A stretch of 62,149 nucleotides of DNA from a virus, in IMG/VR virus record IMGVR_UViG_3300020027_000007, positions 1 to 62,149 of that record. One strand, written 5' to 3'. The position numbers and the translations under genes are program-made. Positions 1 to 62,149 of this stretch are shown here, piece after piece (position 1 is the stretch's first letter; each line of letters begins with the position of its first letter). Under the pieces are notes generated by a model. The model saw only the letters and a program-made list of their open reading frames with translations, searched no databases and was not told the DNA's origin.

Positions 1-126
1 TGAGGCACGACGGCACCACGCAGACCGTTGACTTGAAGCCCAAGGCGGCCAAGCCCAAGCGGGGCGAGCTGCCGCCCGAGTTCGCGGCCATGGCTGACCA
101 GGTGAAAGCGCTGCGAGCCGGTGGCA
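1..126. repeat. Direct terminal repeat, left copy
   Basis: Bases 1-126 are identical to 62016-62141. Both copies lie inside one reading frame, the HTH gene that starts at 61931, so the repeat marks where a circular or terminally redundant genome was opened. The length suits an assembler overlap; a real short terminal repeat is possible but would have to sit inside a gene. Confidence 0.95.
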
Positions 127-686
127 TGGCGTGGTGGCAGATTGGCTACAAGCTAGGTCTACCCGGCAGTGCCGACACTGTTGCCAAAGGCAAGGGTGGT
201 GCGGCCTACGCACGCAAGGTGTGGAAGTCCGCGTTCGGTGAGGTGCCCCGGACACAGGTGCGCAACGGCAGCCGTAGCAAGAAGGCTGAGAAGAACACCG
301 ACGTGCGCGAGATGCGCGAGACGGCCAAGGCCGAGCGGGTCGTGCAGGTTCGGGCAGGGCAGTCGGTCATTGCCATTGACAAGACGGACGAGGAAGTGCT
401 CGCCATGATCGACGGGCGCATGCTTACCTGGAGTATCAACCTTGCCGACATGGACCACCGTGGAGATGAGTTCTACGACACCTCTGCCGCCGTGTTCCAG
501 GGCACCGTACGGGTGACCGGTTTGGGCGTCGACAGGGCCGTGCGGTTCCTGACTTTCGACCCCAACGCGCCCATTGAAATCCGTGGTACGCCTGGCGTAG
601 AGCGCATCGTGCGGGTCAGTGCCATCCACACCATCGGGCGGTTCTACGGCAACACCCTGCCGCCCAGTCGGAAAGGCAAGAAGTGA
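3..686 (+). CDS. Helix-turn-helix protein, 3' part (gene split by window ends)
   Basis: This is the downstream part of a gene whose GTG start is at 61931; joined across the circle it encodes about 256 aa. The frame is open from base 3, so the TTG at 33 is not a real start. After a Lys/Ala-rich N-terminus comes a helix-turn-helix-like segment (ALRAGGMAWWQIGYKLGLPG) followed by a basic stretch (AAYARKVWKSAFG). This kind of segment is common in actinophage DNA-binding proteins. The C-terminal half is an unrecognised beta-rich domain. It is probably a DNA-binding regulator with its own leader just upstream of 61931; the target is unknown. Confidence 0.85.
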   Translation, partial: RHDGTTQTVDLKPKAAKPKRGELPPEFAAMADQVKALRAGGMAWWQIGYKLGLPGSADTVAKGKGGAAYARKVWKSAFGEVPRTQVRNGSRSKKAEKNTDVREMRETAKAERVVQVRAGQSVIAIDKTDEEVLAMIDGRMLTWSINLADMDHRGDEFYDTSAAVFQGTVRVTGLGVDRAVRFLTFDPNAPIEIRGTPGVERIVRVSAIHTIGRFYGNTLPPSRKGKK

Positions 687-973
687 TGGCTGACAAGGTC
701 AAGCGCACCCAGGGCGAGTCGCTGGTGGCTGCCGCCAAGCGGGCACCCAACCAGTTGCCGGAGGCACCGGAGCCGTACGAGAGGGTGCACTGGCTGGTGT
801 GCACGAACTGCTACCGGGCACCGGGCAGTACTCAGCCCATGCGGCCTGCTGGTGGGGCAGACCCCGAGAGCTACAGCAGGGCCACCGTGACCAACGAAGC
901 CGGGGTGCTGTACATCGCGCTGCACACGCCCGACTGCTACCGGCCCGACTGGGCCAAGGGTGGTGCCAAGTGA
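686..973 (+). CDS. Small putative zinc-binding protein
   Basis: About 95 aa. The ATG overlaps the preceding TGA. A CTNC pair near residue 40 and a C-terminal HTPDC suggest a small metal site, but no family is recognised. It is translationally coupled between the HTH gene and the SNF2 helicase, whose GTG overlaps this stop. It could be an accessory factor for either neighbour; that is inference from position only. Confidence 0.65.
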   Translation: MADKVKRTQGESLVAAAKRAPNQLPEAPEPYERVHWLVCTNCYRAPGSTQPMRPAGGADPESYSRATVTNEAGVLYIALHTPDCYRPDWAKGGAK

Positions 974-2868
974 AGGCGTACGCCAGCATCAACAGCGACG
1001 GCGACAAGGTGGTCTTGACCACTGCTGCTATGGATGACTCCTTCGAGGAAATGGTTGCCCGGTGCAAGGAAGTGCCGGGGGCACGCTGGCACAAGGGCAC
1101 CAAGACATGGCGGTACCCGCTGGCTGTTGAGACGTGCCACGGGCTACGCCGGTCGTGGGGCGACGAGCTGACCGTGAGCCCTGAGTTGGGTCGCTGGTAC
1201 GTGGCCGAGAACGTAGGCCGCGAGCAGCAGGTCTCTAGGGCCGCTGCGGGCGACGAGCAGCTCGTGCGGCTACCCAGGGTGGCACCGGCCCTGGCAGCGA
1301 CTCTGAGGCCCGACCAGCGCGTTGGGGTGGCATGGGTGGCCGCTGGCTACCGTGGCGGTGGCCTGCTGTGCGACCAGCCGGGTCTAGGCAAGACGCTTGA
1401 GACCATTGGCGGCATCCTGGAGTCGGCGGATGAGCCAGGCCAAATCATCATCGTGTGCCCGAAGCTTTCGGTGCGCCGGGTGTGGCAGCGTGAGTGGAAG
1501 AAGTGGGCACCGCATGTGCCGGTGTACGCAGCACGCGGCACCCGAAAGATGCGACAGGCAACCATCGACAAGTTCGCCAAGGACCCGACGGAGACCAAGG
1601 TCCTCATCGTCGTGTCGGAGATGCTGCGCATCATTGAGGAGCTGGACCCCACCGACTTCGAGAAGAAGAAGATGGTGTTCGCGGGCTACCAGTACCCCGA
1701 GCTGTTCGCGGGTGCCTGGCACTGGATTGTGGTAGACGAGAGCCACCGGATGTTCGGCAGCCTGACCGTTGTCAAGGGCAACCTTGCCGGTAAGGGCCTC
1801 AAGCATCTCGGGCAGCTCGGAGCAAAGTCCTCCACCCCGCCGCGCAAGCTGGCCGTCACCGGTACACCGTTCGGCCGGGGCGGTCGGATCCAGGGCATGT
1901 TCGGTACGCTGCACTGGATGTGGCCTGACGAGTTCACCAGCTTTTGGCGTTGGGCCGAAGGGCTGTTCGAAATTGAGATTGACAAGGTGTACATCAAGGG
2001 TGGCCACGGGCGCACCCGAGAAACGCGCAAGGTTGGCAAGCTGCGGCAAGGCACTGAAGGTGATTTCTACGGCAACCTGGGGCCGCGCATCCTGCGCCGC
2101 ACGAAGGCCGAGGTCCTACCCAACCTGCCGCCCAAGCAGTTCATCGAGGTCAAGTGCGAGCTGAGCGGCACGCAGCTACGACAGTACAAGATGCTCTCGG
2201 ACGAGGCGGAGGTTGCCACGGACAACGGCATCATCACGGCCAACGGCGTGCTCGCGGAGATCACTCGTGCCAAGCAGGTTGCGAACGGTTGCCTAGGGCT
2301 ACTAGGCGAAGACGGCAAGGTCTACTTCACCGGCGACAGCGCGAAGCTAGACATGCTGGAAGAGCTGCTGGAGCAGCGGGGCATCGGTGGAGAGGCAGGC
2401 GGGGACTTGAAGGTCATCATCGCCAGTCAGTTCAACGAGTTCCTCAAGATTGTTGAGCATCGGTTGCGCACGGCAAACATCGGCTACCACATCATCACCG
2501 GACAGACCAGCGACAAGAAGCGTGACGACGCGATGGAGGCATTCCAGAACGAAGGCGGGCACCGCGTCTTTCTTCTGAACGCCAAGGCTGGTGGCGTCAG
2601 CGTTACGCTGGACGCAGCCGATGAAGTTCATTGCCTGGATGAACTGTGGAATCCTGAAGACCAGGAGCAGTTGGAAGACCGCGCACACCGCGCGAGTCGC
2701 ATGCACCAAGTACGCATCTACCACTATCGAGCTGAGGGCACAATCGATGATGTCATTGCTGAAGACGTTGAAGGCAAACGCCAAGCGCAGCATGCAGTTC
2801 TTGATGGGCGGCGAGGGATGGAATACGCTCGGTCGCTCATTCGATACCGCACCCCTGCGGCCGACTAG
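970..2868 (+). CDS. SNF2/superfamily 2 DNA helicase
   Basis: 632 aa from a GTG that overlaps the previous TGA; the frame is open further upstream but the coupled start fits best. Helicase motifs appear in order: Walker A DQPGLGKT near residue 137, the DEAD-like box VVDESHR near 255, motif III TGTPFGRGGR near 298, and motif VI-like QEQLEDRAHRASR near 567, all typical of SNF2-family ATP-dependent DNA translocases. Such enzymes in phages act in replication, recombination or fork remodelling. The short N-terminal domain (W-K-G-T-K-T-W pattern) resembles the HARP-like modules of annealing helicases, but this is uncertain. Confidence 0.9.
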   Translation: MKAYASINSDGDKVVLTTAAMDDSFEEMVARCKEVPGARWHKGTKTWRYPLAVETCHGLRRSWGDELTVSPELGRWYVAENVGREQQVSRAAAGDEQLVRLPRVAPALAATLRPDQRVGVAWVAAGYRGGGLLCDQPGLGKTLETIGGILESADEPGQIIIVCPKLSVRRVWQREWKKWAPHVPVYAARGTRKMRQATIDKFAKDPTETKVLIVVSEMLRIIEELDPTDFEKKKMVFAGYQYPELFAGAWHWIVVDESHRMFGSLTVVKGNLAGKGLKHLGQLGAKSSTPPRKLAVTGTPFGRGGRIQGMFGTLHWMWPDEFTSFWRWAEGLFEIEIDKVYIKGGHGRTRETRKVGKLRQGTEGDFYGNLGPRILRRTKAEVLPNLPPKQFIEVKCELSGTQLRQYKMLSDEAEVATDNGIITANGVLAEITRAKQVANGCLGLLGEDGKVYFTGDSAKLDMLEELLEQRGIGGEAGGDLKVIIASQFNEFLKIVEHRLRTANIGYHIITGQTSDKKRDDAMEAFQNEGGHRVFLLNAKAGGVSVTLDAADEVHCLDELWNPEDQEQLEDRAHRASRMHQVRIYHYRAEGTIDDVIAEDVEGKRQAQHAVLDGRRGMEYARSLIRYRTPAAD

Positions 2869-3601
2869 CATCCTGCACGACCCAACGGACACGCTGGCCA
2901 AGTACGTGCATCGTGAGCCAGCAGTGCGCCCTGAGCCCGAGTGGAAGGTTGGACCGGCTGGGCCGGTGCTGGACAAGGCGGCCGATGACTTCTTCGGAGC
3001 TCTCAAACGCGCAGACGACCTGCTGGAAGATCCGCACGGATTTGACACGCTGCACCACCCGTTCATCGTCACCGCCGACAAGCTCAACGCTGAACCCATC
3101 TTGTGGAACGAAGCCAACGAACAGTTGCGAGAGGCCCTCAAGTCCATCAACGAGACGATGGACCCCGGACTGCACAACGTGCGTGCGGAGCACCACGTCA
3201 GCAACAGCGAAATGACAGAGTTCAAGCGAGCTGGTGGCATCGGCACTAGGGGTCACGAGCAACTAGAGCTCTACAACGAGGCCATCCGTAACTACGGCAC
3301 CCGCCCGCATCTCCCCGGCCACCGCAGGGAGCTGGAGGTGTTCAAGACCCAAGACCTGGACGAGGTTGAGTGGGATGTGCCTAGCATGATCGATGCCCAT
3401 CGCAACCATTGCACTGCCCTCGATGAGCAGCGTTCGGATGTGCTGGTCGAGACCACGAGTCCGCCGCTGTACTGCGAGGTTTCTCAGTACATGTACGACC
3501 CCCGCCATGAGGTCGGGCCGCGTGAGCGAGCTGGCTACCGGGCTAGCCGCAGGCAGCCTACGACCACGACACGGCGCAAGCGGAGGGGCAAAGGCAAATG
3601 A
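2804..3601 (+). CDS. Hypothetical protein, basic C-terminus
   Basis: About 265 aa if the ATG at 2804 is used, which overlaps the helicase by 65 bases; a start nearer the helicase stop is possible. No family is recognised. The middle is rich in acidic and aromatic residues, and the end (TTTTRRKRRGKGK) is strongly basic and could contact nucleic acid. It ends in an ATGA overlap with the next gene, so it belongs to the same transcription unit as the helicase. Confidence 0.7.
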   Translation: MGGEGWNTLGRSFDTAPLRPTSILHDPTDTLAKYVHREPAVRPEPEWKVGPAGPVLDKAADDFFGALKRADDLLEDPHGFDTLHHPFIVTADKLNAEPILWNEANEQLREALKSINETMDPGLHNVRAEHHVSNSEMTEFKRAGGIGTRGHEQLELYNEAIRNYGTRPHLPGHRRELEVFKTQDLDEVEWDVPSMIDAHRNHCTALDEQRSDVLVETTSPPLYCEVSQYMYDPRHEVGPRERAGYRASRRQPTTTTRRKRRGKGK

Positions 3602-3801
3602 GGTTCTTACGTTGGTTGTTCAGGACAAGGGTTCGACCTTCCGAACGCAATCGCATTAGGAATCTTCAGGCTGTGCGCATCGATAAGCGCGAGGACCAGC
3701 CGGGGTTCTACCTGTACGGGGACATCGAGTTCAATCAGCGCAGGGCCAAGGAGTTGCGCGACAAGGCCCAAGGTAAAGATGGAGGACATAGCAATGACTG
3801 A
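3598..3801 (+). CDS. Small basic hypothetical protein
   Basis: 67 aa; the ATG overlaps the upstream TGA by four bases. The N-terminus is Arg-rich (MRFLRWLFRTRVRPSERNR) and the rest is polar. No family is recognised. Tight coupling to the upstream gene supports expression. Confidence 0.65.
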   Translation: MRFLRWLFRTRVRPSERNRIRNLQAVRIDKREDQPGFYLYGDIEFNQRRAKELRDKAQGKDGGHSND

Positions 3802-4030
3802 TCTAGTGATTCAGTTGCTCGTGACAATCGTTTCCCTCCTTTGCCTGTACGCGTTGGGCTACATGCGGGGCAAGCGTGAGGGGTACCGGCAGCGCATAGA
3901 GGAGCTACGTGAGAACGTACAGCAGGTGGCCAACCAAGCCCAGGCCGACCTGAACGTTCTCAACGCGCAGAGCCCACCCCGGCAAAGGCAGGTGCGAATC
4001 AAAGGCACCTCTCGTCGAGGAACCGAGTAA
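3794..4030 (+). CDS. Small single-pass membrane protein
   Basis: 78 aa. I chose the ATG at 3794 because GGAGG sits eight bases upstream; an earlier in-frame ATG at 3779 would overlap that site. A hydrophobic helix (LVIQLLVTIVSLLCLYALGY) at the N-terminus is followed by Lys/Arg residues and a Glu/Gln-rich helix likely to be a coiled coil. The likely topology has the charged helix in the cytoplasm. Function unknown. Confidence 0.7.
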   Translation: MTDLVIQLLVTIVSLLCLYALGYMRGKREGYRQRIEELRENVQQVANQAQADLNVLNAQSPPRQRQVRIKGTSRRGTE

Positions 4031-4129
4031 CACAGGACGACAGCACGGCCTCGTTTCGCCTTGTTTCAAAAGGCTAAACCTGACAAGCTACTCACCTCAG
4101 CAGCACACATACCAAGGAGCAAAGGGCAC

Positions 4130-4720
4130 ATGGCGAAGAACAAGGACAAGGCCGTCGAGGCCGAGGTCGAGACCCCGGAGACCGAAGAGACCGAAGAGGT
4201 TTCGCCGGAGGACAAGGTCGGCGTTCTGCACGAGAAGCACGCGGAGTACATCAAGGCGCAGACCGGCATCGAGGTCGACCCGCTCGCCGTCTTCCTGGTC
4301 TACAGCACCCGCGTCGCGTTCCGCAAGACCAGCGACGAGTACGCCGAGGTCAAGAAGGCCAAGCAGCAGGCCGAGCTCGACAAGGCAGCGGCGAAGGAGG
4401 CGGCGAAGAAGGAGCGCGAAGAGGCCGCTGCCGCCAAGGCCGAGGAGAAGGCCGCGAAGGACGCCGAGAAGGCCGAAGCCAAGGCGAAGCGCGAGGCCGA
4501 GGCAGCTGAGAAGAAGGCTGCCAAGGACGCCGAGGCGGCCGAGAAGAAGGCTGCCAAGGAAAAGGCTGACGCCGAGAAGAAGGAGTCCGGCGGCGCGAGC
4601 GAGGGCGAGACCACGAAGGCCAGCACCAAGGGCCGTCGCGGCAAGGGCAAGCAGACCAGCGCCGAGGCTGCTGCCGCCGTCGAGGCCGGAAAGGGCGAGG
4701 GCAAGAAGTCCCCGTTCTGA
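4130..4720 (+). CDS. Ala/Lys/Glu-rich coiled-coil protein ending in KSPF
   Basis: 196 aa. The ATG at 4130 has AAGGAG upstream; an earlier in-frame start at 4061 lacks a good site. The N-terminus is acidic, a short folded region (about residues 25-75) follows, then a long A/K/E repeat predicted as a continuous helix, then a Gly/Lys tail ending in GKKSPF. The DUF669-like protein at 7107 also ends in KSPF. Single-strand-binding proteins commonly end in a PF tip that recruits partners, so this protein may dock onto the same replication or repair partner. Function otherwise unknown. Confidence 0.75.
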   Translation: MAKNKDKAVEAEVETPETEETEEVSPEDKVGVLHEKHAEYIKAQTGIEVDPLAVFLVYSTRVAFRKTSDEYAEVKKAKQQAELDKAAAKEAAKKEREEAAAAKAEEKAAKDAEKAEAKAKREAEAAEKKAAKDAEAAEKKAAKEKADAEKKESGGASEGETTKASTKGRRGKGKQTSAEAAAAVEAGKGEGKKSPF

Positions 4721-4947
4721 TCCCCAGTCGTCGGGGTGCGCGCCAAGCTCCTTTGACTCCTCCTAGTTGCGGGCGGCAACGACAGAGGCCGGTCAGGACA
4801 TACGGTACGCACCCCGGCTCAAATGGTGGCACGAGGGGTCCCGGTAGTTTCGCATATGGGGTTCTGCGTCAGCAGGCGTACCATTGAGCGAGCCGGGAGA
4901 TCAAACTCTCGTGCCACCTTTTGAGCAGACAACCAAGGAGGGCATCT
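4721..4947 (+). ncRNA. Candidate structured RNA or leader between two genes
   Basis: This gene-free stretch holds two large nested folds. In the first, 4730-4740 pairs with 4808-4818 (11 bp, one G-U) and encloses CCTC/GAGG (4759-4762 with 4785-4788) and GTTGC/GCAAC (4766-4770 with 4776-4780). In the second, 4825-4835 pairs perfectly with 4908-4918 (11 bp, extendable by a G-U and a G-C), encloses TCCCGG/CCGGGA (4839-4844 with 4893-4898) and CGCA/TGCG, and is followed by TTTT. It is not a canonical tRNA. It could be a small RNA or a cis-acting leader for the gene at 4948. Confidence 0.5.
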
Positions 4948-5178
4948 ATGGCGACAAAGGCAGATTGCATCTGCAGACCAGATGACGACGGCAGCATTCT
5001 CTACAACCCCCGCTGTCGGTTCCACAAAGGGCCAGACAAGGGCTACGGCTACGACTCGTGGGGTCAGCCCAACGGCAAGTACAGTGAGAAGGCAGGCACT
5101 GTTCTCGCCGTCATTGTCGTGGGCATCTGCCTGGCTGGCATTGTCACCGGCATTGTTCTGGCGTTCGTCAAATGGTGA
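4948..5178 (+). CDS. Small membrane protein with Cys/His N-terminus
   Basis: 76 aa. The ATG at 4948 follows the leader AAGGAGGGCATCT. The N-terminal 30 residues carry C-I-C-R and C-R-F-H, a possible zinc knuckle, and residues about 50-73 form one transmembrane helix. It overlaps the start of the nuclease gene by seven bases. Role unknown; coupling suggests it is made with the recombination genes. Confidence 0.7.
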   Translation: MATKADCICRPDDDGSILYNPRCRFHKGPDKGYGYDSWGQPNGKYSEKAGTVLAVIVVGICLAGIVTGIVLAFVKW

Positions 5179-6317
5179 AGGTGAAGGAGCAGCACGCTCC
5201 GTTGCTTCGGACAAGCGAACGCGGCGACTTCAAGCGATGCCCTTGGCTCTGGGACCAGGTGTGGAATCAGCACTGGCGGAGCAAGCGCGAGCCGACCTGG
5301 GCGTGGTTCGGCACCGCTATTCACAAGGGGCTCGAGGCAAGGTATCCTCGCGGAGACAAGCGGGGTTCCGTCGAGGCCATGCTGGCAGCGTTTGAGGAGT
5401 CCATTGACAAGGAAGTCCGGCGGGTCTACACCGAAGGTGGAGAGCTGGACGAAGTAGAAGTTGTCGACGGCAAGGAACTCGGCATCGCTATGCTGCGCGG
5501 CTATGTCAAGGAGTTCGGCGAAGACCAGCACTGGACCGTACTTGACACCGAAGGTACCTTCCAGATTGACGTACCGCATCCGCACAAGCAGAAGACGATG
5601 GTGGTCTACTGCGGCACTTGGGACGTTGTCGTTTACGACAAGGTAGAGAAGGTCTACAAGGTTGTAGACCACAAGACCCGCAAGGCGTTCCCGGGCAACT
5701 GGGAGTTCTACTCCATCAACGACCAAGCCGGTTCGTACCTCTGGGTTGCGCCGGAAGTACTCGTTGCCAAAGGCATCTTCAAGGGTGACGAGGTGATTGA
5801 GGGGCTGGTTTTCAACACCCTGCGCAAGCACCTGCCGGACACGCGGCCTGTAGACTCCGACGGGCTAGCTCGGAACAAGCCCATCAAGCAGCACTACCAC
5901 GACGCGCTAGATGCTGCGAAAGTGCCCTACAGCAGTAGGGACGCCATAGCCGTTCTCAGCGCTCTGGCCAACCAGCACGGGCTGACTGTGCTGGGTGACG
6001 TCAGCAAGGTGCAACCGGCTGCGCTGTACCACCGTGAAGAGGTGTACCGCAGCCCCGAGGAGCGGGTCACCCAAGCACAACGGGTGCAGCAGGAAGCTGT
6101 CTGGATGTCCCTTATTCGTAAGGGGAAACTCCAGGCCATTAAGCACACTGGAGAGGATTGCGTGCGTTGTCCGCTGTTCGACATGTGCCAGTTGCACGAA
6201 CAAGACCCCGAGGCTGCCTGGGAGTTGCGGGCAAGCACGATGGTCAAACGAGACCCCTATCGGGACCACCGAGAGGCAATGGAAGAGAATGGGTTCGAGG
6301 TGAAGCTGAATGGCTAG
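5172..6317 (+). CDS. Cas4/RecB-like PD-(D/E)XK exonuclease
   Basis: 381 aa. The PD-(D/E)XK nuclease core is visible as GTWDVVVYD (near 148) followed by VVDHKT (near 165), the D...D-x-K pattern. A cysteine near residue 22 (KRCPWLW) and the C-terminal CVRCPLFDMC (about 330-339) fit the four-cysteine iron-sulfur site of Cas4/AddB-type nucleases. Such enzymes resect DNA ends. It sits directly before a Sak4-like ATPase and a DUF669-like binding protein, the usual make-up of a phage single-strand annealing recombination module. No CRISPR array or other cas gene is present, so it is not part of a CRISPR system here. Confidence 0.9.
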   Translation: MVKVKEQHAPLLRTSERGDFKRCPWLWDQVWNQHWRSKREPTWAWFGTAIHKGLEARYPRGDKRGSVEAMLAAFEESIDKEVRRVYTEGGELDEVEVVDGKELGIAMLRGYVKEFGEDQHWTVLDTEGTFQIDVPHPHKQKTMVVYCGTWDVVVYDKVEKVYKVVDHKTRKAFPGNWEFYSINDQAGSYLWVAPEVLVAKGIFKGDEVIEGLVFNTLRKHLPDTRPVDSDGLARNKPIKQHYHDALDAAKVPYSSRDAIAVLSALANQHGLTVLGDVSKVQPAALYHREEVYRSPEERVTQAQRVQQEAVWMSLIRKGKLQAIKHTGEDCVRCPLFDMCQLHEQDPEAAWELRASTMVKRDPYRDHREAMEENGFEVKLNG

Positions 6318-7107
6318 GCCGAAGGCAATTACCAAGCTGAGCGAGACGCCCCACGAGGGCAAGAAGAACTGGCTCATCTACTGCGGTAGCGGCATCGGAA
6401 AGACCGTGCTCGCGGGTACCGCACCAAAGGCGTTGTTCCTGACAGTGGAGGCGGCAGGAACAGAAAGCGCCAAGGCGTTCGGCTCGGAAGCCGACGAGTG
6501 GATTTGTGACTCGTGGGAAGAGGTCGGCAAGGCGTACGCCTGGATCAAGAAGGAAGGCCACAAACTGTACGACTGGGTGCTTCTCGACTCCGTAACGGAG
6601 ATGGAGGAGCTGTGCTGGACAGACCAGTTGGAGGGCATCGGCAAGGAATTCGAAGCCCGCATTCAGGACTATGGCATCGTTGACCGCAAGGTCAAGAAGA
6701 TGGTGGACAACTTCAACCGACTGCCCATCAACGTGCTGTACACGGCGCAGGAAATGGCCTTCACTACCGAGGACGGTGACGGCGACGAGATTCAGAAGGT
6801 CCTCCCCAAGATTGGCCGCACCAAAGGCGGAGCTCCCCTTTCCAACCTCATTTGCGGGAAGGTGACCCTCGTCGGTTACCTCGGCATTACGGAGGAGAAA
6901 GAGGAGGGCGAGTTCCGTAGGCTGGTGGTGGCCGGTGGTGATGGCTGGGTAGCCAAGGACAGGCACGATGCCTTCGGCAAGTACATCGACAAGCCGGACA
7001 TCGGCGAGATGGCTGAGATCGTGAACAAGCGGCAGGCCAGTCCCACCACGAGCAATGCCAAGGCACCGACCGCGAAGAAGAAGAAGAAGGAGAAGGTGAC
7101 AGTCTGA
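6310..7107 (+). CDS. Sak4-like RecA-fold ATPase
   Basis: 265 aa. Walker A CGSGIGKT lies near residue 26 and Walker B DWVLLDSV near 88, followed by a conserved-looking YTAQEMA segment near 144 and a Lys-rich tail. Length and motif spacing match the AAA_24/Sak4 group of phage recombinases that pair single strands. The start overlaps the nuclease stop and the stop overlaps the next ATG, so nuclease, ATPase and binding protein are coupled. An ordinary RecA is excluded by the short length. Confidence 0.88.
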   Translation: MARPKAITKLSETPHEGKKNWLIYCGSGIGKTVLAGTAPKALFLTVEAAGTESAKAFGSEADEWICDSWEEVGKAYAWIKKEGHKLYDWVLLDSVTEMEELCWTDQLEGIGKEFEARIQDYGIVDRKVKKMVDNFNRLPINVLYTAQEMAFTTEDGDGDEIQKVLPKIGRTKGGAPLSNLICGKVTLVGYLGITEEKEEGEFRRLVVAGGDGWVAKDRHDAFGKYIDKPDIGEMAEIVNKRQASPTTSNAKAPTAKKKKKEKVTV

Positions 7108-7595
7108 TGGGCAAGGTCAAGCGGAATTACAAGGACGTCGACCGCGATGCCGAGCGGAAGGAGTACAACGGCGACCAGCCCAAGCCGGGTGTGTACGACT
7201 TCTACCTGAAGAAGGTCGACGACCACGAAGGCGGAGACAGCACCGGCAACAAGCTGGTGTGGATTTTCGAGTGCACTGAGGACCCCTACACGGGTTGGGC
7301 TGGTTGGGTCTACACGAACGACGAGTCGGCCGCGTGGAAGGAAGTACAGATCCTCGAAGCCCTTGGCCTGTTGGCCGAAGGTGAGACCGAGTACGACGGC
7401 AGTCACGAGGCCATGGTGAAGGACGGCGGACCCGTTCGCTGCCGCGTCGCCAACGAGAAGTACGACGGCGATAACCGCGCCAAGATCCGGACCATCATGG
7501 CTCCGAGGGACGGCCAGGAGAAGCCGAAGGCCGGTGGCTCGAAGGCCAAGAAGGGCAAGAAGAGCGGCTCGAAGAAGGAGAAGTCCCCGTTCTGA
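7107..7595 (+). CDS. DUF669-like single-stranded DNA-binding protein
   Basis: 162 aa. The N-terminus (GVYDFYLKKVDDHE) and the GNKLVWIFECTEDPYTGWAG strand resemble the OB-fold DUF669 group found next to Sak4/RecA-like phage recombinases. The C-terminus is a Lys/Gly/Ser-rich tail ending KEKSPF, unlike the acidic tail of bacterial SSB but keeping the terminal PF. It ends the recombination operon; a hairpin terminator lies at 7648-7680. Confidence 0.8.
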   Translation: MGKVKRNYKDVDRDAERKEYNGDQPKPGVYDFYLKKVDDHEGGDSTGNKLVWIFECTEDPYTGWAGWVYTNDESAAWKEVQILEALGLLAEGETEYDGSHEAMVKDGGPVRCRVANEKYDGDNRAKIRTIMAPRDGQEKPKAGGSKAKKGKKSGSKKEKSPF

Positions 7596-7647
7596 GGGCT
7601 AACCTCGAGGCCCGTTTTGTAGCCTCGAGCAACTAGCTCGAACTGGA

Positions 7648-7680
7648 GGGGTCACCGGCGTACTGCTGGTGGCCCCTTCT
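7648..7680 (+). terminator. Hairpin terminator after recombination operon
   Basis: GGGGTCACC (7648-7656) pairs with GGTGGCCCC (7668-7676) with one T-G wobble, followed by TTCT. It lies 50 bases after the DUF669-like gene. Confidence 0.65.
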
Positions 7681-8023
7681 GCCGTTGGGGTACCCGGTGC
7701 CCACAACCCCACCGCATCCGTACTCTTTGCCGCTTAGAAAGGCCGTACACCCCATGCCTCGGTACCCAGCCCACAAACGTTCTCAGTTGGCTGTAAGTCG
7801 GCTTGGCATATCTGCGGGCGGCCCAGAGGCGAGGGCGGGAATTGCCGGTTTATGTGACCATCTGTCAATCGTCTCCCTCCCGGCCCAAAAGAGCTATACC
7901 CATTGCGGATTTACAGGGTGGCCCTTACGCGTACGCAAGGGGCATGCATGCATTTCCCAGCAGCCCAGCGACCGGCGTCGTCGCGGACGGAGAAATGACA
8001 GGTGGTCATCTGGCATGTCAAAA

Positions 8024-8041
8024 CTCGATAAACATATCGAG
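8024..8041. promoter_or_regulatory. Operator-like dyad CTCGAT-N6-ATCGAG
   Basis: A perfect 6-bp dyad with an AAACAT spacer in the non-coding stretch upstream of the primase operon. Size and symmetry fit a dimeric repressor site. No second copy was noticed. Confidence 0.4.
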
Positions 8042-8197
8042 GAAGACCCTTATTTCAAAACGAAAGCTCTGACAATGCAGACCGGTGGTCAACGTGTAAG
8101 CTGCCGGTACACCGCAGTACCCGCACTACGTACTACTACTTAATTCTTGAGAGAGAGATAGAGAGTAGTAGTAAGTAGGTTAGTTAGGAGCTATGGC

Positions 8198-8479
8198 ATG
8201 ACTAATACCCTCGAGGAACTGAGGGCTCTGGAAGTAGAGAGACTGGAGCGTCGAGCCATTCGGCGTGCCCGGGAAAGGGCCAATCGCATTGGCACCAACC
8301 TGAAGCCTCACATCAAGGAGGAGTTGTTCCGTATCGCCGACGAGGCCAAGCTGCCTCCACGCACGATGGTGCGCATCCTCATCATCGAAGCCATGGAGGC
8401 GCGCGGCAGCAACATGCTTTCGTTGCTCAAGGCATGGAAGGAGAACAACCCCAACGAGGCCGAAGTCGAAGATGACTGA
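8198..8479 (+). CDS. Small helical, possibly DNA-binding protein
   Basis: 93 aa, highly charged and helical. Residues about 37-68 (IKEELFRIADEAKLPPRTMV, then RILIIEAM) look like a ribbon-helix-helix or short HTH module, preceded by an Arg/Glu-rich helix. It is the first gene after the long regulatory stretch and is coupled (TGATG) to the next gene, so it could regulate the primase operon. Assignment is tentative. Confidence 0.6.
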   Translation: MTNTLEELRALEVERLERRAIRRARERANRIGTNLKPHIKEELFRIADEAKLPPRTMVRILIIEAMEARGSNMLSLLKAWKENNPNEAEVEDD

Positions 8480-8709
8480 TGCCCAAGCCAAGCACGGGGG
8501 ATCCTGACAGGAGAGCCATCAACTCTCACCTTTGGAAGCAGCACGAAGAACGAACAGGCAAAGGGGACAAGTTCGACCGCTTGGCATACCACGAAGAATT
8601 ACATGCCTCAGGCAACGACGGCTACGCTGGTGTTCCGCTTCACAGGCACGAGCCGGGCAATGAGGAGCGCATGGGTGAGGTAGTTCTACATGAGGGCGAG
8701 GGCACATGA
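8479..8709 (+). CDS. Hypothetical protein
   Basis: 76 aa, rich in His, Glu and Gly. It starts by TGATG overlap and its end overlaps the primase start by four bases. No family recognised; the His-rich middle may bind metal. Confidence 0.6.
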   Translation: MPKPSTGDPDRRAINSHLWKQHEERTGKGDKFDRLAYHEELHASGNDGYAGVPLHRHEPGNEERMGEVVLHEGEGT

Positions 8710-11579
8710 CGGCAGCAGCGGAGAGCTCGGGGTGGCGCAAAACCTTCGAGATGTTCCTGACTGGAGAGATGGGGGACAACCAGGAGCAGCGAGGGTACTG
8801 CCCAGTCCATGAGGATCCGCAGCTGAGCAAGACTCCATCAGCTTCGTACAACTTTGCCAAGGGCACCTTTTATTGCTTCGGAGGCTGCGGAGGTATGTCG
8901 TTCAGTAGGTTGCTGAACGCATGTCGTGAGGAGTGGCCAGAAGAGTTTCCGCGCAAGGACTCCGCCCCGGCCCCGGCCACCCGCAGTGTCCGTTCCATCT
9001 CCGACGCACCTTCGAAGCGTGGTGAAGGAGGGGTACCGCTGCCGAGCGACGAAGACGTGCGTGCATGGGTGGAGACCCTCCAGAAGATGCCCACAATGCT
9101 GGGTGTCATGAACAACAAACGAGGGTTGTCAACGGCAACCATCGAGAAGTTTGAAATTGGCTGGCACAAGGACCGCTTCACCATCCCGGTGCGGGACGCT
9201 GACGGTGTGCTTCAGAACGTGCGCCGGTACAAGCACAACGCCACCAAGGCTGCCGACAAGATGTTGAACTTGCAGGGTCATGGCGAGGCCCGCTTGTTCC
9301 TACCGTGGATGCTGAGCGAACCTGAAGTCGTCATTACCGAAGGTGAGCTCGACGCCATTATTGGTCAACACCACGGCCTCCCCACGATGAGTCACACTGC
9401 TGGTGCCAGCGTGTGGAAGCCTGCCTGGAATCCCTTGTTTCAAGACAAGGTCGTGTTCCTTTGCTACGACGTTGACGATGCCGGTACCAACGGTGCGTTG
9501 AAGGTGGCGGCAGGCGTCAGTCGTTATGCTAAGGCTGTCTACATCATCAAGCTTCCCCTTACGGTTAAGGGGTCTGACCTGACCAACTACTTCGTTGACC
9601 AGGGCTATATCGCAGAGGACTTCTACGCCTTGATGGACGAGGCGAGGATGTCTCCATATGGCAGCAAGGCAAAGAAAGACAAGCTGGATATCCAGCCCAA
9701 GAGGGTGACGTTGGAACATAGCTTGTCGGCAGAGCACAAGGGTGACCCGCTCGAGATTGTTACCACCGTGGCAGGGAAGATGCAGCCCCCTTACCTGCTG
9801 CCCCAGAAGGTGCGATACCTCTGCGACCAAAGCTTGAGCCAGGCGCAGTGTAGCAAGTGCCCGATGTCTAGCCTCGGGGGAGACATGGCGGAGCGCATTG
9901 CCAAAGACGATCCGTTCCTTTTGGAACTAATCGACAGCAGCAAGAGCGCTTCGGATGCCAGCTTGAAAGAACGCGTCAACATTACCAGTCGTTGCAAAGT
10001 GGTAGAGATAGAGATTGAAAAGGAATGGAACGTTGAAGAGCTCATTGTCCTTCCGTCAGTGGACAATCGTGATGAGCAAACGCAGACGCCAATTACGCGC
10101 CGGGTCTACAACGTTGGTGAGTTCGCTACTCCGGTCAACACCACCAGCAGGCTCGTTGGGTTCAATACCAGCGACCCGAGAAACAAACGAGCCGTCTTCC
10201 AGAGCTGGGAATGCGAGCAAACAAAAACCAACATCGACGTCTTTGAACTGACACCGGAACTGCGTAAGGCTCTCAAGGTTTTCCAGCCTGCCAAGGGTCA
10301 GCCGGTACTGAAGAAGATGGGTGACATTGCTCGCGACTTAGAGGCCAACATCACCAAGATTTACGGGCGTGTGCCACTGCACGTCGCGTACGACACGGTG
10401 TGGCATAGCGTCATGGATTTCAAGTTCAAAGGCGTTGTGTTGGGCAAGGGATGGCTTGAGCTGCTGGTGCTGGGCGACACCCGTACCGGCAAGAGCGAGG
10501 CGGCCCTACGGCTCTCAGACCATTACAACGCAGGGGTGTTGAAGAGCTGCGAGGGGGCAACGTTCGCTGGTCTAGTGGGCGGTGCAGAGTCCGTTGGTGG
10601 CAAGTCCTGGATGGTGAAGTGGGGCACCATTCCCCTCAACGACCGCAGGTTGGTCGTGCTTGATGAGGTGTCGGGTATTGCTGACAAGAACATCATGGAG
10701 CAGATGAGCTCAGTTCGCTCTAGTGGTCGTGCGCAAATCACCAAAATTGTCAGCCAGGAAACCAGCGCACGAACACGTCTCATATGGATTGGCAACCCAG
10801 TGGACGGCACCACCCTCCGACACATGAACGGGGCTATCGAGGGCATCCAGAAGCTGGTGAAGAACCCAGAGGACATTGCCCGCTTTGATATGGCAATGGC
10901 AGTGGCTAGCGATGAGGTTGACAGCGGCATCATCAACGCTACCAATCCACCTCACGTGGAGCACGTGTACACGAGCGAGCTGTGTAGTGCCCTTGTTTCG
11001 TGGGCTTGGAGTCGCAAGGTAGACCAGGTCACATGGAAGGACGGCACCGAGGACTACATCCTGCGGGCGGCCGAGGAACTGGGGGAGCGGTACGTTGCTG
11101 AGCCGCCCCTCATTCAGGTTGAAAATGCACGTGTGAAGTTGGCACGCATTGCTGTGGCCATTGCCGCTCGTGTGTTCAGCTGCGACAAGACCGGCAACCT
11201 AGTTGTCGTGGGCAACGAGCACGTTGACGCAGCCGTGCAGTTGCTGGACTCGTTGTACGGAACTGAGAGCTTTGGTTACCAGCAGCACAGCGTTCGCACC
11301 ATCAGGAACAGAGAGCGTGCCGAGGACAGCAAGCGGCAAGCGCGCATGTACTTGATGGGCGAGGAGAACGTGCTGTACACCCTGCTGCAATCTCGTGGAG
11401 ACATGTTCAAGCCAAGGGACTTCGAGGAATCTGGCAGCATGCACAAGGAGCAGGCGCAAGAGGCTGTTCGTCAACTGGGCCAGTGGAAAATGATCCGAAG
11501 AAGGAACAAGGGTTACTTGAGCATGGAGCCCGCCCTCATTGACATCCTGAGTGAACTGGAAGACAAATTCGAAGAATAG
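8706..11579 (+). CDS. Primase fused to MCM-like AAA+ helicase
   Basis: 957 aa. The N-terminus has a CHC2-like zinc site, CPVH near 32 and CFGGC near 58. A TOPRIM core follows: ITEGELDAI near 211 and CYDVDDAG near 253, as in DnaG primases. A middle region has a possible second zinc site (CDQ...CSKC, about 375-390). The C-terminal half is an AAA+ ATPase: Walker A LGDTRTGKS near 590, Walker B LVVLDEVSG near 648, then SARTRLIWIGNP and IARFDMAMAV near 724, the sensor and arginine-finger pattern of MCM helicases (compare SRFDL). It ends in a probable winged helix. One chain would unwind the fork and prime it. Most phages use a RecA-fold helicase domain here, so the MCM-like domain is unusual. Confidence 0.85.
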   Translation: MTAAAESSGWRKTFEMFLTGEMGDNQEQRGYCPVHEDPQLSKTPSASYNFAKGTFYCFGGCGGMSFSRLLNACREEWPEEFPRKDSAPAPATRSVRSISDAPSKRGEGGVPLPSDEDVRAWVETLQKMPTMLGVMNNKRGLSTATIEKFEIGWHKDRFTIPVRDADGVLQNVRRYKHNATKAADKMLNLQGHGEARLFLPWMLSEPEVVITEGELDAIIGQHHGLPTMSHTAGASVWKPAWNPLFQDKVVFLCYDVDDAGTNGALKVAAGVSRYAKAVYIIKLPLTVKGSDLTNYFVDQGYIAEDFYALMDEARMSPYGSKAKKDKLDIQPKRVTLEHSLSAEHKGDPLEIVTTVAGKMQPPYLLPQKVRYLCDQSLSQAQCSKCPMSSLGGDMAERIAKDDPFLLELIDSSKSASDASLKERVNITSRCKVVEIEIEKEWNVEELIVLPSVDNRDEQTQTPITRRVYNVGEFATPVNTTSRLVGFNTSDPRNKRAVFQSWECEQTKTNIDVFELTPELRKALKVFQPAKGQPVLKKMGDIARDLEANITKIYGRVPLHVAYDTVWHSVMDFKFKGVVLGKGWLELLVLGDTRTGKSEAALRLSDHYNAGVLKSCEGATFAGLVGGAESVGGKSWMVKWGTIPLNDRRLVVLDEVSGIADKNIMEQMSSVRSSGRAQITKIVSQETSARTRLIWIGNPVDGTTLRHMNGAIEGIQKLVKNPEDIARFDMAMAVASDEVDSGIINATNPPHVEHVYTSELCSALVSWAWSRKVDQVTWKDGTEDYILRAAEELGERYVAEPPLIQVENARVKLARIAVAIAARVFSCDKTGNLVVVGNEHVDAAVQLLDSLYGTESFGYQQHSVRTIRNRERAEDSKRQARMYLMGEENVLYTLLQSRGDMFKPRDFEESGSMHKEQAQEAVRQLGQWKMIRRRNKGYLSMEPALIDILSELEDKFEE

Positions 11580-11621
11580 CGGCACCGGCAACCACTAGGC
11601 TTAACACACAAGGAGGGCACA

Positions 11622-11789
11622 ATGAAAAAGCTCGTAAAGGTACTGCGAGATTTAGTTGAGGAACTGGGCAACATTCACGGTATCTTAAACGACATCCGAA
11701 TTAGCGTTTCCTCGATGGCTGAAGACATTCAGGAGATGAAAAATTCCACCAACGCCATGGTTGATGTTTACCTGAAGGAGAACTTGTGA
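11622..11789 (+). CDS. Small helical protein, possible coiled coil
   Basis: 55 aa. The leader ACAAGGAGGGCACA directly precedes the ATG. Heptad-like spacing of Leu, Ile and Val (KKLVKVLRDLVEELGNIHG) predicts a coiled coil. Its TGA overlaps the GTG of the FAD-binding gene. Function unknown. Confidence 0.65.
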   Translation: MKKLVKVLRDLVEELGNIHGILNDIRISVSSMAEDIQEMKNSTNAMVDVYLKENL

Positions 11790-12589
11790 GAGTCCTTGTT
11801 CTGGGTTGCGGTCCGGCGGGTCTGATGGCCTGTCACGCAGCCGCACTGACCGGGCACGATGTCGTTGTCGTTAGCAAACGTCGCAAGTCTGAGATGTACG
11901 GGGCGCAGTACTTGCACGCTGCTATCCCCGAGGTCGACTGCGGCAAGCCACGGCTCATTGAGTACAAGCTTGACGGTACCGTTGACGGCTACCGTGCCAA
12001 GGTGTACGGGCCGGAAAGCCGTCGTGCCGTCAGCCCCGAGAGCTTGGAGGCCAACCACCAAGGCTGGAACATCCGCCGGGCTTACGACGACCTCTGGGAC
12101 ATGTACGGACAGTACGTTGTCGACATGGAGTTCAAGGCACCGGCGGACCTTCACCAGTTCCTGCACAACGGTGGCTACGGGCAAGAGTTGGTCATCTCCA
12201 GCCTCCCAGCTCCGTTGCTCTGCGCAACGGATCACTCGTTCATGGGCGAGGATATCTGGGCCATTGGCGACGCGCCGGAACGGGGTGTGTTCAACCCCAT
12301 TGCCGTGCCCGCTGAAACCGTTGTGTGCAACGGAGACCCCAACGTCAGTTGGTACCGCACGGCCAACGTGTTCGGCCGTTCTACGACCGAATGGCCTGGG
12401 AGGCGCAAGCCCCCAATAGAAGGGGTGGCCCGTGTGACCAAGCCGCTGAGCACCGATTGCGATTGTTGGCCCCTCATCCGTCGAGTCGGGCGGTACGGCC
12501 AATGGCAGAAGGGTGTGTTGAGCCACACGGCTTACCAGGAGACGGCTGAGTATCTCGGCGGTCAAGGCATTCAGGAGGCGTTGTTCTGA
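11786..12589 (+). CDS. FAD-dependent oxidoreductase
   Basis: 267 aa from a GTG overlapping the previous stop. The N-terminus VLVLGCGPAGLMACHAA is a classic dinucleotide-binding GxGxxG motif, followed by VVVVSKRRKS, the end of the second strand of a Rossmann fold. The middle contains a DIWAIGDAPE segment and the C-terminus RRVGRYGQWQKGVLSH. It is shorter than most flavoprotein oxidoreductases, so the substrate domain is small. It is coupled to an AsnB-type enzyme, a HAD phosphatase and a DUF1599 protein, suggesting one pathway. Substrate unknown. Confidence 0.75.
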   Translation: MRVLVLGCGPAGLMACHAAALTGHDVVVVSKRRKSEMYGAQYLHAAIPEVDCGKPRLIEYKLDGTVDGYRAKVYGPESRRAVSPESLEANHQGWNIRRAYDDLWDMYGQYVVDMEFKAPADLHQFLHNGGYGQELVISSLPAPLLCATDHSFMGEDIWAIGDAPERGVFNPIAVPAETVVCNGDPNVSWYRTANVFGRSTTEWPGRRKPPIEGVARVTKPLSTDCDCWPLIRRVGRYGQWQKGVLSHTAYQETAEYLGGQGIQEALF

Positions 12590-13473
12590 TGGGGGCTTCG
12601 GCTGGCTACATTGGCGAGATCATCCGCCGTCGTCTCATTCAACAGACCAAGGACTGCGAGAGCCCTGTCGGCATCGCTCTTAGCGGTGGGGTTGATTCTT
12701 GCAGCATCCTCGCGGCGATGTGCTTCAACGGGGTCCGACCGGTTGTGTTCTCGTACACCCCAGACAGCCACGAATCAACGGACTTCAAAATGGCCCGAGA
12801 GTGTGCCGGAGACCTTGGCCTGGAGTTCGTGCCGGTCTATTTTCCCATGAGCACCGCACAGCTTGAAGCCGGTGCCCGGGAGGTCGTCTCTTACGGCTAC
12901 AAGACCAAGTTGGAAGTCGAATGCCTTGTGCCGATGATGCACGTGCTAAGGGTGGCAGCTCGGGTCGGCGTGCACTGCCTCTACACTGGGGATCAAGCCG
13001 ACGGGTTCTTCATCAACAATAACTGGATGGCACGCAACTTCGACCGTGCACAAGGCATTCCCGGCCCTTTGCGTAGAGCCGTCAGCAAGGATGATGACCC
13101 GTGGCGTATTGACAAACTACGGGACATCTACTGGAATGAGGACCGTAGCTGCTCCGGTGCCCTTCAGTTCTTGGGCGGCACGGTCGGCGTGTCCGTTCAG
13201 GTGCCGTACCGAGACGAGGCCATTCGAGAAGCGTTCAAGGGCAGCCTCTGGACGGACATCAATGAGCCCCGCATCAAGGAGCCCATCCGCCTTGCGTTCA
13301 AGGACATTTTGAACGTGCGCATCCCGACGCGCCCGCTGCCTGTCAACCTACACAAGGGCGACAGCTTGTTCGCCGAAACGATGGGTCGCAAACTCATGGG
13401 TGCCGAGCATCTTCGGGGGCCATGGGCAACTACTACTGGCCTCTATTCCGCTATGGCCCGAGGCAGCATCTGA
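12589..13473 (+). CDS. Asparagine synthase-like PP-loop enzyme
   Basis: 294 aa. The PP-loop SGGVDS is near residue 29 (GIALSGGVDSCSILAAM) and is followed by FSYTPDSHESTDFKMARECA and YTGDQADGFF, matching the synthetase half of AsnB (SGGLDS, D-x-x-x-AR, SGEGSDE). The glutaminase domain is absent, so it would need free ammonia or another amine. PP-loop enzymes adenylate a carbonyl or carboxylate and replace the oxygen with nitrogen. Coupling to the flavoprotein and HAD genes suggests amide or amine formation on a nucleotide or small molecule. Confidence 0.82.
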   Translation: MGASAGYIGEIIRRRLIQQTKDCESPVGIALSGGVDSCSILAAMCFNGVRPVVFSYTPDSHESTDFKMARECAGDLGLEFVPVYFPMSTAQLEAGAREVVSYGYKTKLEVECLVPMMHVLRVAARVGVHCLYTGDQADGFFINNNWMARNFDRAQGIPGPLRRAVSKDDDPWRIDKLRDIYWNEDRSCSGALQFLGGTVGVSVQVPYRDEAIREAFKGSLWTDINEPRIKEPIRLAFKDILNVRIPTRPLPVNLHKGDSLFAETMGRKLMGAEHLRGPWATTTGLYSAMARGSI

Positions 13474-14129
13474 TGGGCTGGCTGCAAGAGGACAGCCCGA
13501 TTGTTGCCCTTGACTACGACGGCACCCTCGGTGTCTATCACTACCACTTCACGAACTTCGCCAGTGAGTGGGTTGGTCGTGCATTGCCCGGTGGGTACGA
13601 CGGCGGCAAGCCGTTCTATCAACACCTCGGCCTCAGCAAAGAGACGTACCGCAAGTGCAAGCTCGCCTACCGGCGCGGCGGCCTCAAGCGCAGCATGCCT
13701 GCGTACGGCGGAGCTGCGGAACTGACTCGGATAGTTCGGTTGCGCAAGGCAAGGGTCATCATCTGCACGACGCGTCCGTTCCTCAGCCTCGAGGACATCG
13801 AGGGAGACACGGTGCACAATGCCAGGCGGCATGGCATCCAGTTCGACTACATGATTAGCGGCGAGAAGAAGTACCACGAGCTGAAGAAGCTGGTGGACCC
13901 AGAGCGCATCGTGATGGTGCTGGAAGACCAGGACGACATGCTTGCCCAGGCCACCCGCCTCTCCCTCCCCGCAGTGCGCATCCTGCGAGCACACAACGAC
14001 GCTTCCATTCTAGAAGTGGAACACGAAGTAGACAGCCTCCAGGCCGCTACTGAGCTAGCCTTGCAACGTATGGCCATTCGGCGCAGTGAACGATATCTAG
14101 CTAGTGAACGCGAGAGGAAACGCGCATGA
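13473..14129 (+). CDS. HAD-superfamily phosphatase-like protein
   Basis: 218 aa from the ATG overlapping the previous TGA. HAD motifs are visible: LDYDGTLG (motif I, near 13), IICTTRPF (motif II, near 97), a lysine in GEKKYHELKK (motif III), and VLEDQDDM (motif IV, near 148). A basic helix ends the protein. It could remove phosphate from a nucleotide or pathway intermediate; a polynucleotide 3'-phosphatase role is also possible. It is fourth in the oxidoreductase operon. Confidence 0.75.
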   Translation: MGWLQEDSPIVALDYDGTLGVYHYHFTNFASEWVGRALPGGYDGGKPFYQHLGLSKETYRKCKLAYRRGGLKRSMPAYGGAAELTRIVRLRKARVIICTTRPFLSLEDIEGDTVHNARRHGIQFDYMISGEKKYHELKKLVDPERIVMVLEDQDDMLAQATRLSLPAVRILRAHNDASILEVEHEVDSLQAATELALQRMAIRRSERYLASERERKRA

Positions 14130-14536
14130 TCGGATACGAGGAGAAGCCAGTCGGCAAGCAGGGCCGCGAGGTTGAGGTGTTGTTCGACCCCAACATCACC
14201 CGGCCGGTGCTCGTGCTGTACATGCCTGCTGCAACAGAGGGCACGGTTCAGACCGATGGTATGTGGTCCATCGTTGCCTTCTACAACCAGTGCGTCAATC
14301 TCGTGTACACCAAGAACATCACGTACCGAGACGCCTGGCGTAGGCAGGGGTACATGGGAAACACGGCTCGCATTATGAGCAAGGTGGAGCGGCTCAAGGC
14401 CATGTTGTGGCAGGACCACCAGCTCGAAGACGCCAACGAGCCGGTATCAGACACGTTGCTTGACCTCGCCAACGTGACCGCGTTCGCTGCCATCAACCAA
14501 AGCGAGGGCAACAAGTGGGGAGTGCGGCACCCATGA
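14126..14536 (+). CDS. DUF1599-like nucleotide-modification-associated protein
   Basis: 136 aa; the start overlaps the HAD stop. The C-terminal two thirds (YRDAWRRQGYMGNTARIMSK, then ERLKAMLWQD and SDTLLDLANVTAFAAI) resemble DUF1599, which Pfam calls nucleotide modification associated domain 1. The family is helical and occurs in phages near nucleotide enzymes. Its presence here supports a nucleotide-level role for the neighbouring enzymes. Its activity is not known. Confidence 0.65.
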   Translation: MIGYEEKPVGKQGREVEVLFDPNITRPVLVLYMPAATEGTVQTDGMWSIVAFYNQCVNLVYTKNITYRDAWRRQGYMGNTARIMSKVERLKAMLWQDHQLEDANEPVSDTLLDLANVTAFAAINQSEGNKWGVRHP

Positions 14537-14727
14537 TTGAAATCAAGGGTCTTCGAGAGGTGTGTGCACACGACATGTGTGCCTCCAAGGCGTGTGGCGA
14601 AATGATTGGCTGCATTGCAGCGATGGCCTGGAAGGATGAGAAGACCGGTCAGGTCTACGTCATGCACGTCATGTGTGCTCCGCCCAAGCTGCGCAAGGCT
14701 TACCACGAGGCTGGGCGCAATGGCTGA
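14533..14727 (+). CDS. Small Cys-rich protein
   Basis: 64 aa, ATGA overlap with the previous gene. Four cysteines plus His in the first half (CAHDMCASKAC) and VMHVMCAPP later suggest a small zinc fold. No family recognised. It is the first of three coupled small zinc-type proteins before the polymerase. Confidence 0.65.
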   Translation: MIEIKGLREVCAHDMCASKACGEMIGCIAAMAWKDEKTGQVYVMHVMCAPPKLRKAYHEAGRNG

Positions 14728-14983
14728 CTTCGGCTGGGAAGACATGCCTGACAGCCTGGCGGAATTGCTGTACGAGTTCCACGAGGGGTCGCATGCCTTG
14801 ACGAGGTTGGTTGCGTACCTGCCGAAGTTCAACGACTGGGTTGAGGAGAACGTTGCCAAGTGCAACTCTGAAGCCTTCTATGCACACGACGCCTCAGCCG
14901 GTAAGTGTGGCGAGCTGCCGGTGCCGGGTTCAGAGTTTTGTCCGGTGCACATGCCTGCCGAGGAGTTGGGCGACAATGGCTGA
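14720..14983 (+). CDS. Small protein with C-terminal zinc site
   Basis: 87 aa, starting ATGGCTGA over the previous stop. The N-terminal part is helical; the C-terminus CGELPVPGSEFCPVHMP matches a small Cys/His treble-clef-like motif seen in many actinophage proteins. Function unknown. Confidence 0.65.
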   Translation: MADFGWEDMPDSLAELLYEFHEGSHALTRLVAYLPKFNDWVEENVAKCNSEAFYAHDASAGKCGELPVPGSEFCPVHMPAEELGDNG

Positions 14984-15257
14984 CGTTCGGGTCAACGTGT
15001 ACGAAGATGGCATTGTGGCCGTTGAGTTTGACCACGCATGCATCGTTCGGGACAAGCGTCGTATGTTGAACGACGAGGAGTTCTGGGATGACGTGTTCGG
15101 GATGCCTGACCCCTTCGCCGTAGAGGAACCGGACATGGACTGCATTGGCATCGACAGCCCTACGCCGTGCCCGGAATGCGGAGCTACCGGTGCTTGTGGC
15201 AACGACAGTGAAGGCCGCCCCATGATTCATGTAGTACAGGAGGATGATGAAGGCTAA
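14976..15257 (+). CDS. Small zinc-ribbon protein
   Basis: 93 aa, start coupled to the previous stop. The N-terminus is beta-rich and acidic; the C-terminus has CPECGATGAC, a half zinc ribbon. The end overlaps the polymerase start by 14 bases. It may be a small polymerase accessory factor, by position only. Confidence 0.65.
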   Translation: MADVRVNVYEDGIVAVEFDHACIVRDKRRMLNDEEFWDDVFGMPDPFAVEEPDMDCIGIDSPTPCPECGATGACGNDSEGRPMIHVVQEDDEG

Positions 15258-18200
15258 GACAGTCAGCCAGTTCCACTCGCTGCACCATCACTCGACGTAC
15301 TCGTACATGGACGGGTACGGCACCCCCGAGCAGCACGCGAAGGCAGCGGCTGACTTGGGGATGCCTTCGATGGCCTGGACAGAGCACGGTAACGTCAGCA
15401 GCCATGTAAAGGGCGAGCGAGCAGCCCTTGCCCTAGGCATCAAACCCATCTTTGGGTGCGAGCTGTACACCGGCCCGGTGGGTGAAGATGCCAGCCGGTA
15501 CAAGTGGCATCTCACGGTGCTAGCCATGAACGAAACGGGGCTCCGCAACCTTTACGCTATGGTTTCGAAGGGATGGAAGGACGGCTTCTACTATGAGCCT
15601 ACGGTTAGTGGTGAAATGCTTGCGGACTACTCGGAGGGGCTTATTGTCCTTTCAGGTTGCTCCGGCTCGAAAATGGCATGTGACCTTGTCGGTGGCAAAG
15701 GAGTTGAACCCCACGAGGTTGACTATGGGGCTGCTCTGGAGACTGCCCTCAGGTTCCGGGAGCTTTTTGGAGATCGTTTCTATCTCGAAGCGCAAGCCTT
15801 TCCCGAGCTTGAACGTACGCGGAATATCAACAAGGCTTGGGCGCAAATGTCGAAAGAGACAGGCATCCCGCTTGTCGTAACTGGCGACGTGCATTACCCG
15901 AAGCCGGGCGACAACGAGATGCAGGTCATGCTGCACGCCATTGACCGTGGCGGTCGCAACAACACAGTCGAGAAGCAGGCGCAGGGTTGGGGCTACGATA
16001 TCCAGCTCACATCCTTTAGCGACAAGGTGATTTGGCAGAAGTTGAAGGCCACCGGCCTCACCGGCAAGCAGGCTGAGTCGGCAGTGCGTATGACTGGAGA
16101 GATTGCCGGTCGCATCAATGTCACTTTGCCAAAGCTGCAGGAGCTGGAGTTCCCGCTGCCAGAGCACACTCCGAAGCAGGAGTTCTTCCGCACGATGGTG
16201 CGCGAGGGATGGAAGTACCGGGGCTTTGACAACCTGCCCAAGAAGCTGCGCAAGGAGTATTCGAAGCGGCTTAAGTACGAACTGAACCTCATCGAGCTCA
16301 AGAACTTTGAGGACTATTTCATGGTGGTAGCGGACCTCGTTGTTCGCGCCAAGAACAAGGGCATTGCGGTCGGCCCTGCCCGGGGCTCCGCCGCAGCCTC
16401 GTTGGTGTGCTACTGCATGCGCATTACCGAGGTCAATCCGATGCTGTTCCCCAACCTGCTGTTCGAACGGTTCATTGATATCAACCGGCACGACTTACCG
16501 GATATTGACTTGGACTTTGACGACGAGCGCCGCTGGGAAGTGCGCGCCGACCTCGTGGACATGTACGGCGAAGACCGCGTGGGCAACATCGGAACGTTCA
16601 CCAACTACAAAGGTAAGAATAGCCTTGACGATGTAGCGCGAGTCAACAACGTTCCCAAGTACGCGGTAGATGCCATCAAAGAGAAGTTGATTGAGCGCAG
16701 CTCCGGAGACCTGCGTGGCAGCAGTACCATCGAGGACACCATCGCCATGTTCCCCGACGTTGAGAAGGTGTTTCAGGAGTTCCCCGTGTTGTACGAAGCG
16801 CAACGCCTAGAGGGCAACCTCAAGGGCTTTAGCGTGCACGCAGCGGGGCTCGTGGTGGCCAACCAGACCCTTACCGACTCGGTGGCGGTGTATGCCCGGA
16901 TCGACAGTAAGACAGGGAAAGAAGGCAACGTCCTCAGCATCGACAAGCACGATGCGGAGTACATCAACGCGTTGAAAATTGACGTGTTGGGCTTGACCAC
17001 GATGGGTGTTATCAGCAACTGTCTCAAGATGATTGGCATGTCGCTGCAGGAGCTGTACGACATCCCGCTGGACCAAGAGAACGTGTTCGATGGGTTCAAA
17101 CGCAACGAAGTCGTCGGCCTGTTTCAGTTTGACGGCAGGGCAATGCGCTCGGTCAATCGTGAGGTGAAGCCGGACAACTTCGCAGAGGTGTGCGACATCA
17201 ACGCACTTGCCCGCCCTGGCCCTTTGCACTCCGGTGCCGCTGCCGAGTACATCATGGTGAAGCACGGTAAGAAGAAGGCCGTCATCTTGCACCCGGTCGT
17301 CGGGGAGATTACCGCCCACACGAACAGCCAGATCGTTTACCAGGAACAGATTCTCCAGGTCGTTCGGAGGCTTGGAAACTTCAGCTGGGAAGAGGCTGCC
17401 CAGATTCGTAAGCTCATCTCTAAGAAGCAAGGTGAGCAGGCGTTCAACCGCATGATGGGTAAGTTCGTGAAGGGGGCCATGGACAACGACATGTCCGAGG
17501 TCAATGCCATCAAGGTTTGGAAGCAGCTCGTGACCGCCGGTGCTTATGCGTTCAACGCCGCGCACTGTGTCTCGTACGGGATGCTTGCCTACTGGACCAT
17601 GTGGCTCAAGCAGAACTTCCCGCTGGAGTTCTACTGTGCGGCTCTGCAGAAGTACGACCCGAAGACCAAGGGCTTCGACTTGCTGAAAGAGGCGCTGGAC
17701 AAGGGCATTGACATCTTGCCGCCGGACCCATACAAGAGCGAGCGGTCGTGGACGTACGACAAGGAAGCCAACAGCTTGCGTGCTGGCTTTGAGCAGATCA
17801 GCGGCATCGGTGAGAAGACAGCGAACGCCATGCTGGCTTACCGCGAAGACCGGCTGCAAGAAGAGTCGGTAAGCGGAGTCGAGCCGGACGTTAGCTGGGA
17901 CGACTACCTTGCCGTCAAGGGCATCGGACCTGCCACGATGGATAAGGTCCGCGCCTTCTGCCTGGACCCCGATCCCTTCGGCGTGTACCGGCTGGGGCAG
18001 GCTCTCAAGAAGGTGCGCCGGTACATTTGGGAGTACGGCGACATGGACGGCATTCCCTTGCCTACAAGCAAGAGCGAGGACATCCCGTACGAACCCATCA
18101 AGGGCGAGCACGTATGGGTTGGCGTAGTGCGGGACCGCAACCTCAAGGACCTGTACGAGCTGCACCGCAGCCGCACGGGAGATGAACTGGACCCGGCTAC

Positions 18201-18447
18201 GGTCAAGGAGCCAGAGCACATCAACTGGTGCGTCATCGTGGGAGAAGACGAGACCGGACCACTGACTATGACCGTGCACCGCATGCGCGGTCTCTACGAG
18301 AGGTACAAGGAAAAGATTTGGAGCATTGACCCTAAGCGCGATGTCATCGTTGTCCGAGGCTACAAAGCGCAGCAGTACCGGAGGGCAATCTACGTGCAGG
18401 AATTGCATGTGCTGAACCCAGACACGCTCCCAGATTTCCAGGACTGA
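15244..18447 (+). CDS. dnaE: DnaE-type DNA polymerase III alpha subunit
   Basis: 1067 aa. The N-terminal PHP domain has FHSLHHHSTYS and EHGN. The C-family polymerase core is visible: GPARGSAAASLV near 377 and LPDIDLDFDD near 419, carrying catalytic aspartates. Later parts include ALARPGPLHSGAA, helix-hairpin-helix segments (ISGIGEKTANAM, VKGIGPATMDKVRA) and an OB-fold-like tail. Length is close to bacterial DnaE. Tandem ATGs at 15244 and 15247 lie right after AGGAGG, so the exact start is uncertain. It is the replicative polymerase of the phage. Confidence 0.95.
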   Translation: MMKAKTVSQFHSLHHHSTYSYMDGYGTPEQHAKAAADLGMPSMAWTEHGNVSSHVKGERAALALGIKPIFGCELYTGPVGEDASRYKWHLTVLAMNETGLRNLYAMVSKGWKDGFYYEPTVSGEMLADYSEGLIVLSGCSGSKMACDLVGGKGVEPHEVDYGAALETALRFRELFGDRFYLEAQAFPELERTRNINKAWAQMSKETGIPLVVTGDVHYPKPGDNEMQVMLHAIDRGGRNNTVEKQAQGWGYDIQLTSFSDKVIWQKLKATGLTGKQAESAVRMTGEIAGRINVTLPKLQELEFPLPEHTPKQEFFRTMVREGWKYRGFDNLPKKLRKEYSKRLKYELNLIELKNFEDYFMVVADLVVRAKNKGIAVGPARGSAAASLVCYCMRITEVNPMLFPNLLFERFIDINRHDLPDIDLDFDDERRWEVRADLVDMYGEDRVGNIGTFTNYKGKNSLDDVARVNNVPKYAVDAIKEKLIERSSGDLRGSSTIEDTIAMFPDVEKVFQEFPVLYEAQRLEGNLKGFSVHAAGLVVANQTLTDSVAVYARIDSKTGKEGNVLSIDKHDAEYINALKIDVLGLTTMGVISNCLKMIGMSLQELYDIPLDQENVFDGFKRNEVVGLFQFDGRAMRSVNREVKPDNFAEVCDINALARPGPLHSGAAAEYIMVKHGKKKAVILHPVVGEITAHTNSQIVYQEQILQVVRRLGNFSWEEAAQIRKLISKKQGEQAFNRMMGKFVKGAMDNDMSEVNAIKVWKQLVTAGAYAFNAAHCVSYGMLAYWTMWLKQNFPLEFYCAALQKYDPKTKGFDLLKEALDKGIDILPPDPYKSERSWTYDKEANSLRAGFEQISGIGEKTANAMLAYREDRLQEESVSGVEPDVSWDDYLAVKGIGPATMDKVRAFCLDPDPFGVYRLGQALKKVRRYIWEYGDMDGIPLPTSKSEDIPYEPIKGEHVWVGVVRDRNLKDLYELHRSRTGDELDPATVKEPEHINWCVIVGEDETGPLTMTVHRMRGLYERYKEKIWSIDPKRDVIVVRGYKAQQYRRAIYVQELHVLNPDTLPDFQD

Positions 18448-18458
18448 AAGGCACCAAC

Positions 18459-19106
18459 ATGCAGGGCATCGAAGAGTATTATGAGAAGTGGAACAAGGAC
18501 ATCGAGTTTGCAAACGAGGTCCTATTCGACCAGTTCGGCGGTGGAGAGAACGCCTTCGTCATTGACGAGGTAGCTCTGTTCTTCCGGGACCGAACGCAGG
18601 CCATGCAGTGGATTCTTGACCAGGTTGGCAAGGACGGAGTCACACTGTTCAACTACGCCCAAGACGAGGTACACACGCACCCGTTCAACACGGACTACGA
18701 CGTGCACTACTACTTCCTCTCGACGCCGTTCAAGTACCGAGTAGAAGCGATGGCCTTGGGCAACGGTCTGAGCCCGCTGCACGAGAGCTTGCGTCCGTAC
18801 GCCAGCAACGAAGCTCACGACCCCGTTGGTCCGAGGCCTACGGTGCACTACAGCTTCAAATGTCAGGACGCTCCTACGTATCACCGGGTGACCGATTGGC
18901 TCGGGAAGATGGAGTTCGGACACGTGCAGACCTGCCGCTCCACGTACGGGCTGTTCTCCTACTGGAGCATGAGCGAGAACGTAGACCCCAATGGCACCAT
19001 GGACGTCTACCTCAAGCCGCGCGTTAACACCCGAGACGAGCGTGTCCCCGTTGACCTCGGCCCACGCCCCGACGGTGGCTATCTCAGCGCGAAGGCGGGC
19101 AAGTGA
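18459..19106 (+). CDS. Hypothetical protein
   Basis: 215 aa, starting 11 bases after the polymerase with AAAGGC upstream. Rich in aromatic residues and His; the segment DVHYYFLSTPFKYRVEAMAL and a later TVHYSFKCQDAPTYHRVTDWL suggest two similar beta-alpha halves. No family recognised. It lies between the polymerase and the SDR, and its stop overlaps the SDR GTG. Confidence 0.7.
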   Translation: MQGIEEYYEKWNKDIEFANEVLFDQFGGGENAFVIDEVALFFRDRTQAMQWILDQVGKDGVTLFNYAQDEVHTHPFNTDYDVHYYFLSTPFKYRVEAMALGNGLSPLHESLRPYASNEAHDPVGPRPTVHYSFKCQDAPTYHRVTDWLGKMEFGHVQTCRSTYGLFSYWSMSENVDPNGTMDVYLKPRVNTRDERVPVDLGPRPDGGYLSAKAGK

Positions 19107-19780
19107 GCGTCTTAGTGGTTGGCTCCTCCCCCGACTCCCTCGGCGCCGCAGTCCGAGACGCCTTGCAAGCAAGGGCTCTTCGAGTCGTGACGGCTGGCAT
19201 CACCGGAGAGGAGCGCTACCTGGATGTCACGGACCCGGACAATTGCAAGGACGTCATACTGCGTACTCGACCTAAGCAAATCGTAGTGACGGCTGGCATC
19301 AACCATGGCTTCACTCTGCGGGCGGAGGGTTTGCGGGGGGCGATGCACGAACACATGGCCGTCAACTATATCGGAGTCATCACGGTGCTGACGGCATGGC
19401 TTGAAGCACGGGCTGAATACTCCGAGACTTCGAACGGTCAGTTCGTTGCCATCAGCTCCAACTCGGCGCACATCGCACGACGCGGTTCGATGGCGTACTG
19501 CGCAAGCAAGGCGGCGCTCAGTATGGCGCTACGCTGTGCGGCCCGAGAAACGGCCGAAGAGGGGTTGCTGGTGTACGGCTATGAACCGGGTCTCTTGGCC
19601 GGTACGCCCATGACGCAGCAAGCCGCGCAGGACTTTCCTGGTCCGCTGCACCGCATGCCGGGGGTGGGCCAACTCGGCTTGTCTACAAGGGATTTCGCCC
19701 GCACCATCGCCACGAACTTGCAGCACCCGAACCAAGCTCTGCACGGTGCAATGCTCCGTCTCGACGCTGGCGAGCAGTAA
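19103..19780 (+). CDS. Short-chain dehydrogenase/reductase
   Basis: 225 aa from a GTG. The cofactor loop is VVGSSPDSLGAAV, then VVTAGINHG replaces the usual NNAG, and the active-site pattern is S...YCASK (NSAHIARRGSMAYCASKAAL). The second strand LRVVTAGITGEE lacks a clear acidic or basic selector, so NAD versus NADP cannot be told. SDRs are rare in phages. It may reduce or oxidise a nucleotide-sugar or pathway intermediate together with the flavoprotein at 11786; this is inference. Confidence 0.82.
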   Translation: MSVLVVGSSPDSLGAAVRDALQARALRVVTAGITGEERYLDVTDPDNCKDVILRTRPKQIVVTAGINHGFTLRAEGLRGAMHEHMAVNYIGVITVLTAWLEARAEYSETSNGQFVAISSNSAHIARRGSMAYCASKAALSMALRCAARETAEEGLLVYGYEPGLLAGTPMTQQAAQDFPGPLHRMPGVGQLGLSTRDFARTIATNLQHPNQALHGAMLRLDAGEQ

Positions 19781-19859
19781 CAAGAACTGGATGAGTTGAA
19801 ATGCGGGCGGGTCTGCTATTGACCTGCTAGCTTGGCAACGACAAGGAGGGCAATTGACA

Positions 19860-20324
19860 ATGAAGAGTTACACGCTGATGCAGGAGAAACATCTCTTGGA
19901 AGACCTTGAGGACCGCAAGGTCATTCGGGGTAACAACACCGACGAAGAGCCAAGGCAGGGTCGCATCGTTGCCGTGAACAACAGCGGCCACATCGGCCGC
20001 GTCTGGGTGTTGTGGTCCGGCGAGCTCGACCCGGCCTCACACCGACCCAACGAGCTGATGCTGCTTGACAAGAACGACGCGTTCCGCAAGAAGCTCTCGT
20101 GGCACGGCAAGCGCTTTGGTGAGCTGGATGCCTTTGTGCAGCAGGCGAAGCGCGAAGGTGTGCTGCCCGACGCCAAGCTGAATGACAACGAGCCGGGTAC
20201 GCACGTGCACGTCAACGTGCCGTTGCCGCTGGTGCCTACTGAGCCGGGCAAGCACGACCACGACTTCACCGAGAAGTGCATGCCGCTGTGTCCGGCGTTT
20301 CGCTTAGACCCCGGGGATAGCTGA
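19860..20324 (+). CDS. Hypothetical protein
   Basis: 154 aa. The leader GACAAGGAGGGCAATTGACA sets the ATG at 19860. The N-terminal half contains an SH3-like beta segment (GRIVAVNNSGHIGRVWVLWS); the end has a His/Cys-rich patch (GKHDHDFTEKCMPLC). No family recognised. TGATG overlap couples it to the DUF4406 gene. Confidence 0.7.
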   Translation: MKSYTLMQEKHLLEDLEDRKVIRGNNTDEEPRQGRIVAVNNSGHIGRVWVLWSGELDPASHRPNELMLLDKNDAFRKKLSWHGKRFGELDAFVQQAKREGVLPDAKLNDNEPGTHVHVNVPLPLVPTEPGKHDHDFTEKCMPLCPAFRLDPGDS

Positions 20325-20758
20325 TGGGCAAGGTGTACATCGCGGGGCCCATGTTCGGGTACCCCGACAAGAACAAGGCGTCGTTTCAGTTCTGCCAGGA
20401 CATGCTGGAGAACCTTCACGACGTGCCGCCGTCTCTCATCGCCAACCCGGTAAGCATTCCGGCGTACGAACACGGCGAGGAAGCTTGCCCCGGTGGGCAG
20501 CGCAAGGTCAGCGAGTTCGACGAGCACGGTGCGGGTTGCTACTACCGAACCGACATGTTCGAGCTCCTGCAGTGTGAGCACGCCATCTTCCTGCCTGGTT
20601 GGGAGAACAGCGTCGGGTCACGACTGGAGATGCAGGTCGTTACGGCTTGCGGAATCCAATTGCTGTTCATGGACATGAAGACGGGCGAGGTGTACAACAC
20701 GCTAGCCGAGACGTTGCGTCTCGACTGGTGGCGTCCGTCCGACGAGCAGCCGCAGTAG
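20324..20758 (+). CDS. DUF4406 / nucleoside deoxyribosyltransferase-like protein
   Basis: 144 aa. The start VYIAGPMFGYPDKNK and the later LLQCEHAIFLPGWENSVGSRLEM match DUF4406, which has the fold of nucleoside 2-deoxyribosyltransferases; the glutamate in SRLEMQ sits where the catalytic Glu of that fold is found. Related enzymes break or exchange N-glycosidic bonds of nucleotides. It may salvage or alter nucleotides alongside ThyX and dCMP deaminase. Confidence 0.78.
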   Translation: MGKVYIAGPMFGYPDKNKASFQFCQDMLENLHDVPPSLIANPVSIPAYEHGEEACPGGQRKVSEFDEHGAGCYYRTDMFELLQCEHAIFLPGWENSVGSRLEMQVVTACGIQLLFMDMKTGEVYNTLAETLRLDWWRPSDEQPQ

Positions 20759-20892
20759 TTCCACATCATTGCCAACGGCCCATAGGGTCGATTGGTGCGC
20801 TAGGTTTGCTTCACTGCCCCGGCTGGTGGCCTGTACGCCAGGCATCTTCGGACCGGTCGGGGCTCACAAATACCAACGAAACAAGGAGAACC

Positions 20893-21585
20893 ATGTTCAA
20901 GACCATCGGCCGCCTCGCGGCCGTCGTAGCGGTGGCGGCCCTCGCCTTCACCGGTGCGGCCACTGCCAACGCTGTTGACTACGACGTCGCCAAGGCCGCT
21001 GCCACCGTGCAGCCGGGGGCCGAGACCGTTGGACCCCGCGAGATCAAGGACCACACCGTCGGCAACGGCGAACTCATCGACAACGGCGTCGGCTGGAACA
21101 AGCTGGGTTCACAGATCCGCATCGACATCGCCAACAGCGACGTTCGGAAGCCGGGTGTCGTTCACGAGGCGGCGCTCGACGCGGCACTGAAGGCCAAGGT
21201 CAACGCACCCAACGTCGGCGGTCTGACCAGCGCGTACTACGCCGTTGCCTTCTACGACAAGGGCGACACGAACGCCGGAGCCATCGCGACGGTTGCCTGC
21301 AAGGTGGAAGCCGACATCGCCATCAGCGGTGGTGCGCAGACCGTGGGCCTCGACGCCGGAGCCAACTCCCGCAACACCCCGGTGAACAGCAGCTTCCCGG
21401 GTCGCATGGACTGGACTACCAACGCGCCCAAGGCCAACCGGCTCGACGGCTGGGTCGTGCAGTTCGGCGGTAACGCTGGCACCGTGAGCGACAAGGCTCC
21501 CGAGAAGGTCAAGGTCTGGGCGCTGTGCCTGCCGGGTGCGGAGCTGCCAGTCGTGCAGACCTACACCCAGTCCGAGGACGACTGA
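20893..21585 (+). CDS. Exported protein with signal peptide
   Basis: 230 aa. ACAAGGAGAACC precedes the ATG. The N-terminus MFKTIGRLAAVVAVAALAF followed by TGAATANA is a clear signal peptide with an AxA cleavage site near residue 27. The mature part begins with short repeats like those of actinobacterial secreted proteins (REIKDHTVGNGELIDNGVG), then a beta-rich domain with two cysteines (VACKV and LCLPG) that could form a disulfide. It stands alone between a long leader and a terminator (21630-21667), so it is its own transcription unit. A surface, exclusion or host-interaction role is possible; no family recognised. Confidence 0.8.
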   Translation: MFKTIGRLAAVVAVAALAFTGAATANAVDYDVAKAAATVQPGAETVGPREIKDHTVGNGELIDNGVGWNKLGSQIRIDIANSDVRKPGVVHEAALDAALKAKVNAPNVGGLTSAYYAVAFYDKGDTNAGAIATVACKVEADIAISGGAQTVGLDAGANSRNTPVNSSFPGRMDWTTNAPKANRLDGWVVQFGGNAGTVSDKAPEKVKVWALCLPGAELPVVQTYTQSEDD

Positions 21586-21629
21586 CCAACTGACTGACCA
21601 CCGCTGTACCCCCTCCTAGGTGGTCCCTT

Positions 21630-21667
21630 GCGGCTCGGCTCGTTGCCCTCACCAACGACCGAGCCGC
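21630..21667 (+). terminator. Hairpin terminator after exported protein gene
   Basis: GCGGCTCG...TCGTTG pairs with CAACGA...CGAGCCGC around CCCTCAC, a long GC-rich stem followed by TTGG. It separates the exported-protein unit from the ThyX operon. Confidence 0.7.
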
Positions 21668-21698
21668 TTGGAATACCCTTGATAGGAAAGTAGGAGCC

Positions 21699-22277
21699 AT
21701 GAGCAATCTCATCGACCACGCAAAGCGCGAGCTGGAGCTGGTTGGGCAGTACGAAGAAGACCCCGCGTTCGCGGTCTCGGTACTGGCTGCCGTGTCCGCG
21801 TTCGCTGCGTACCCAGGGCATTCGGGCGGTAGCGCGTTCGCGGGCATCAGCATGATCAGCGACCTGTTGCAGTTCAAGAACCTCAGCCCGCTGACCAACG
21901 ACCCGGCCGAGTGGGTGCACCACGGACCTGACACGTGGGGGCAGCCGGGCGGCATCTGGCAGAACGTGCGCAACGGCAGCGCGTTCAGCGAGGACGGCGG
22001 CCTGACGTACACGCTGGTTGACGAGGACAAGAGGGCTGAGCCGTACCGCACTCGCATCACCCACGACAACAGCGGGCAGCTGTTGTCTAAGGCAAGGATG
22101 CTGCCGGTCGAAAACCACGACGACTCCATGAACGCTGCGATGCCCTACGAGGGAGACACGCAGGACGCCATCGTCGGCATCCGCTGTGCGTGCGGAAAGA
22201 TCATCCGAGAAGATGAGTTTGTCGCGCACTGCAACGCCAACAGCCCGGGTAAGCACTTCGAGAAGCGGGGCGAGTGA
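21699..22277 (+). CDS. Conserved actinophage hypothetical protein
   Basis: 192 aa with GTAGGAG upstream. It begins MSNLIDHAKRELELVG and contains YPGHSGGSAFAGISMISDLL, a layout familiar from many actinobacterial phages but of unknown function. The C-terminus has CACGK...VAHCN, a small Cys/His zinc-type motif. First gene of the ThyX transcription unit. Confidence 0.75.
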   Translation: MSNLIDHAKRELELVGQYEEDPAFAVSVLAAVSAFAAYPGHSGGSAFAGISMISDLLQFKNLSPLTNDPAEWVHHGPDTWGQPGGIWQNVRNGSAFSEDGGLTYTLVDEDKRAEPYRTRITHDNSGQLLSKARMLPVENHDDSMNAAMPYEGDTQDAIVGIRCACGKIIREDEFVAHCNANSPGKHFEKRGE

Positions 22278-22417
22278 TGGACCACGATTGGGCAGAGATC
22301 GGCAGGCAGTACGAGGTACTGCGCACCGGTACCGCAACCCGCATCGATGGCCCCGGGTACAAGATTTATCGGGTCGGAGAGATCATCCGCATCGACGTCT
22401 CGAAGAACGGAAACTGA
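22277..22417 (+). CDS. Small hypothetical protein
   Basis: 46 aa, filling the gap exactly: its ATG overlaps the previous TGA and its TGA overlaps the ThyX ATG. Sequence is mainly beta-type (YKIYRVGEIIRIDVS). Function unknown. Confidence 0.7.
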   Translation: MDHDWAEIGRQYEVLRTGTATRIDGPGYKIYRVGEIIRIDVSKNGN

Positions 22418-23484
22418 TGGCCGAAGGCAACGAGTTGCAGCGGTGGGCTGACAAAGCGATGTTCCAGAGCGAGGCGATGCCGTTCAACGTCAACGAGACG
22501 GGGCCGCGCGTGCACCTGATTGGCATGACGGCTGACCCGCTGGGCCACATCGCGGCAGCGGCCAAGATGTATAAGGGCGAGGTAGTGCGCAGCCTCTCGG
22601 ACGTCACGTTCGCCGAGCGGGGTTCGTACCTGCGCGAAATCATGGCGACCAAGCTCAAGGCACCGTTTGAGTTCGTCAAGTTCCATTTCATGATTGAGGG
22701 GGTGACTCGTAGCTTCACGCATCAGATGGTGCGGCAGCGCACAGCGGCGTACGCGCAAGAGTCGCTTCGCTTTGCTGTGAAGGAGAACCTAGATGAGGAA
22801 GTGCTGTTGCCTCCCTCCCTCGCTGGCCTGCCCGCAGACCACCCTCAACGCGTCTTGTGGCGGCAGGGGCTCAACCGCCTCGACGACGTGTACAACGCTC
22901 TCATTGCCGACGGGGTGCCTGCTGAAGACGCACGCGGCCTGCTGCCGCACAACGTCACGACTCGGTTGCACTACACCACCGACCTGCGGGCATTGCAGGA
23001 CCATGCTGGCAACCGGTTGTGCACCCAAGCTCAGTTCGAATGGCGCAGTGTCTTCGTGCGCATTGTCGATGCCATTCGCAACTACAAGCCACACGCGGCC
23101 ATCATCAAGTCCACGACGACCAACCTTCCCAAGGATGTGTTGGACGCCATGGCCTTCCTTGACTCTAACGAGTCCTGGCAGTACGAGGCCATTGCAGACT
23201 TGTTCCGACCCGTCTGCTACCTCACCGGCAAGTGCGAGTTTCAGGCGGAGTTCGACCGGCCCTGTTCCATCCGTAGTCGGGTGCAGGCCAACCACGACAT
23301 CGGGCGACCGAGCAAGGATTGGGACACCGAGCACGACACGGTTGACCCTCTGACCATTGTGGCTGGTGTCGGGCCGCAATCCGTTATTCGAGAAGAGTTT
23401 GCCGAGGGCAACATTCATCGCCCGGTTTTCATCGGCGCCATCCAGCCGCACGAGTGGCTGACAGACCCCGGTGCAGCCCGGTGA
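22417..23484 (+). CDS. thyX: FAD-dependent thymidylate synthase
   Basis: 355 aa from the ATG in TGATGGCCGAAGGCAACG. The ThyX signature appears as RQRTAAYAQESLRF (about 106-119, compare RHRxxSxNEESxRY), preceded by FVKFHFMIEGVTRSFTHQMV. ThyX makes dTMP from dUMP using FAD and methylenetetrahydrofolate. The protein is longer than the usual 230-270 aa, with an inserted segment around 120-160 and a C-terminal extension. The signature departs from the textbook RHR, so activity is likely but not certain. Confidence 0.88.
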   Translation: MAEGNELQRWADKAMFQSEAMPFNVNETGPRVHLIGMTADPLGHIAAAAKMYKGEVVRSLSDVTFAERGSYLREIMATKLKAPFEFVKFHFMIEGVTRSFTHQMVRQRTAAYAQESLRFAVKENLDEEVLLPPSLAGLPADHPQRVLWRQGLNRLDDVYNALIADGVPAEDARGLLPHNVTTRLHYTTDLRALQDHAGNRLCTQAQFEWRSVFVRIVDAIRNYKPHAAIIKSTTTNLPKDVLDAMAFLDSNESWQYEAIADLFRPVCYLTGKCEFQAEFDRPCSIRSRVQANHDIGRPSKDWDTEHDTVDPLTIVAGVGPQSVIREEFAEGNIHRPVFIGAIQPHEWLTDPGAAR

Positions 23485-23696
23485 AGAGGTACCGGCTTCG
23501 CTGGCCGTTTCAGTGGATTGAGGTCACCGAGTATGAGTGGCGTCGTTCGCTGTACGGGCGGTTTGTTTGGTACTACGCCACCAAGACCGGCGGCCCCGTT
23601 CTCAAGGGCGAGGCGCACTGGTGGCAGGTCAACGGTTTCCTGTTCCAGGCAAAGGGAAAGAACGTTGGCATCGTGTTCCGTAGGCACATCAAATGA
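23481..23696 (+). CDS. Small aromatic-rich protein
   Basis: 71 aa from a GTG overlapping the ThyX stop. Very rich in Trp, Tyr and Arg (WPFQWIEVTEYEWRRSLYG), with a single-domain beta pattern. No family recognised. Confidence 0.65.
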   Translation: MKRYRLRWPFQWIEVTEYEWRRSLYGRFVWYYATKTGGPVLKGEAHWWQVNGFLFQAKGKNVGIVFRRHIK

Positions 23697-23917
23697 CTGG
23701 GGCAGAGATGAGCAGCATTGACGACGGACGGGACCTGCGGGTGCCCGGTGGGGTAGGGGCGGCTATCCGAATGGGCCTCGCTGAGATTGTGCAGCGACTC
23801 CAGGTCAGCACACCCCTCACGGCGACCGAAGCGGTCGAGCACATCCGCTACGAGCTGAACGTTCTAAAGGGCAACTACGTCAAGCAGGGAGACCAGGATG
23901 GGAAAGGGTCGGAATGA
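23693..23917 (+). CDS. Small hypothetical protein
   Basis: 74 aa with ATGA overlap (an in-frame ATG at 23708 is an alternative). The middle is a helix (AIRMGLAEIVQRLQVS), then a second helical segment. No family recognised. Confidence 0.6.
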   Translation: MTGAEMSSIDDGRDLRVPGGVGAAIRMGLAEIVQRLQVSTPLTATEAVEHIRYELNVLKGNYVKQGDQDGKGSE

Positions 23918-24882
23918 ACGGGATACAGCAGATGAAAGACGAGCTGCTAGCGCAGCGCGCACTCCTCGGGGGTCTGACGAACCAGGACCTCTGCCAGCGG
24001 TACGCGAGGGTGACGGAGCAGGAGTGGCGGGCGATGCCAGCGGGGAATCTGGTGGCCTGGCAGGACGAGCTGACCGACCGTGGCCTCGTGGCGCAACTGG
24101 AGCGCGACCTACAACTGCACACCCTGCCGCACTGGAGGGTGCTGCAGAAGAGGGGTGCCGAGGGCACGGACGAGGCACTGGTCGCACTCCGGGAGACCTG
24201 GAACCAGGCGAAGGCTCAGCTGTTGCCGATAGCAAAGGTTCTCGGTCTGAGCTCGGAGCCGGTGGACCGGGCGGACCGGTTGTTCTTCACTCGCCTGGCC
24301 AACGACTCGCGCCATCCGATGACGGCGGAGACAGTGGAAGCTCTGATGAGAATGAGCCACGAGGACCGGGTGGCTCGGGTGGAGCTTTGGGTGGAGGATC
24401 GGGAGGGGAGCGGGTGGCCAGTCAGTCCGTCAACGGAGGAGTGGCTCCAGAACCCGTTATCGGTGGAGACCGGCCGGGTCGCGGGTGGGTTGCCCAAAGC
24501 AACGGAGTCACCTACCCCATCCGAAGCTCCGACGGGAGGTTCGCCGAGATCAAGGGCGTCGACAATGTCTGGCGACCTGCAGACAGGACCTCCGATTGTT
24601 GCGGCTGCGGAGCCGGGCCGAGTGATCGCCCAGCCATCTTCCGGGGCGAGCTCTGGTGCAGCGACGCCTGTCGAAAATGGCTTGCAGACCGAGGTGTACT
24701 TGAGGCTGCCACTGAACGCAAAACGTGACGCGTTCGTGCACGACGGCTTCCTGTACGTACGGCGTTCGGTGCTGCAGGACTGGTGGAGTCACCTCAACTC
24801 CGGCAAATGTTGCACACAGCAACGGTCGGGTCTTTCGGGCCACTCGTCCTCGTGCTGGATCTACCAAGATGCCGTACGTTAA
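23914..24882 (+). CDS. Hypothetical protein; 3' part overlaps another gene
   Basis: 322 aa if read to its only stop. The first ~180 residues look coding (helical, high third-position GC, MNGIQQMKDELLAQRALLGG at the start). From about 24480 to 24690 this frame becomes Pro/Ser/Thr-rich with poor third-position GC, while another frame there encodes a Cys-rich domain (24414-24728). The last ~60 residues (FVHDGFLYVRRSVLQDWW, CWIYQDAV) look coding again and could be a separate gene starting near TTG 24700. I cannot decide between a long linker, true overlap, or an indel. Confidence 0.5.
   Translation: MNGIQQMKDELLAQRALLGGLTNQDLCQRYARVTEQEWRAMPAGNLVAWQDELTDRGLVAQLERDLQLHTLPHWRVLQKRGAEGTDEALVALRETWNQAKAQLLPIAKVLGLSSEPVDRADRLFFTRLANDSRHPMTAETVEALMRMSHEDRVARVELWVEDREGSGWPVSPSTEEWLQNPLSVETGRVAGGLPKATESPTPSEAPTGGSPRSRASTMSGDLQTGPPIVAAAEPGRVIAQPSSGASSGAATPVENGLQTEVYLRLPLNAKRDAFVHDGFLYVRRSVLQDWWSHLNSGKCCTQQRSGLSGHSSSCWIYQDAVR
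24414..24728 (+). CDS. Small zinc-finger-like protein in an overlapping frame
   Basis: 104 aa from GTG 24414 with GGGAGGGG seven bases upstream. It lies wholly inside the longer frame 23914-24882. The C-terminal half has CCGCG followed by FRGELWCSDACRKWLADRG, a typical four-cysteine zinc pattern, and codons from about 24480 end mostly in G or C as in other genes here. I take this as the real coding frame for 24480-24700. Function unknown. Confidence 0.6.
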   Translation: MASQSVNGGVAPEPVIGGDRPGRGWVAQSNGVTYPIRSSDGRFAEIKGVDNVWRPADRTSDCCGCGAGPSDRPAIFRGELWCSDACRKWLADRGVLEAATERKT

Positions 24883-25147
24883 GGTCGTTGTTCCTGACCG
24901 TACGCTTCCGCATCAAATCATCATCAGCAACGTTCAGAAGACCGCTCGGCTTACTGTGTCGTGCAACTGCATGCCGGTTCGGGTGGGCGGTACTCAGAAG
25001 CCAATGATGACATTTGCTGAGGGCACCGATGCAGCGAAGCTGTTGCATGCATGGCGAATCACGAAGCAACATCGAACACACCAAGCGCCATTCGACTACG
25101 CGGCCATTAACGCTTCGCGGCGTGGGCCTACGTACCGGCTGGCCTAG
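24869..25147 (+). CDS. Hypothetical protein
   Basis: 92 aa from ATG 24869. Beta-rich (YVKVVVPDRTLPHQIIISNV, then RLTVSCNCMPVRV) followed by a helix with a His-rich turn (WRITKQHRTHQAPFDY). No family recognised. Confidence 0.65.
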   Translation: MPYVKVVVPDRTLPHQIIISNVQKTARLTVSCNCMPVRVGGTQKPMMTFAEGTDAAKLLHAWRITKQHRTHQAPFDYAAINASRRGPTYRLA

Positions 25148-25237
25148 CGGGGAACAGGCAGGGTCGGGCTTAGAACGCAGCTTGCGGGCTGGTTTGTGTA
25201 CTGGGCCCGACCCAGCTTCTCAGGAGGGCAGGAAGCA

Positions 25238-25810
25238 ATGGACGTACCCGAGGGCAGACTCGTGGTCTGCAGCTTTGATCCCGGTATTCGTAGCGGGTGG
25301 TGTTGGTATGACCTCGACCGAATTGAGATGTGCACGCAGGGAACGCGCATTGGTCTCAAAGGCGGCGAGACGAACTTCGGCCAGTTTGATTCGTCCAAGG
25401 GCGAGCGATACGCGGTCGACCAGATGGTGCAGCTCACTAGGCGGTGCTGGGAATGGGCGGACGTCGACGAGGAGACGGACACGTTCATAGTCACAATTGA
25501 AAACTTCACGTTGCGCGACATCGTGAATACGGGCCCGGAGCTCCTATCTCCGGTACGCATGACAGCCCGGTACCTGGATAGGCTGGAGACGTCAGGCATC
25601 GCCATCTGGACCCGGTGCAGCGCATCGGAAGCCAAGAACACCGTGACCGACCAGCGGCTCAAGTTGTGGAACCAATACAGCTCGTCGTCCGGAGAGCATG
25701 CGCGTGATGCGCAACGGCACGGCATCCTCATTGCTCGCAAGTATGCAAGCGACCTCGGCTTCCGCCAATGGGCGGGCGTCGGCCTATCGAAGAAGGAAGT
25801 CTCAGAATGA
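25238..25810 (+). CDS. RuvC-like Holliday junction resolvase
   Basis: 190 aa, ATG set by CAGGAGGGCAGGAAGCA. The RNase H-fold acidic residues are visible: CSFDPGIRSGW near 14, TIENF near 87, and HARDAQRHGILIAR near 154, the D, E and D/H pattern of phage RuvC-like nucleases. It would cut branched DNA before packaging. It is coupled to a MazG-like gene. Confidence 0.83.
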   Translation: MDVPEGRLVVCSFDPGIRSGWCWYDLDRIEMCTQGTRIGLKGGETNFGQFDSSKGERYAVDQMVQLTRRCWEWADVDEETDTFIVTIENFTLRDIVNTGPELLSPVRMTARYLDRLETSGIAIWTRCSASEAKNTVTDQRLKLWNQYSSSSGEHARDAQRHGILIARKYASDLGFRQWAGVGLSKKEVSE

Positions 25811-26589
25811 TTAAGCGCATCGTGAACACCGACCCGACCTCCCCGGTCCCCGCAGACACCATCGGCATTCTCGAGTCCGTAATCGAGGAGCGTGACAGGG
25901 CAATGCAGAAGTGGGGTGTGCAGTCGCACCCGGATGGTACGGCCGACAGCAAGCTCAACGTCTTCAGCCGTGAAAAGCAGCGGGAGCGCGTTGACCGGCA
26001 GGCAGAGACGAGGAACAGCAACTGGTTCGACATCCTTCTCGAGGAAGTGAAGGAGGCTCGGGCCGAGTCAGACCTCGTTGCCCTGGACAAGGAGCTGTGC
26101 CAGGTGATGCAGGTGTGCCTGGTCTGGCGTGAGGACATCTGGCGTCGGATGGCTGCTATTGACCAGACCGACTCTACGGGTGAGGTAGCTGAAGAAAAGG
26201 CGATGCGGGAGCTGGCTGATCGCGTAAGCACCTCAATGTCACCGGCTCTCAGGTCGCTGAGCAAGGGCTTCAACCCCGGGCGTCAATACATGCTCGATAA
26301 CATCCGGGCTCTCAGGGTGCATTCCAGGGGTCGTTCGAAAGAAGACCTGGATGCCCTTGTGCAGTTGGAGGCTTGGGTGAAGGGACTGCCCGCTTCGTGG
26401 TGGGATGCCAACTTCAAGGCTGAGCCTGCGGAGGCCCAGAGCGAGGGCGGCGATGAGTGGCAGGAAGCTCACGATGTAGAGGTCTCGGCAGCTCTTCAGA
26501 CCCCGTTCCCGGGTGTCGCTGTGCCGTTGCACGGGGCAACTTTTGTTGAGTTTGAAGGTGAGCTGGGTGGTGACTCGAAGAAGGGGTAA
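25807..26589 (+). CDS. MazG-like nucleotide pyrophosphohydrolase family protein
   Basis: 260 aa, ATGA-type overlap with the resolvase. The N-terminal half has the helical MazG-like pattern: ESVIEERDRAMQKWGVQ, WFDILLEEVKEARAE and LDKELCQVMQVCLVWREDI, with the EExxE-type acidic residues that bind Mg. The C-terminal ~110 residues are helical and unrecognised. It may hydrolyse non-canonical or host (d)NTPs. Confidence 0.72.
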   Translation: MIKRIVNTDPTSPVPADTIGILESVIEERDRAMQKWGVQSHPDGTADSKLNVFSREKQRERVDRQAETRNSNWFDILLEEVKEARAESDLVALDKELCQVMQVCLVWREDIWRRMAAIDQTDSTGEVAEEKAMRELADRVSTSMSPALRSLSKGFNPGRQYMLDNIRALRVHSRGRSKEDLDALVQLEAWVKGLPASWWDANFKAEPAEAQSEGGDEWQEAHDVEVSAALQTPFPGVAVPLHGATFVEFEGELGGDSKKG

Positions 26590-26770
26590 GAGGTTGCCTC
26601 GGGCCCGCAAACGGTCAGACTCGCTGGCGTGGGCAGAGGTGCCGCCACCGCCAGACATGAGCGACTACGACCGCGACAGTTCAGATGAGGTTAGTTCGGT
26701 CCCCCTCCCCCTGGTTGAATCAGGGGTGGGCGGAGCCATTGAGGATTGGGATGACGATGCGTGGCTGTGA
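26567..26770 (+). CDS. Small hypothetical protein with acidic C-terminus
   Basis: 67 aa from one of two adjacent GTGs (26567 or 26570) preceded by GAAGGTGAG. A basic start (TRRRGKRLPRARKRSD) is followed by an acidic tail ending WDDDAWL. Overlaps the MazG-like gene by 23 bases. Function unknown. Confidence 0.5.
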   Translation: MVTRRRGKRLPRARKRSDSLAWAEVPPPPDMSDYDRDSSDEVSSVPLPLVESGVGGAIEDWDDDAWL

Positions 26771-26776
26771 GGGATT

Positions 26777-27151
26777 GTGAGTAAGTCATGGATGGGCAGT
26801 ATCGTTTCAATTGAGCTGGATTGGCACGAGGGATTGTTTGTTGAGACCTCGGCTGCTCCGCCCGCTATTCTTCACACTCCGGGGCACGGTTCAATGCGTG
26901 CCTTTGATACGCCGGTGGGGGTGTGGTTTGATGCCAAGTGCTGCCTCTGCGAGTGGGCCTACGAGATGCGGGCAGGTATGGCGGAGCCGCTGGTGCGGGA
27001 CAAGGGCCAGAGCGTGTCGTACGGGTACCGCACGCCTGACATAGAAGGGATGTTGGGCTGGTGCGGGTACCACCGGAGCTCGTTTACACATAAGCGGGCG
27101 GTAGAGAATTTCAAGAGATTGAAAGGTCAGGAAAAGAAAGGTCAGGGGTAG
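26777..27151 (+). CDS. Hypothetical protein with Cys/His pairs
   Basis: 124 aa from GTG 26777. C-C-L-C near residue 55 and GWCGYHRSSF near 94 form a likely zinc site. Last gene before the AT-rich gap that precedes the late genes. Confidence 0.65.
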   Translation: MSKSWMGSIVSIELDWHEGLFVETSAAPPAILHTPGHGSMRAFDTPVGVWFDAKCCLCEWAYEMRAGMAEPLVRDKGQSVSYGYRTPDIEGMLGWCGYHRSSFTHKRAVENFKRLKGQEKKGQG

Positions 27152-27354
27152 GTCTCTCCCCCACGCTATATATAACACTTATCGCGTGAGAGATGAGAGA
27201 GAAATATCTATATATATAGGGTCTGGTTTAAGTACCTCTGGGAAGTCTAGGGTGGTTGAATTGTTCGGAGTATTTCGATATGGGGAAGGGGGCATATCAA
27301 GGGTAAGCTAGTGCATAGATTTATCGTCCATCGACATTAGCCAGGGAGGCTCTC
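27152..27354. promoter_or_regulatory. AT-rich gap before the packaging genes
   Basis: The most AT-rich stretch of the window: CTATATATA (27166-27174), a GAGAGATGAGAGAGA purine run, and the perfect palindrome CTATATATATAG (27208-27219). A possible promoter is TTGAAT (27256-27261), 17 bases, TATGGG (27279-27284). It ends with GGGAGG before the GTG at 27355. It divides middle genes from packaging genes, so it may hold the late promoter, an origin, or the packaging start. Confidence 0.5.
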
Positions 27355-27837
27355 GTGCTTGAGGACTCGGAGTTTGGTGGGCACGCTGGGCTTATTCAGC
27401 CGCCCCCGCACAGCACACTTAGCAGCGCACGGGAACAGCTCATGCTGGTGTATGGAACAGACCCGTGGGACGACGCCCAGGGCACAGACGCCGTGCTAGC
27501 GCTCGTTCTAGCGGGAAAGTATCCATCCGTCCCTACACAGGCTCCAGCTGAGATTCTTCCTCTTCAGCCAGAGGTGCTGATGGTTGCCCTTAGCAACGTC
27601 GGGACGACCGTGCAGTTCGTGGGCGTAGGCAGCATGGATTTGCGTCGGGCCCGCATCAAGATCTCTCCGGATGCCAGCATGATCCCGCACACGTTCGGAC
27701 CGGAGAAGGAATACTCTTTGTCTCCAATGCACGTCGTCCAACTGGAGGTTGGGTCTATTGCCCCCGGCCACTACTGGGTTCAGGTCCTGATGAACAACAT
27801 TCAGGTCACTGATGTGTGGGAGGTTGACGTTGTCTGA
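27355..27837 (+). CDS. Hypothetical beta-rich protein upstream of terminase
   Basis: 160 aa from GTG 27355 with GGGAGG upstream. Residues about 60-160 read as alternating beta strands (VLMVALSNVGTTVQFVGVG, HYWVQVLMNNIQVTDVWEV), like a small beta sandwich. It could be a minor structural protein. Coupled to the small terminase. Confidence 0.6.
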   Translation: MLEDSEFGGHAGLIQPPPHSTLSSAREQLMLVYGTDPWDDAQGTDAVLALVLAGKYPSVPTQAPAEILPLQPEVLMVALSNVGTTVQFVGVGSMDLRRARIKISPDASMIPHTFGPEKEYSLSPMHVVQLEVGSIAPGHYWVQVLMNNIQVTDVWEVDVV

Positions 27838-28579
27838 AGCAACTAAGGCCGCTCGTCGTCGTCGCAAGATCCGGGCAGGCCAGTGGATCCGCAACATGAC
27901 GCAAGACGAGTACGTGGGCTACCTCGCCGCGTGTGACCTGCTGGGGCTGGGCGTACGCAACATAGACGGCACGGTGGCAGCTCCGGCACCGACCAATGTC
28001 ACGAGCCTGTTCCCGGTGGGGCAGAACGTTGGTGGCATCGTGCCTGAGGGTGGTGACAGCAAGCCAGGTAATACGGACACACGCGTACGCGGGCGGCTGA
28101 AGCCTATTCGGCTGGGCAAGCGCTGGTCTGAAATCATGGACCGGATTGCCGACAAGGAATACACCTGGGATGAGTTTGTCGCCACGCTCTCTCCAGAAGA
28201 GCTTGCCCGAGGCATGCTTCGTGACAAGCACGGCAGCTTTACCGGCAGGCCACCGAGCATCGTCCCGCGTGCCTTTCATGATGCTTGCATTAGGGAACTA
28301 CTCGGACGTGGGCGCATCCTTTACAAGGAGAACTACATCGCCGCTATTGAGGCGATGACGGCCATTGCTCAGAACCCCAACGCCAAGGAGAGCGACCGCA
28401 TCAAAGCCGCTACCTTCGTCATTGAACGCCTTGAAGGTAAGGTGCCTGACAAGCTGGAGGTCAGTGCGGCCGACCCATGGCAGCAGATCATCAGCGGCAT
28501 TGTGGCCCAGGTCGACGACGAACAGGTCGCACGTACGCAGGAGTACCTTAGCCGCCGAGGGGAAGACGCTAGCTTGTAG
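27830..28579 (+). CDS. Terminase small subunit
   Basis: 249 aa from a TTG at 27830 with GGGAGG five bases upstream; an ATG at 27812 is less well placed. A basic N-terminus (EATKAARRRRKIRAGQWIR) is followed by a variable region, an alpha-helical middle (NYIAAIEAMTAIAQNPNAKE, then RIKAATFVIERLEGKVPD) and an acidic C-terminus, the pattern of phage small terminases that bind the packaging site. The large subunit lies 2.8 kb downstream, an unusual separation filled by small genes. Confidence 0.75.
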   Translation: MSEATKAARRRRKIRAGQWIRNMTQDEYVGYLAACDLLGLGVRNIDGTVAAPAPTNVTSLFPVGQNVGGIVPEGGDSKPGNTDTRVRGRLKPIRLGKRWSEIMDRIADKEYTWDEFVATLSPEELARGMLRDKHGSFTGRPPSIVPRAFHDACIRELLGRGRILYKENYIAAIEAMTAIAQNPNAKESDRIKAATFVIERLEGKVPDKLEVSAADPWQQIISGIVAQVDDEQVARTQEYLSRRGEDASL

Positions 28580-28604
28580 CAACGAACGTTCGCACCGCTA
28601 GACT
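28574..28604 (+). promoter_or_regulatory. Sigma70-like promoter
   Basis: TTGTAG (28574-28579, overlapping the terminase stop), 19 bases, TAGACT (28599-28604), followed by an AAGGAGGGCACAC leader to the ATG at 28631. The -10 box matches the TAG(A/G)-type boxes of the right arm. Confidence 0.45.
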
Positions 28605-28630
28605 GAAGGCTTCAACGAAGGAGGGCACAC

Positions 28631-28978
28631 ATGACACTGTTGGTCAAGGAGCTACAGGCCAAGCTGAAAGAGGCTGGCCTCAGAGCGCAGGCCATGTCGC
28701 TTACGTACGAGCGACGCATCGCTGCACAGAAGGACATCATCACCCGGCTTGTGCAGAGCCGAGAGTTGCCGGACCAGACCGCCTGGAACGACCTCGCCAT
28801 GCACCAAGCCGAGACAGCTGACGAGCTGCTGTTGCACAAGGCAACGACTCAGAAGATCATCGACCTCGTTCGGGCTGAGGAAGGTGCATCGGTGCTATCG
28901 GTGGCGTTGCTGGAGGCAATCATTCAGGAGGGTGCTGAGCAGGAGAAGCTGCGTCGGGAGGCCTTCCGTAATGGCTGA
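28631..28978 (+). CDS. Coiled-coil hypothetical protein
   Basis: 115 aa, ATG preceded by AAGGAGGGCACAC. Almost wholly helical with heptads (LVKELQAKLKEAGLRAQAMS). No family recognised. Start of a run of seven coupled small genes. Confidence 0.7.
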   Translation: MTLLVKELQAKLKEAGLRAQAMSLTYERRIAAQKDIITRLVQSRELPDQTAWNDLAMHQAETADELLLHKATTQKIIDLVRAEEGASVLSVALLEAIIQEGAEQEKLRREAFRNG

Positions 28979-29312
28979 AGCAACGCCGACAGAGTCTCGT
29001 CCTTCGTTCGCCTGCTTCTCCACTTGTCGTTGGTGCGGTGGGAAGGTGCAGCGAGACTCCATGGTGTCCTCTACGTGGTACCACCGCATCCAGAAGGGTG
29101 GACATGCGAAGACGATGTGTGAAGCGACCGACCTCAGCGCGCACTTCGTCAAGCTGGTTCAGTTGCGCATAGCAACTGCTGACGCGTACGACGAGGACAC
29201 GCACATGGACGGCGCACCGAAACAGTTCAGATGGGGCGAGAGGCAACGAGCTTTAGAAGAGCTGGCCGATTGGTGCGTGGAAAACGTTGAGTTCGTGGTG
29301 CGCAATGGCTGA
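28971..29312 (+). CDS. Small zinc-binding hypothetical protein
   Basis: 113 aa beginning ATGGCTGAAGCAACG over the previous stop. CFSTCRWCGGK near 16 and a later HAKTMC form a likely treble-clef zinc site; the C-terminal half is helical. Function unknown. Confidence 0.68.
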   Translation: MAEATPTESRPSFACFSTCRWCGGKVQRDSMVSSTWYHRIQKGGHAKTMCEATDLSAHFVKLVQLRIATADAYDEDTHMDGAPKQFRWGERQRALEELADWCVENVEFVVRNG

Positions 29313-29460
29313 CGGAGAAGAGGAGTACGGCATTGACCCAATTGCCGAAGGCAACGACTACGACTTCGAAGATGCTGTACAATCCTGGGTTGCCGCAGAG
29401 ATGACGGAGTACGGCGTCGACGGTGGCAACTGGCCCAACGTAACGGAGGTAACGGAATGA
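29305..29460 (+). CDS. Small acidic protein
   Basis: 51 aa, fitted exactly between neighbours by overlaps at both ends (ATGGCTGA and ATGA). Strongly acidic (MADGEEEYGIDPIAEGNDYD) with no basic patch. It could be a DNA-mimic or partner-binding peptide, but nothing proves this. Confidence 0.65.
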   Translation: MADGEEEYGIDPIAEGNDYDFEDAVQSWVAAEMTEYGVDGGNWPNVTEVTE

Positions 29461-29786
29461 GCGAGCCCGAGGTAGAAGTAGAGCCGGTAGACCCGCGTCA
29501 CGAGGACATCCCGGCTCCGGTAGATGCCTTTGACAACGATGAGCAGATGCTGAAGGATGCCCGCAAGACGTTGCCGCGTGGGCACTGCAAGAGCCTCCTC
29601 GTGGCCGACTTCGAAGGGCAGCGTGGCGTCGTCAAGTGTGTTGCCAAGGGCAAGGGTCACGACATGCACGAGGCCGCCACCGGGGACAAGTGGTTCCTCA
29701 AGGAGGACGGCCACTGGGGTGCCGACATTGTGGACCTCTCCAACATCAACACCGTTGGCGCTGGACCGCGTCCCATCGATGCCTAA
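29457..29786 (+). CDS. Hypothetical protein
   Basis: 109 aa, ATGA overlap. The acidic N-terminus is followed by a compact domain with Cys and His (HCKSLLVADFEGQRGVVKCV, then HDMHEA). No family recognised. Confidence 0.65.
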   Translation: MSEPEVEVEPVDPRHEDIPAPVDAFDNDEQMLKDARKTLPRGHCKSLLVADFEGQRGVVKCVAKGKGHDMHEAATGDKWFLKEDGHWGADIVDLSNINTVGAGPRPIDA

Positions 29787-30204
29787 GGCAACTGTCACTG
29801 ACCCGGCTCCGAAAGGTGGCAAGCAACCTGCCCCTCGGCCGGTCAGTGTCAAGGTGCTGTTCCAGACATACGCAGTCATCTGGATGCGGGATGACATCTG
29901 GCGGGGCTGTGACCTGACCAGCAACGACAACATCGGAGAGCACAATCCGGTGCTCGGCACGATGCGCATCCGATTGGTGCCTGGGGCAACGGAGAACTAT
30001 CTTCGCGAGACGCTGTTGCACGAAATCTTGCACTCCTGCTGGGCCATGAGCGACCTGAACGAAAAGCCGTTACCTGCAGACGAAGACCAGGAGGAGAACA
30101 TCATTGCTCGTGTCTCCCATCTCCTGGCCACCATCATCCTGGACAACCCCGACGTGTTCGCCTACATCGGCGCGCAACTCTACAAGAAGAAGGCACCGCA
30201 ATGA
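29779..30204 (+). CDS. HExxH metallopeptidase-like protein
   Basis: 141 aa. The zinc-metallopeptidase motif HEILH is near residue 80 (ETLLHEILHSCWAMSD), with a downstream acidic helix (DEDQEENIIARVSHLLATII) supplying possible third ligands. Similar small HExxH proteins are frequent in actinophages; whether they are proteases is unknown. The SprT-type fold is an alternative. Confidence 0.72.
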   Translation: MPKATVTDPAPKGGKQPAPRPVSVKVLFQTYAVIWMRDDIWRGCDLTSNDNIGEHNPVLGTMRIRLVPGATENYLRETLLHEILHSCWAMSDLNEKPLPADEDQEENIIARVSHLLATIILDNPDVFAYIGAQLYKKKAPQ

Positions 30205-30563
30205 ACGGACCCGATAACCCGTACCCCGCCGATCCCGAGCCCGTGTACGAAGCAGAGCTGGTCAGCGACAACGTCGTCATGGTCAACGTCAGTGGCCGAG
30301 CAGACGAACCCTTGTGGGTACAGGCCAACGAGGTCGCTGCCGTCGGCGTGCGCGGCAAGGACGACAGCATGCTCGTGCTTCGCGGTTCGGGCATGCAGCT
30401 CATTGCCAAGGGCACCCATCCCAACGAAGTCGTTCAGCTGCTGTGCGACTCCACCACCACCGTGCACAGGAATTGGGATGACGCGCCGGGTCAACGCATG
30501 TGGCAGGAGGCCGACGCCATCGCCGAGGCAGGCACACTGCCCGGGGACCAGCGGCAGGTCTAA
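30201..30563 (+). CDS. Hypothetical protein
   Basis: 120 aa, ATGA overlap. The middle (EPLWVQANEVAAVGVRGKDD and MLVLRGSGMQLIAKG) reads as a small PH-like or SH3-like beta domain, followed by a helix. Function unknown. Confidence 0.65.
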   Translation: MNGPDNPYPADPEPVYEAELVSDNVVMVNVSGRADEPLWVQANEVAAVGVRGKDDSMLVLRGSGMQLIAKGTHPNEVVQLLCDSTTTVHRNWDDAPGQRMWQEADAIAEAGTLPGDQRQV

Positions 30564-30796
30564 TGCCGTACTGGCTGACGAGTCGCGACGTGTACGAGGA
30601 GAACGATGACCTTGTACTCGTCGCGCACGTTAGACCAACGAACGACGGCTCGCACATAGCCGACAGATACGGCCAGTGCTGGTGCGTACTGCGCAAAGAA
30701 CTCCGGGTGTGGCCCCAGGGGCGGCACTACCGCAAAACCGTTCTATACATACATCTCTACGACGGGGACAACGATGAGCATCGTCAAGGCATCTGA
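30563..30796 (+). CDS. Small hypothetical protein
   Basis: 77 aa, TAATG overlap with the previous gene. Aromatic and His-rich (GRHYRKTVLYIHLYDGD); no family recognised. It overlaps the deaminase start by 23 bases. Confidence 0.62.
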   Translation: MPYWLTSRDVYEENDDLVLVAHVRPTNDGSHIADRYGQCWCVLRKELRVWPQGRHYRKTVLYIHLYDGDNDEHRQGI

Positions 30797-31217
30797 CGAC
30801 CTGAACACGGTAGTCGTGCGCATCCTGCGTGACGCCACCCTCCGCTCCTCCTGCCGCAGGCGACAGGTCGGTGCCGCTCTATTCGATGCCCATGGCAACC
30901 TTCTTTCGGTGGGATGGAACAATGAACGAGACGATGCCCACGGTGCCACCCGCAACTGTTCGCACGGTGAGTGTCCTCGCGGGATGGTTGCCTACAGCAC
31001 CGTTCCGGCAGACGCTCCGTACGGCGATTGCATCGCTCAGCATGCTGAGATGATGGCTCTGGAACTAGCCCACCATCACTTCAAGCACATGACCGAGGCG
31101 GAGAAGGAACGGGACCTGCGAACGCTGCTAATGTTCGTTACACACCGTCCTTGCCACGAGTGCACTCCAGTATTGGTTGCCCTTGGCATCAATGTGACTT
31201 ACTTGGAGGAACTGTGA
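30774..31217 (+). CDS. Deoxycytidylate deaminase
   Basis: 147 aa. The zinc-deaminase motifs are HAEMMALE (HxE, near 91) and RPCHECTPVL (PCxxC, near 126). An N-terminal basic segment (CRRRQVGAALFDAHGNLLS) matches dCMP deaminases, and a CSHGEC insertion resembles the second zinc site of ComEB-type enzymes. It converts dCMP to dUMP, the substrate of the phage ThyX. Confidence 0.88.
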   Translation: MSIVKASDDLNTVVVRILRDATLRSSCRRRQVGAALFDAHGNLLSVGWNNERDDAHGATRNCSHGECPRGMVAYSTVPADAPYGDCIAQHAEMMALELAHHHFKHMTEAEKERDLRTLLMFVTHRPCHECTPVLVALGINVTYLEEL

Positions 31218-31360
31218 GCAACCGGCCTGAAATCAAAGAGGGCGTGAACAAGGGCAGACGAGTGTATTGGTTCTGGTGCCCTCGCTGCGGTAGTAGCCCG
31301 GAGCACCCATCCAAGGCCGGTGCCAACGGGGACAAGAAACGACACAAGTGCGATGCCTAG
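31214..31360 (+). CDS. Small zinc-ribbon protein
   Basis: 48 aa from a GTG overlapping the deaminase stop. One zinc knuckle CPRC...HKC with a basic background (KEGVNKGRRVYWFWCPRCGS). Overlaps the large terminase start. Possibly nucleic-acid binding. Confidence 0.65.
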   Translation: MSNRPEIKEGVNKGRRVYWFWCPRCGSSPEHPSKAGANGDKKRHKCDA

Positions 31361-32816
31361 CCTTGTCATTGCTAAGGACCGGCTATGGCCTGCATTGAAC
31401 TACCGCCCGCATCCAGGGCAGGTGCCGATTCACAAGAGCTCCGCACGAAACAAGGTGAATGCGGCCGGAAGACGGTTCGGTAAGTCTCAGGTTGGCGGGC
31501 ACGAGCTGACTCCTGAAGCCTACCGGGCATACATGAACCGGGACCTGCTGAAGGAGCTCGGCATCCGGATGGAGTTCTGGATTGTCGGCCCCAACTACAC
31601 CGATGCGGAGAAGGAGTTCCGCGTTATCTACAACGACTGCAAGCGCTTGAAGATGCCGTTCGACCGACCTGGCACTTACAACGACAGTCGCGCGGGAAAC
31701 ATGCAAATCTCGTTGTGGGGCGGCAGCTTTCTCATTCAGGCTAAGAGCGCAGCTCACCCGGAAAGCCTTGTAGGTGAAGGACTTCACGGTGTCGTCATGG
31801 CTGAGGCGGCCAAGATGAAGGCGTCGGTGTGGACCAAGTTCGTACGACCTACCCTCGCCGACTTCAAAGGCTGGTCTTTGTGGAACAGCACACCTGAGGG
31901 CAAGAACCACTTTCACGACATGTGGCAGCTCGGGCAGGACCCGTCCAACCCAGACTGGGAGAGCTGGAAGAACCCCAGTTGGATGAACACCTTCGTGTTT
32001 AGGGGCGGCGCTAGCGATGCAGCGTTAGCTGCTCTCAAGGACAAAGAACACCGGCCTCCGTACAGCCGTGAAGATATCCTTGCCATGGGCATCGATGAAG
32101 AGATCGTCTCCATGTACTACGACCTCGGCCCATTGATGTTCGCTCAGGAAGTTGAATGCTCGTTCAGTGAGTACACCGGGCGCGTGTACTACGACTACGA
32201 CGAGGAAGTCCATGTCAAGACATTGGAGTACAACCCTAGCCGACCGTTGTTCGTGGCAACGGACTATGGCTTCACCAATCCGAACGTCGCTCTCTTCATT
32301 CAGACTGACGTCTTCGATAACGTCTACGTATTGGCTGAGTACTACCAGACGCACCGCACCGACCACGAGTTCGCGACGGATATTCTCGAAGACCCCCGAT
32401 TGGGGCCTTTGGCAAGGGCTGCTTCTCTGCTCTTCCCAGACCCTGAGGACCCCGGTGCATCAGCCGTCCTTTCAAACCAGTGGAAGGTCAACAGCCAAGG
32501 CAACACAGGCGGACCACTGAAGGACCGCATCAACATCATCCGTAGGTGGATGAAGATTCAGAACGTGCACCTGCCGTTCAACCACCCGGAGCGTGTGCCC
32601 AAGCTGTTCATCGATAGGAGCTGTAGGCACCTAATGTACGAGATGGACGCCTACCGCTACCCGCAGGACGCCAGTGAGGTCAAGGAAGCACCGGAGAACC
32701 CACTCAAGAAGGACGACCATGCGCCGGAGGCCTTGAGTCGGTTCTTTGGCGGCTACTATGGAACCAGCGCAATCACCGGCAGGCCTCGTCAGCGGCGAGC
32801 CAAAGTTCAAAGTTAG
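31353..32816 (+). CDS. Terminase large subunit
   Basis: 487 aa from ATG 31353. The packaging ATPase has Walker A AAGRRFGKSQ near 38 and Walker B HGVVMAEAAK near 146, then a motif III-like SLWNSTPEG. The nuclease half has FVATDYGFTNPNVALF (near 302), the first acidic strand of the RNase H fold, and KKDDHAPEALSRF (near 455), a last acidic cluster. It drives DNA into the prohead. Confidence 0.92.
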   Translation: MPSLVIAKDRLWPALNYRPHPGQVPIHKSSARNKVNAAGRRFGKSQVGGHELTPEAYRAYMNRDLLKELGIRMEFWIVGPNYTDAEKEFRVIYNDCKRLKMPFDRPGTYNDSRAGNMQISLWGGSFLIQAKSAAHPESLVGEGLHGVVMAEAAKMKASVWTKFVRPTLADFKGWSLWNSTPEGKNHFHDMWQLGQDPSNPDWESWKNPSWMNTFVFRGGASDAALAALKDKEHRPPYSREDILAMGIDEEIVSMYYDLGPLMFAQEVECSFSEYTGRVYYDYDEEVHVKTLEYNPSRPLFVATDYGFTNPNVALFIQTDVFDNVYVLAEYYQTHRTDHEFATDILEDPRLGPLARAASLLFPDPEDPGASAVLSNQWKVNSQGNTGGPLKDRINIIRRWMKIQNVHLPFNHPERVPKLFIDRSCRHLMYEMDAYRYPQDASEVKEAPENPLKKDDHAPEALSRFFGGYYGTSAITGRPRQRRAKVQS

Positions 32817-32824
32817 GAGCTCGC

Positions 32825-34360
32825 ATGGCTACCGGAGTGTTCACTCCCTACAGCACCATTGCGCCGTACTTCGGCGTCCTCCCGAGCTGGGTTCGCCCTC
32901 AGGACCAGGAGCGCATCGCCAGCTACCAGATGTACGAAGAGATTTATTGGAACAACCCCGAGTCGTTCAAGCTCGTGCTGAGAGGCACGGAGAACAAGGC
33001 GATCTACATCCCCTCGGGCCGCACCATCATCGAGACCGCCAACCGGTATGTCGGCAAGGCATTGCGTTGGCGTCCGCTTGAGAACGCTGGCAGCACGTCC
33101 GACCAGGACAACCTGATGCTTGCCTTCAGCAACCTGTTCATGCGAGAAGCCTTCGCCAGTAAGTACAACTCGAACAAGCGCTTCGGCATGATCCGGGGCG
33201 ACTGGGTGTTCCACGTCACCGGCGACGACCAGAAGGCTGAGGGCGAACGGCTTTCCATTCACGCCGTGGACCCGGCCAGCTACTTCCCCATCTACGAGGA
33301 CGAGCTCGTACTGGGCGGCAACCCGAACCGCATCGTGCGCGTGCACCTCGCCGAGCAGTTCCTGGACACGCTGGGCAAGCTCGGCAGTGTCGGAAAAGCC
33401 TACGTGCGCAGGCAGACGTACAACGTGTTGGAGAACGGGTCCATTGAGAGCAGCACCCTCATTGCTGACCCGGACAAGTGGTTCGACGATGCCAAGGCGG
33501 GCACGCTGTATGAGATCAAGCCGTTCGTCCTGGACCCCCTCATCACCAAAATCCCGGTGTTCCACATCCGCAACTTCGATGAGCCGGGGAACCCCTTTGG
33601 TTCAAGCGAGATGCGGGGCGTGGAGCGGCTCATGGCCGCTATCAACCAGGCCGTAAGCGACACGGATATCGCGTTGGCGTTGGAGGGGCTGGGCATCTAT
33701 ACCACTGAGAGCGGTGGCCCGGTGAACGAAGCCGGTGAGGACGTTGACTGGATTATCGGCCCTGGCCGTGTCATCGAAAACGTCAAGGACTTCAAGCGGG
33801 TCAACGGCATCAGCACCGTAAAGCCCAGCCAGGACCACGTCCTTCTCCTCGACAGGTTTATGAAGGAAGCCTCGGGCACCCCAGACGCAGCGGTCGGCAA
33901 GATCGACGTGCAGGTAGCCGAAAGCGGCATCGCGTTGGCGTTGGAGCTCGCCCCCATCATCAGTAAGGCCACCGAGAAAGACACCATCATTCTGGACACG
34001 TTGGCGCAGATGGCGTACAACATCTCCACGATGTGGTTCCCGGTCTACGAAGGCCTCAACTTCGGAGATGCGCGCCTGCTGCCGGTGCTGAACGAGGCCG
34101 ACAAGCTTCCCAAGAACCGACCTGCCATCATCACTGAAGTGACCACCATGATGATGACGGACCCACCGTTGCTGTCGGCAACAACCGGTCGACAGATTCT
34201 CGCTCAGGAGCTGGGGATTCCCTTTGCCAGCAACGAGTTGACTCTCATCATCCAGGAGCAGGCAGCGCTGCTTGAGGCCGCCCCCTCGGCCTCGGCCTCC
34301 GCAGATGAGGACCGAGTAAACGCGGAGGCTGGAGATGGCAGCTCCGACACCGCTGAATAG
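32825..34360 (+). CDS. Portal protein
   Basis: 511 aa immediately after the terminase, with TTAGGAG upstream. Helix-rich N- and C-terminal regions flank a beta region; segments such as ISTMWFPVYEGLNFGDARLL and the position between terminase and MuF fit the SPP1/HK97-type portal that forms the dodecameric DNA gate. The C-terminus is acidic and Ala/Ser-rich and overlaps the MuF gene. Confidence 0.88.
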   Translation: MATGVFTPYSTIAPYFGVLPSWVRPQDQERIASYQMYEEIYWNNPESFKLVLRGTENKAIYIPSGRTIIETANRYVGKALRWRPLENAGSTSDQDNLMLAFSNLFMREAFASKYNSNKRFGMIRGDWVFHVTGDDQKAEGERLSIHAVDPASYFPIYEDELVLGGNPNRIVRVHLAEQFLDTLGKLGSVGKAYVRRQTYNVLENGSIESSTLIADPDKWFDDAKAGTLYEIKPFVLDPLITKIPVFHIRNFDEPGNPFGSSEMRGVERLMAAINQAVSDTDIALALEGLGIYTTESGGPVNEAGEDVDWIIGPGRVIENVKDFKRVNGISTVKPSQDHVLLLDRFMKEASGTPDAAVGKIDVQVAESGIALALELAPIISKATEKDTIILDTLAQMAYNISTMWFPVYEGLNFGDARLLPVLNEADKLPKNRPAIITEVTTMMMTDPPLLSATTGRQILAQELGIPFASNELTLIIQEQAALLEAAPSASASADEDRVNAEAGDGSSDTAE

Positions 34361-35222
34361 GTACACGAAGGTGCAGCAGGCAACCAATCGTGAGCTTGCT
34401 GCCATGCTCAAAGACGCTGCTGACGAGGCAGAGCGCATGATCCTGCGGCTGGGCAAGAAGAAGGGGTCGGCAGCGGTAGTACGGCGGGCCCAGCTTGGCG
34501 GACTTCTCAAGGAATTGCGCAAGCAGCAGGCGGCTCTCTGGGGATCGGTGTCCAAGGCAACTGAGATGGGGATGTATCGTGCCGGGGAAGCTGCTGCAGA
34601 GGCAGAGATTGCGACGAATCGGTACCTGTTCAACAAAGCAGGCGTCGTCATGGCGGATTTCGACGAGGCTATGCGCATTCAGGCGCAAACTAACATCGCT
34701 CATGTCGTTGCCAGAGGCGCCAATGACATTCCTCTGTCGCGTCAGGTGTACCGCAGCAGTGTGTGGAGCAAGAAGCTTGTTGACAAAGCCATCAACCGTG
34801 CGCTATTGCTGGGTTTTGGCTGGGAAGAGCTTGCAGCCAGCGTCAAGGGGCTTATCAACCCGGCCACTCCAGGAGGTACGGCGTATGCAGCCAAGCGACT
34901 CGCCCGAACGGAGCTGAACAATGCCTTCCATCGCACCCAGATCGACCTCAGAAAAGGGGATCCCTGGTCCGAAGGGTTCCAGTGGCATCTTTCTGGGTCG
35001 CATCCCCGACCTGACAAGTGCAATGACTATGCCAGTGGTGTTCATGTGCGGGGTGGTGAGCCGGGAGTCTTTGGAACTGGCAATGTTCCAGGAAAGCCGC
35101 ACCCGCAATGCCTCTGTTTCCTCACAACGGTGACCATTGGAGTAGATGATTTCATTGACAAGATGGCACGCGGAGATTTCGATAGTTTCATCGAAGAGAA
35201 GATTGATACATACGGCGTTTAG
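34335..35222 (+). CDS. MuF-like head morphogenesis protein
   Basis: 295 aa, ATG with GGAGG upstream, overlapping the portal by 26 bases. The C-terminal domain has LARTELNNAFHRTQ, WHLSGSHPRPDKCNDYASG and GKPHPQCLCFLT, the C...HPxCxC pattern of the phage Mu gpF family. MuF proteins ride in the head and are often fused to toxins; no extra domain is seen here. Confidence 0.87.
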   Translation: MAAPTPLNRYTKVQQATNRELAAMLKDAADEAERMILRLGKKKGSAAVVRRAQLGGLLKELRKQQAALWGSVSKATEMGMYRAGEAAAEAEIATNRYLFNKAGVVMADFDEAMRIQAQTNIAHVVARGANDIPLSRQVYRSSVWSKKLVDKAINRALLLGFGWEELAASVKGLINPATPGGTAYAAKRLARTELNNAFHRTQIDLRKGDPWSEGFQWHLSGSHPRPDKCNDYASGVHVRGGEPGVFGTGNVPGKPHPQCLCFLTTVTIGVDDFIDKMARGDFDSFIEEKIDTYGV

Positions 35223-35226
35223 TCGG

Positions 35227-35256
35227 TCTTTGTTCCTCCTTTTCTATGTGTAGAAT
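35227..35256 (+). promoter_or_regulatory. Possible promoter before scaffold gene
   Basis: TCTTTG (35227-35232), 18 bases, TAGAAT (35251-35256), in a pyrimidine-rich gap after MuF. The spacing and -10 box match the right-arm promoters; the -35 box is poor. It could boost scaffold and capsid expression. Confidence 0.35.
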
Positions 35257-35292
35257 GTCTTCCAAGCAGCCAACACATTCCTGGAGGACACC

Positions 35293-36096
35293 GTGAGTCA
35301 GAGGCTCGCGCAAGACGCCATCGAAACAAGGGTTCCAGTCCGACACTCCAACGACTGGTTCTCATTCCCCTTGTTCTTCCACCCGAAGACCGGGCGACCG
35401 ATCTTCCCGGTGGGTGGCGCATCCCCTGACGACGACGGCGGAGAAGGTGGCACCGGTGGTGCTGGCGGAACCGGCGGGTCGGGCTCTGAGGGCCAAGGTG
35501 GGGAAGGCGGTACCGGCAGTGGTGATGCTGGTGCCGGAGGCAACAAAGACGGTGACGACGGCAAGAAGGTCGTCACCAAAGAAGAGTACGACAAGATCAT
35601 GGAGCGCATGCAGGCTGCCGACCGTAACCGGGCGGCCGTCGAGAAGCAGCTGAAAGAGCTGCAGGAGAAGGACCTGACGGAGCAGGAGAAGGTCCTCAAG
35701 CGCGTTCCGGAGCTTGAAGCAACGGTGGCCGAACTCACCACCGAGAACAAGGGGCTCAAGGCAAAGGTCGCCTTCCTGGGTCTCGACGGGTTCTCGTGGC
35801 ACGAGCCGGACATCGCCCTCGGTCAGGTGGACCTCAGCGAGGTTCTCAAGGACGACGGCGAGACCATCGACAAGGCTAAGCTCAAGAAGGAAGCGGAACG
35901 TCTCGCCAAAGACAAGCCCTTCTTGGTCAAGGCTGTGAAGGATGACGACAAGGGTGGCAAGGGTGGCTCGAACGGTGCCGGTGGCAACGGTCAAGGCTCC
36001 AGTGGTTCCGGCGTCGGCAGTGGCACGGGCGGTGCGGGCAGCAACAGCGGCCTCTCCGACGAAGCGCTGCGCAAGAAGTACCCAGCCCTGAACTAG
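35293..36096 (+). CDS. Scaffolding protein
   Basis: 267 aa from GTG 35293 with CTGGAGG upstream. A Gly/Ser-rich segment (about 40-90), a long coiled coil (about 95-160, EEYDKIMERMQAADRNRAAV) and a second Gly/Asn-rich tail give the low-complexity, highly helical layout of actinophage capsid scaffolds. Position between MuF and the capsid genes supports this. Confidence 0.82.
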   Translation: MSQRLAQDAIETRVPVRHSNDWFSFPLFFHPKTGRPIFPVGGASPDDDGGEGGTGGAGGTGGSGSEGQGGEGGTGSGDAGAGGNKDGDDGKKVVTKEEYDKIMERMQAADRNRAAVEKQLKELQEKDLTEQEKVLKRVPELEATVAELTTENKGLKAKVAFLGLDGFSWHEPDIALGQVDLSEVLKDDGETIDKAKLKKEAERLAKDKPFLVKAVKDDDKGGKGGSNGAGGNGQGSSGSGVGSGTGGAGSNSGLSDEALRKKYPALN

Positions 36097-36136
36097 GTCT
36101 GGCCCTCAGAGCTCAACGAAAGAAGGTGAACTCCGA

Positions 36137-36538
36137 ATGGCACGTTACGACAAGTACGAGCCGTTGTCCGGTGGTCATCGCGCTCCCCTCGCTGCTGATT
36201 GGCTCGAAGCCGACCTGAACAAGGTCATTGGCGTCGGCCTGAACGGCAGCGGGCAGGTTGTCAAGGGAGCCGGTAACACTGGAGTCATCGGCGCGCTCGT
36301 CCTGACGAAGATCGTCAAGGCGGGCAAGGTGGTCGACGTCATGCAGGACGGCGAGATCGTCGAGATGAACATCAACCACGCCGGTATCGTTGCCGGTACC
36401 AACTACTACTTCGACGCGGCGGGTGCCTTGACGGCAGTTGTCCCGGCGTCCGGAGTCAACGGGGTTCGCGCCGGGTACACGTGTGAGGCCACTCGCCTCA
36501 TCGTCCGTTGCGGCTTCACCCAGGGAGCTGGTCTGTGA
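36137..36538 (+). CDS. Head decoration/capsid-stabilising protein
   Basis: 133 aa, small beta-rich protein between scaffold and major capsid. VLTKIVKAGKVVDVMQDGEI and NHAGIVAGTNYYFDAAGALT resemble DUF2190-type decoration proteins. Its TGA overlaps the capsid ATG. Confidence 0.7.
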   Translation: MARYDKYEPLSGGHRAPLAADWLEADLNKVIGVGLNGSGQVVKGAGNTGVIGALVLTKIVKAGKVVDVMQDGEIVEMNINHAGIVAGTNYYFDAAGALTAVVPASGVNGVRAGYTCEATRLIVRCGFTQGAGL

Positions 36539-37803
36539 TGACGAACCTCATCCTGAACCGCACCCAGCCGCTGTTGATGAACAACACCCACGAGTACGGA
36601 GCCGTTGCCTCCGGCCACGTCAACGTTCTCCGGGATGCTCGCCTGCGCAAGCAGCTCGGGCTCATCATGCCCATCGCCGGTGGTGACCGTGGTTACGCCA
36701 CTGAGGGTGACGTTATCACCCAGACCGTCGACGGCGTGCAGCTGAACAACATCTGGGCGGAGTTCCAGGCGACGTTGGCCATCCAGAACGCGGAGCGCAA
36801 CACCCTGGTCTCGTTCCTGACCTACGGGGTCAACGAGCCCATCGTCACTGTGCCGCAGTTCGGTGGCGGTGAGGACTTCGAGATTGCGTCGGAGTTCGGT
36901 GTGCCGAAGTCGGTTCGGCCGCACTCCTCGTACTTCCAGATGGGCTTCGACTTCGAGTGGTACGACATCGCTACTCGGTTCACCTGGAAGTTCTTGGCCG
37001 AGGCCAACAGTTCTCAGGTGGAGTCCATCCACCAGTCCGTTCTGGAAGCCGACAACCGGTTGATCTTCAACGAGATCATGCGGACGCTGTTCCGCAACAC
37101 CAACCGCAGCGTCGATATTCAGCAGCGCGCCTACAACGTGTACGCCTTCTACAACAACGACGGCACGGTGCCGCCGACGTACAAGACGAACGTGTTCGAC
37201 GGCACGCACAACCACTACCTCGTGAACAACTTCGCCACGGTGCGATCCACCGATATCGATGTCCTGTTCTCCATGGTAGAGCACCACGGCTACTCGCGTG
37301 CCAACGGTGCCGAGGTCGTCATGATGGTCAACCGGGCCGAGGCGGACATCATCCGCACGTTCCGTACGGCTCTCACCGGCGGCACGGCTAAGTACGACTT
37401 CATCCCCGCGACCAACACCTCCACGTTCTTGCTCCCGGCAACGTTCATCACCTCCACGGTGAACGGTGTTCGGCCGAGCCCGACGCTGCGAGGCATGAAC
37501 GTCATCGGCTCGTACGGAGACGTTCTGGTCATCGAGGAGCCGTACATCCCGGCTGGCTACATGGTGATGTTCGCCACGGGCGGTCAGGACAGCCTCACCA
37601 ACCCCATCGGCATCCGCGAGCACGCTCGCGCGGAGCTGCACGGCCTGCGTATCGTCAAGGGTCGCGAGCCCGACTACCCGCTGCAGGACTCGTACTACCA
37701 GCGCGGTTTCGGTACCGGTATTCGCCAGCGCGGAGCCGGAGCGATCATGCAGATCAAGGTCGGCGCGGCAAACAGCTACGCCATCCCGGCTCAGTACGTC
37801 TGA
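36538..37803 (+). CDS. Major capsid protein
   Basis: 421 aa from ATG 36538, inside the head operon after scaffold and decoration genes. The sequence has beta-strand and helix segments of an HK97-like fold, e.g. VHNHYLVNNFA-like loops and a C-terminal ARAELHGLRIVKGREPDYPL. Codons are strongly G/C-ended, as expected for a highly expressed gene. A terminator-like hairpin follows at 37818-37847. Confidence 0.87.
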   Translation: MTNLILNRTQPLLMNNTHEYGAVASGHVNVLRDARLRKQLGLIMPIAGGDRGYATEGDVITQTVDGVQLNNIWAEFQATLAIQNAERNTLVSFLTYGVNEPIVTVPQFGGGEDFEIASEFGVPKSVRPHSSYFQMGFDFEWYDIATRFTWKFLAEANSSQVESIHQSVLEADNRLIFNEIMRTLFRNTNRSVDIQQRAYNVYAFYNNDGTVPPTYKTNVFDGTHNHYLVNNFATVRSTDIDVLFSMVEHHGYSRANGAEVVMMVNRAEADIIRTFRTALTGGTAKYDFIPATNTSTFLLPATFITSTVNGVRPSPTLRGMNVIGSYGDVLVIEEPYIPAGYMVMFATGGQDSLTNPIGIREHARAELHGLRIVKGREPDYPLQDSYYQRGFGTGIRQRGAGAIMQIKVGAANSYAIPAQYV

Positions 37804-37817
37804 GTCACCGGCTGATA

Positions 37818-37847
37818 GGGGCTCGGCGCAACGACTGGTCGAGCCCC
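37818..37847 (+). terminator. Hairpin after the major capsid gene
   Basis: GGGGCTCG (37818-37825) pairs with CGAGCCCC (37840-37847), then TTAG. Probably an attenuator that lowers read-through from capsid into connector genes. Confidence 0.6.
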
Positions 37848-37881
37848 TTAGTCAGAAGCGTTACTGAGAAGGGAGAAACAC

Positions 37882-38478
37882 GTGAAGGACGACGGTACTT
37901 TCGAACTCGGCGAGAAGCTGAGCGAAGACGACCACGCGCACCTTCGGGCGCGCTGGGACGTCACCGGTCTCCAGCGGAACGCTCAGAACCTTGGCGTCTC
38001 GCCGGAGGTTGCCATCAACGCGCAGTTCTGGACGTACGACGAGTACGAGTCGGCGCTGGAGTCGGCCAAGGACCAGGAGCCTGCTGAGCAGCCGCAGAAC
38101 CCGGAGGCTGCACCGGGCGGCACTGCCGACCCCGTCGGCGGTTCTATCGGTGACCGGCAGGTAGCTGGCCTGACTGAGCCGGTGCCGGTAGCCCCCGGAT
38201 CTGCTACCCCGTTGGGTTCTCAGGGTGTCGAAGGGGTGCCGGGAGACTTCACCAGCCCGCGTTCCTTCGCCGACCCGGAGCTCGCGGGCAAGCAGTACGA
38301 GGACTGGACCAAGGACCAGCTCATCGCCGAAATCAACAAGCGCAACGCCGACCGTGTCGGCGACGACGACTACGCCGACGACGAGCCGATGGTTGTCACC
38401 GGCAACAAGGCTGACCTCGTGGCTCGCCTCACCGAGGACGACGAAGCCGACGCGCCCGTCGAGGGCGAGTCCGAGTAA
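37882..38478 (+). CDS. Hypothetical structural protein with HeH/LEM-like C-terminus
   Basis: 198 aa from GTG 37882 with AAGGGAG upstream. N-terminal ~60 residues are helical, then a Pro/Gly/Gln linker, then a helix-extended-helix-like module (WTKDQLIAEINKRN...VTGNKADLVARL) as found in Rho N-terminal and HeH domains. Such proteins sit between capsid and connector genes in many actinophages. Confidence 0.68.
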   Translation: MKDDGTFELGEKLSEDDHAHLRARWDVTGLQRNAQNLGVSPEVAINAQFWTYDEYESALESAKDQEPAEQPQNPEAAPGGTADPVGGSIGDRQVAGLTEPVPVAPGSATPLGSQGVEGVPGDFTSPRSFADPELAGKQYEDWTKDQLIAEINKRNADRVGDDDYADDEPMVVTGNKADLVARLTEDDEADAPVEGESE

Positions 38479-38485
38479 CTGAACC

Positions 38486-38532
38486 GGCAGTGGGGCGAGC
38501 CTCCTGTTGGCCTGCCCGCTCGTCCCACTGCC
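38486..38532 (+). terminator. Long GC-rich hairpin between head genes
   Basis: GGCAGTGGGGCGAGC (38486-38500) pairs with GCTCGTCCCACTGCC (38518-38532), 15 bp with one G-T. No U-run follows, so it may attenuate transcription or protect the RNA. Confidence 0.6.
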
Positions 38533-38551
38533 TACTCGAAGGAGCTTGCTC

Positions 38552-38896
38552 ATGGCAACTGCTGCAGAGATCGCCTACGTTCGCGAGCTCATTAACGAGC
38601 CAGACGAGAACGGCGCATGGCCCGACGACCGCATCGACGCGTTCATTGAGGCCAACCGGCAGGCCGACGGAACCATCAACCTGAAGTTGCCCGCCTCTGA
38701 CATTTGGGGTGTGAAGGCAACTACCTTCAGCCAGCTCGTGGACGTCTCCGAGTCCGGCAGCAGTCGTAAGATGAGCGACTTGCTCAAGAACGCTCTCCTG
38801 CTGCAGAAGTCGCTGCGGGATGGAGCCGAGACCCCGCCGGATATCCTTGACCCGTTGGCAGATCGACCGCAAACAAGAGCCATCGTGCGCCCATGA
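38552..38896 (+). CDS. Head-tail adaptor/connector protein
   Basis: 114 aa from ATG 38552 with AAGGAG upstream. Small helical protein (EIAYVRELINEPDENGAWPD...RKMSDLLKNALLLQKSL) in the position of gp6/gp15-type connectors that extend the portal. Sequence-based support is modest. Confidence 0.65.
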   Translation: MATAAEIAYVRELINEPDENGAWPDDRIDAFIEANRQADGTINLKLPASDIWGVKATTFSQLVDVSESGSSRKMSDLLKNALLLQKSLRDGAETPPDILDPLADRPQTRAIVRP

Positions 38897-38991
38897 AAAG
38901 CCTCATGTGCATGGCGTGCCTTCGTTGCCGGTACTCCCCAGTTCATGGAGTGGCTCGGCTGCTCGGTATGTGCCCAGGAGACAAGCGATGA
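38893..38991 (+). CDS. Tiny Cys-rich protein
   Basis: 32 aa, bounded by ATGA overlaps on both sides (38893-38896 and 38988-38991). It carries CMACLRC and a later MCPG, which with the intervening His could make a zinc knuckle. Its tight fit in the connector operon argues it is translated. Confidence 0.6.
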   Translation: MKSLMCMACLRCRYSPVHGVARLLGMCPGDKR

Positions 38992-39365
38992 GTGCGCAGG
39001 CTGACGAGCTCACGTACATGCGCATTCAGACGGCTGCTTTCATCGCCGCTGACGTCAAGGCCATTTCGTTGCATCGGACAATTACTACTCCGAATGGCAG
39101 CGGTGGATACACCACCGCCGAAGGGGCGGCAACGACCGCTCAGGACCTTCGCCTCATTCCCCAGCACGGCAACATGAGCCCGGAGCGAACAACGCTGGAC
39201 GGCGAAGCTGCTCAGCCCAATTACATTCTTCTCGGGAACTACGACGCGGATATCCAGCGTTGGGACACCTTCACGGACCAGGGTCGCCGCTATCAGGTGC
39301 TCTTCGTTCATGAGAAGGCGTCTTACGAGAAGAAGGGCGAGGTCTTGTATCTTGGCGAATCCTAG
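38988..39365 (+). CDS. Head-tail stopper-like protein
   Basis: 125 aa. Beta-rich (YILLGNYDADIQRWDTFTDQ, RRYQVLFVHEK), third in the connector series, matching the size and place of gp16/FII-type head completion proteins. Assignment mainly by synteny. Confidence 0.65.
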   Translation: MSAQADELTYMRIQTAAFIAADVKAISLHRTITTPNGSGGYTTAEGAATTAQDLRLIPQHGNMSPERTTLDGEAAQPNYILLGNYDADIQRWDTFTDQGRRYQVLFVHEKASYEKKGEVLYLGES

Positions 39366-39792
39366 GGTCCGAATCAAAGGCGTGAAGATGCGCAACACCG
39401 GGCAGCAAGCCCAAGGTGCCAAGCAGTTCGCGCGCTTCACCCTTGATGAAGACACCTTGACGCCAACAATCAAGGCATTGCCCAAGGTGATTGACGGAAT
39501 CATCGCCTTGACGATGCGGTATTACGAGCCGCGCATGGAGAACCACGCCAAAATCAACGCCGTGTGGACTGACCGAACCACGAATGCTCGAAACGGGCTC
39601 GCGGCAAGGAGCGGTCGCACTACGGACGTGCACTACATCGTGCTTTTCCACTCAGTTCCCTACGGCATCCACCTAGAGACAATACAGCAGGGTCGCTTCG
39701 CCATCATTATGCCGACAATTGATAAGTTCGGACCCGAGATCATGAGTACCTTCCAGAAGATTCTCGACAAGCGATTCCCGGGGGCATCATGA
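39352..39792 (+). CDS. HK97 gp10-like neck/minor tail protein
   Basis: About 146 aa from TTG 39352; ATG 39388 is an alternative. The pattern ARSGRTTDVHYIVLFHSVPYGIHLE and the final helix (IMSTFQKILDKRF) matches HK97 gp10-family proteins. Located between stopper and tail terminator as expected. Confidence 0.72.
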   Translation: MANPRVRIKGVKMRNTGQQAQGAKQFARFTLDEDTLTPTIKALPKVIDGIIALTMRYYEPRMENHAKINAVWTDRTTNARNGLAARSGRTTDVHYIVLFHSVPYGIHLETIQQGRFAIIMPTIDKFGPEIMSTFQKILDKRFPGAS

Positions 39793-40181
39793 GGAAAGCT
39801 GTTCATCACCTGCTGACGACTGACCCCACCCTCCTCGGCCTCCTGCCCGCAGACCGATGGTTAGAACGCGGTGCAGTGAAGGACTCCCAACACACCCCGT
39901 TTGCCGTTCTGGCATGGCAAGGCACGACGCCTAGGGGCCGTGGTTTGCTGGGCACGCCTCGGCTCACCATTTGGGTGTATCAGGCACGCGGCAGCTACGA
40001 CCTCATTGACAAAGTGCTCAAGCGTTGCACTGTCGTTCTGGAAGCTGTCGAGCAATATGTCTGGGAAGACGAACGCATTGCTCAAGCTGATTTCGAGGGA
40101 AGTTCAGTGGACTTGTACGACGAGTTGTACAAGGCAAATGCTCGAAATGCTGGGTACCGCGTAATCGGTTCTGGCCTGTAG
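39789..40181 (+). CDS. Tail terminator protein
   Basis: 130 aa, ATGA overlap with the gp10-like gene. The alpha/beta pattern LTIWVYQARGSYDLIDKVLK and a late GYRVIGSGL fit tail terminators, which cap the tail tube. Synteny before the tail tube gene supports this. Confidence 0.7.
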   Translation: MRKAVHHLLTTDPTLLGLLPADRWLERGAVKDSQHTPFAVLAWQGTTPRGRGLLGTPRLTIWVYQARGSYDLIDKVLKRCTVVLEAVEQYVWEDERIAQADFEGSSVDLYDELYKANARNAGYRVIGSGL

Positions 40182-40209
40182 AATTCTTCCAATAGGGAGG
40201 AGGGAAACC

Positions 40210-40506
40210 ATGGTAAAGGCAAGTGCGAACTCCGTTGCCACGAGCAACGAGGATGTAGCAGATGAGCCGACCGGTTCGCGTGTCATCGCGGAGTGGATCG
40301 GAGATGCTGCTTCTCCTCGCATCAAGGGCAGTACGTCTCGCGAGCTGACGAAGGCTCAGGTCAAGGACGGGCTGTTGATGACGTTGACACGCGACCTGAC
40401 TTGGACGCATGCGACGGCATACCGCGCCGACGTCACCGACGAGTCGGACGCGTTCAAGGACTGGCTGCACGAGCAGAAGGAGTTCAAGGTCACCGAGGAG
40501 GACTGA
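40210..40506 (+). CDS. Small tail-region protein
   Basis: 98 aa with GGGAGGAGGG upstream. Contains TGSRVIAEWIGDAASPRIKG and a charged C-terminus. No family recognised. Confidence 0.6.
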   Translation: MVKASANSVATSNEDVADEPTGSRVIAEWIGDAASPRIKGSTSRELTKAQVKDGLLMTLTRDLTWTHATAYRADVTDESDAFKDWLHEQKEFKVTEED

Positions 40507-40510
40507 TGCC

Positions 40511-40744
40511 ATGAGCAACGAACTGCGCTGCCCCAACGGCATCAAGTTTGCTGAACTCTCCCAGGAGTTCATCGAGGTGAAATGCCGGTCAAAGCGGTGT
40601 GGTGCGGGGCCCGGCGTCGTGGTGATCCATCGCTTCACTCACGAAGGTAGTTTCATCGCAACACAGCGTTTCCGCGATCCAGCATTTAGAGAAGAGGTGA
40701 AGACACATGCCACTCGGAACAGCACTTCCCTACGGTCTGCGTGA
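40511..40744 (+). CDS. Small zinc-finger (Com-like) protein
   Basis: 77 aa from ATG 40511. LRCPNG near 5 and VKCRSKRCGAG near 23 resemble the four-cysteine finger of Mu Com-type translational regulators. It overlaps the tail tube gene start, so it could affect translation of that gene; this is inference. Confidence 0.6.
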   Translation: MSNELRCPNGIKFAELSQEFIEVKCRSKRCGAGPGVVVIHRFTHEGSFIATQRFRDPAFREEVKTHATRNSTSLRSA

Positions 40745-41246
40745 CGTCAAGGTTGCCCCCATGGATCCTGCGGGCGTCATTGGGACCATGGTGGACCTGC
40801 CCAACAGCCAGACGCTCTCTTTCACGGAGAACGAGGACTTCCAGGAACTGCGGGGCGACGACAAAGTCGTTGCCAAGCGGGGTTCTGGGCCGACGGTCGA
40901 CTGGACCCTCGACAACGGCGGTATTTCGTTGGAGGCCTACGCCATCATGAATGGCGGCACGGTGGTCTCCAGCGGTATCACCCCGGCCATGAAGAAGAAG
41001 TACTCCAAGCTGGGTACCGATTCGAAGCCCGACTTCTGGGCCGAAGGCCAAGCCATGAGCGAGTCTGGCGGCGACTTCCACGTCACCCTGTACCGCTGCA
41101 AGGCGGACGGCGGCATCGAGGGAGAGCTCACCGACGGCGAGTTCTGGGTCACCAGTGCCAGCGGTACCGGCATTGCAGACCTGGCGAACAAGCTGTACGA
41201 CATGGTGCAGAACGAAGTCGCGTTGGCCATCGTCCAGCCCGCCTGA
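40707..41246 (+). CDS. Major tail tube protein
   Basis: 179 aa, directly before the tail assembly chaperones. Beta-rich with LPNSQTLSFTENEDFQELRG and FHVTLYRCKADGGIEGEL, in the usual place and size of siphophage tail tube proteins. Codons are G/C-ended, suggesting high expression. Confidence 0.8.
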   Translation: MPLGTALPYGLRDVKVAPMDPAGVIGTMVDLPNSQTLSFTENEDFQELRGDDKVVAKRGSGPTVDWTLDNGGISLEAYAIMNGGTVVSSGITPAMKKKYSKLGTDSKPDFWAEGQAMSESGGDFHVTLYRCKADGGIEGELTDGEFWVTSASGTGIADLANKLYDMVQNEVALAIVQPA

Positions 41247-41300
41247 GCAATACCCCAGTAGTAGCCCGAGGCAACTGAATATTTTGAGAGGACCACACGG

Positions 41301-41951
41301 ATGGCAGCCTCAACTGCACCGAAGAAGAAGAAGAGCGGCAACCCTGCGAAGGTGAACACCGGCCGCAACTGGAAGCGGAACAAGGGCGAAGAGCTCACGC
41401 TTCCCTCCGGCAATACCGCACTCGTGAAGCGTCCGGGTCCGGCTGCCTTGCTCAGCGACGGGCTTCTCCCGGACACTCTGATGCCCATCGTTCAGCAGGC
41501 CATCACCAAGGGTAAGGGACTTCGCCCCCAGGACACGGCCAAGATGATCGAAGACCCGGCCGCCATCGCGGGCATGCTCGACAGCATGGATCGCCTGATG
41601 GTGAAGGTGGTTGTTGCTCCGACCGTTGCCTATCACAAGTGCTGGAAGCCTGCGCCGGACGCCATCGGTGGGGTGACGCTCGGTCAGGCTTATGGTGCCG
41701 GTGAATGGCAGACCATCGATGACGAACAGCGCGACGGAGCAACTACTTGCTCATGGTGCAGTCAGGTGCACCCCGACGGGGACGAGGTCATCTACAGCGA
41801 CGAGGTAGACCTCGACGACAAGATGTTCATCTTCCAGTACGCGGTCGGAGGTACGCGCGACCTGGAACGATTTCGTAGCGAACACGCTGCTGGTATGGGA
41901 GACATTTCAGATGGCTCGGGAGATGAAAGTACGCCCGAGTCAACTGATTAA
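41301..41951 (+). CDS. Tail assembly chaperone, short form
   Basis: 216 aa upstream of the tape measure. It has a Lys/Asn-rich start, FIFQYAVGGTRDLERF near the end, and an acidic tail after 41895. Part of the ribosomes should shift frame to make a long form ending at 42156. The middle contains CSWCSQVHPDGD, an inserted possible zinc site. Confidence 0.82.
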   Translation: MAASTAPKKKKSGNPAKVNTGRNWKRNKGEELTLPSGNTALVKRPGPAALLSDGLLPDTLMPIVQQAITKGKGLRPQDTAKMIEDPAAIAGMLDSMDRLMVKVVVAPTVAYHKCWKPAPDAIGGVTLGQAYGAGEWQTIDDEQRDGATTCSWCSQVHPDGDEVIYSDEVDLDDKMFIFQYAVGGTRDLERFRSEHAAGMGDISDGSGDESTPESTD

Positions 41952-42156
41952 CCTAGACCCCTCGGAAGAGCTGGCTGTTTACTGCTTCGATAGAGCAATC
42001 AATGCCTTCGGGGATGCACTCATGGCAGACCTGAAAGACATAGAAGCGAAGAACAAAAAAGAAGCGCAGTTGAAGACCCAGAGCATTCTCAGAAGGTGGT
42101 TGCCGGAGGCAAGGTCGGGCAGGCCGAACCGAAGTCCAGCTAAGAGAAGCGGATAG
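41809..42156 (+). CDS. Frameshift extension of the tail assembly chaperone
   Basis: This frame is open from 41809 and has WETFQMAREMKVRPSQLINL followed by YCFDRAINAFG, a pattern familiar from the second half of actinophage tail chaperone fusions. Relative to the short form it is +1 (equivalently -2), not the more common -1. The join most likely lies at 41892-41899, where GGT-A-TGG-GAG would give GWETFQ. No independent ribosome site fits the internal ATG at 41911. Confidence 0.72.
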   Translation, partial: TSTTRCSSSSTRSEVRATWNDFVANTLLVWETFQMAREMKVRPSQLINLDPSEELAVYCFDRAINAFGDALMADLKDIEAKNKKEAQLKTQSILRRWLPEARSGRPNRSPAKRSG

Positions 42157-42160
42157 GTCA

Positions 42161-44986
42161 ATGGCCGGAGATTACAATCTCGGGACAGCCCGGGGAAAGC
42201 TCGAGATTGATGCTGCTGGCGCGGAGAAAGGTGCCAAGCAGGGCGAGAAGGCCGTTGAGGGGTTCACCGGCAAACTGACCAAGGCGGGTCCGGGTCTCGC
42301 TAAGGTCGGTGCCACCATTGGTGGCGTTGGCGTCGCTATTGGCGCGGCGTTCGTCGGAGCCGTTAAGAAGGCTGCTGATTTCGAGAAGGGTCTTTCCGCC
42401 ATTCAGGCGGTCTCTGGAGCTACGGCTCCGGAGATGGAGAAGATTAGGCAGAAGGCTCTTCAGCTAGGTGCCGACACCTCCTTCTCCGCCGGTGAAGCTG
42501 CCTCCGCAATGGAGGAGCTCATCAAGGCCGGTCTGCCCATTGAGGATGTTCTCAATGGCGCTGCAGACGCGACCGTAGCGCTTGCCGCTGCTGGTGAGAT
42601 TGAGCTGCCCAAGGCAGCCGCTATCGCCAGCAATGCGATGAACCAGTTCTCCTTGACGGCAGCGGAGATGCCGAAGATTGCGGACCTCATCGCAGGTGCC
42701 GCGAACGCTAGCGCAATTGACGTTAGCGACTTCGGCCAGTCCCTCTCCCAGGTCGGCGCGGTGGCTAACCTTGCTGGTCTTTCCTTCGAGGACACGGCAA
42801 TTGCGATTGCTGAAATGGGCAACGCGGGTATTAAGGGCAGCGATGCCGGTACCTCGTTGAAGACCATGCTCAGCAACTTGCAGCCGACCACCAAGAAGGC
42901 TGCCAACCTCATGAAGGACCTCGGTATCATTACCGAGCAGGGGTCCAACCGCTTCTATGATGCCCAAGGCAACCTTAAGTCGCTCAAGGACATCCAGCAG
43001 ATTCTCCAGGACAGCACCAAGAACCTGACGGCTGCACAGAAGCAGAGTGCCCTCCAGACCATCTTCGGTAGCGACGCCATTCGGGCAGCGGCAGTCCTTA
43101 CGAAGAACGGTGCCAAGGGCTACGACGAGCTCGCCACCAACATGAAGAAGGTGACGGCTGAGCAGGTAGCGGCTGCTCGTCAGAACAACCTCTCCGGTGA
43201 CATGGAGAAGCTGAGCGGAAGCCTGGACACGGTCGCCATTCAGATTGGCACCATCTTCCTCCCAGCCGTACGGGATCTCGTTCAGGCATTGGGTTCTCTG
43301 GTCAACTGGTTCAGCAACCTGAGCAAGGGCACCCAGAAGACCATCGTCATCATCGCAGCAATTCTCGCGGTGGTGTTGATCCTTGTCGGGGGAATGATTG
43401 CCTTTGCCGGTGCCATCGGCATCGTGCTGGCTGCACTGGCTCCGCTGGCTGCGGTCATCGGCATCACGGTCGGGGCATTGCTGGGCTGGATTGTCATCAT
43501 CCCCATCATCATTGCAGCGGTCGTTGCCCTAGTTGTCATCATCATCAAAAACTGGGACAAGATCAAGGCGTTCACCATCAAGATTTGGAACGCGGTAGTT
43601 GCGTTCCTCAAGGGTGTTTGGTCTGACGTCGCTGGCTTCTTCAGCAAGGTCGGTGGCAGCATCGCCGACTTCTTCGTGGGCCTCTGGGAAAAGGTGTCCT
43701 CGGCAACCACCTCCGCCTGGAACGCGGTGTTCGGGTTCATCAAGGGCATCCTCACCGACATCGCAGGCTTCTTCACCGGCATCTGGAACAGCATTACTGC
43801 CGCGCTGACGGCAGCCTGGAACGGCGTGGTTGCTTTCGTGACGGCGGTTCTCAGCACACTGCTGTCCGTGCTGATGGCAGGGCTCAACCTGATCCTCGCC
43901 CCCTGGCGTGCATTCTGGGCGGTGTTCGGCGGCCTCATCACGGCGGTATGGAACCTCATCGTCGCAGTGGTCACACTAGCCGTCAAGGCGTTGCTGTACG
44001 TCATTGTGACGGCGTTCACCACCATCCTCAGCGCAGTGATTTCAGCGCTCGGGGCAACGAGAGACTTCTTGGTCTCCGTATGGAACTTCATCGCAAAGAT
44101 GGTGTCTACTGTTGTCGGCACTATCGTTTCCGTTGTCGTGAGCAAGTTCAACGAAGCGAAGACTGCTGTCATCAGCATCTTCACCGCAGTGAAGAACTTC
44201 CTCACTAACGTGTTCGTCGCAATCTTCAACTTCATCAACCCCAAAGTCGTTGCGATTAAGAACGCGATCGTCACGGCATTCACAGCGGCTAAAAACTTCG
44301 TTGTAAGCATCTTCAACGCGGTGGCCAGCTTCGTTGCCAGCGTGTGGAACGCCATTGTGGCCAAGGTCAGCGGTCCAGTCAACGCGGTGAAGAATGTCAT
44401 CGTTAGTGGCTTCACCGCAGCCAAGAACACTGCCACCAGTATCTTCAACTCCATCCGAGACGCAATCGGAAATGCCATCAGTACGGCATACGACAAGGTC
44501 GCCAGCATCGTCGGCAAGATTCGCGGCGTGTTCAGCGGCGCGGCAAGTTGGCTGGTCAACGCAGGCCGCGACATCATCATGGGTCTGGTGAACGGCATCA
44601 CCAGCCGCATCAACGCCGTGACGGACAAGCTCAAGAAGCTGACCGACATGATCCCGAAGGTTAAGGGCCCCGAGCAACGAGACAAGAAGCTGCTGAAGCC
44701 CAACGCTGGCTGGATCATGGACGGCTTTGTCGGAGGCTTGGAGGACGGCGTCGCAGACGTTCGCAGAGTGCTAGGTGGGCTAACTGGTGCCCTACCCACT
44801 TTTGTACCGGTCTTCGGGCAGGCGGTCGGGGATGCGGGCGGACGCAGCAGCCTCGGTGCCCAGGTGCCGGTACAGCAAGGCGAAGGCACGGTCATCAATC
44901 TCCATTCCTACAACCCGGTCGGCAAGAGCGATGTGGAAACTCTCAGCGATGAGGTTACCCGGCTCGCAACCCTTGGAGTGCTCTGA
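42161..44986 (+). CDS. Tape measure protein
   Basis: 941 aa. The N-terminal ~350 residues form the conserved tape-measure head (AVSGATAPEMEKIRQKALQL, TSFSAGEAASAMEELIKAGL). Several hydrophobic helices follow at about 390-460, then repeated amphipathic segments (WNAV/F-x-K/G), and a C-terminal GWIMDGFVGGLEDGV. By the usual ~1.5 angstroms per residue it predicts a tail near 140 nm. No lytic domain is seen. Confidence 0.93.
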   Translation: MAGDYNLGTARGKLEIDAAGAEKGAKQGEKAVEGFTGKLTKAGPGLAKVGATIGGVGVAIGAAFVGAVKKAADFEKGLSAIQAVSGATAPEMEKIRQKALQLGADTSFSAGEAASAMEELIKAGLPIEDVLNGAADATVALAAAGEIELPKAAAIASNAMNQFSLTAAEMPKIADLIAGAANASAIDVSDFGQSLSQVGAVANLAGLSFEDTAIAIAEMGNAGIKGSDAGTSLKTMLSNLQPTTKKAANLMKDLGIITEQGSNRFYDAQGNLKSLKDIQQILQDSTKNLTAAQKQSALQTIFGSDAIRAAAVLTKNGAKGYDELATNMKKVTAEQVAAARQNNLSGDMEKLSGSLDTVAIQIGTIFLPAVRDLVQALGSLVNWFSNLSKGTQKTIVIIAAILAVVLILVGGMIAFAGAIGIVLAALAPLAAVIGITVGALLGWIVIIPIIIAAVVALVVIIIKNWDKIKAFTIKIWNAVVAFLKGVWSDVAGFFSKVGGSIADFFVGLWEKVSSATTSAWNAVFGFIKGILTDIAGFFTGIWNSITAALTAAWNGVVAFVTAVLSTLLSVLMAGLNLILAPWRAFWAVFGGLITAVWNLIVAVVTLAVKALLYVIVTAFTTILSAVISALGATRDFLVSVWNFIAKMVSTVVGTIVSVVVSKFNEAKTAVISIFTAVKNFLTNVFVAIFNFINPKVVAIKNAIVTAFTAAKNFVVSIFNAVASFVASVWNAIVAKVSGPVNAVKNVIVSGFTAAKNTATSIFNSIRDAIGNAISTAYDKVASIVGKIRGVFSGAASWLVNAGRDIIMGLVNGITSRINAVTDKLKKLTDMIPKVKGPEQRDKKLLKPNAGWIMDGFVGGLEDGVADVRRVLGGLTGALPTFVPVFGQAVGDAGGRSSLGAQVPVQQGEGTVINLHSYNPVGKSDVETLSDEVTRLATLGVL

Positions 44987-45894
44987 TGGTAACGACGAGC
45001 AAGTGGCCCATCACTGTCGACGGCACACGGCTAGACTCCCTTGCCTGGAACGTGAGTACGCGAGGTGGCCGAGATGGAATGCCGCCGATTGCCGGTGCCG
45101 ACATCGACACCGAAATGCGTGACGGCACGCTCTGGGTTCCGAACAAGAACTTCGGTCCGGGTAAGCTCGTGCTCAAGATGTGGGTGGGCGGTACCGACGC
45201 TGACGGAGCCGTTCCCGTAGGCAACGATGACTACAAGAAGTACATCACGAACTTGGACAGCTTGAAGCGCATGTTCGCGGTGCAGCATCGCCTTCTGGAT
45301 GTCCGCCAGCAGTTCGACATCGCGGGAACCATGATTCGACAGTCGTTGTGCACCATCAATACCGTTATCACGCCGGAGATGTTCAGCGCATATCCCTACA
45401 CCGCAACGTTCGCGGTGGAGCTGGATGTGCCGGGTGCCTTCAGCCAAGACGTTGCTGACAGCAACTACGACTCGCAAGCCGTAGGTCAATTCCCCGGAGG
45501 GGTGCCAGCCAACACGACGATCACCCTCCCGGCTCCCTTCCCGCAGGCCACGGCTCCGATGAGAAAGATGTACTTGGTGGTCGATGGTCCGGCTACTAAT
45601 CCGAAGATTCTGGACCCCAGAAATGGGCACTCGATTCAGTACAACGGAGTCGTTGCCAACGGCTCCCAATGGGTTGTGAACACAACCACTTGGACCAGTA
45701 AGGTGGGCATCGGCATCGCCTTCACAGACACGGGAACTGACGTGTACGCACAGACCGTGGCTCAAGGCGGGCACATGCCAGCAGCACTGTTCGGTATCAC
45801 GGCCGATCCAGCCGGTGCGCAAGTACGCATTGAAGGGTCAGCGTTCGGAGCGGCTACTCGTCTCCGTATTCGTACGAAGCTCCAGTACCTCTAA
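44986..45894 (+). CDS. Distal tail / minor tail protein
   Basis: 302 aa, start overlapping the tape measure stop. N-terminal SKWPITVDGTRLDSLAWNV and a beta-sandwich pattern with MFSAYPYTATFAVELDVPG fit siphophage distal tail (Dit-like) proteins. Synteny strongly supports the role. Confidence 0.8.
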   Translation: MVTTSKWPITVDGTRLDSLAWNVSTRGGRDGMPPIAGADIDTEMRDGTLWVPNKNFGPGKLVLKMWVGGTDADGAVPVGNDDYKKYITNLDSLKRMFAVQHRLLDVRQQFDIAGTMIRQSLCTINTVITPEMFSAYPYTATFAVELDVPGAFSQDVADSNYDSQAVGQFPGGVPANTTITLPAPFPQATAPMRKMYLVVDGPATNPKILDPRNGHSIQYNGVVANGSQWVVNTTTWTSKVGIGIAFTDTGTDVYAQTVAQGGHMPAALFGITADPAGAQVRIEGSAFGAATRLRIRTKLQYL

Positions 45895-45905
45895 GGAGAC
45901 GAGAA

Positions 45906-47003
45906 ATGGGAACTTCTTACCCAGGGGGTTTCGACAACTTCGTTAACCCAACGGCCGTCGATAACCTCAACACAGCAACGAAGATTCACCACGACCAGCA
46001 CACGGATGTCAACTTGGCCGTGCGCGCCATCGAACTGGAGCTGGGCCTCAACCCCAAGGGCGTGAAGACCAGCGTTCGGGCTCGCTTGGACGACATCGAT
46101 ACCGCCTTCACTGGGCTGCAAACGACTGCTCAGAAAGGAGTTGCGGGTGGCTACGCTGGACTTGATGGCGGTGGGCAACTAGCTCAGAACGTTGACGCTG
46201 GCAAAATGACCAGCGGCACTCTCCTCGTTGCTCGCATCCCTAACATCTCCGGCGCAAAGGTGCTCGGTCCTTCGGGCGGTGGAGCTGCCATTCCGCTCGA
46301 CGCAGTGCCTGCACTTGCTGCGGCCAACACGACGTCGGGCGTGTTCACCATTGCTCGCATCCCAGTAATTCCGCTCGCTACCGGTGTCTCGGGTATTTTG
46401 CCTGCGGCAATGATCCCCAGCTCCGTTACCAGCAACGCGAACAGTCAGGTCGTTGCAGACGCAGCAGCTAGGTTGGCTATTCCACTCATCAGTCGAGTCG
46501 ATGGCATGCTGGTGACTCAGCGCACGCCGTTCTCCTTGTGGGTATGGCGAGCAGACAACAGCACCTGGAACCAAATCGGGGGAGCTCCAGGTGCACCCGT
46601 CCAGGTTGAAGACACCACCGACTACCTTGCCTTGAGCAACACCACCTTCGCGGCGGGAACCAACCTCGGCACAGCGTTCACGGCACCGGCAAGCGGCAGC
46701 ATCTTCATCACGGTGTCTGTGCACATGGAGGGAAACCTCGCGAACAACCTTTGCTACTCCACGTACGAAATCAAAACCGGAGCAAGCATCGGAGCTGGCA
46801 CTGCCGTCAACACGGTGACCACGGAAGAAGGCGTCGGCGTTGGCAGCCAGGGCGGCGTCACCCGCATCCGTTCTAGCGCACGGAATCTGCATACCGGCCT
46901 CACCCCCGGTGCTTCGTACAACGTGCGCGAGAATCACATCGTTACCGCAGGCAACTATGACATCTTCAGCCGCAAGCTCCTGGTTGAGATGGTGGCACAG
47001 TGA
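45906..47003 (+). CDS. Minor tail protein, possible fibre/receptor-binding
   Basis: 365 aa. The N-terminal HHDQHTDVNLAVRAIELELG is followed by short glycine-rich repeats (GGYAGLDGGGQLAQNVDAGK; ARIPNISG; ARIPVIPLATGVSG) typical of trimeric actinophage tail fibres, and a C-terminal beta sandwich (about 220-365). Probably contacts the host surface or the baseplate. Confidence 0.72.
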   Translation: MGTSYPGGFDNFVNPTAVDNLNTATKIHHDQHTDVNLAVRAIELELGLNPKGVKTSVRARLDDIDTAFTGLQTTAQKGVAGGYAGLDGGGQLAQNVDAGKMTSGTLLVARIPNISGAKVLGPSGGGAAIPLDAVPALAAANTTSGVFTIARIPVIPLATGVSGILPAAMIPSSVTSNANSQVVADAAARLAIPLISRVDGMLVTQRTPFSLWVWRADNSTWNQIGGAPGAPVQVEDTTDYLALSNTTFAAGTNLGTAFTAPASGSIFITVSVHMEGNLANNLCYSTYEIKTGASIGAGTAVNTVTTEEGVGVGSQGGVTRIRSSARNLHTGLTPGASYNVRENHIVTAGNYDIFSRKLLVEMVAQ

Positions 47004-50000
47004 CTACCGGCTACGACGCACCCATCGGGTACGACTCGGACATCAACTACGACGGCGGCCCTTCCGTTGTCACGAGCCTCCAACTGCCCACATGGCATCT
47101 GGAGGTTCTCAACCCGTTCACTCTCGTTCGTTCACCGTTGCCTGAGGCAAAGATTGACAGCATGAGCTTCGAGAGCTCTGCCGTCAGCGCTCTCAGCTTT
47201 ACTGTTGCCCAAAGCACCGTTGGGGCCAGCCTCTGCAACGACCTCGCAATCGTTGAACTGAAGGCGAACGGGCAGCAGGTCAAGGACGGCCGATGGATCC
47301 TGCGGGGGGCCGGGTGGAACGAGGGGACGGTCGCCAAGTTCAAGCAGTTCACTGGCCGTCACCTCCTCTGGGATCGCCTGGAGCACACGGTCGTTCAACC
47401 AGGCGTTCGAAAGTTGTTCACGACAAAGACTCCGGGCTACATCCTGAACGAGCTCTTCGCCGACGCGCAAGCCCGAGACGTTGGCTTCTTCGACACGTTC
47501 ACGTGGGATTTTACCGCCACCCTGGACAGCAACGGCAACGCGTGGCCGACGCCTCTCGGGTCGTTGGAGTACTTGCCCACGGCAAAGTACTCGGACATCG
47601 TCGGCAACCTGGTCGACAAGGGTGTCGTGGAGATTGCCCTTCTGGGCAACGAGATTGTCTTGACCGTGCCCAGCACTGACGGAGTCGTCACTCCAGCTTT
47701 GCTTGTCGTGGGCAAGGATGTCACAGACGCACCGCAGCAGTCCAGCGCGGACAACCTGCTCAGCGATGTCGTGGTACTTGGAGACGACGGCATTACTGTC
47801 GTGCGCGAGAACACGGAGACGCGGGCAGCGTACTGGCGGGAGGAGGGTGGCATCAGTCAGGGCGGCACCAAAGATGTCGGAACCCTTAGCATCTTCGGGG
47901 ATGTGGCCCTCAGCGGTGGGTCCGCCCCCAGAGTGCAGAGAACGTATGGGCTGGTCATTACCCAGGACCGCCCGTTCTTGCCTCTCCGGGACTACTCCGT
48001 CGGGGACTGGGTGCGGGTACAGCACGCGGTGGGAGGTGCGCCGAGCTATCGGGTGAAGCAGGTTGTGTTCAAGCGCGAGAAGGGTGCCTACAGCGGAACC
48101 CTTGTTTTGAACGACAAGTTCCTTGAGAACGAGCTGCGGTTGACCAAGAAGGTTGACGGCATCATCGGTGGGGCAACCATCACCGGCAGCGCTCAGACCT
48201 CCACCCCGGACGCCGACAAGGACACCACCAAGCCCAATCCTCCGACCGGCACTGTCGCATCCACACAGACGTACGTGGACGACCAGGGACGAACGATGGT
48301 AGCGGCAACCATCTCAACCAATCCGCCACTTAACAACGTTGACGGGTCACTGTTCCTGGACCCCGGCGAGTACCGGCTGGCGTGGAAGTACACCGACGAA
48401 CCGACGTCGGCCTGGCGGTACGTTCAGCAGCAAGACCCCTTGTGGTACATCAGTCCTCTAGAACCCGGGCGCAACGTCACGGCCATTGCAGCGGCCATTG
48501 ACAGCTCGGGTAACGGCAGTCTCTACTCGGACAACTACACCTTCGACACGGCTGTAGACACCACCCCGCCTCCGGCCCCCGCAGGACCGTTCCTTAGTTC
48601 GATGCTTCGCATGTTCATTGTTGAGTGGAACGGACTTACGGGCACCGGCGGTGTAATGCCGTCGGACTTCCATCATATTGAAGTGTGGAGTTCTGCGGTA
48701 GCCAACTTCACGCCGGAGCTGGATGGCGACTATCACGGCACGATGGTTTCAGCCGGGCAGATGTACATCACGGCGTATGGCTACAGCTTGGGCACCGAGG
48801 TCTACTTCAAGTTCGTTGCCGTTGACAACAGCGGTAACCGCAGTGTGCCGGGAACTGAGAATTGGCGTCCGCTGGTTGGTGTCGTTGGCAACGATGTGGT
48901 TGCTGGCACTATCACGGCCAACCATCTCGGTGTCGGAAGTGTTACAGCGCAGGCCATCAATGCTGGTGCCATCACGGCTGACAAGATCTCTCTTGGTGGC
49001 ACCCAGAACCTTGTCGCGGACCCGAGCTTCAATAACGCCGATTGGCGAGCCCAGCGGTTGACGACCAAGTGGTGCGAGAACCCCACCCGGTGGTTCTTCA
49101 AGCCGGGTAACCGCAACGGCTATTACTTGCAGGCTCTTTCTGTTCCAGATGGAACTAACGGTGGCCGCATGTACATCACCGACTGGATCTTCTGCCAGTT
49201 GGGCGAGACGTACTACGCGGGCATCTACATGAAACAAGGGGAGTTTGCCCCTAGCGCTGCGGCAACCATCCGGCTGGGTGTGGAGGTTACGTACGCTGAC
49301 GGTACCATTGAGAGCGACGGTATCAATTACCTGCCGGACACGTTCTGGCAGAAGTACGGCTACCGGTTCATCATCCAGAACCCCGTGTGGACCAAGGTCA
49401 GGTTCTTCGTACGCGCCGACAACATCAGCGCTGGCGACATTGTCATGGACGACTGGGAAGTTCGCAGCGGCGTCGGAACTACGGAGTATTCTGGCAGCCG
49501 TGGCCTCCTTGACAACCTCGGGTTGTTTGCTTGGGACTCGGCGGAGAACAACACCTTCTCGCTCGACTTCCGTACAGGAGACATGGTTGCTAAGGGCTCC
49601 CTTCAGTCGGGCTTCTCCGGCAAGAGAACCATCGTCAATCCTGGTATCACGAACCTGCCGGAGATTCGGTTCTATCCAACGTCTGGCGACTTCTTCGGAT
49701 ACATCAACAGTTCCGACAATGCGGACTTCCCGTTCGTTGGCGTCAATGCACCTGACATCAATCCGTCCGCGAACTGCATGGTTCTGTACGACAACAACAT
49801 CGGTTGGATTATTGGGCAAGTAACGAAGATAGGTGGTGTCGCAGCCGGTGCTGCGGTCAACGGCTGGGGTGCGGGCACGGCTGCGTACATCCAACTCACC
49901 GGCAGGTTGGGTGGTGGGGCTTCCGGCAACGACACGTTCTCCAGCTATGTATTTAAGAACTTAACTCCGACTGGTGGAGCTGGAAGCAACAACTTCTCTG

Positions 50001-50227
50001 TTGTATTGACCAAGCCACCGGCTGCGGTTGCTGGTCAGTGGATTCTTATCTATTCCCTTCAAAGGAATGCCGCGCAAAGATTCTTTGATGTTGTTACTGC
50101 GATCACGGCAACGACCGAGCAAGTATCTCTTTATGCTTCTTCCACGGATACGGTTCTTAACCCAGTTCTGACAACTACGCCTTTCCAGATCAGGCACGTA
50201 TGGATTAGGAGTGATGGCGATGCCTAG
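47000..50227 (+). CDS. Large minor tail protein (baseplate hub/fibre)
   Basis: 1075 aa. The first ~400 residues fit a siphophage hub: FTVAQSTVGASLCNDLAIVE, DRLEHTVVQPGVRKLF, then SYRVKQVVFKREKG. A fibronectin-like region (about 410-640) and a carbohydrate-binding-like beta domain (about 690-840) follow, then a beta-rich tip. Domain calls after 400 are by pattern only. It likely forms the tail tip and binds cell-wall carbohydrate. Codon use drops in GC content near the 3' end (49900-50227), perhaps a recently exchanged tip. Confidence 0.8.
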   Translation: MTTGYDAPIGYDSDINYDGGPSVVTSLQLPTWHLEVLNPFTLVRSPLPEAKIDSMSFESSAVSALSFTVAQSTVGASLCNDLAIVELKANGQQVKDGRWILRGAGWNEGTVAKFKQFTGRHLLWDRLEHTVVQPGVRKLFTTKTPGYILNELFADAQARDVGFFDTFTWDFTATLDSNGNAWPTPLGSLEYLPTAKYSDIVGNLVDKGVVEIALLGNEIVLTVPSTDGVVTPALLVVGKDVTDAPQQSSADNLLSDVVVLGDDGITVVRENTETRAAYWREEGGISQGGTKDVGTLSIFGDVALSGGSAPRVQRTYGLVITQDRPFLPLRDYSVGDWVRVQHAVGGAPSYRVKQVVFKREKGAYSGTLVLNDKFLENELRLTKKVDGIIGGATITGSAQTSTPDADKDTTKPNPPTGTVASTQTYVDDQGRTMVAATISTNPPLNNVDGSLFLDPGEYRLAWKYTDEPTSAWRYVQQQDPLWYISPLEPGRNVTAIAAAIDSSGNGSLYSDNYTFDTAVDTTPPPAPAGPFLSSMLRMFIVEWNGLTGTGGVMPSDFHHIEVWSSAVANFTPELDGDYHGTMVSAGQMYITAYGYSLGTEVYFKFVAVDNSGNRSVPGTENWRPLVGVVGNDVVAGTITANHLGVGSVTAQAINAGAITADKISLGGTQNLVADPSFNNADWRAQRLTTKWCENPTRWFFKPGNRNGYYLQALSVPDGTNGGRMYITDWIFCQLGETYYAGIYMKQGEFAPSAAATIRLGVEVTYADGTIESDGINYLPDTFWQKYGYRFIIQNPVWTKVRFFVRADNISAGDIVMDDWEVRSGVGTTEYSGSRGLLDNLGLFAWDSAENNTFSLDFRTGDMVAKGSLQSGFSGKRTIVNPGITNLPEIRFYPTSGDFFGYINSSDNADFPFVGVNAPDINPSANCMVLYDNNIGWIIGQVTKIGGVAAGAAVNGWGAGTAAYIQLTGRLGGGASGNDTFSSYVFKNLTPTGGAGSNNFSVVLTKPPAAVAGQWILIYSLQRNAAQRFFDVVTAITATTEQVSLYASSTDTVLNPVLTTTPFQIRHVWIRSDGDA

Positions 50228-50750
50228 CCTTGCCGTAACGGCATTCGAGAAGCACCCTGGCAGTAGTCGGTTGTGGCTGGACAGGGGAGATGACGACACC
50301 GATGCCACCTACATGATGATCCTCCGAGACGGACATTTGGAGGCATATATGGAGGCGTATGCTCTTATGCCAGGGGAAGCTTTGGAGCTCATTCTGCTGG
50401 ATTGGTATGACGACAGCGTTGAGGTGCCGCCTTATTTGCAAGAGGATATGCGCCCCATCGTCGAGAGCATTCTCACCAAAACAGACCAGATCAACTGGAT
50501 GATTGACCGCAACGAAACGCTTGCGGCTATCACGGTAAATGAGGACACCGCCCCCGAGCTGGTGGAGCAGTGGCGGCTCCAGCGACAGCGCGAAGAAGAA
50601 GTTGCCGCAGGCCACCAACACCGAGAGGAGCTGTTGCTGGCGGAGGAGATCATGTCCTCCATGCCGGACGACAGGCTGCGGGCACCCCGCACAGACGCAT
50701 CCCCGACAACCGGTGACCAGCCGGTAGGCTTGGCAATACAGTTCGTCTAA
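50214..50750 (+). CDS. Hypothetical protein after tail genes
   Basis: 178 aa; starts at 50214 or 50220 with TTAGGAG upstream. N-terminal beta part with LILLDWYDDSVEVPPYLQED, C-terminal Glu/Arg-rich helix. Possibly a tail-fibre-linked protein by position. Confidence 0.65.
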   Translation: MAMPSLAVTAFEKHPGSSRLWLDRGDDDTDATYMMILRDGHLEAYMEAYALMPGEALELILLDWYDDSVEVPPYLQEDMRPIVESILTKTDQINWMIDRNETLAAITVNEDTAPELVEQWRLQRQREEEVAAGHQHREELLLAEEIMSSMPDDRLRAPRTDASPTTGDQPVGLAIQFV

Positions 50751-50768
50751 TCCGAGGGCAGGGCACCA

Positions 50769-51053
50769 ATGACCCAACCAAACCCAGAAACCGTTCAGGT
50801 ACCGCAGCAGCGAGCCACTGAGATCTTCCAGGGAAAAGCGGCGACCACCATCAAAGACCTGATGGTGGAAAATTCCCAGCTCTCAGCAATCGCCGAGCAG
50901 TTGGGCAAGGAGCTACAGGCGGAACGTTCAGCGCACAGAGAGACCCGAGCCAAGCTCGGCGCCGCAATGGGGGCCGAAGGCAATCACTCCGCCCCACCGC
51001 CACCTATCCCGAGGGACGGCATCGACGCGTCACAAGGGGTCCCAGGGACATGA
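50769..51053 (+). CDS. Coiled-coil hypothetical protein
   Basis: 94 aa. A helix from about 15 to 70 (LMVENSQLSAIAEQLGKELQ) and a Pro-rich tail (SAPPPPIPRDGI). Coupled (ATGA) to a membrane protein gene. Function unknown. Confidence 0.65.
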   Translation: MTQPNPETVQVPQQRATEIFQGKAATTIKDLMVENSQLSAIAEQLGKELQAERSAHRETRAKLGAAMGAEGNHSAPPPPIPRDGIDASQGVPGT

Positions 51054-51460
51054 TCGTATGGAGGATTGCGCGTACCGTCGGCTACACCGGCATCGGTGTG
51101 GTCGGCAGCGTCATGGTTGCGCGTCCTTCTGAGATGGTTGAAGGGCAGATGGGGTGGATGACTCCAATATGGGCCACAATGCTCCTGGTGGGTGGCCTCT
51201 CCTGCGCGTGGGCGATGGTGAGTCGGGTGTGGGCAGGGGAGACGCTGGGTCTCCCTCTCGTCTTCACCGGTCTGTTCATGTGGGGTTGTGTTTACTTGCG
51301 CGTAGCCCCTTTCACAACTGGCCGATTCGCCATCGGCACCATCCTTCTCTGCTTCTCCGTGCTCGTATTCGCGCACTGGCGTGAGGTGTACAAGTTTGTG
51401 GATGAATCCATAAGCGCACGCCTTTACGAGAAGAAGAGGCTTGCCCATGGCGAACAGTGA
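51050..51460 (+). CDS. Membrane protein with four predicted helices
   Basis: 136 aa. Hydrophobic segments at about 8-25, 38-58, 66-82 and 92-108, then a charged cytoplasmic tail (REVYKFVDESISARLYEKKR). Located in the lysis region, so it could be a holin partner or an envelope protein. It is not the r1t-type holin, which is at 53762. Confidence 0.7.
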   Translation: MIVWRIARTVGYTGIGVVGSVMVARPSEMVEGQMGWMTPIWATMLLVGGLSCAWAMVSRVWAGETLGLPLVFTGLFMWGCVYLRVAPFTTGRFAIGTILLCFSVLVFAHWREVYKFVDESISARLYEKKRLAHGEQ

Positions 51461-51788
51461 GATCTGGGTTGCCCTCGCTGGGGGCGGTGGCCTAGGCGGC
51501 ATCATCATTGCGGCCAACCAGCTTCGCACTGCATGGCGAGAAGGGGCGGAGAAGCGGGAAGACCGCGCCGCCCAGAAAATCAAGGAAACGCAGGCGTCAA
51601 CGTTGCGTCGTGCTGAGCTGGCCGAGTTCCTTTATGAACATAGCGAAAAGGCCAAGCGATGGTGGATGAACAGGGCTACCCGCCTCGAGCGGGTAATCAT
51701 CCTAGGGCTAGGTGCCGAACATGTTCCTGAACCGACTACACCCGAGCCCGAGACACCGGAATTCGAACCGGAGAAGGCCAGTGGCTGA
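51447..51788 (+). CDS. Single-pass membrane protein
   Basis: 113 aa from ATG 51447. The N-terminal helix ALAGGGGLGGIIIAANQL is followed by a charged coiled coil and a Pro/Glu repeat tail (PEPTTPEPETPEFEPE). It could be a holin-like or antiholin-like component, by place and topology only. Confidence 0.65.
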   Translation: MANSEIWVALAGGGGLGGIIIAANQLRTAWREGAEKREDRAAQKIKETQASTLRRAELAEFLYEHSEKAKRWWMNRATRLERVIILGLGAEHVPEPTTPEPETPEFEPEKASG

Positions 51789-52731
51789 AGGCAACGAAGT
51801 TAAAGACCACGACGACGACCTGGACTTCGACGACGCAGTTGACCTGCTGGCAACTCGCAGTAAGCAGCAGCGTCGGAAGAAGAACATCGCCATCATCGTG
51901 GCAGTGATGGCAGCCATTCTGGCTACGGCAGCCGGGGTCATCGCGTTGGTTGCCGATGACAACAATGACCAGCAGGTCAAGGACTTGACCCGGCAGGTGA
52001 ACACCAATGCCGACAAGACCGATGTTGCCGTGAGCTGGGCAGAGCAACAGCGCAAGCAGTTTGAGCTCTGTAAAACGCTGCCCAAGAATGATGCCCGTTG
52101 TGCGGCTCCAGTCATTCCACCGACGGTAACCATCTCGCCGGAGCGGCCGCCTCAGCCACCGGGTAACGGTCTCAGCGCTGAAGACATTCGCAACATCGTG
52201 GCGGCAGAAGTTGCTCGTCGCAACCTTACTGTGACGCCAGCGCAGATGAGCACCATCGCTGCCAGCGCAGCGAAGTTGGTGCCCAAGCCGAAGGACGGCA
52301 AGACCCCTACGAACGCAGAGTTGCAACCGCTAGCCTCCGCTGCGGTTGCTACGTTCTGTGCCAACGACGCCTGCCGTGGCAAGGATGGGCTGACCCCGGC
52401 GGACGGTAAGGACGCGCTGCCGCCCAGCGACGAACGGCTCACCGAGATCCTGACTGCGTACTGCTCGACCCGCAACGGTTGCATCGGTGGAAAAGGCGAC
52501 CAGGGCGACAAAGGTGGTCAAGGAGATACCGGTGCTACAGGCAACGGCATCAAGAGCACAACCATCAGCGGAGAAACCATCACCTTCGCATACACTGATG
52601 GTACGAGCGACAAGGTCGTTGTTCCCTTGTGTCCGGCAGGCAGCTCTTCGCAGAAACAACGCGTCATGACAGAAGAGTTCCCGTTGGGCGTCTGGGTCAG
52701 CGTCTGCGTACTTGACGACCAGAATCCCTAA
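51781..52731 (+). CDS. Membrane-anchored protein with collagen-like segment
   Basis: 316 aa from GTG 51781 (GTGGCTGAAGGCAACGAA). An acidic cytoplasmic head, a basic patch RSKQQRRKKN, one transmembrane helix (about 36-57), then an extracellular Pro/Ala-rich stalk and a short Gly-X-Y run (GKGDQGDKGGQGDTGATGNG, about 237-256), ending in a small beta domain with two cysteines. Six or more cysteines outside the membrane may form disulfides. Similar proteins occur between tail and lysis genes of actinophages; role unknown. Confidence 0.7.
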   Translation: MAEGNEVKDHDDDLDFDDAVDLLATRSKQQRRKKNIAIIVAVMAAILATAAGVIALVADDNNDQQVKDLTRQVNTNADKTDVAVSWAEQQRKQFELCKTLPKNDARCAAPVIPPTVTISPERPPQPPGNGLSAEDIRNIVAAEVARRNLTVTPAQMSTIAASAAKLVPKPKDGKTPTNAELQPLASAAVATFCANDACRGKDGLTPADGKDALPPSDERLTEILTAYCSTRNGCIGGKGDQGDKGGQGDTGATGNGIKSTTISGETITFAYTDGTSDKVVVPLCPAGSSSQKQRVMTEEFPLGVWVSVCVLDDQNP

Positions 52732-52740
52732 GGAGGGCAA

Positions 52741-52911
52741 GTGACGAACACGGAACAGGTGCCGGACCCCAACCCCGAGAACGTACCGGGGCCGCCACCG
52801 ACCGACGACACCGTTGCCGACGGCACTCAACTGCCGCTGGACAACGGGCTGGAGATCATCGAGGAGGGCGACGCGGGGGTTCCTGACCCCGAGCCGTTCG
52901 AGGAGGACTGA
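52741..52911 (+). CDS. Small acidic Pro-rich protein
   Basis: 56 aa from GTG 52741 right after AAGGAGGGCAA. Rich in Pro, Asp and Glu (VPDPNPENVPGPPPTDDTVA), no hydrophobic core, probably disordered. Coupled to the endolysin start. Confidence 0.65.
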   Translation: MTNTEQVPDPNPENVPGPPPTDDTVADGTQLPLDNGLEIIEEGDAGVPDPEPFEED

Positions 52912-53762
52912 TGTCCGACGACTACATCACCCGAGCACAGATCGGGTTGCGCAAGGCAAGGAGTAGCACAAGCCTCTCGGTATCCAAGGTCGAGAACGTT
53001 GCCTGGCACCACCCCGGTATGTCGGTCCGCATCGACGCCAGCGGCGACATCGGCTTCCGCCGGGTCTGCTCCGCGATTCGCGGCTGGCAGAACTACCACA
53101 TGGACGGCCGTGGCTGGTCGGACATCGCCTATCAGGTCGCGGTTGACCAGGTCGGCCGCAAGTACACCCTGCGCGGCATCAACATCAAGTCTGGTGCCAA
53201 CGGCAACAATGACGTGAACACTCGCTTCGGCGCAGCGCTTCTCGTCTTGGGTCCGGGCGAAGAGCCATCGGCCGCGATGATGGCCGCAAGCAAGGAAGTC
53301 CTGGCCGACTTCCGAGCTCGGTTCCACCGGGTGCCCAAGCGCCCGACCAAGCACTCCGCTGTTCGACCGGCTGGCACTGAGTGCCCCGGAAAGGAAGCCA
53401 GCAGGGCTATTGATGCTGGCAAGTTCGACGCAGGCACTGCAACCCCCGGAGGAGACGACATGAGTGCAGATGACGTGAGGGACATCAACGCGTACCAGAA
53501 GGTCTGCGCCCTGCAGATCCAGGCCAACACCCGGCAACTGTTGGAGAAGGCAACCAAGTCCATCATGGACTACCAGAAGGTGTGCACTCTCCAGATCCAG
53601 GAGAACACCCGGCAGGTGGACGCCACCTCCGACAAGCAGGTCGCCGACCAGCTCTCCGCCCTAGAGAAGGGCATGCAGGAGAAGCTGGACGACCTCAAGG
53701 CAGCCGTCGTGCCGGACATCCCGGAGCCCGGAGAGGAACCGGTCCTTGCCGGTGGCAACTGA
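52911..53762 (+). CDS. Endolysin, N-acetylmuramoyl-L-alanine amidase type
   Basis: 283 aa. The N-terminal ~150 residues form a PGRP/amidase_2-like domain: VAWHHPGMSV near 30, WQNYHMDGRGWSDIAYQVAV (near 58), and KHSAVRPAGTECPGKE near 146, the H...H...C zinc set. The C-terminal ~100 residues have two copies of YQKVC(A/T)LQIQ(A/E)NTRQ 26 residues apart and a coiled coil, probably for oligomerisation or wall binding. No signal peptide, so release depends on the holin gene that follows. Confidence 0.85.
   Translation: MSDDYITRAQIGLRKARSSTSLSVSKVENVAWHHPGMSVRIDASGDIGFRRVCSAIRGWQNYHMDGRGWSDIAYQVAVDQVGRKYTLRGINIKSGANGNNDVNTRFGAALLVLGPGEEPSAAMMAASKEVLADFRARFHRVPKRPTKHSAVRPAGTECPGKEASRAIDAGKFDAGTATPGGDDMSADDVRDINAYQKVCALQIQANTRQLLEKATKSIMDYQKVCTLQIQENTRQVDATSDKQVADQLSALEKGMQEKLDDLKAAVVPDIPEPGEEPVLAGGN
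53493..53615 (+). repeat. Two-copy tandem repeat inside the endolysin gene
   Basis: Copies at 53493-53537 and 53571-53615, 78 bases apart, encode YQKVCALQIQANTRQ and YQKVCTLQIQENTRQ. The reading frame is kept, so this is a protein-level duplication with diverged third positions. Confidence 0.85.
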
Positions 53763-54208
53763 TGTTCAAGCTGGCGTTCTGGAAGGACGCGGGCGAGCGA
53801 GCGGCAGCCACCTTCGTCGCGGCGCTCATCGGCATCTTCGGTGTGCAGGGCTTCGACTTCTCCGAGCTGGGGGAGTGGAAGGTGTGGGCACCGGTGCTGG
53901 TCATCACAGCCCTGACGTTGCTCAAGGCAATGGCTGCCGGTCTGGCCAACCCCAACACGGGGGCGAGCTTGGGCACCACCGTGCCAGGCAGCATCGTCAG
54001 TGCGTTCACCACACAGACCACTGTGACCCGCGACGAGCACGATGGGTACAAGGGTGGAGCCGTGCTGGCACACCCTGGCGACACGGTCGCTGGCCCCGCT
54101 GCGGTAGCCATCGACACCGGCCTGAAGGTGGACGTGACACGAGGCGGAGAGACGGACGACGGCACCATGTACCGCCCACCCTCGGTCTCCCCTCCCGCAG
54201 GTAGCTAG
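53762..54208 (+). CDS. Holin, r1t-like
   Basis: 148 aa, TGATG overlap with the endolysin. AFWKDAGERAAATFVAALIG begins the family pattern of phage r1t holins, with two transmembrane helices (about 14-30 and 44-60) and KAMAAGLANPNTGAS after the second. A long hydrophilic C-terminal tail (about 75-148) is an extension. It would permeabilise the membrane to release the amidase. Confidence 0.83.
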   Translation: MFKLAFWKDAGERAAATFVAALIGIFGVQGFDFSELGEWKVWAPVLVITALTLLKAMAAGLANPNTGASLGTTVPGSIVSAFTTQTTVTRDEHDGYKGGAVLAHPGDTVAGPAAVAIDTGLKVDVTRGGETDDGTMYRPPSVSPPAGS

Positions 54209-54229
54209 CGTCTCGGACTACCTGCCCTC

Positions 54230-54255
54230 GAATCCCCTTATTCGTAAGGGGATTC
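54230..54255. terminator. Strong hairpin ending the late operon
   Basis: GAATCCCCTTA (54230-54240), TTCG loop, TAAGGGGATTC (54245-54255): 11 perfect pairs and an extra-stable tetraloop. No long U-run on either side. Most likely terminates late transcripts after the holin. Confidence 0.72.
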
Positions 54256-54333
54256 TGAGGATGTGGGCACCGGCTCGGCACTGGTAAGCTGGGCCTTGGT
54301 GGTTCGGGTCGGTGCCCTCCTTCTCGTCCCCAT

Positions 54334-54407
54334 GGCAGCCCCCACTTGTGACGCAGCGCTTCGAGCTCGGTGCCTGGCCTCGTCCGCTTCCGCTGGTGGG
54401 GGCTGCC
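54334..54407. repeat. 12-bp inverted repeat with 50-base loop
   Basis: GGCAGCCCCCAC (54334-54345) is the exact reverse complement of 54396-54407. The loop contains AGCGCTTCGAGCTCGG. It may be a structured RNA, a protein-binding site or a recombination or packaging element. Confidence 0.6.
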
Positions 54408-54489
54408 GACGTTTCGAAGCGGAAAGCGCTTGCACAGCTGGGGTGCCCAGAGACGAATCCCCAGGTCAGAAGCGAATCTCCACGTGGTC

Positions 54490-54519
54490 TTGTCATGTCT
54501 AGGTGGGGCTTGATAGGAT
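54490..54519 (+). promoter_or_regulatory. Promoter for the 40-aa gene
   Basis: TTGTCA (54490-54495), 18 bases, TAGGAT (54514-54519). The leader then has CTTGCAAG and CAACCAGCCAGGAGGCACACC before the ATG. Same 18-base spacing as three other right-arm promoters. Confidence 0.65.
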
Positions 54520-54559
54520 GCCTCTTGCAAGGCACCGACAACCAGCCAGGAGGCACACC

Positions 54560-54682
54560 ATGAACCGCAACGCTGAGGCCGCTACCGCTAAGGTCTACGC
54601 TCTTACCGGTCGCATCATCACCGGCAAGTCGTGGGAGGCCGTTGCCAGCAAGTACTACGCCCTGTACGGCAAGGTTCTCTGA
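54560..54682 (+). CDS. Small protein of 40 aa
   Basis: MNRNAEAATAKVYALTGRII and then TGKSWEAVASKYYALYGKVL; strong AGGAGG leader and own promoter and terminator. Helical and basic. The separate transcription unit suggests it matters, perhaps as an early host-takeover peptide; function unknown. Confidence 0.7.
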   Translation: MNRNAEAATAKVYALTGRIITGKSWEAVASKYYALYGKVL

Positions 54683-54694
54683 GTCCAATCCGCA

Positions 54695-54721
54695 GGGCCG
54701 GTTGCGACCGGTGACCGGCCC
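54695..54721 (+). terminator. Hairpin terminator carrying a -35 box
   Basis: GGGCCGGT (54695-54702) pairs with ACCGGCCC (54714-54721). The loop contains TTGCGA, the -35 box of the following promoter. Confidence 0.6.
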
Positions 54722-54730
54722 ACGTACTGT
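54702..54730 (+). promoter_or_regulatory. Promoter for the DUF2786 gene
   Basis: TTGCGA (54702-54707), 17 bases, TACTGT (54725-54730), then CACCCAGGAGGGGCAGCAAC before the ATG at 54766. The -35 box lies in the loop of the upstream terminator. Confidence 0.5.
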
Positions 54731-54765
54731 TCGTACTTCACCACCCACCCAGGAGGGGCAGCAAC

Positions 54766-55857
54766 ATGGCCACCAGCGTTTTCGAAGACATGCTCAGCAA
54801 GGTACGCGCCTTGCTCGCCAAGGCCGACGCCACCGAGTTCCCGGAGGAAGCCCGCATCCTTCGCGAGAAGGCAGAAGCCCTGCAATTCAAGTACAAAATC
54901 AGCATCGCCACGGCACCCGAAGCCGAACGGCGGGCAGCCCACGGGTTCACCCCGGTATGGCGCGATGTGTTCGTGTGCAGCTACGGCAACGAGTTCAGCT
55001 CGTACTACACGGGCATCGCCGGGCAGCTTGTTCGCCACGTCGACGCCAAGGCCGTGACCCTGCGGAAGGTGGTCGACGGGAAGGCGCAGGTCTTCATCCG
55101 CGTCGTTGGCTTCAGCCACGACCTGGACTACCTGGAGCTGCTGCTGGTCGGCGCAACCCTTGCTTTTGGCAAGCGCATGGAGCCCCGCAAGGACGCCAAC
55201 GAGTCGGACGCTACCAACGCGTACCGGCTGCGCATGGGCGGCATGGAGCGGCACCGTATCGCCCACGAGCTGTTCGGCCCCATCGATGACGCGGCTGCCT
55301 GGCAGTACGGGTACAACTCCAACGGGCGGTACGTGCGCACCCCGAGCAACGAGTTCAAGGCGCGCACCCGTCGGGTGACCAAGCTCATCAAGGATGGTGC
55401 TGCGGCAGCCGGTGAGAATGCAGGCGATGTGCTTGGCCAAGGCAACAACATCAAGACCTACCGCGACTCGTACGCGCAGGGCTTCTACTACACGCTGCAG
55501 AACCGGCTGCGCAACATGGCCGCTAGCCGTAGCGAGGACGAGAAGGGCTTGGTGCTCAAGTCGCTGGCAGCGCAGGTGGACGAGGAGTTCTACGGTGCGT
55601 ACCCGCACCTCGCACCCAGCACCGAAGTTGCCCAGGCTTGGGTCGACCCGTCGGCAGACTGCGCCAAGTGCCAGAAGGCGGCAGGCGGTTACTGCCGCGA
55701 GCACATGTACCTCAAGCCCAGCACGGCCAAGGTCAAGGACACCCCGTTCAACCACGGCGCGTTCAATGCCGGTGGGCACGCGGCCCGCACGGTAGACCTC
55801 GGGGCTGGGGGCACCCCTAAGGCACCGGCAGGTGCCACCCGTACGCAGCTTGGCTGA
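54766..55857 (+). CDS. DUF2786 domain protein
   Basis: 363 aa. The N-terminal KVRALLAKADATEFPEEARI followed by LREKAEALQFKYKI is the DUF2786 signature, known from actinobacterial and phage proteins of unknown function. Residues about 65-240 form a second domain with GFSHDLDYLELLLVG. Near the end CAKCQKAAGGYCREHMY is a zinc-type site. Monocistronic, with promoter in front and hairpin behind. Confidence 0.8.
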   Translation: MATSVFEDMLSKVRALLAKADATEFPEEARILREKAEALQFKYKISIATAPEAERRAAHGFTPVWRDVFVCSYGNEFSSYYTGIAGQLVRHVDAKAVTLRKVVDGKAQVFIRVVGFSHDLDYLELLLVGATLAFGKRMEPRKDANESDATNAYRLRMGGMERHRIAHELFGPIDDAAAWQYGYNSNGRYVRTPSNEFKARTRRVTKLIKDGAAAAGENAGDVLGQGNNIKTYRDSYAQGFYYTLQNRLRNMAASRSEDEKGLVLKSLAAQVDEEFYGAYPHLAPSTEVAQAWVDPSADCAKCQKAAGGYCREHMYLKPSTAKVKDTPFNHGAFNAGGHAARTVDLGAGGTPKAPAGATRTQLG

Positions 55858-55903
55858 GAACGGCAAACAGGCGCACACTGGCAGGCAGGGCCGATAGCGG
55901 TTC

Positions 55904-55921
55904 TGCCTGCTAGGGCAGGCA
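55904..55921 (+). terminator. Short hairpin terminator
   Basis: TGCCTGC (55904-55910), TAGG loop, GCAGGCA (55915-55921). Lies between the DUF2786 gene and a run of small membrane protein genes. Confidence 0.5.
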
Positions 55922-55941
55922 CACTAGAGAAGGGCACGGCC

Positions 55942-56136
55942 ATGAAGGCATTAGGCATCATCCTCGTCATCCTTGGCACCCTGATTGGGTTGCCTGGCGT
56001 CATCGCATGCTTCACCATCGTTCTACTTCCCATCGGCTTACCGTTGGCGTTTGCCGGGGCAGGCATTGCAGCTCTAGGGCTGCACCTAAGGAGGGCACAT
56101 GTTCAAGCAGAAACGGCGAGGCCCGTTAGCGGCTGA
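55942..56136 (+). CDS. Small membrane protein
   Basis: 64 aa. Two hydrophobic helices (ALGIILVILGTLIGLPGVIA and LPIGLPLAFAGAGIAALGLH). GAGAAGGGCACGGCC precedes the ATG. Overlaps the next gene by 38 bases. Function unknown. Confidence 0.68.
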   Translation: MKALGIILVILGTLIGLPGVIACFTIVLLPIGLPLAFAGAGIAALGLHLRRAHVQAETARPVSG

Positions 56137-56377
56137 GCTGGGCAAGAGTGTAGGCGGCGCACTGTCGCTGCTGGGCACCCTAGTGGCCGTCAAGGCGAGC
56201 CAAGAGCTGAGCGCAGTACCGGTTCGGCCTGGCGTCGTCAGGCTGTTCTCGTACGGCGACCTGTACACGCCGTTCACCGTTCCGACCGTTGCCCTTTGGG
56301 TCGGGATGGGCATTGCCAGCACGGGCGTCGTGCTGAGGCTGCTGGGCTACATACACATCTGGAAGGACAAGAAGTGA
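56099..56377 (+). CDS. Small membrane protein
   Basis: 92 aa with AAGGAGGGCAC before the ATG. Hydrophobic segments at about 18-32 and 63-84, basic ends. Coupled to the next membrane protein by GTGA overlap. Confidence 0.68.
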   Translation: MFKQKRRGPLAAELGKSVGGALSLLGTLVAVKASQELSAVPVRPGVVRLFSYGDLYTPFTVPTVALWVGMGIASTGVVLRLLGYIHIWKDKK

Positions 56378-56607
56378 CGCGAGGTAGGAAGTTGCTAACG
56401 GCAACGATGGCGTGTTGGGCCATCGTTACGACCACCGGCTGGGTCGTGTTCGCCAGCAACATGCAGGAGCAGGCGGACCCCAGCCCAGTCATCCACGGCA
56501 GCGTGGACATCACCATCGCACCTACTCCGATGTCTCCAGCACCGGACCGGGCGCTGCCGGGCTATCCCATCGACCGTTGGCGTCAGTTGCAGGAGGCAAG
56601 CAAATGA
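56374..56607 (+). CDS. Small membrane-anchored or exported protein
   Basis: 77 aa from GTG 56374. Basic start TRGRK, one hydrophobic helix (MACWAIVTTTGWVVF), then a Pro-rich extracellular tail. Uncleaved anchor more likely than a signal peptide. Third in a membrane-protein run. Confidence 0.66.
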   Translation: MTRGRKLLTATMACWAIVTTTGWVVFASNMQEQADPSPVIHGSVDITIAPTPMSPAPDRALPGYPIDRWRQLQEASK

Positions 56608-56816
56608 GACGCTGGTGGGCGAAGCGAGTGAAGCTCTGGGACACGTGGCTGTCGCTGCGAGGGGCCAAGGCCAAGCTGCGAGACATCTCCTTCCGAGACA
56701 GCAACGGCGGGTACGTCTCAAAGATGGAGAGGGAGGGAGCCGAGAGCTGGTTGCGAGGGGCAACGTTCTCGTACCGCAGGGCGAGAGGGCAGAGGCCTTA
56801 TGACCAGGCCAACTAG
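56604..56816 (+). CDS. Small basic protein
   Basis: 70 aa, ATGA overlap. Rich in Arg, Lys and Trp (MRRWWAKRVKLWDTWLSLRG); may bind nucleic acid or membrane. Function unknown. Confidence 0.62.
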   Translation: MRRWWAKRVKLWDTWLSLRGAKAKLRDISFRDSNGGYVSKMEREGAESWLRGATFSYRRARGQRPYDQAN

Positions 56817-57051
56817 CGGTCTCGGAAGGGGCAAGCCGCGCAAGTGCAGGCAGTGTCCTCCGGACATAAGTCAAGCCGCCACGCATCAGCCCTGCTGCTC
56901 TTCTCACAACGTACCGCTTTGCTGTCGCCACTACCGGCGCACGCACTTCGTGGAGGTCGGCCGGTGCTGCCAGCACGACGCCCGACCCGACAGCGAAGTG
57001 GTCAAGCCGCAAGACCCAGCACATCGAGATCCGGAGGAGTATTGTGGCTAA
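56800..57051 (+). CDS. Cys/His-rich zinc-binding protein
   Basis: 83 aa. CRQC, CC, CC and HY..H patterns give up to nine cysteines and several histidines (KCRQCPPDI; PLCCRHYRRTHF; GRCCQHD). Probably two zinc sites. No family recognised. Ends inside CCGGAGGAG, the ribosome site of the next gene. Confidence 0.66.
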   Translation: MTRPTSGLGRGKPRKCRQCPPDISQAATHQPCCSSHNVPLCCRHYRRTHFVEVGRCCQHDARPDSEVVKPQDPAHRDPEEYCG

Positions 57052-57337
57052 GGGCAACCATCTCCAGTCGCTCGGCGAGGAGCTGGCAGCGTTGGAGAGG
57101 GACGACCCGGCCGTTGCCGAGGCGGCAGCCAGCTACACGCGCATGCGCGACCGGCTGCTCGACCGTGGCCCAGGGCTGTCGCCTAGCGCGCTGAACCGGC
57201 TGTACGACCTGAGCTCAGAACCGACTGGGAAATCCTTTCACGAGACCCACCCTGCGCCCGGCCTCCCGCAGGAAGCGGAACGGGAAATCGATTCTCCAGC
57301 TGTACCCGGCAAGGACGTTTCTCCAGGTCAGAGGTGA
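57044..57337 (+). CDS. Hypothetical protein
   Basis: 97 aa from GTG 57044. Residues 1-60 are helical (LGEELAALERDDPAVAEAAA); the rest is Pro/Glu-rich and probably disordered. Function unknown. Confidence 0.62.
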   Translation: MAKGNHLQSLGEELAALERDDPAVAEAAASYTRMRDRLLDRGPGLSPSALNRLYDLSSEPTGKSFHETHPAPGLPQEAEREIDSPAVPGKDVSPGQR

Positions 57338-57352
57338 TTTCGGCCTGCCGTC

Positions 57353-57382
57353 TTGCCATTTCGAGGCGAAGCATGAGAAGAT
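57353..57382 (+). promoter_or_regulatory. Promoter for HTH gene at 57448
   Basis: TTGCCA (57353-57358), 18 bases, GAAGAT (57377-57382). The leader repeats CTCTTGCAAG and CAACCAGCCAGGAGG from the 54.5-kb unit. Confidence 0.55.
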
Positions 57383-57447
57383 GCTCTTGCAAGTTGGTAA
57401 ACAGGCACCGGGGCAGCACCGCCCCACCAACCAGCCAGGAGGCTATC

Positions 57448-57876
57448 ATGAGCAAGACCGCACTCGAAATCCGCGTTACCCCCGAGGTTACCGTGGACAA
57501 CTTCGCGGAGTCGCTTGCCAGCGGCAACGTCCAGCTCTACACCGTGCGGGGCAACGGCACTACCCGGCACATCCCCTTCTTCGCCGAGGGCACCGAGGAC
57601 CGCGAGGTTGCGGAGCAGGTTGCTGAATGGCGGGAGGACGGCCGCACGATGAAGGCCATCGCCACCGAGCTGCACCTGTCGGTGCCCAGCGTTCGGCGCA
57701 TGCTGAACAGCCTGTACCTCAGTGAAGACGTGGAGTCCTACGACGAGGAAGACATCGCCGCCATCCTGGCCGATGCCGCCGAGGTTGCCGAAGGCAACGA
57801 AGAGCCCAAGGAAGAGGTTGCCGACAGCAACGGAGCTGCGGAAGCCATCATGAGCCACCTCACCTTCCTGAAGTAA
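57448..57876 (+). CDS. Helix-turn-helix regulator-like protein
   Basis: 142 aa from ATG 57448. A helix-turn-helix is visible at about 52-85: VAEWREDGRTMKAIATELHL then SVPSVRRMLNSLYL. The N-terminus is beta-rich and the C-terminus acidic with VAEGNEEPKEEV. Another protein at 58563 has the same kind of HTH. Its own promoter and terminator suggest an independent regulator. Confidence 0.75.
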   Translation: MSKTALEIRVTPEVTVDNFAESLASGNVQLYTVRGNGTTRHIPFFAEGTEDREVAEQVAEWREDGRTMKAIATELHLSVPSVRRMLNSLYLSEDVESYDEEDIAAILADAAEVAEGNEEPKEEVADSNGAAEAIMSHLTFLK

Positions 57877-57885
57877 CACGAACCG

Positions 57886-57929
57886 CCGGGTGGTCCCATC
57901 TGCGCAAGGCAGGCGGTGGGGCCGCCCGG
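57886..57929 (+). terminator. Hairpin terminator
   Basis: CCGGGTGGTCCCA (57886-57898) pairs with TGGGGCCGCCCGG (57917-57929), 13 bp with two G-T wobbles. Ends the HTH unit. Confidence 0.6.
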
Positions 57930-57963
57930 TACCAACGTACCGATAGTTGCGAAAGGCAAGGAA

Positions 57964-58134
57964 ATGAAAAAACCAGCCAAGACCCAGCCAACCGCGAAGC
58001 TGACTCCGAAGCAGGCGCAGAAGCTTGCGCAGACCAAGCAGGTGAACCGACAGGAGCGGCAGGCCGACCGCAGCGACGGGCACGACAGCCGCATGGCCAG
58101 GGATGGCGGCACGGGCCGTCGTCAGCGCTCATGA
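57964..58134 (+). CDS. Small basic protein
   Basis: 56 aa, AAAGGCAAGGAA before the ATG. Very rich in Lys, Gln and Arg (MKKPAKTQPTAKLTPKQAQK), no hydrophobic core. Likely nucleic-acid binding or disordered. Confidence 0.62.
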   Translation: MKKPAKTQPTAKLTPKQAQKLAQTKQVNRQERQADRSDGHDSRMARDGGTGRRQRS

Positions 58135-58445
58135 TTGCCTGCGAGTGGTTCGCGATGTGCACCAACGAAGCGGTAATGCTGGTACCGCACCCCGCGTTCC
58201 CGAAGGGGGTGCCCACCTGTGTGCGGTGCGCTGCCAAGGCCGGTGAGAAGGGCACCCCCATCCCGTACTACGAGGACTGGTTCAAGCTGCTCTGGAACGC
58301 AGCGCTGGCAGCCAGCGATGAGCTGGACTGGCAAGGGCCGGTGCACGAAAGCCCGCTGTTTGGCCTGCTGGAGACCATGCACGGCATTGCGGAGGACCAG
58401 CCTCAGTTCACCAAGAACGGCCACCTAGCTGAGGTGCTGGGCTAG
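58131..58445 (+). CDS. Small zinc-binding hypothetical protein
   Basis: 104 aa, ATGA overlap. CEWFAMC near 4 and TCVRCAA near 29 form a four-cysteine site; a helical region follows. Similar small proteins are common in actinophages; role unknown. Confidence 0.68.
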   Translation: MIACEWFAMCTNEAVMLVPHPAFPKGVPTCVRCAAKAGEKGTPIPYYEDWFKLLWNAALAASDELDWQGPVHESPLFGLLETMHGIAEDQPQFTKNGHLAEVLG

Positions 58446-58460
58446 GCGGCAGCTACGCTT

Positions 58461-58487
58461 GACTGGGGTCCACTTCGGGCCCCGGTC
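58461..58487 (+). terminator. Hairpin terminator abutting a promoter
   Basis: GACTGGGG (58461-58468) pairs with CCCCGGTC (58480-58487) with one T-G. The next base starts the TTGTCA -35 box. Confidence 0.6.
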
Positions 58488-58517
58488 TTGTCATTTCTTG
58501 GAGAGGTGTGCTAGGCT
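58488..58517 (+). promoter_or_regulatory. Promoter for HTH gene at 58563
   Basis: TTGTCA (58488-58493), 18 bases, TAGGCT (58512-58517), then TTAACCACC...CAGCCAGGAGGCACACC before the ATG. Confidence 0.65.
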
Positions 58518-58562
58518 CGAGCTTGTAAGGTTTTAACCACCCCGGCAGCCAGGAGGCACACC

Positions 58563-58940
58563 ATGAACACCAACACCAACGCTCAGGCCCTCATCATCCC
58601 GTGCGACGACCGTTGCATGTTCGCCAAGGGCGACGAGTGCGACTGCGAGTGCGGCGGCAAGAACCACCAGCAGGGCGGCAAGCTCACTGCCAGCCAGCGC
58701 ACCATCGTCCGCACCAAGGCTGGTCGCCGCGTGAAGCACCTGACCCCCGGCACCTTTGACTTCCGCCTCGCGGAGAGCCTGTACGCCATGCGGCAGGAGG
58801 GGATGACCAAGAAGGACATCGCCCACGAGGCCAACGTGTCCGCCCCCACCGTGCGCCGCCTGCTCACCCGCTTCGAGCTCACCATGGCCGCGCTGGGCAC
58901 CCCGGTTACCCCGAACGCCGAACTGGCCGAAGCAGCCTGA
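58563..58940 (+). CDS. Zinc-site and helix-turn-helix protein
   Basis: 125 aa. N-terminal cluster CDDRCMFAKGDECDCECGGK may bind zinc. The C-terminal half is an HTH: LAESLYAMRQEGMTKKDIAH then EANVSAPTVRRLLTRF, close in pattern to the HTH at 57448. Independent promoter and terminator. Likely a transcription regulator. Confidence 0.75.
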   Translation: MNTNTNAQALIIPCDDRCMFAKGDECDCECGGKNHQQGGKLTASQRTIVRTKAGRRVKHLTPGTFDFRLAESLYAMRQEGMTKKDIAHEANVSAPTVRRLLTRFELTMAALGTPVTPNAELAEAA

Positions 58941-58947
58941 GTGGACA

Positions 58948-58972
58948 GGGCCCCGGTCTTGCACCGGGGCCC
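58948..58972 (+). terminator. Hairpin terminator with a -35 box in its loop
   Basis: GGGCCCCGG (58948-58956) pairs perfectly with CCGGGGCCC (58964-58972). The loop TCTTGCA contributes the TTGCAC -35 box of the next promoter. Confidence 0.7.
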
Positions 58973-58988
58973 ACCCGTTCTATAGACT
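58959..58988 (+). promoter_or_regulatory. Promoter for the DUF6011 gene
   Basis: TTGCAC (58959-58964), 18 bases, TAGACT (58983-58988), then TTAACCACGCAGCCAGGAGG before the ATG at 59029. Confidence 0.62.
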
Positions 58989-59028
58989 CATCGAGTAAGT
59001 TGTTAACCACGCAGCCAGGAGGCGCACC

Positions 59029-59703
59029 ATGAACCACCGCACCCGCGAGTTCGGCAGCAAGGCCACCGACCACCGCATCGCCCAGCGCGTAGCCCGCGAC
59101 TACACCCCGGCTGCCTGGGCCGCCGACCAGGCTGCCAGCCAGCCCGCCAAGGACCCGTCAGACCAGTGGGTGGCCGACCAGCTGAGCACGGTCAAGGCCA
59201 ACGCTGGCAGCATCGAGACGCTGCTGCAGCTTTGCCTGCAGCGCACCCCCTGGGTCGCCGTGGCCGATGCCCGTGCCTGGGCCATTGCCGCCACCGCCGA
59301 GCAGGTCGCCGCCAAGGTGGACTACCTGGAGACCCTGCCGGTAGCAGCCGTTCGGGAAAACTTCCCCAGCGACAAGGCCATTCGCGAGGTTCCCGAAGGC
59401 CGCTACGCCATCACCGGCAACGACGGAGCAACCAAGTTCTACAAGGTTGACCGGCCCACCGAAGGCCGCTGGGCTGGCTACACCTTCGTCAAGGTGCAAG
59501 CCGGGGACGAGATGCACAGCCTCCGCCAGAAGAACGCACGGCTCACCGTGCTGGCTGCCATTGCCGAGGCTGGCGTAGAAGCGGCCATGCTGCGGTACGG
59601 TCGCGAGCTGGGGCACTGCGGGCACTGCGGGCGCACCCTGACCAACCCCGAGAGCCTGGAGGCGGGCATCGGCCCGATCTGCCGGGGCAAGATGGGCTTC
59701 TGA
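59029..59703 (+). CDS. DUF6011-like zinc protein
   Basis: 224 aa. The C-terminus GHCGHCGRTLTNPESLEAGI followed by GPICRG matches the DUF6011 zinc motif. The middle region (EGRYAITGNDGATKFYKVDR) is a beta domain found fused to it in actinophages. Monocistronic with its own promoter and a terminator at 59717. Function unknown. Confidence 0.78.
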   Translation: MNHRTREFGSKATDHRIAQRVARDYTPAAWAADQAASQPAKDPSDQWVADQLSTVKANAGSIETLLQLCLQRTPWVAVADARAWAIAATAEQVAAKVDYLETLPVAAVRENFPSDKAIREVPEGRYAITGNDGATKFYKVDRPTEGRWAGYTFVKVQAGDEMHSLRQKNARLTVLAAIAEAGVEAAMLRYGRELGHCGHCGRTLTNPESLEAGIGPICRGKMGF

Positions 59704-59716
59704 GCCGATTAGCAGG

Positions 59717-59741
59717 GCCGGTGGGGCAAGTACCCACCGGC
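59717..59741 (+). terminator. Hairpin terminator
   Basis: GCCGGTGGG (59717-59725) pairs perfectly with CCCACCGGC (59733-59741). Confidence 0.65.
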
Positions 59742-59756
59742 AGCCTGTTAGGGGCT

Positions 59757-59770
59757 TAGAATCGATTCTA
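59757..59770. promoter_or_regulatory. 14-bp palindrome over a -10-like box
   Basis: TAGAATCGATTCTA is a perfect palindrome; its left part TAGAAT looks like the -10 box of the next unit. A dimeric repressor binding here would block transcription. No matching -35 box is clear. Confidence 0.5.
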
Positions 59771-59803
59771 GGGCCGAACCATCACCACCCAGGAGGGCAC
59801 GCC

Positions 59804-59971
59804 ATGTTTGGGAAGAAGAAGCCCAAGGACGAGGTCAAGAAGCAGCGCACCAAGAAGGCGAAGGTGCCGTGGAAGAAGTGCGGGCACAAGCGCAGCTACA
59901 AGGGCGATGGCGGCAGCACCATCACGGTCATCTGCAGCCAGAACCGCAACGTGTCGCATAGGCACGACTGA
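59804..59971 (+). CDS. Small basic zinc-type protein
   Basis: 55 aa with CCAGGAGGGCACGCC before the ATG. Very Lys/Arg-rich (MFGKKKPKDEVKKQRTKKAK) with KCGHK and VICS as possible metal ligands. Probably binds nucleic acid. Coupled to the next gene (TGATG). Confidence 0.68.
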   Translation: MFGKKKPKDEVKKQRTKKAKVPWKKCGHKRSYKGDGGSTITVICSQNRNVSHRHD

Positions 59972-60465
59972 TGACCGGCCGAGTGCGGGCACCTGCCGCC
60001 ACAACCGAAGAGGTGTTCGAGGCGGTCTTGGCCTGTCACGAGAAGAGGGAGGACCCCGTACGACTGGTTACGAGCGCCGAGGTGGTTGGCGTGGTCGCGC
60101 ACACGCGTGGCTGCCCCGACACGTGGCCGTCAATGGCGCAGGCGCGACAGTACGTGTCAGTCAACAGCGTCAAGGCTCAGCTGGAGGTGTTGGTTGCTGA
60201 GGGCAAGCTTTGGGCGTTCAAGGGAACGCACCATGCCGTGTCCGGGCTGTACGGGCGCAGTGACAGGCACACCTACTACGTCGATGATAGCGCTCGGCAG
60301 AGGCTCTTGGAGCGTGCCGTTGCAGCCCACGCGAGTACCGTGCTGGCAGCAGCGCAGGCACACGCAGCCAACACACTCGTGCGCAAGTACAACGCCGAGT
60401 ACCTCCAGTACCTGGAGGACTACTCCCGCCTCTACCCCATCCCAGACTGGGACAAGCAATGGTAG
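59971..60465 (+). CDS. Probable winged-helix protein
   Basis: 164 aa. Residues about 10-90 have a winged-helix pattern (VSVNSVKAQLEVLVAEGKLW then FKGTHHAVSGLYG), the rest is a long helix with YLQYLEDYSRLYP. Possibly DNA-binding. Function not known. Confidence 0.62.
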   Translation: MTGRVRAPAATTEEVFEAVLACHEKREDPVRLVTSAEVVGVVAHTRGCPDTWPSMAQARQYVSVNSVKAQLEVLVAEGKLWAFKGTHHAVSGLYGRSDRHTYYVDDSARQRLLERAVAAHASTVLAAAQAHAANTLVRKYNAEYLQYLEDYSRLYPIPDWDKQW

Positions 60466-60527
60466 GGGAGTTCATCATCGCGGCAGGATTTGTTGGCATC
60501 TTGTGGTTGCTCTGGAGGGCACTGTGA
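60459..60527 (+). CDS. Tiny membrane peptide, 22 aa
   Basis: ATG 60459 lies over the previous stop and the TGA overlaps the next GTG. The whole peptide is one hydrophobic helix (GEFIIAAGFVGILWLLWRAL). Overlaps on both sides support translation, but its size keeps confidence low. Confidence 0.45.
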   Translation: MVGEFIIAAGFVGILWLLWRAL

Positions 60528-60631
60528 TTTGGACCTTGCTCGGCATGATCAACGGCAAGACGTTGCTCATCGCAACCATTGCAGGAGTCGTCGGCTTCTA
60601 CTTCACCCAGCACGGAAGGAGCGACCAGTGA
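60524..60631 (+). CDS. Small membrane peptide, 35 aa
   Basis: GTG 60524 overlaps the previous TGA and the stop overlaps the next GTG. One hydrophobic helix (KTLLIATIAGVVGFYFTQ). Together with the 22-aa peptide it makes a coupled pair of tiny membrane proteins. Confidence 0.5.
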   Translation: MIWTLLGMINGKTLLIATIAGVVGFYFTQHGRSDQ

Positions 60632-61104
60632 GCCACGTGTTTGAGTTCGACAGCTTTGAGGAGGCTCAGGAGAAGATGGCTAGCGCAGAGGCCAAGGCCA
60701 ACGCAGCCGTCACGACCAGGCAGAAAGAGATTGCCTACGGCACCCATTGGCTTCGGGGCATCGATGGAGCCCACTTCTTCGAGTACGGCTACGTGCTGCC
60801 GCAGGACAACGCCGAGGCCAATCAAACCAAAGAGTCCATCCGCGCACTGCGAGACGCCTACGCACGCGGCTACCGGTTCAGCCAGGCTTTCAGCCTGTAC
60901 ACTCCGACCGGAGAGCTGGGCGACACGCACATCGCCGTCATCTGGCCCATCACGGAGGATGAGTTCAACTCTGCCTCTGCTTGTCAGTGGCAACTAACCG
61001 GCGCCGAATGGGAACGGGAGATGTTGTCTCGCATCGTCCGAGAGCTGGCTGATGCCCAGCAGACCACCGACCCCGCTTCCCCCACCCCGCAGGAGGGGCC
61101 ATGA
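60628..61104 (+). CDS. Hypothetical protein
   Basis: 158 aa from GTG 60628 with GAAGGAG upstream. N-terminal helix (EFDSFEEAQEKMASAEAKAN), then an alpha/beta region with FFEYGYVLPQ. No family recognised. Confidence 0.65.
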   Translation: MSHVFEFDSFEEAQEKMASAEAKANAAVTTRQKEIAYGTHWLRGIDGAHFFEYGYVLPQDNAEANQTKESIRALRDAYARGYRFSQAFSLYTPTGELGDTHIAVIWPITEDEFNSASACQWQLTGAEWEREMLSRIVRELADAQQTTDPASPTPQEGP

Positions 61105-61415
61105 CCGACACGCTCAACAACCTTCGTCTCGTGAAGTTGCAGGTGGCAACGAAGCGGCACGAGTGCGCCGAGTGCGTAGACCCCATCGAGAAGGGCGACC
61201 GGTATATGAGGGCTTGCCTGCCGCCAACCGTCGAGGCCTTTCCGGGGCCTGAAGTCACTCAAGAAGAAGCGTGGCAGTATGTGGACTCTGAGTGGACCTT
61301 TGAGAAGACGCATGAGCTCTGCTACTCCAAGCGATACTTCAAGCCAGTTGCCCTAGGCAACGTATTAAAAGAGGAGTTCCACCGAGTGCTCCCGGAATGG
61401 GGCCAAGATGCCTGA
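61101..61415 (+). CDS. Small protein with CxxC zinc site
   Basis: 104 aa, GGAGGGGCC before the ATG. ECAECVDPIEKGDRYMRACL matches a treble-clef-like motif common in phage and bacterial small proteins that flag nucleic-acid substrates; HELCYSK adds further ligands. Role unknown. Confidence 0.68.
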   Translation: MTDTLNNLRLVKLQVATKRHECAECVDPIEKGDRYMRACLPPTVEAFPGPEVTQEEAWQYVDSEWTFEKTHELCYSKRYFKPVALGNVLKEEFHRVLPEWGQDA

Positions 61416-61824
61416 GCCGGGGGAGTACCGCAAGGCAACGGTCATCGAGTGTCTGTCCGTTGCTGGCAAGATGGAGTCGCCAGTGTGCGCCGTGCTGGCA
61501 AGCCGTGACCACCTCGTCGTCAAGCTGCACAAGATTGGAAAGGAGAAGTACATGAGCCGAGGCAACTACGAGGCTTATTGCATGGACCGAAGCGTCGTGG
61601 AGATTATGGAAGATGAACTAGATTCCATCATCTCTCGTCTCATGGACGACGGTGGGGCTGCGGACGGGAGGGATCCGGGGAGAGGAGAGTCGTTGTCTTG
61701 GGCAATCGCTCTCATCGAGAACCCCTTCGCGCCCAACATGGACCACGTCAAGAACAAGGCGATGCTGCGGTACGAGCGGACGCTACGCGAGGAGACCGAA
61801 GAGGCCACCGCCGGTCCTCAGTAG
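61408..61824 (+). CDS. Hypothetical protein
   Basis: 138 aa, overlapping the previous gene. Alpha/beta with an acidic C-terminal helix (LRYERTLREETEEATAG). No family recognised. Last gene of this unit. Confidence 0.62.
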   Translation: MPEPGEYRKATVIECLSVAGKMESPVCAVLASRDHLVVKLHKIGKEKYMSRGNYEAYCMDRSVVEIMEDELDSIISRLMDDGGAADGRDPGRGESLSWAIALIENPFAPNMDHVKNKAMLRYERTLREETEEATAGPQ

Positions 61825-61930
61825 TCTGCATACCGGTAAGCGCTTTCCCATTCGGTAAGTGGACACGAGAATTCTTGTCGAGGTGTGATAGAGTGGGCCC
61901 GTACGTAACTACCCAGCCAGGAGGCACCAA
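61825..61930 (+). promoter_or_regulatory. Leader of the HTH gene that crosses the ends
   Basis: Contains a TGTGATAGAGT extended -10-like box (TAGAGT at 61889-61894) with TTGTCG only eight bases before it, so the -35 is unclear, and then the CAGCCAGGAGGCACCAA leader shared with other right-arm genes. Confidence 0.45.
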
Positions 61931-62149
61931 GTGAGCACACAGACCAAGCGCGACAAGGCAGCGGCCAAGGCTGCTGCGGTGGTAGACGCAGCCATCGACA
62001 CGGCAACGCAGCGGCTGAGGCACGACGGCACCACGCAGACCGTTGACTTGAAGCCCAAGGCGGCCAAGCCCAAGCGGGGCGAGCTGCCGCCCGAGTTCGC
62101 GGCCATGGCTGACCAGGTGAAAGCGCTGCGAGCCGGTGGCAGCTCGCCC
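61931..62149 (+). CDS. Helix-turn-helix protein, 5' part (gene split by window ends)
   Basis: GTG 61931 follows CCAGCCAGGAGGCACCAA. The first 39 residues are Ala/Lys-rich (VSTQTKRDKAAAKAAAVVDA...), then the reading frame enters the terminal repeat and continues in the copy at the left end (3-686). The last eight bases of the window do not belong to the gene. Confidence 0.85.
   Translation, partial: MSTQTKRDKAAAKAAAVVDAAIDTATQRLRHDGTTQTVDLKPKAAKPKRGELPPEFAAMADQVKALRAGGSSP
62016..62141. repeat. Direct terminal repeat, right copy
   Basis: Identical to bases 1-126; divergence starts at 62142. Confidence 0.95.
62138..62149. repeat. Fold-back inverted copy at the right end
   Basis: The last 12 bases, GGCAGCTCGCCC, are the exact reverse complement of 62077-62088 (and of 62-73). 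The final eight bases differ from the genome at 127-134, so they look like a fold-back artefact of sequencing, amplification or assembly. Confidence 0.75.

Follow-up and report, generated by a model that had tools for sequence, protein, structure and literature searches.

The window analysed here, a virus record of IMG/VR that is 62,149 bases long, is actinobacteriophage-like by its replication genes, which find their matches in Streptomyces, Mycobacterium, Microbacterium, Gordonia, and Arthrobacter phages. In the interval from the primase gene (8706-11579), its upstream flank, to the DnaE gene lie four open reading frames, all on the + strand: a flavoprotein-like oxidoreductase (OXR; 11786..12589), a PP-loop AsnB-like ligase (12589..13473), a HAD phosphatase (13473..14129), and a DUF1599/NMAD1-like helical protein (14126..14536). 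Each stop overlaps the next start, reading TTCTGATGGGG between OXR and the PP-loop gene, CATCTGATGGGC between the PP-loop and HAD genes, and GCATGATC between HAD and DUF1599. We confirmed the four genes and their translational coupling. An earlier note on this DNA had described four stop-to-start genes between primase and polymerase and proposed that they form a nucleotide or DNA modification pathway; the reading frames and overlaps were located, and its individual domain calls for the four proteins were right.

OXR has 267 amino acids and was assigned by its motifs and by its match to PHROG 8720 (7.5e-94). The dinucleotide-binding motif GCGPAGLMA, picked out in the earlier note, does coincide with a Rossmann-type FAD_binding_2 match, at 21.3 bits, barely above the cut-off and covering residues 3-34 only. 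GxGPxG and GRYG are invariant, and GAQYLH and GRYGxWxKGVL are conserved. With Foldseek, a structure model (pLDDT 79, from six sequences) retrieved UDP-galactopyranose mutase (UGM), VioD, and D-amino-acid oxidase (DAAO) at E ~1e-6 and TM-scores up to about 0.6; by this model, OXR seems to resemble these enzymes at the level of the fold only. Family searches of OXR gave no match that fixes its reaction, and searches of solved structures by sequence returned nothing useful for OXR or HAD.

The PP-loop protein (294 amino acids) matches PF00733 (Asn_synthase, E=5.5e-11). The match covers the synthetase domain only, and the protein itself begins about 30 residues ahead of SGGVDS; the N-terminal class II glutaminase domain is absent, as had been read from the letters. 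In a pairwise comparison, the protein is 25% identical over 252 columns (E=2e-13) to CmoY of Synechococcus phage S-B43, the enzyme that ligates glycine to 5-carboxymethylcytosine in DNA (PMC12783734). Across the aligned window-type and Cmo-type ligases, the SGGVDS-type loop does not vary, nor does the lysine K230 of the C-terminal half.

For the HAD gene, an upstream start at 13422 is the less likely, its extra 17 codons looking like an over-extended open reading frame. The start is most likely 13473 (MGWLQ...), because the closest relative of the window (L005) starts at the same MGWLQ, and this ATG overlaps the PP-loop stop. Pfam HAD models did not match the window protein itself. The HAD identity read from DYDGT nevertheless holds, since the catalytic-type residues D31, D33, T116/T117, K150, and D169 (numbered from the long start) are invariant in 12/12 homologues; the set is complete, with the DxD nucleophile pair, the motif II T, the motif III K, and the acidic motif IV. 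The DUF1599 protein scores 20.3 bits (E=7e-4) against PF07659, below the gathering cut-off of 25, and the same model matches 4/19 aligned family proteins (best 1.6e-6). A tblastn of the window protein against phage records gave no match, so the wider spread of DUF1599 described below rests on single-linkage clustering and alignment. A fold search with its model was uninformative as to a MazG-like fold.

Downstream, also on the + strand, DnaE-type DNA polymerase III alpha (15244..18447), a conserved neighbour of the four genes, is followed by g18459 (18459..19106), a conserved protein of the window's clade. We considered g18459 as a VOC/glyoxalase, which is plausible by eye and unsupported by profile comparison. 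Next come an SDR (FabG-like short-chain dehydrogenase; 19103..19780) with a YCASK active-site motif and a DUF4406 protein (20324..20758), nucleoside 2-deoxyribosyltransferase-like by PHROGs, which is possibly a nucleotide hydrolase and presumably associated with the cassette. Just upstream of ThyX, at 21699-22277, the window encodes Tad3, a type I Thoeris inhibitor (PF25185, E=1.8e-29). ThyX itself (22411..23484) scores 90.5 bits against TIGR02170, above the NCBIfam cut-off of 87.9, and may simply make dTMP. The canonical ThyX signature is R-H-R; that of the window, at 22717, reads RQR, and R-[QTS]-R replaces R-H-R in every cassette phage examined (the window, L002, L003, L010, L012-L014, L017, L018, L045, L096, and L112-L117). 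A dCMP deaminase-like protein (30774..31217) could supply dUMP. The SDR, DUF4406, ThyX, and dCMP deaminase, which the earlier note saw as possible suppliers or modifiers of the substrate, are thus all present, the last some 16 kb from the cassette.

The co-occurrence search that had been proposed as a check was run, and homologues of OXR, PP-loop, HAD, and DUF1599 do stand together in other phages. OXR occurs in 120 actinobacteriophage records from Gordonia, Microbacterium, Mycobacterium, Streptomyces, Arthrobacter, and Nocardia phages, and an IMG/VR alignment search with it confirmed 243 stretches, from which 80 loci were kept. The usual order beside OXR is HAD, DUF1599-like, often SDR, and then DnaE and ThyX; in CoolCookie, OXR abuts ThyX directly. 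SDR and ThyX are members of the same conserved gene set. When families were clustered among 93 sequences using a simple gene caller, OXR was found in 86, HAD in 78, DUF1599-like proteins in 68, and SDR in 38. The synteny among actinophages is in part shared descent of the replication region. However, HAD was found in 77 phage records and related DnaE in 416, and the HAD counts nest within those of OXR (Mycobacterium 26/26, Streptomyces 9/9, Arthrobacter 2/2, Nocardia 1/1; a comparison of genus counts, not of record lists), which suggests that the two genes are retained or lost as a pair, over and above what replisome descent accounts for. The locus represents one form of a conserved cassette that is wider and more modular than four genes. 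Our literature search found no description of the OXR/HAD/DUF1599 gene set.

Some OXR cassettes have a small SAM methyltransferase as an alternative partner (L002 7459-7989, a Methyltransf_11 protein; L015 9157-9879; L016 7873-8475). In Microbacterium phage RikSengupta (L003), an annotated glycosyltransferase at 11707-12783, between DnaE and ThyX, is a possible tailoring enzyme.

OXR is the constant part of this cassette and the PP-loop gene is an add-on. A single-protein PP-loop query of viral contigs gave no match, and a search of genome contigs found no relatives; an alignment query found the gene in L104, L105/L106, L107, L108, and L109, making six phages with the window, all of them matched by CmoY in tblastn. 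The gene lies within the OXR-HAD-DUF1599 cassette in 6/6, with the order OXR-PP-loop-HAD-DUF1599 in five and the PP-loop gene last in L109. The closest relative, L005, has OXR and HAD directly joined (63% identity for OXR and about 81-82% for DnaE), and on the DnaE tree the patchy PP-loop distribution takes at least four changes. The proposal of the earlier note therefore stands in outline, nucleotide or DNA modification being the best reading, but not in its details: the four genes do not form one fixed pathway, since the PP-loop gene is optional, with the nearest relative and most of the others lacking it.

Searches for CmoX and PF00145 were empty in the window and five relatives, with the positive control L110 matched. 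CmoA likewise had no match in the window or its PP-loop relatives, some of whose records are fragments, and the controls L019 and L110 matched. True Cmo partners are carried by L110, a distant PP-loop match, and by the Erwinia jumbo phage L019. In L019 (5165-6858), the 'putative methyltransferase' is a CmoA homologue (30%) and the 'asparagine synthetase' a CmoY homologue (34%). From these comparisons, the best reading of the PP-loop enzyme is an amide ligase whose carboxylate substrate differs from that of CmoY and is plausibly made by the neighbouring oxidoreductases.

Three PP-loop phages encode UDG-like genes between cassette and DnaE (L107 10842-11468, L108 10957-11598, L109 8603-9442); the L107 protein belongs to the uracil-DNA glycosylase family (PF03167, E=9e-30), and the other two were assigned by eye. 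Dcd-like (dCTP-deaminase-like) genes were also seen by eye in the same interval of L107 (11478-11987) and L108 (11465-12094).

A similar gene set is found in gammaproteobacterial phages. The window SDR has homologues in Wifcevirus and Carpasinavirus; as a query it matched these and Serratia phages, which carry around DnaE a flavoprotein, an R-T-R ThyX, a HAD-MazG-like fusion protein, an SDR, and a glyoxalase-like (VOC) protein. Their MazG-like and VOC proteins match proteins encoded next to OXR in some actinophages (47% identity with 99.8% probability, and 35% identity with 99.7% probability, respectively). The link between the HADs of the two phage groups, at 83.5% probability in the comparison, is probable. 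That between the flavoproteins (72% probability over 31 columns confined to the C-terminal motif, which reads GRFATWRNILLDDV in the gammaproteobacterial phages) is motif-level only, consisting of the Rossmann start and the C-terminal GRxxxW. The window DUF1599 protein did not match the MazG-like domain, nor g18459 the VOC counterpart.

The gammaproteobacterial flavoprotein was found in 359 records, and the HAD-MazG query matched 370, mostly Pbunavirus-type Pseudomonas phages. The core of the set is present in Pbunavirus, with E217 and JG024 having flavoprotein, ThyX, and HAD-MazG beside DnaE; no Pseudomonas phage was among the SDR or VOC matches. The 'polynucleotide kinase/phosphorylase' annotation of the protein at L113 8054-8926 and its Pbunavirus homologues looks wrong: Pfam finds no kinase domain, and these proteins seem to join a HAD_PNKP phosphatase to a MazG-like domain.

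Phages with the related set have restriction phenotypes. Wifcevirus was insensitive to all tested RM systems except EcoP1_I and has no known protection mechanism (PMC11990801). Virion DNA of the Pbunavirus JG024 was left uncut by ScaI, NdeI, and BsaI and was cut by XbaI; the authors suggested methylation (PMC10913387). Three common DNA methylase families had no match in JG024, ManiWeber, or the window; the JG024 resistance may come from host methylation or another methylase family. The co-occurrence of gene set and restriction resistance in Wifcevirus and JG024 is an association, not proof.

Marker genes of the M6-type, CmoX-type, and QueC-type pathways were searched for and not found. The 5-hmdU DNA kinase (PF18723) had no match in the window, JG024, ManiWeber, or Helpful, with the control M6 matched, and the M6 modification genes had no significant match in the window. 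For the 7-deazaguanine pathway, searched through QueC (PF06508), the window and four relatives gave no match and the controls did. The PF12851 dioxygenase (TET/JBP) gave no match, but its control search also matched nowhere.

The reading we favour, at a little short of an even chance, is that the region is a conserved replisome-linked deoxynucleotide-modification cassette, to which a CmoY-type ligase here adds the making of an amide-bearing, restriction-hindering base. We infer the chemistry, the substrate, and the anti-restriction role from the gene content as follows. The dCMP deaminase and the non-canonical ThyX would supply dTMP or a 5-substituted dUMP, the substrate probably being a pyrimidine deoxynucleotide. 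The SDR and the flavoprotein would oxidise a carbon of this or a related nucleotide, and the HAD phosphatase and DUF1599/MazG-like protein would take off a phosphate or deplete the normal nucleotide that competes. DnaE would then incorporate the product, or the product might be finished on DNA. In the window and its five relatives, the CmoY-type ligase would adenylate the carboxylate made by the pathway and couple it to an amino acid or to ammonia as the amine, and the resulting amide-bearing base would hinder restriction.

Ordinary nucleotide-pool metabolism is the main competitor, although we consider it unlikely. Under it, the cassette would boost dTTP and clear unwanted nucleotides around ThyX while OXR regenerates or reduces a cofactor of flavin or nucleotide type, and no modified base would be made. 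That ThyX passes the curated thyX cut-off and is directly abutted by OXR in CoolCookie suits this explanation, as do the pool-sanitising types of protein at hand (HAD, DUF1599/MazG-like, DUF4406, dCMP deaminase, and the UDG and dCTP-deaminase-like proteins of relatives). Yet it fits poorly with an added amide ligase, an SDR, and a glyoxalase-like protein, and with the unexplained restriction resistance of phages carrying the related set. The product could also be a nucleotide-derived small molecule, a counter-defence metabolite or decoy, rather than a DNA base. Free nucleotides suit HAD and DUF1599-type enzymes, and with its Tad3-like Thoeris inhibitor the phage probably faces nucleotide-signalling defences; but the cassette is constantly linked to primase and polymerase genes, the phenotypes that have been published concern DNA restriction, and a PADLOC defence-system search had no match, all of which makes this quite improbable.

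Two further explanations concern the ligase. It might be unrelated cargo that sits in the operon by chance, as the clean OXR-HAD junction of L005 and the patchy distribution on the DnaE tree would allow. Against this, six diverged phages always hold it in the cassette, TGATGG couples it at both ends in the window, and its catalytic-type residues are conserved, so that we regard chance as improbable. At the other extreme, an enzyme acting exactly as CmoY, on 5-carboxymethylcytosine in DNA, would account for the PP-loop homology but is set against the empty CmoX, PF00145, and CmoA searches in the window and relatives, and we give it hardly any credence.

The modification cassette with its added amide ligase is thus preferred, and a broader version can be put forward more tentatively. 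It is conceivable, although we would not expect it on balance, that an undescribed base-modification pathway (non-canonical ThyX, flavoprotein, HAD, MazG/DUF1599-like protein, and often SDR) shields actinobacteriophages, Wifcevirus, and Pbunavirus from restriction, and that the amide ligase of the window's clade adds a new amide-bearing base without carboxy-SAM. If true, this would name the missing genome-protection mechanism of Wifcevirus and offer an explanation of the odd restriction behaviour of JG024, a member of a genus much used in phage therapy. It would also mean that CmoY-type amide ligases act outside the carboxy-SAM pathway.

Among known systems, the CmoA-CmoX-CmoY pathway also has a short ligase of AsnB type with no glutaminase domain, to which the window PP-loop protein is 25% identical over the ligase domain; in the window, however, no Cx-SAM synthase or C5-carboxymethyltransferase was detected, and the ligase gene belongs to a flavoprotein/HAD/DUF1599 operon next to the replisome. 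Asparagine synthetase B and beta-lactam synthetase have a homologous ATP-pyrophosphatase (PP-loop) half, whereas the window ligase lacks their N-terminal glutaminase domain and has 294 amino acids only. The 5-hmdU-derived thymidine hypermodification of Pseudomonas phage M6 type is similar in placing modular tailoring enzymes beside replication and thymidylate genes, and differs in its 5-hmdU DNA kinase, which was not found in the window and tested relatives. Finally, although the replication-region set of Wifcevirus, Carpasinavirus, and Myosmarvirus has a HAD-MazG-like fusion, a larger flavoprotein (about 315-330 amino acids), a VOC protein, and no PP-loop ligase that we saw, it has in common with the window a GR[YF]xxW flavoprotein, a non-canonical ThyX, a HAD phosphatase, an SDR, and DnaE.
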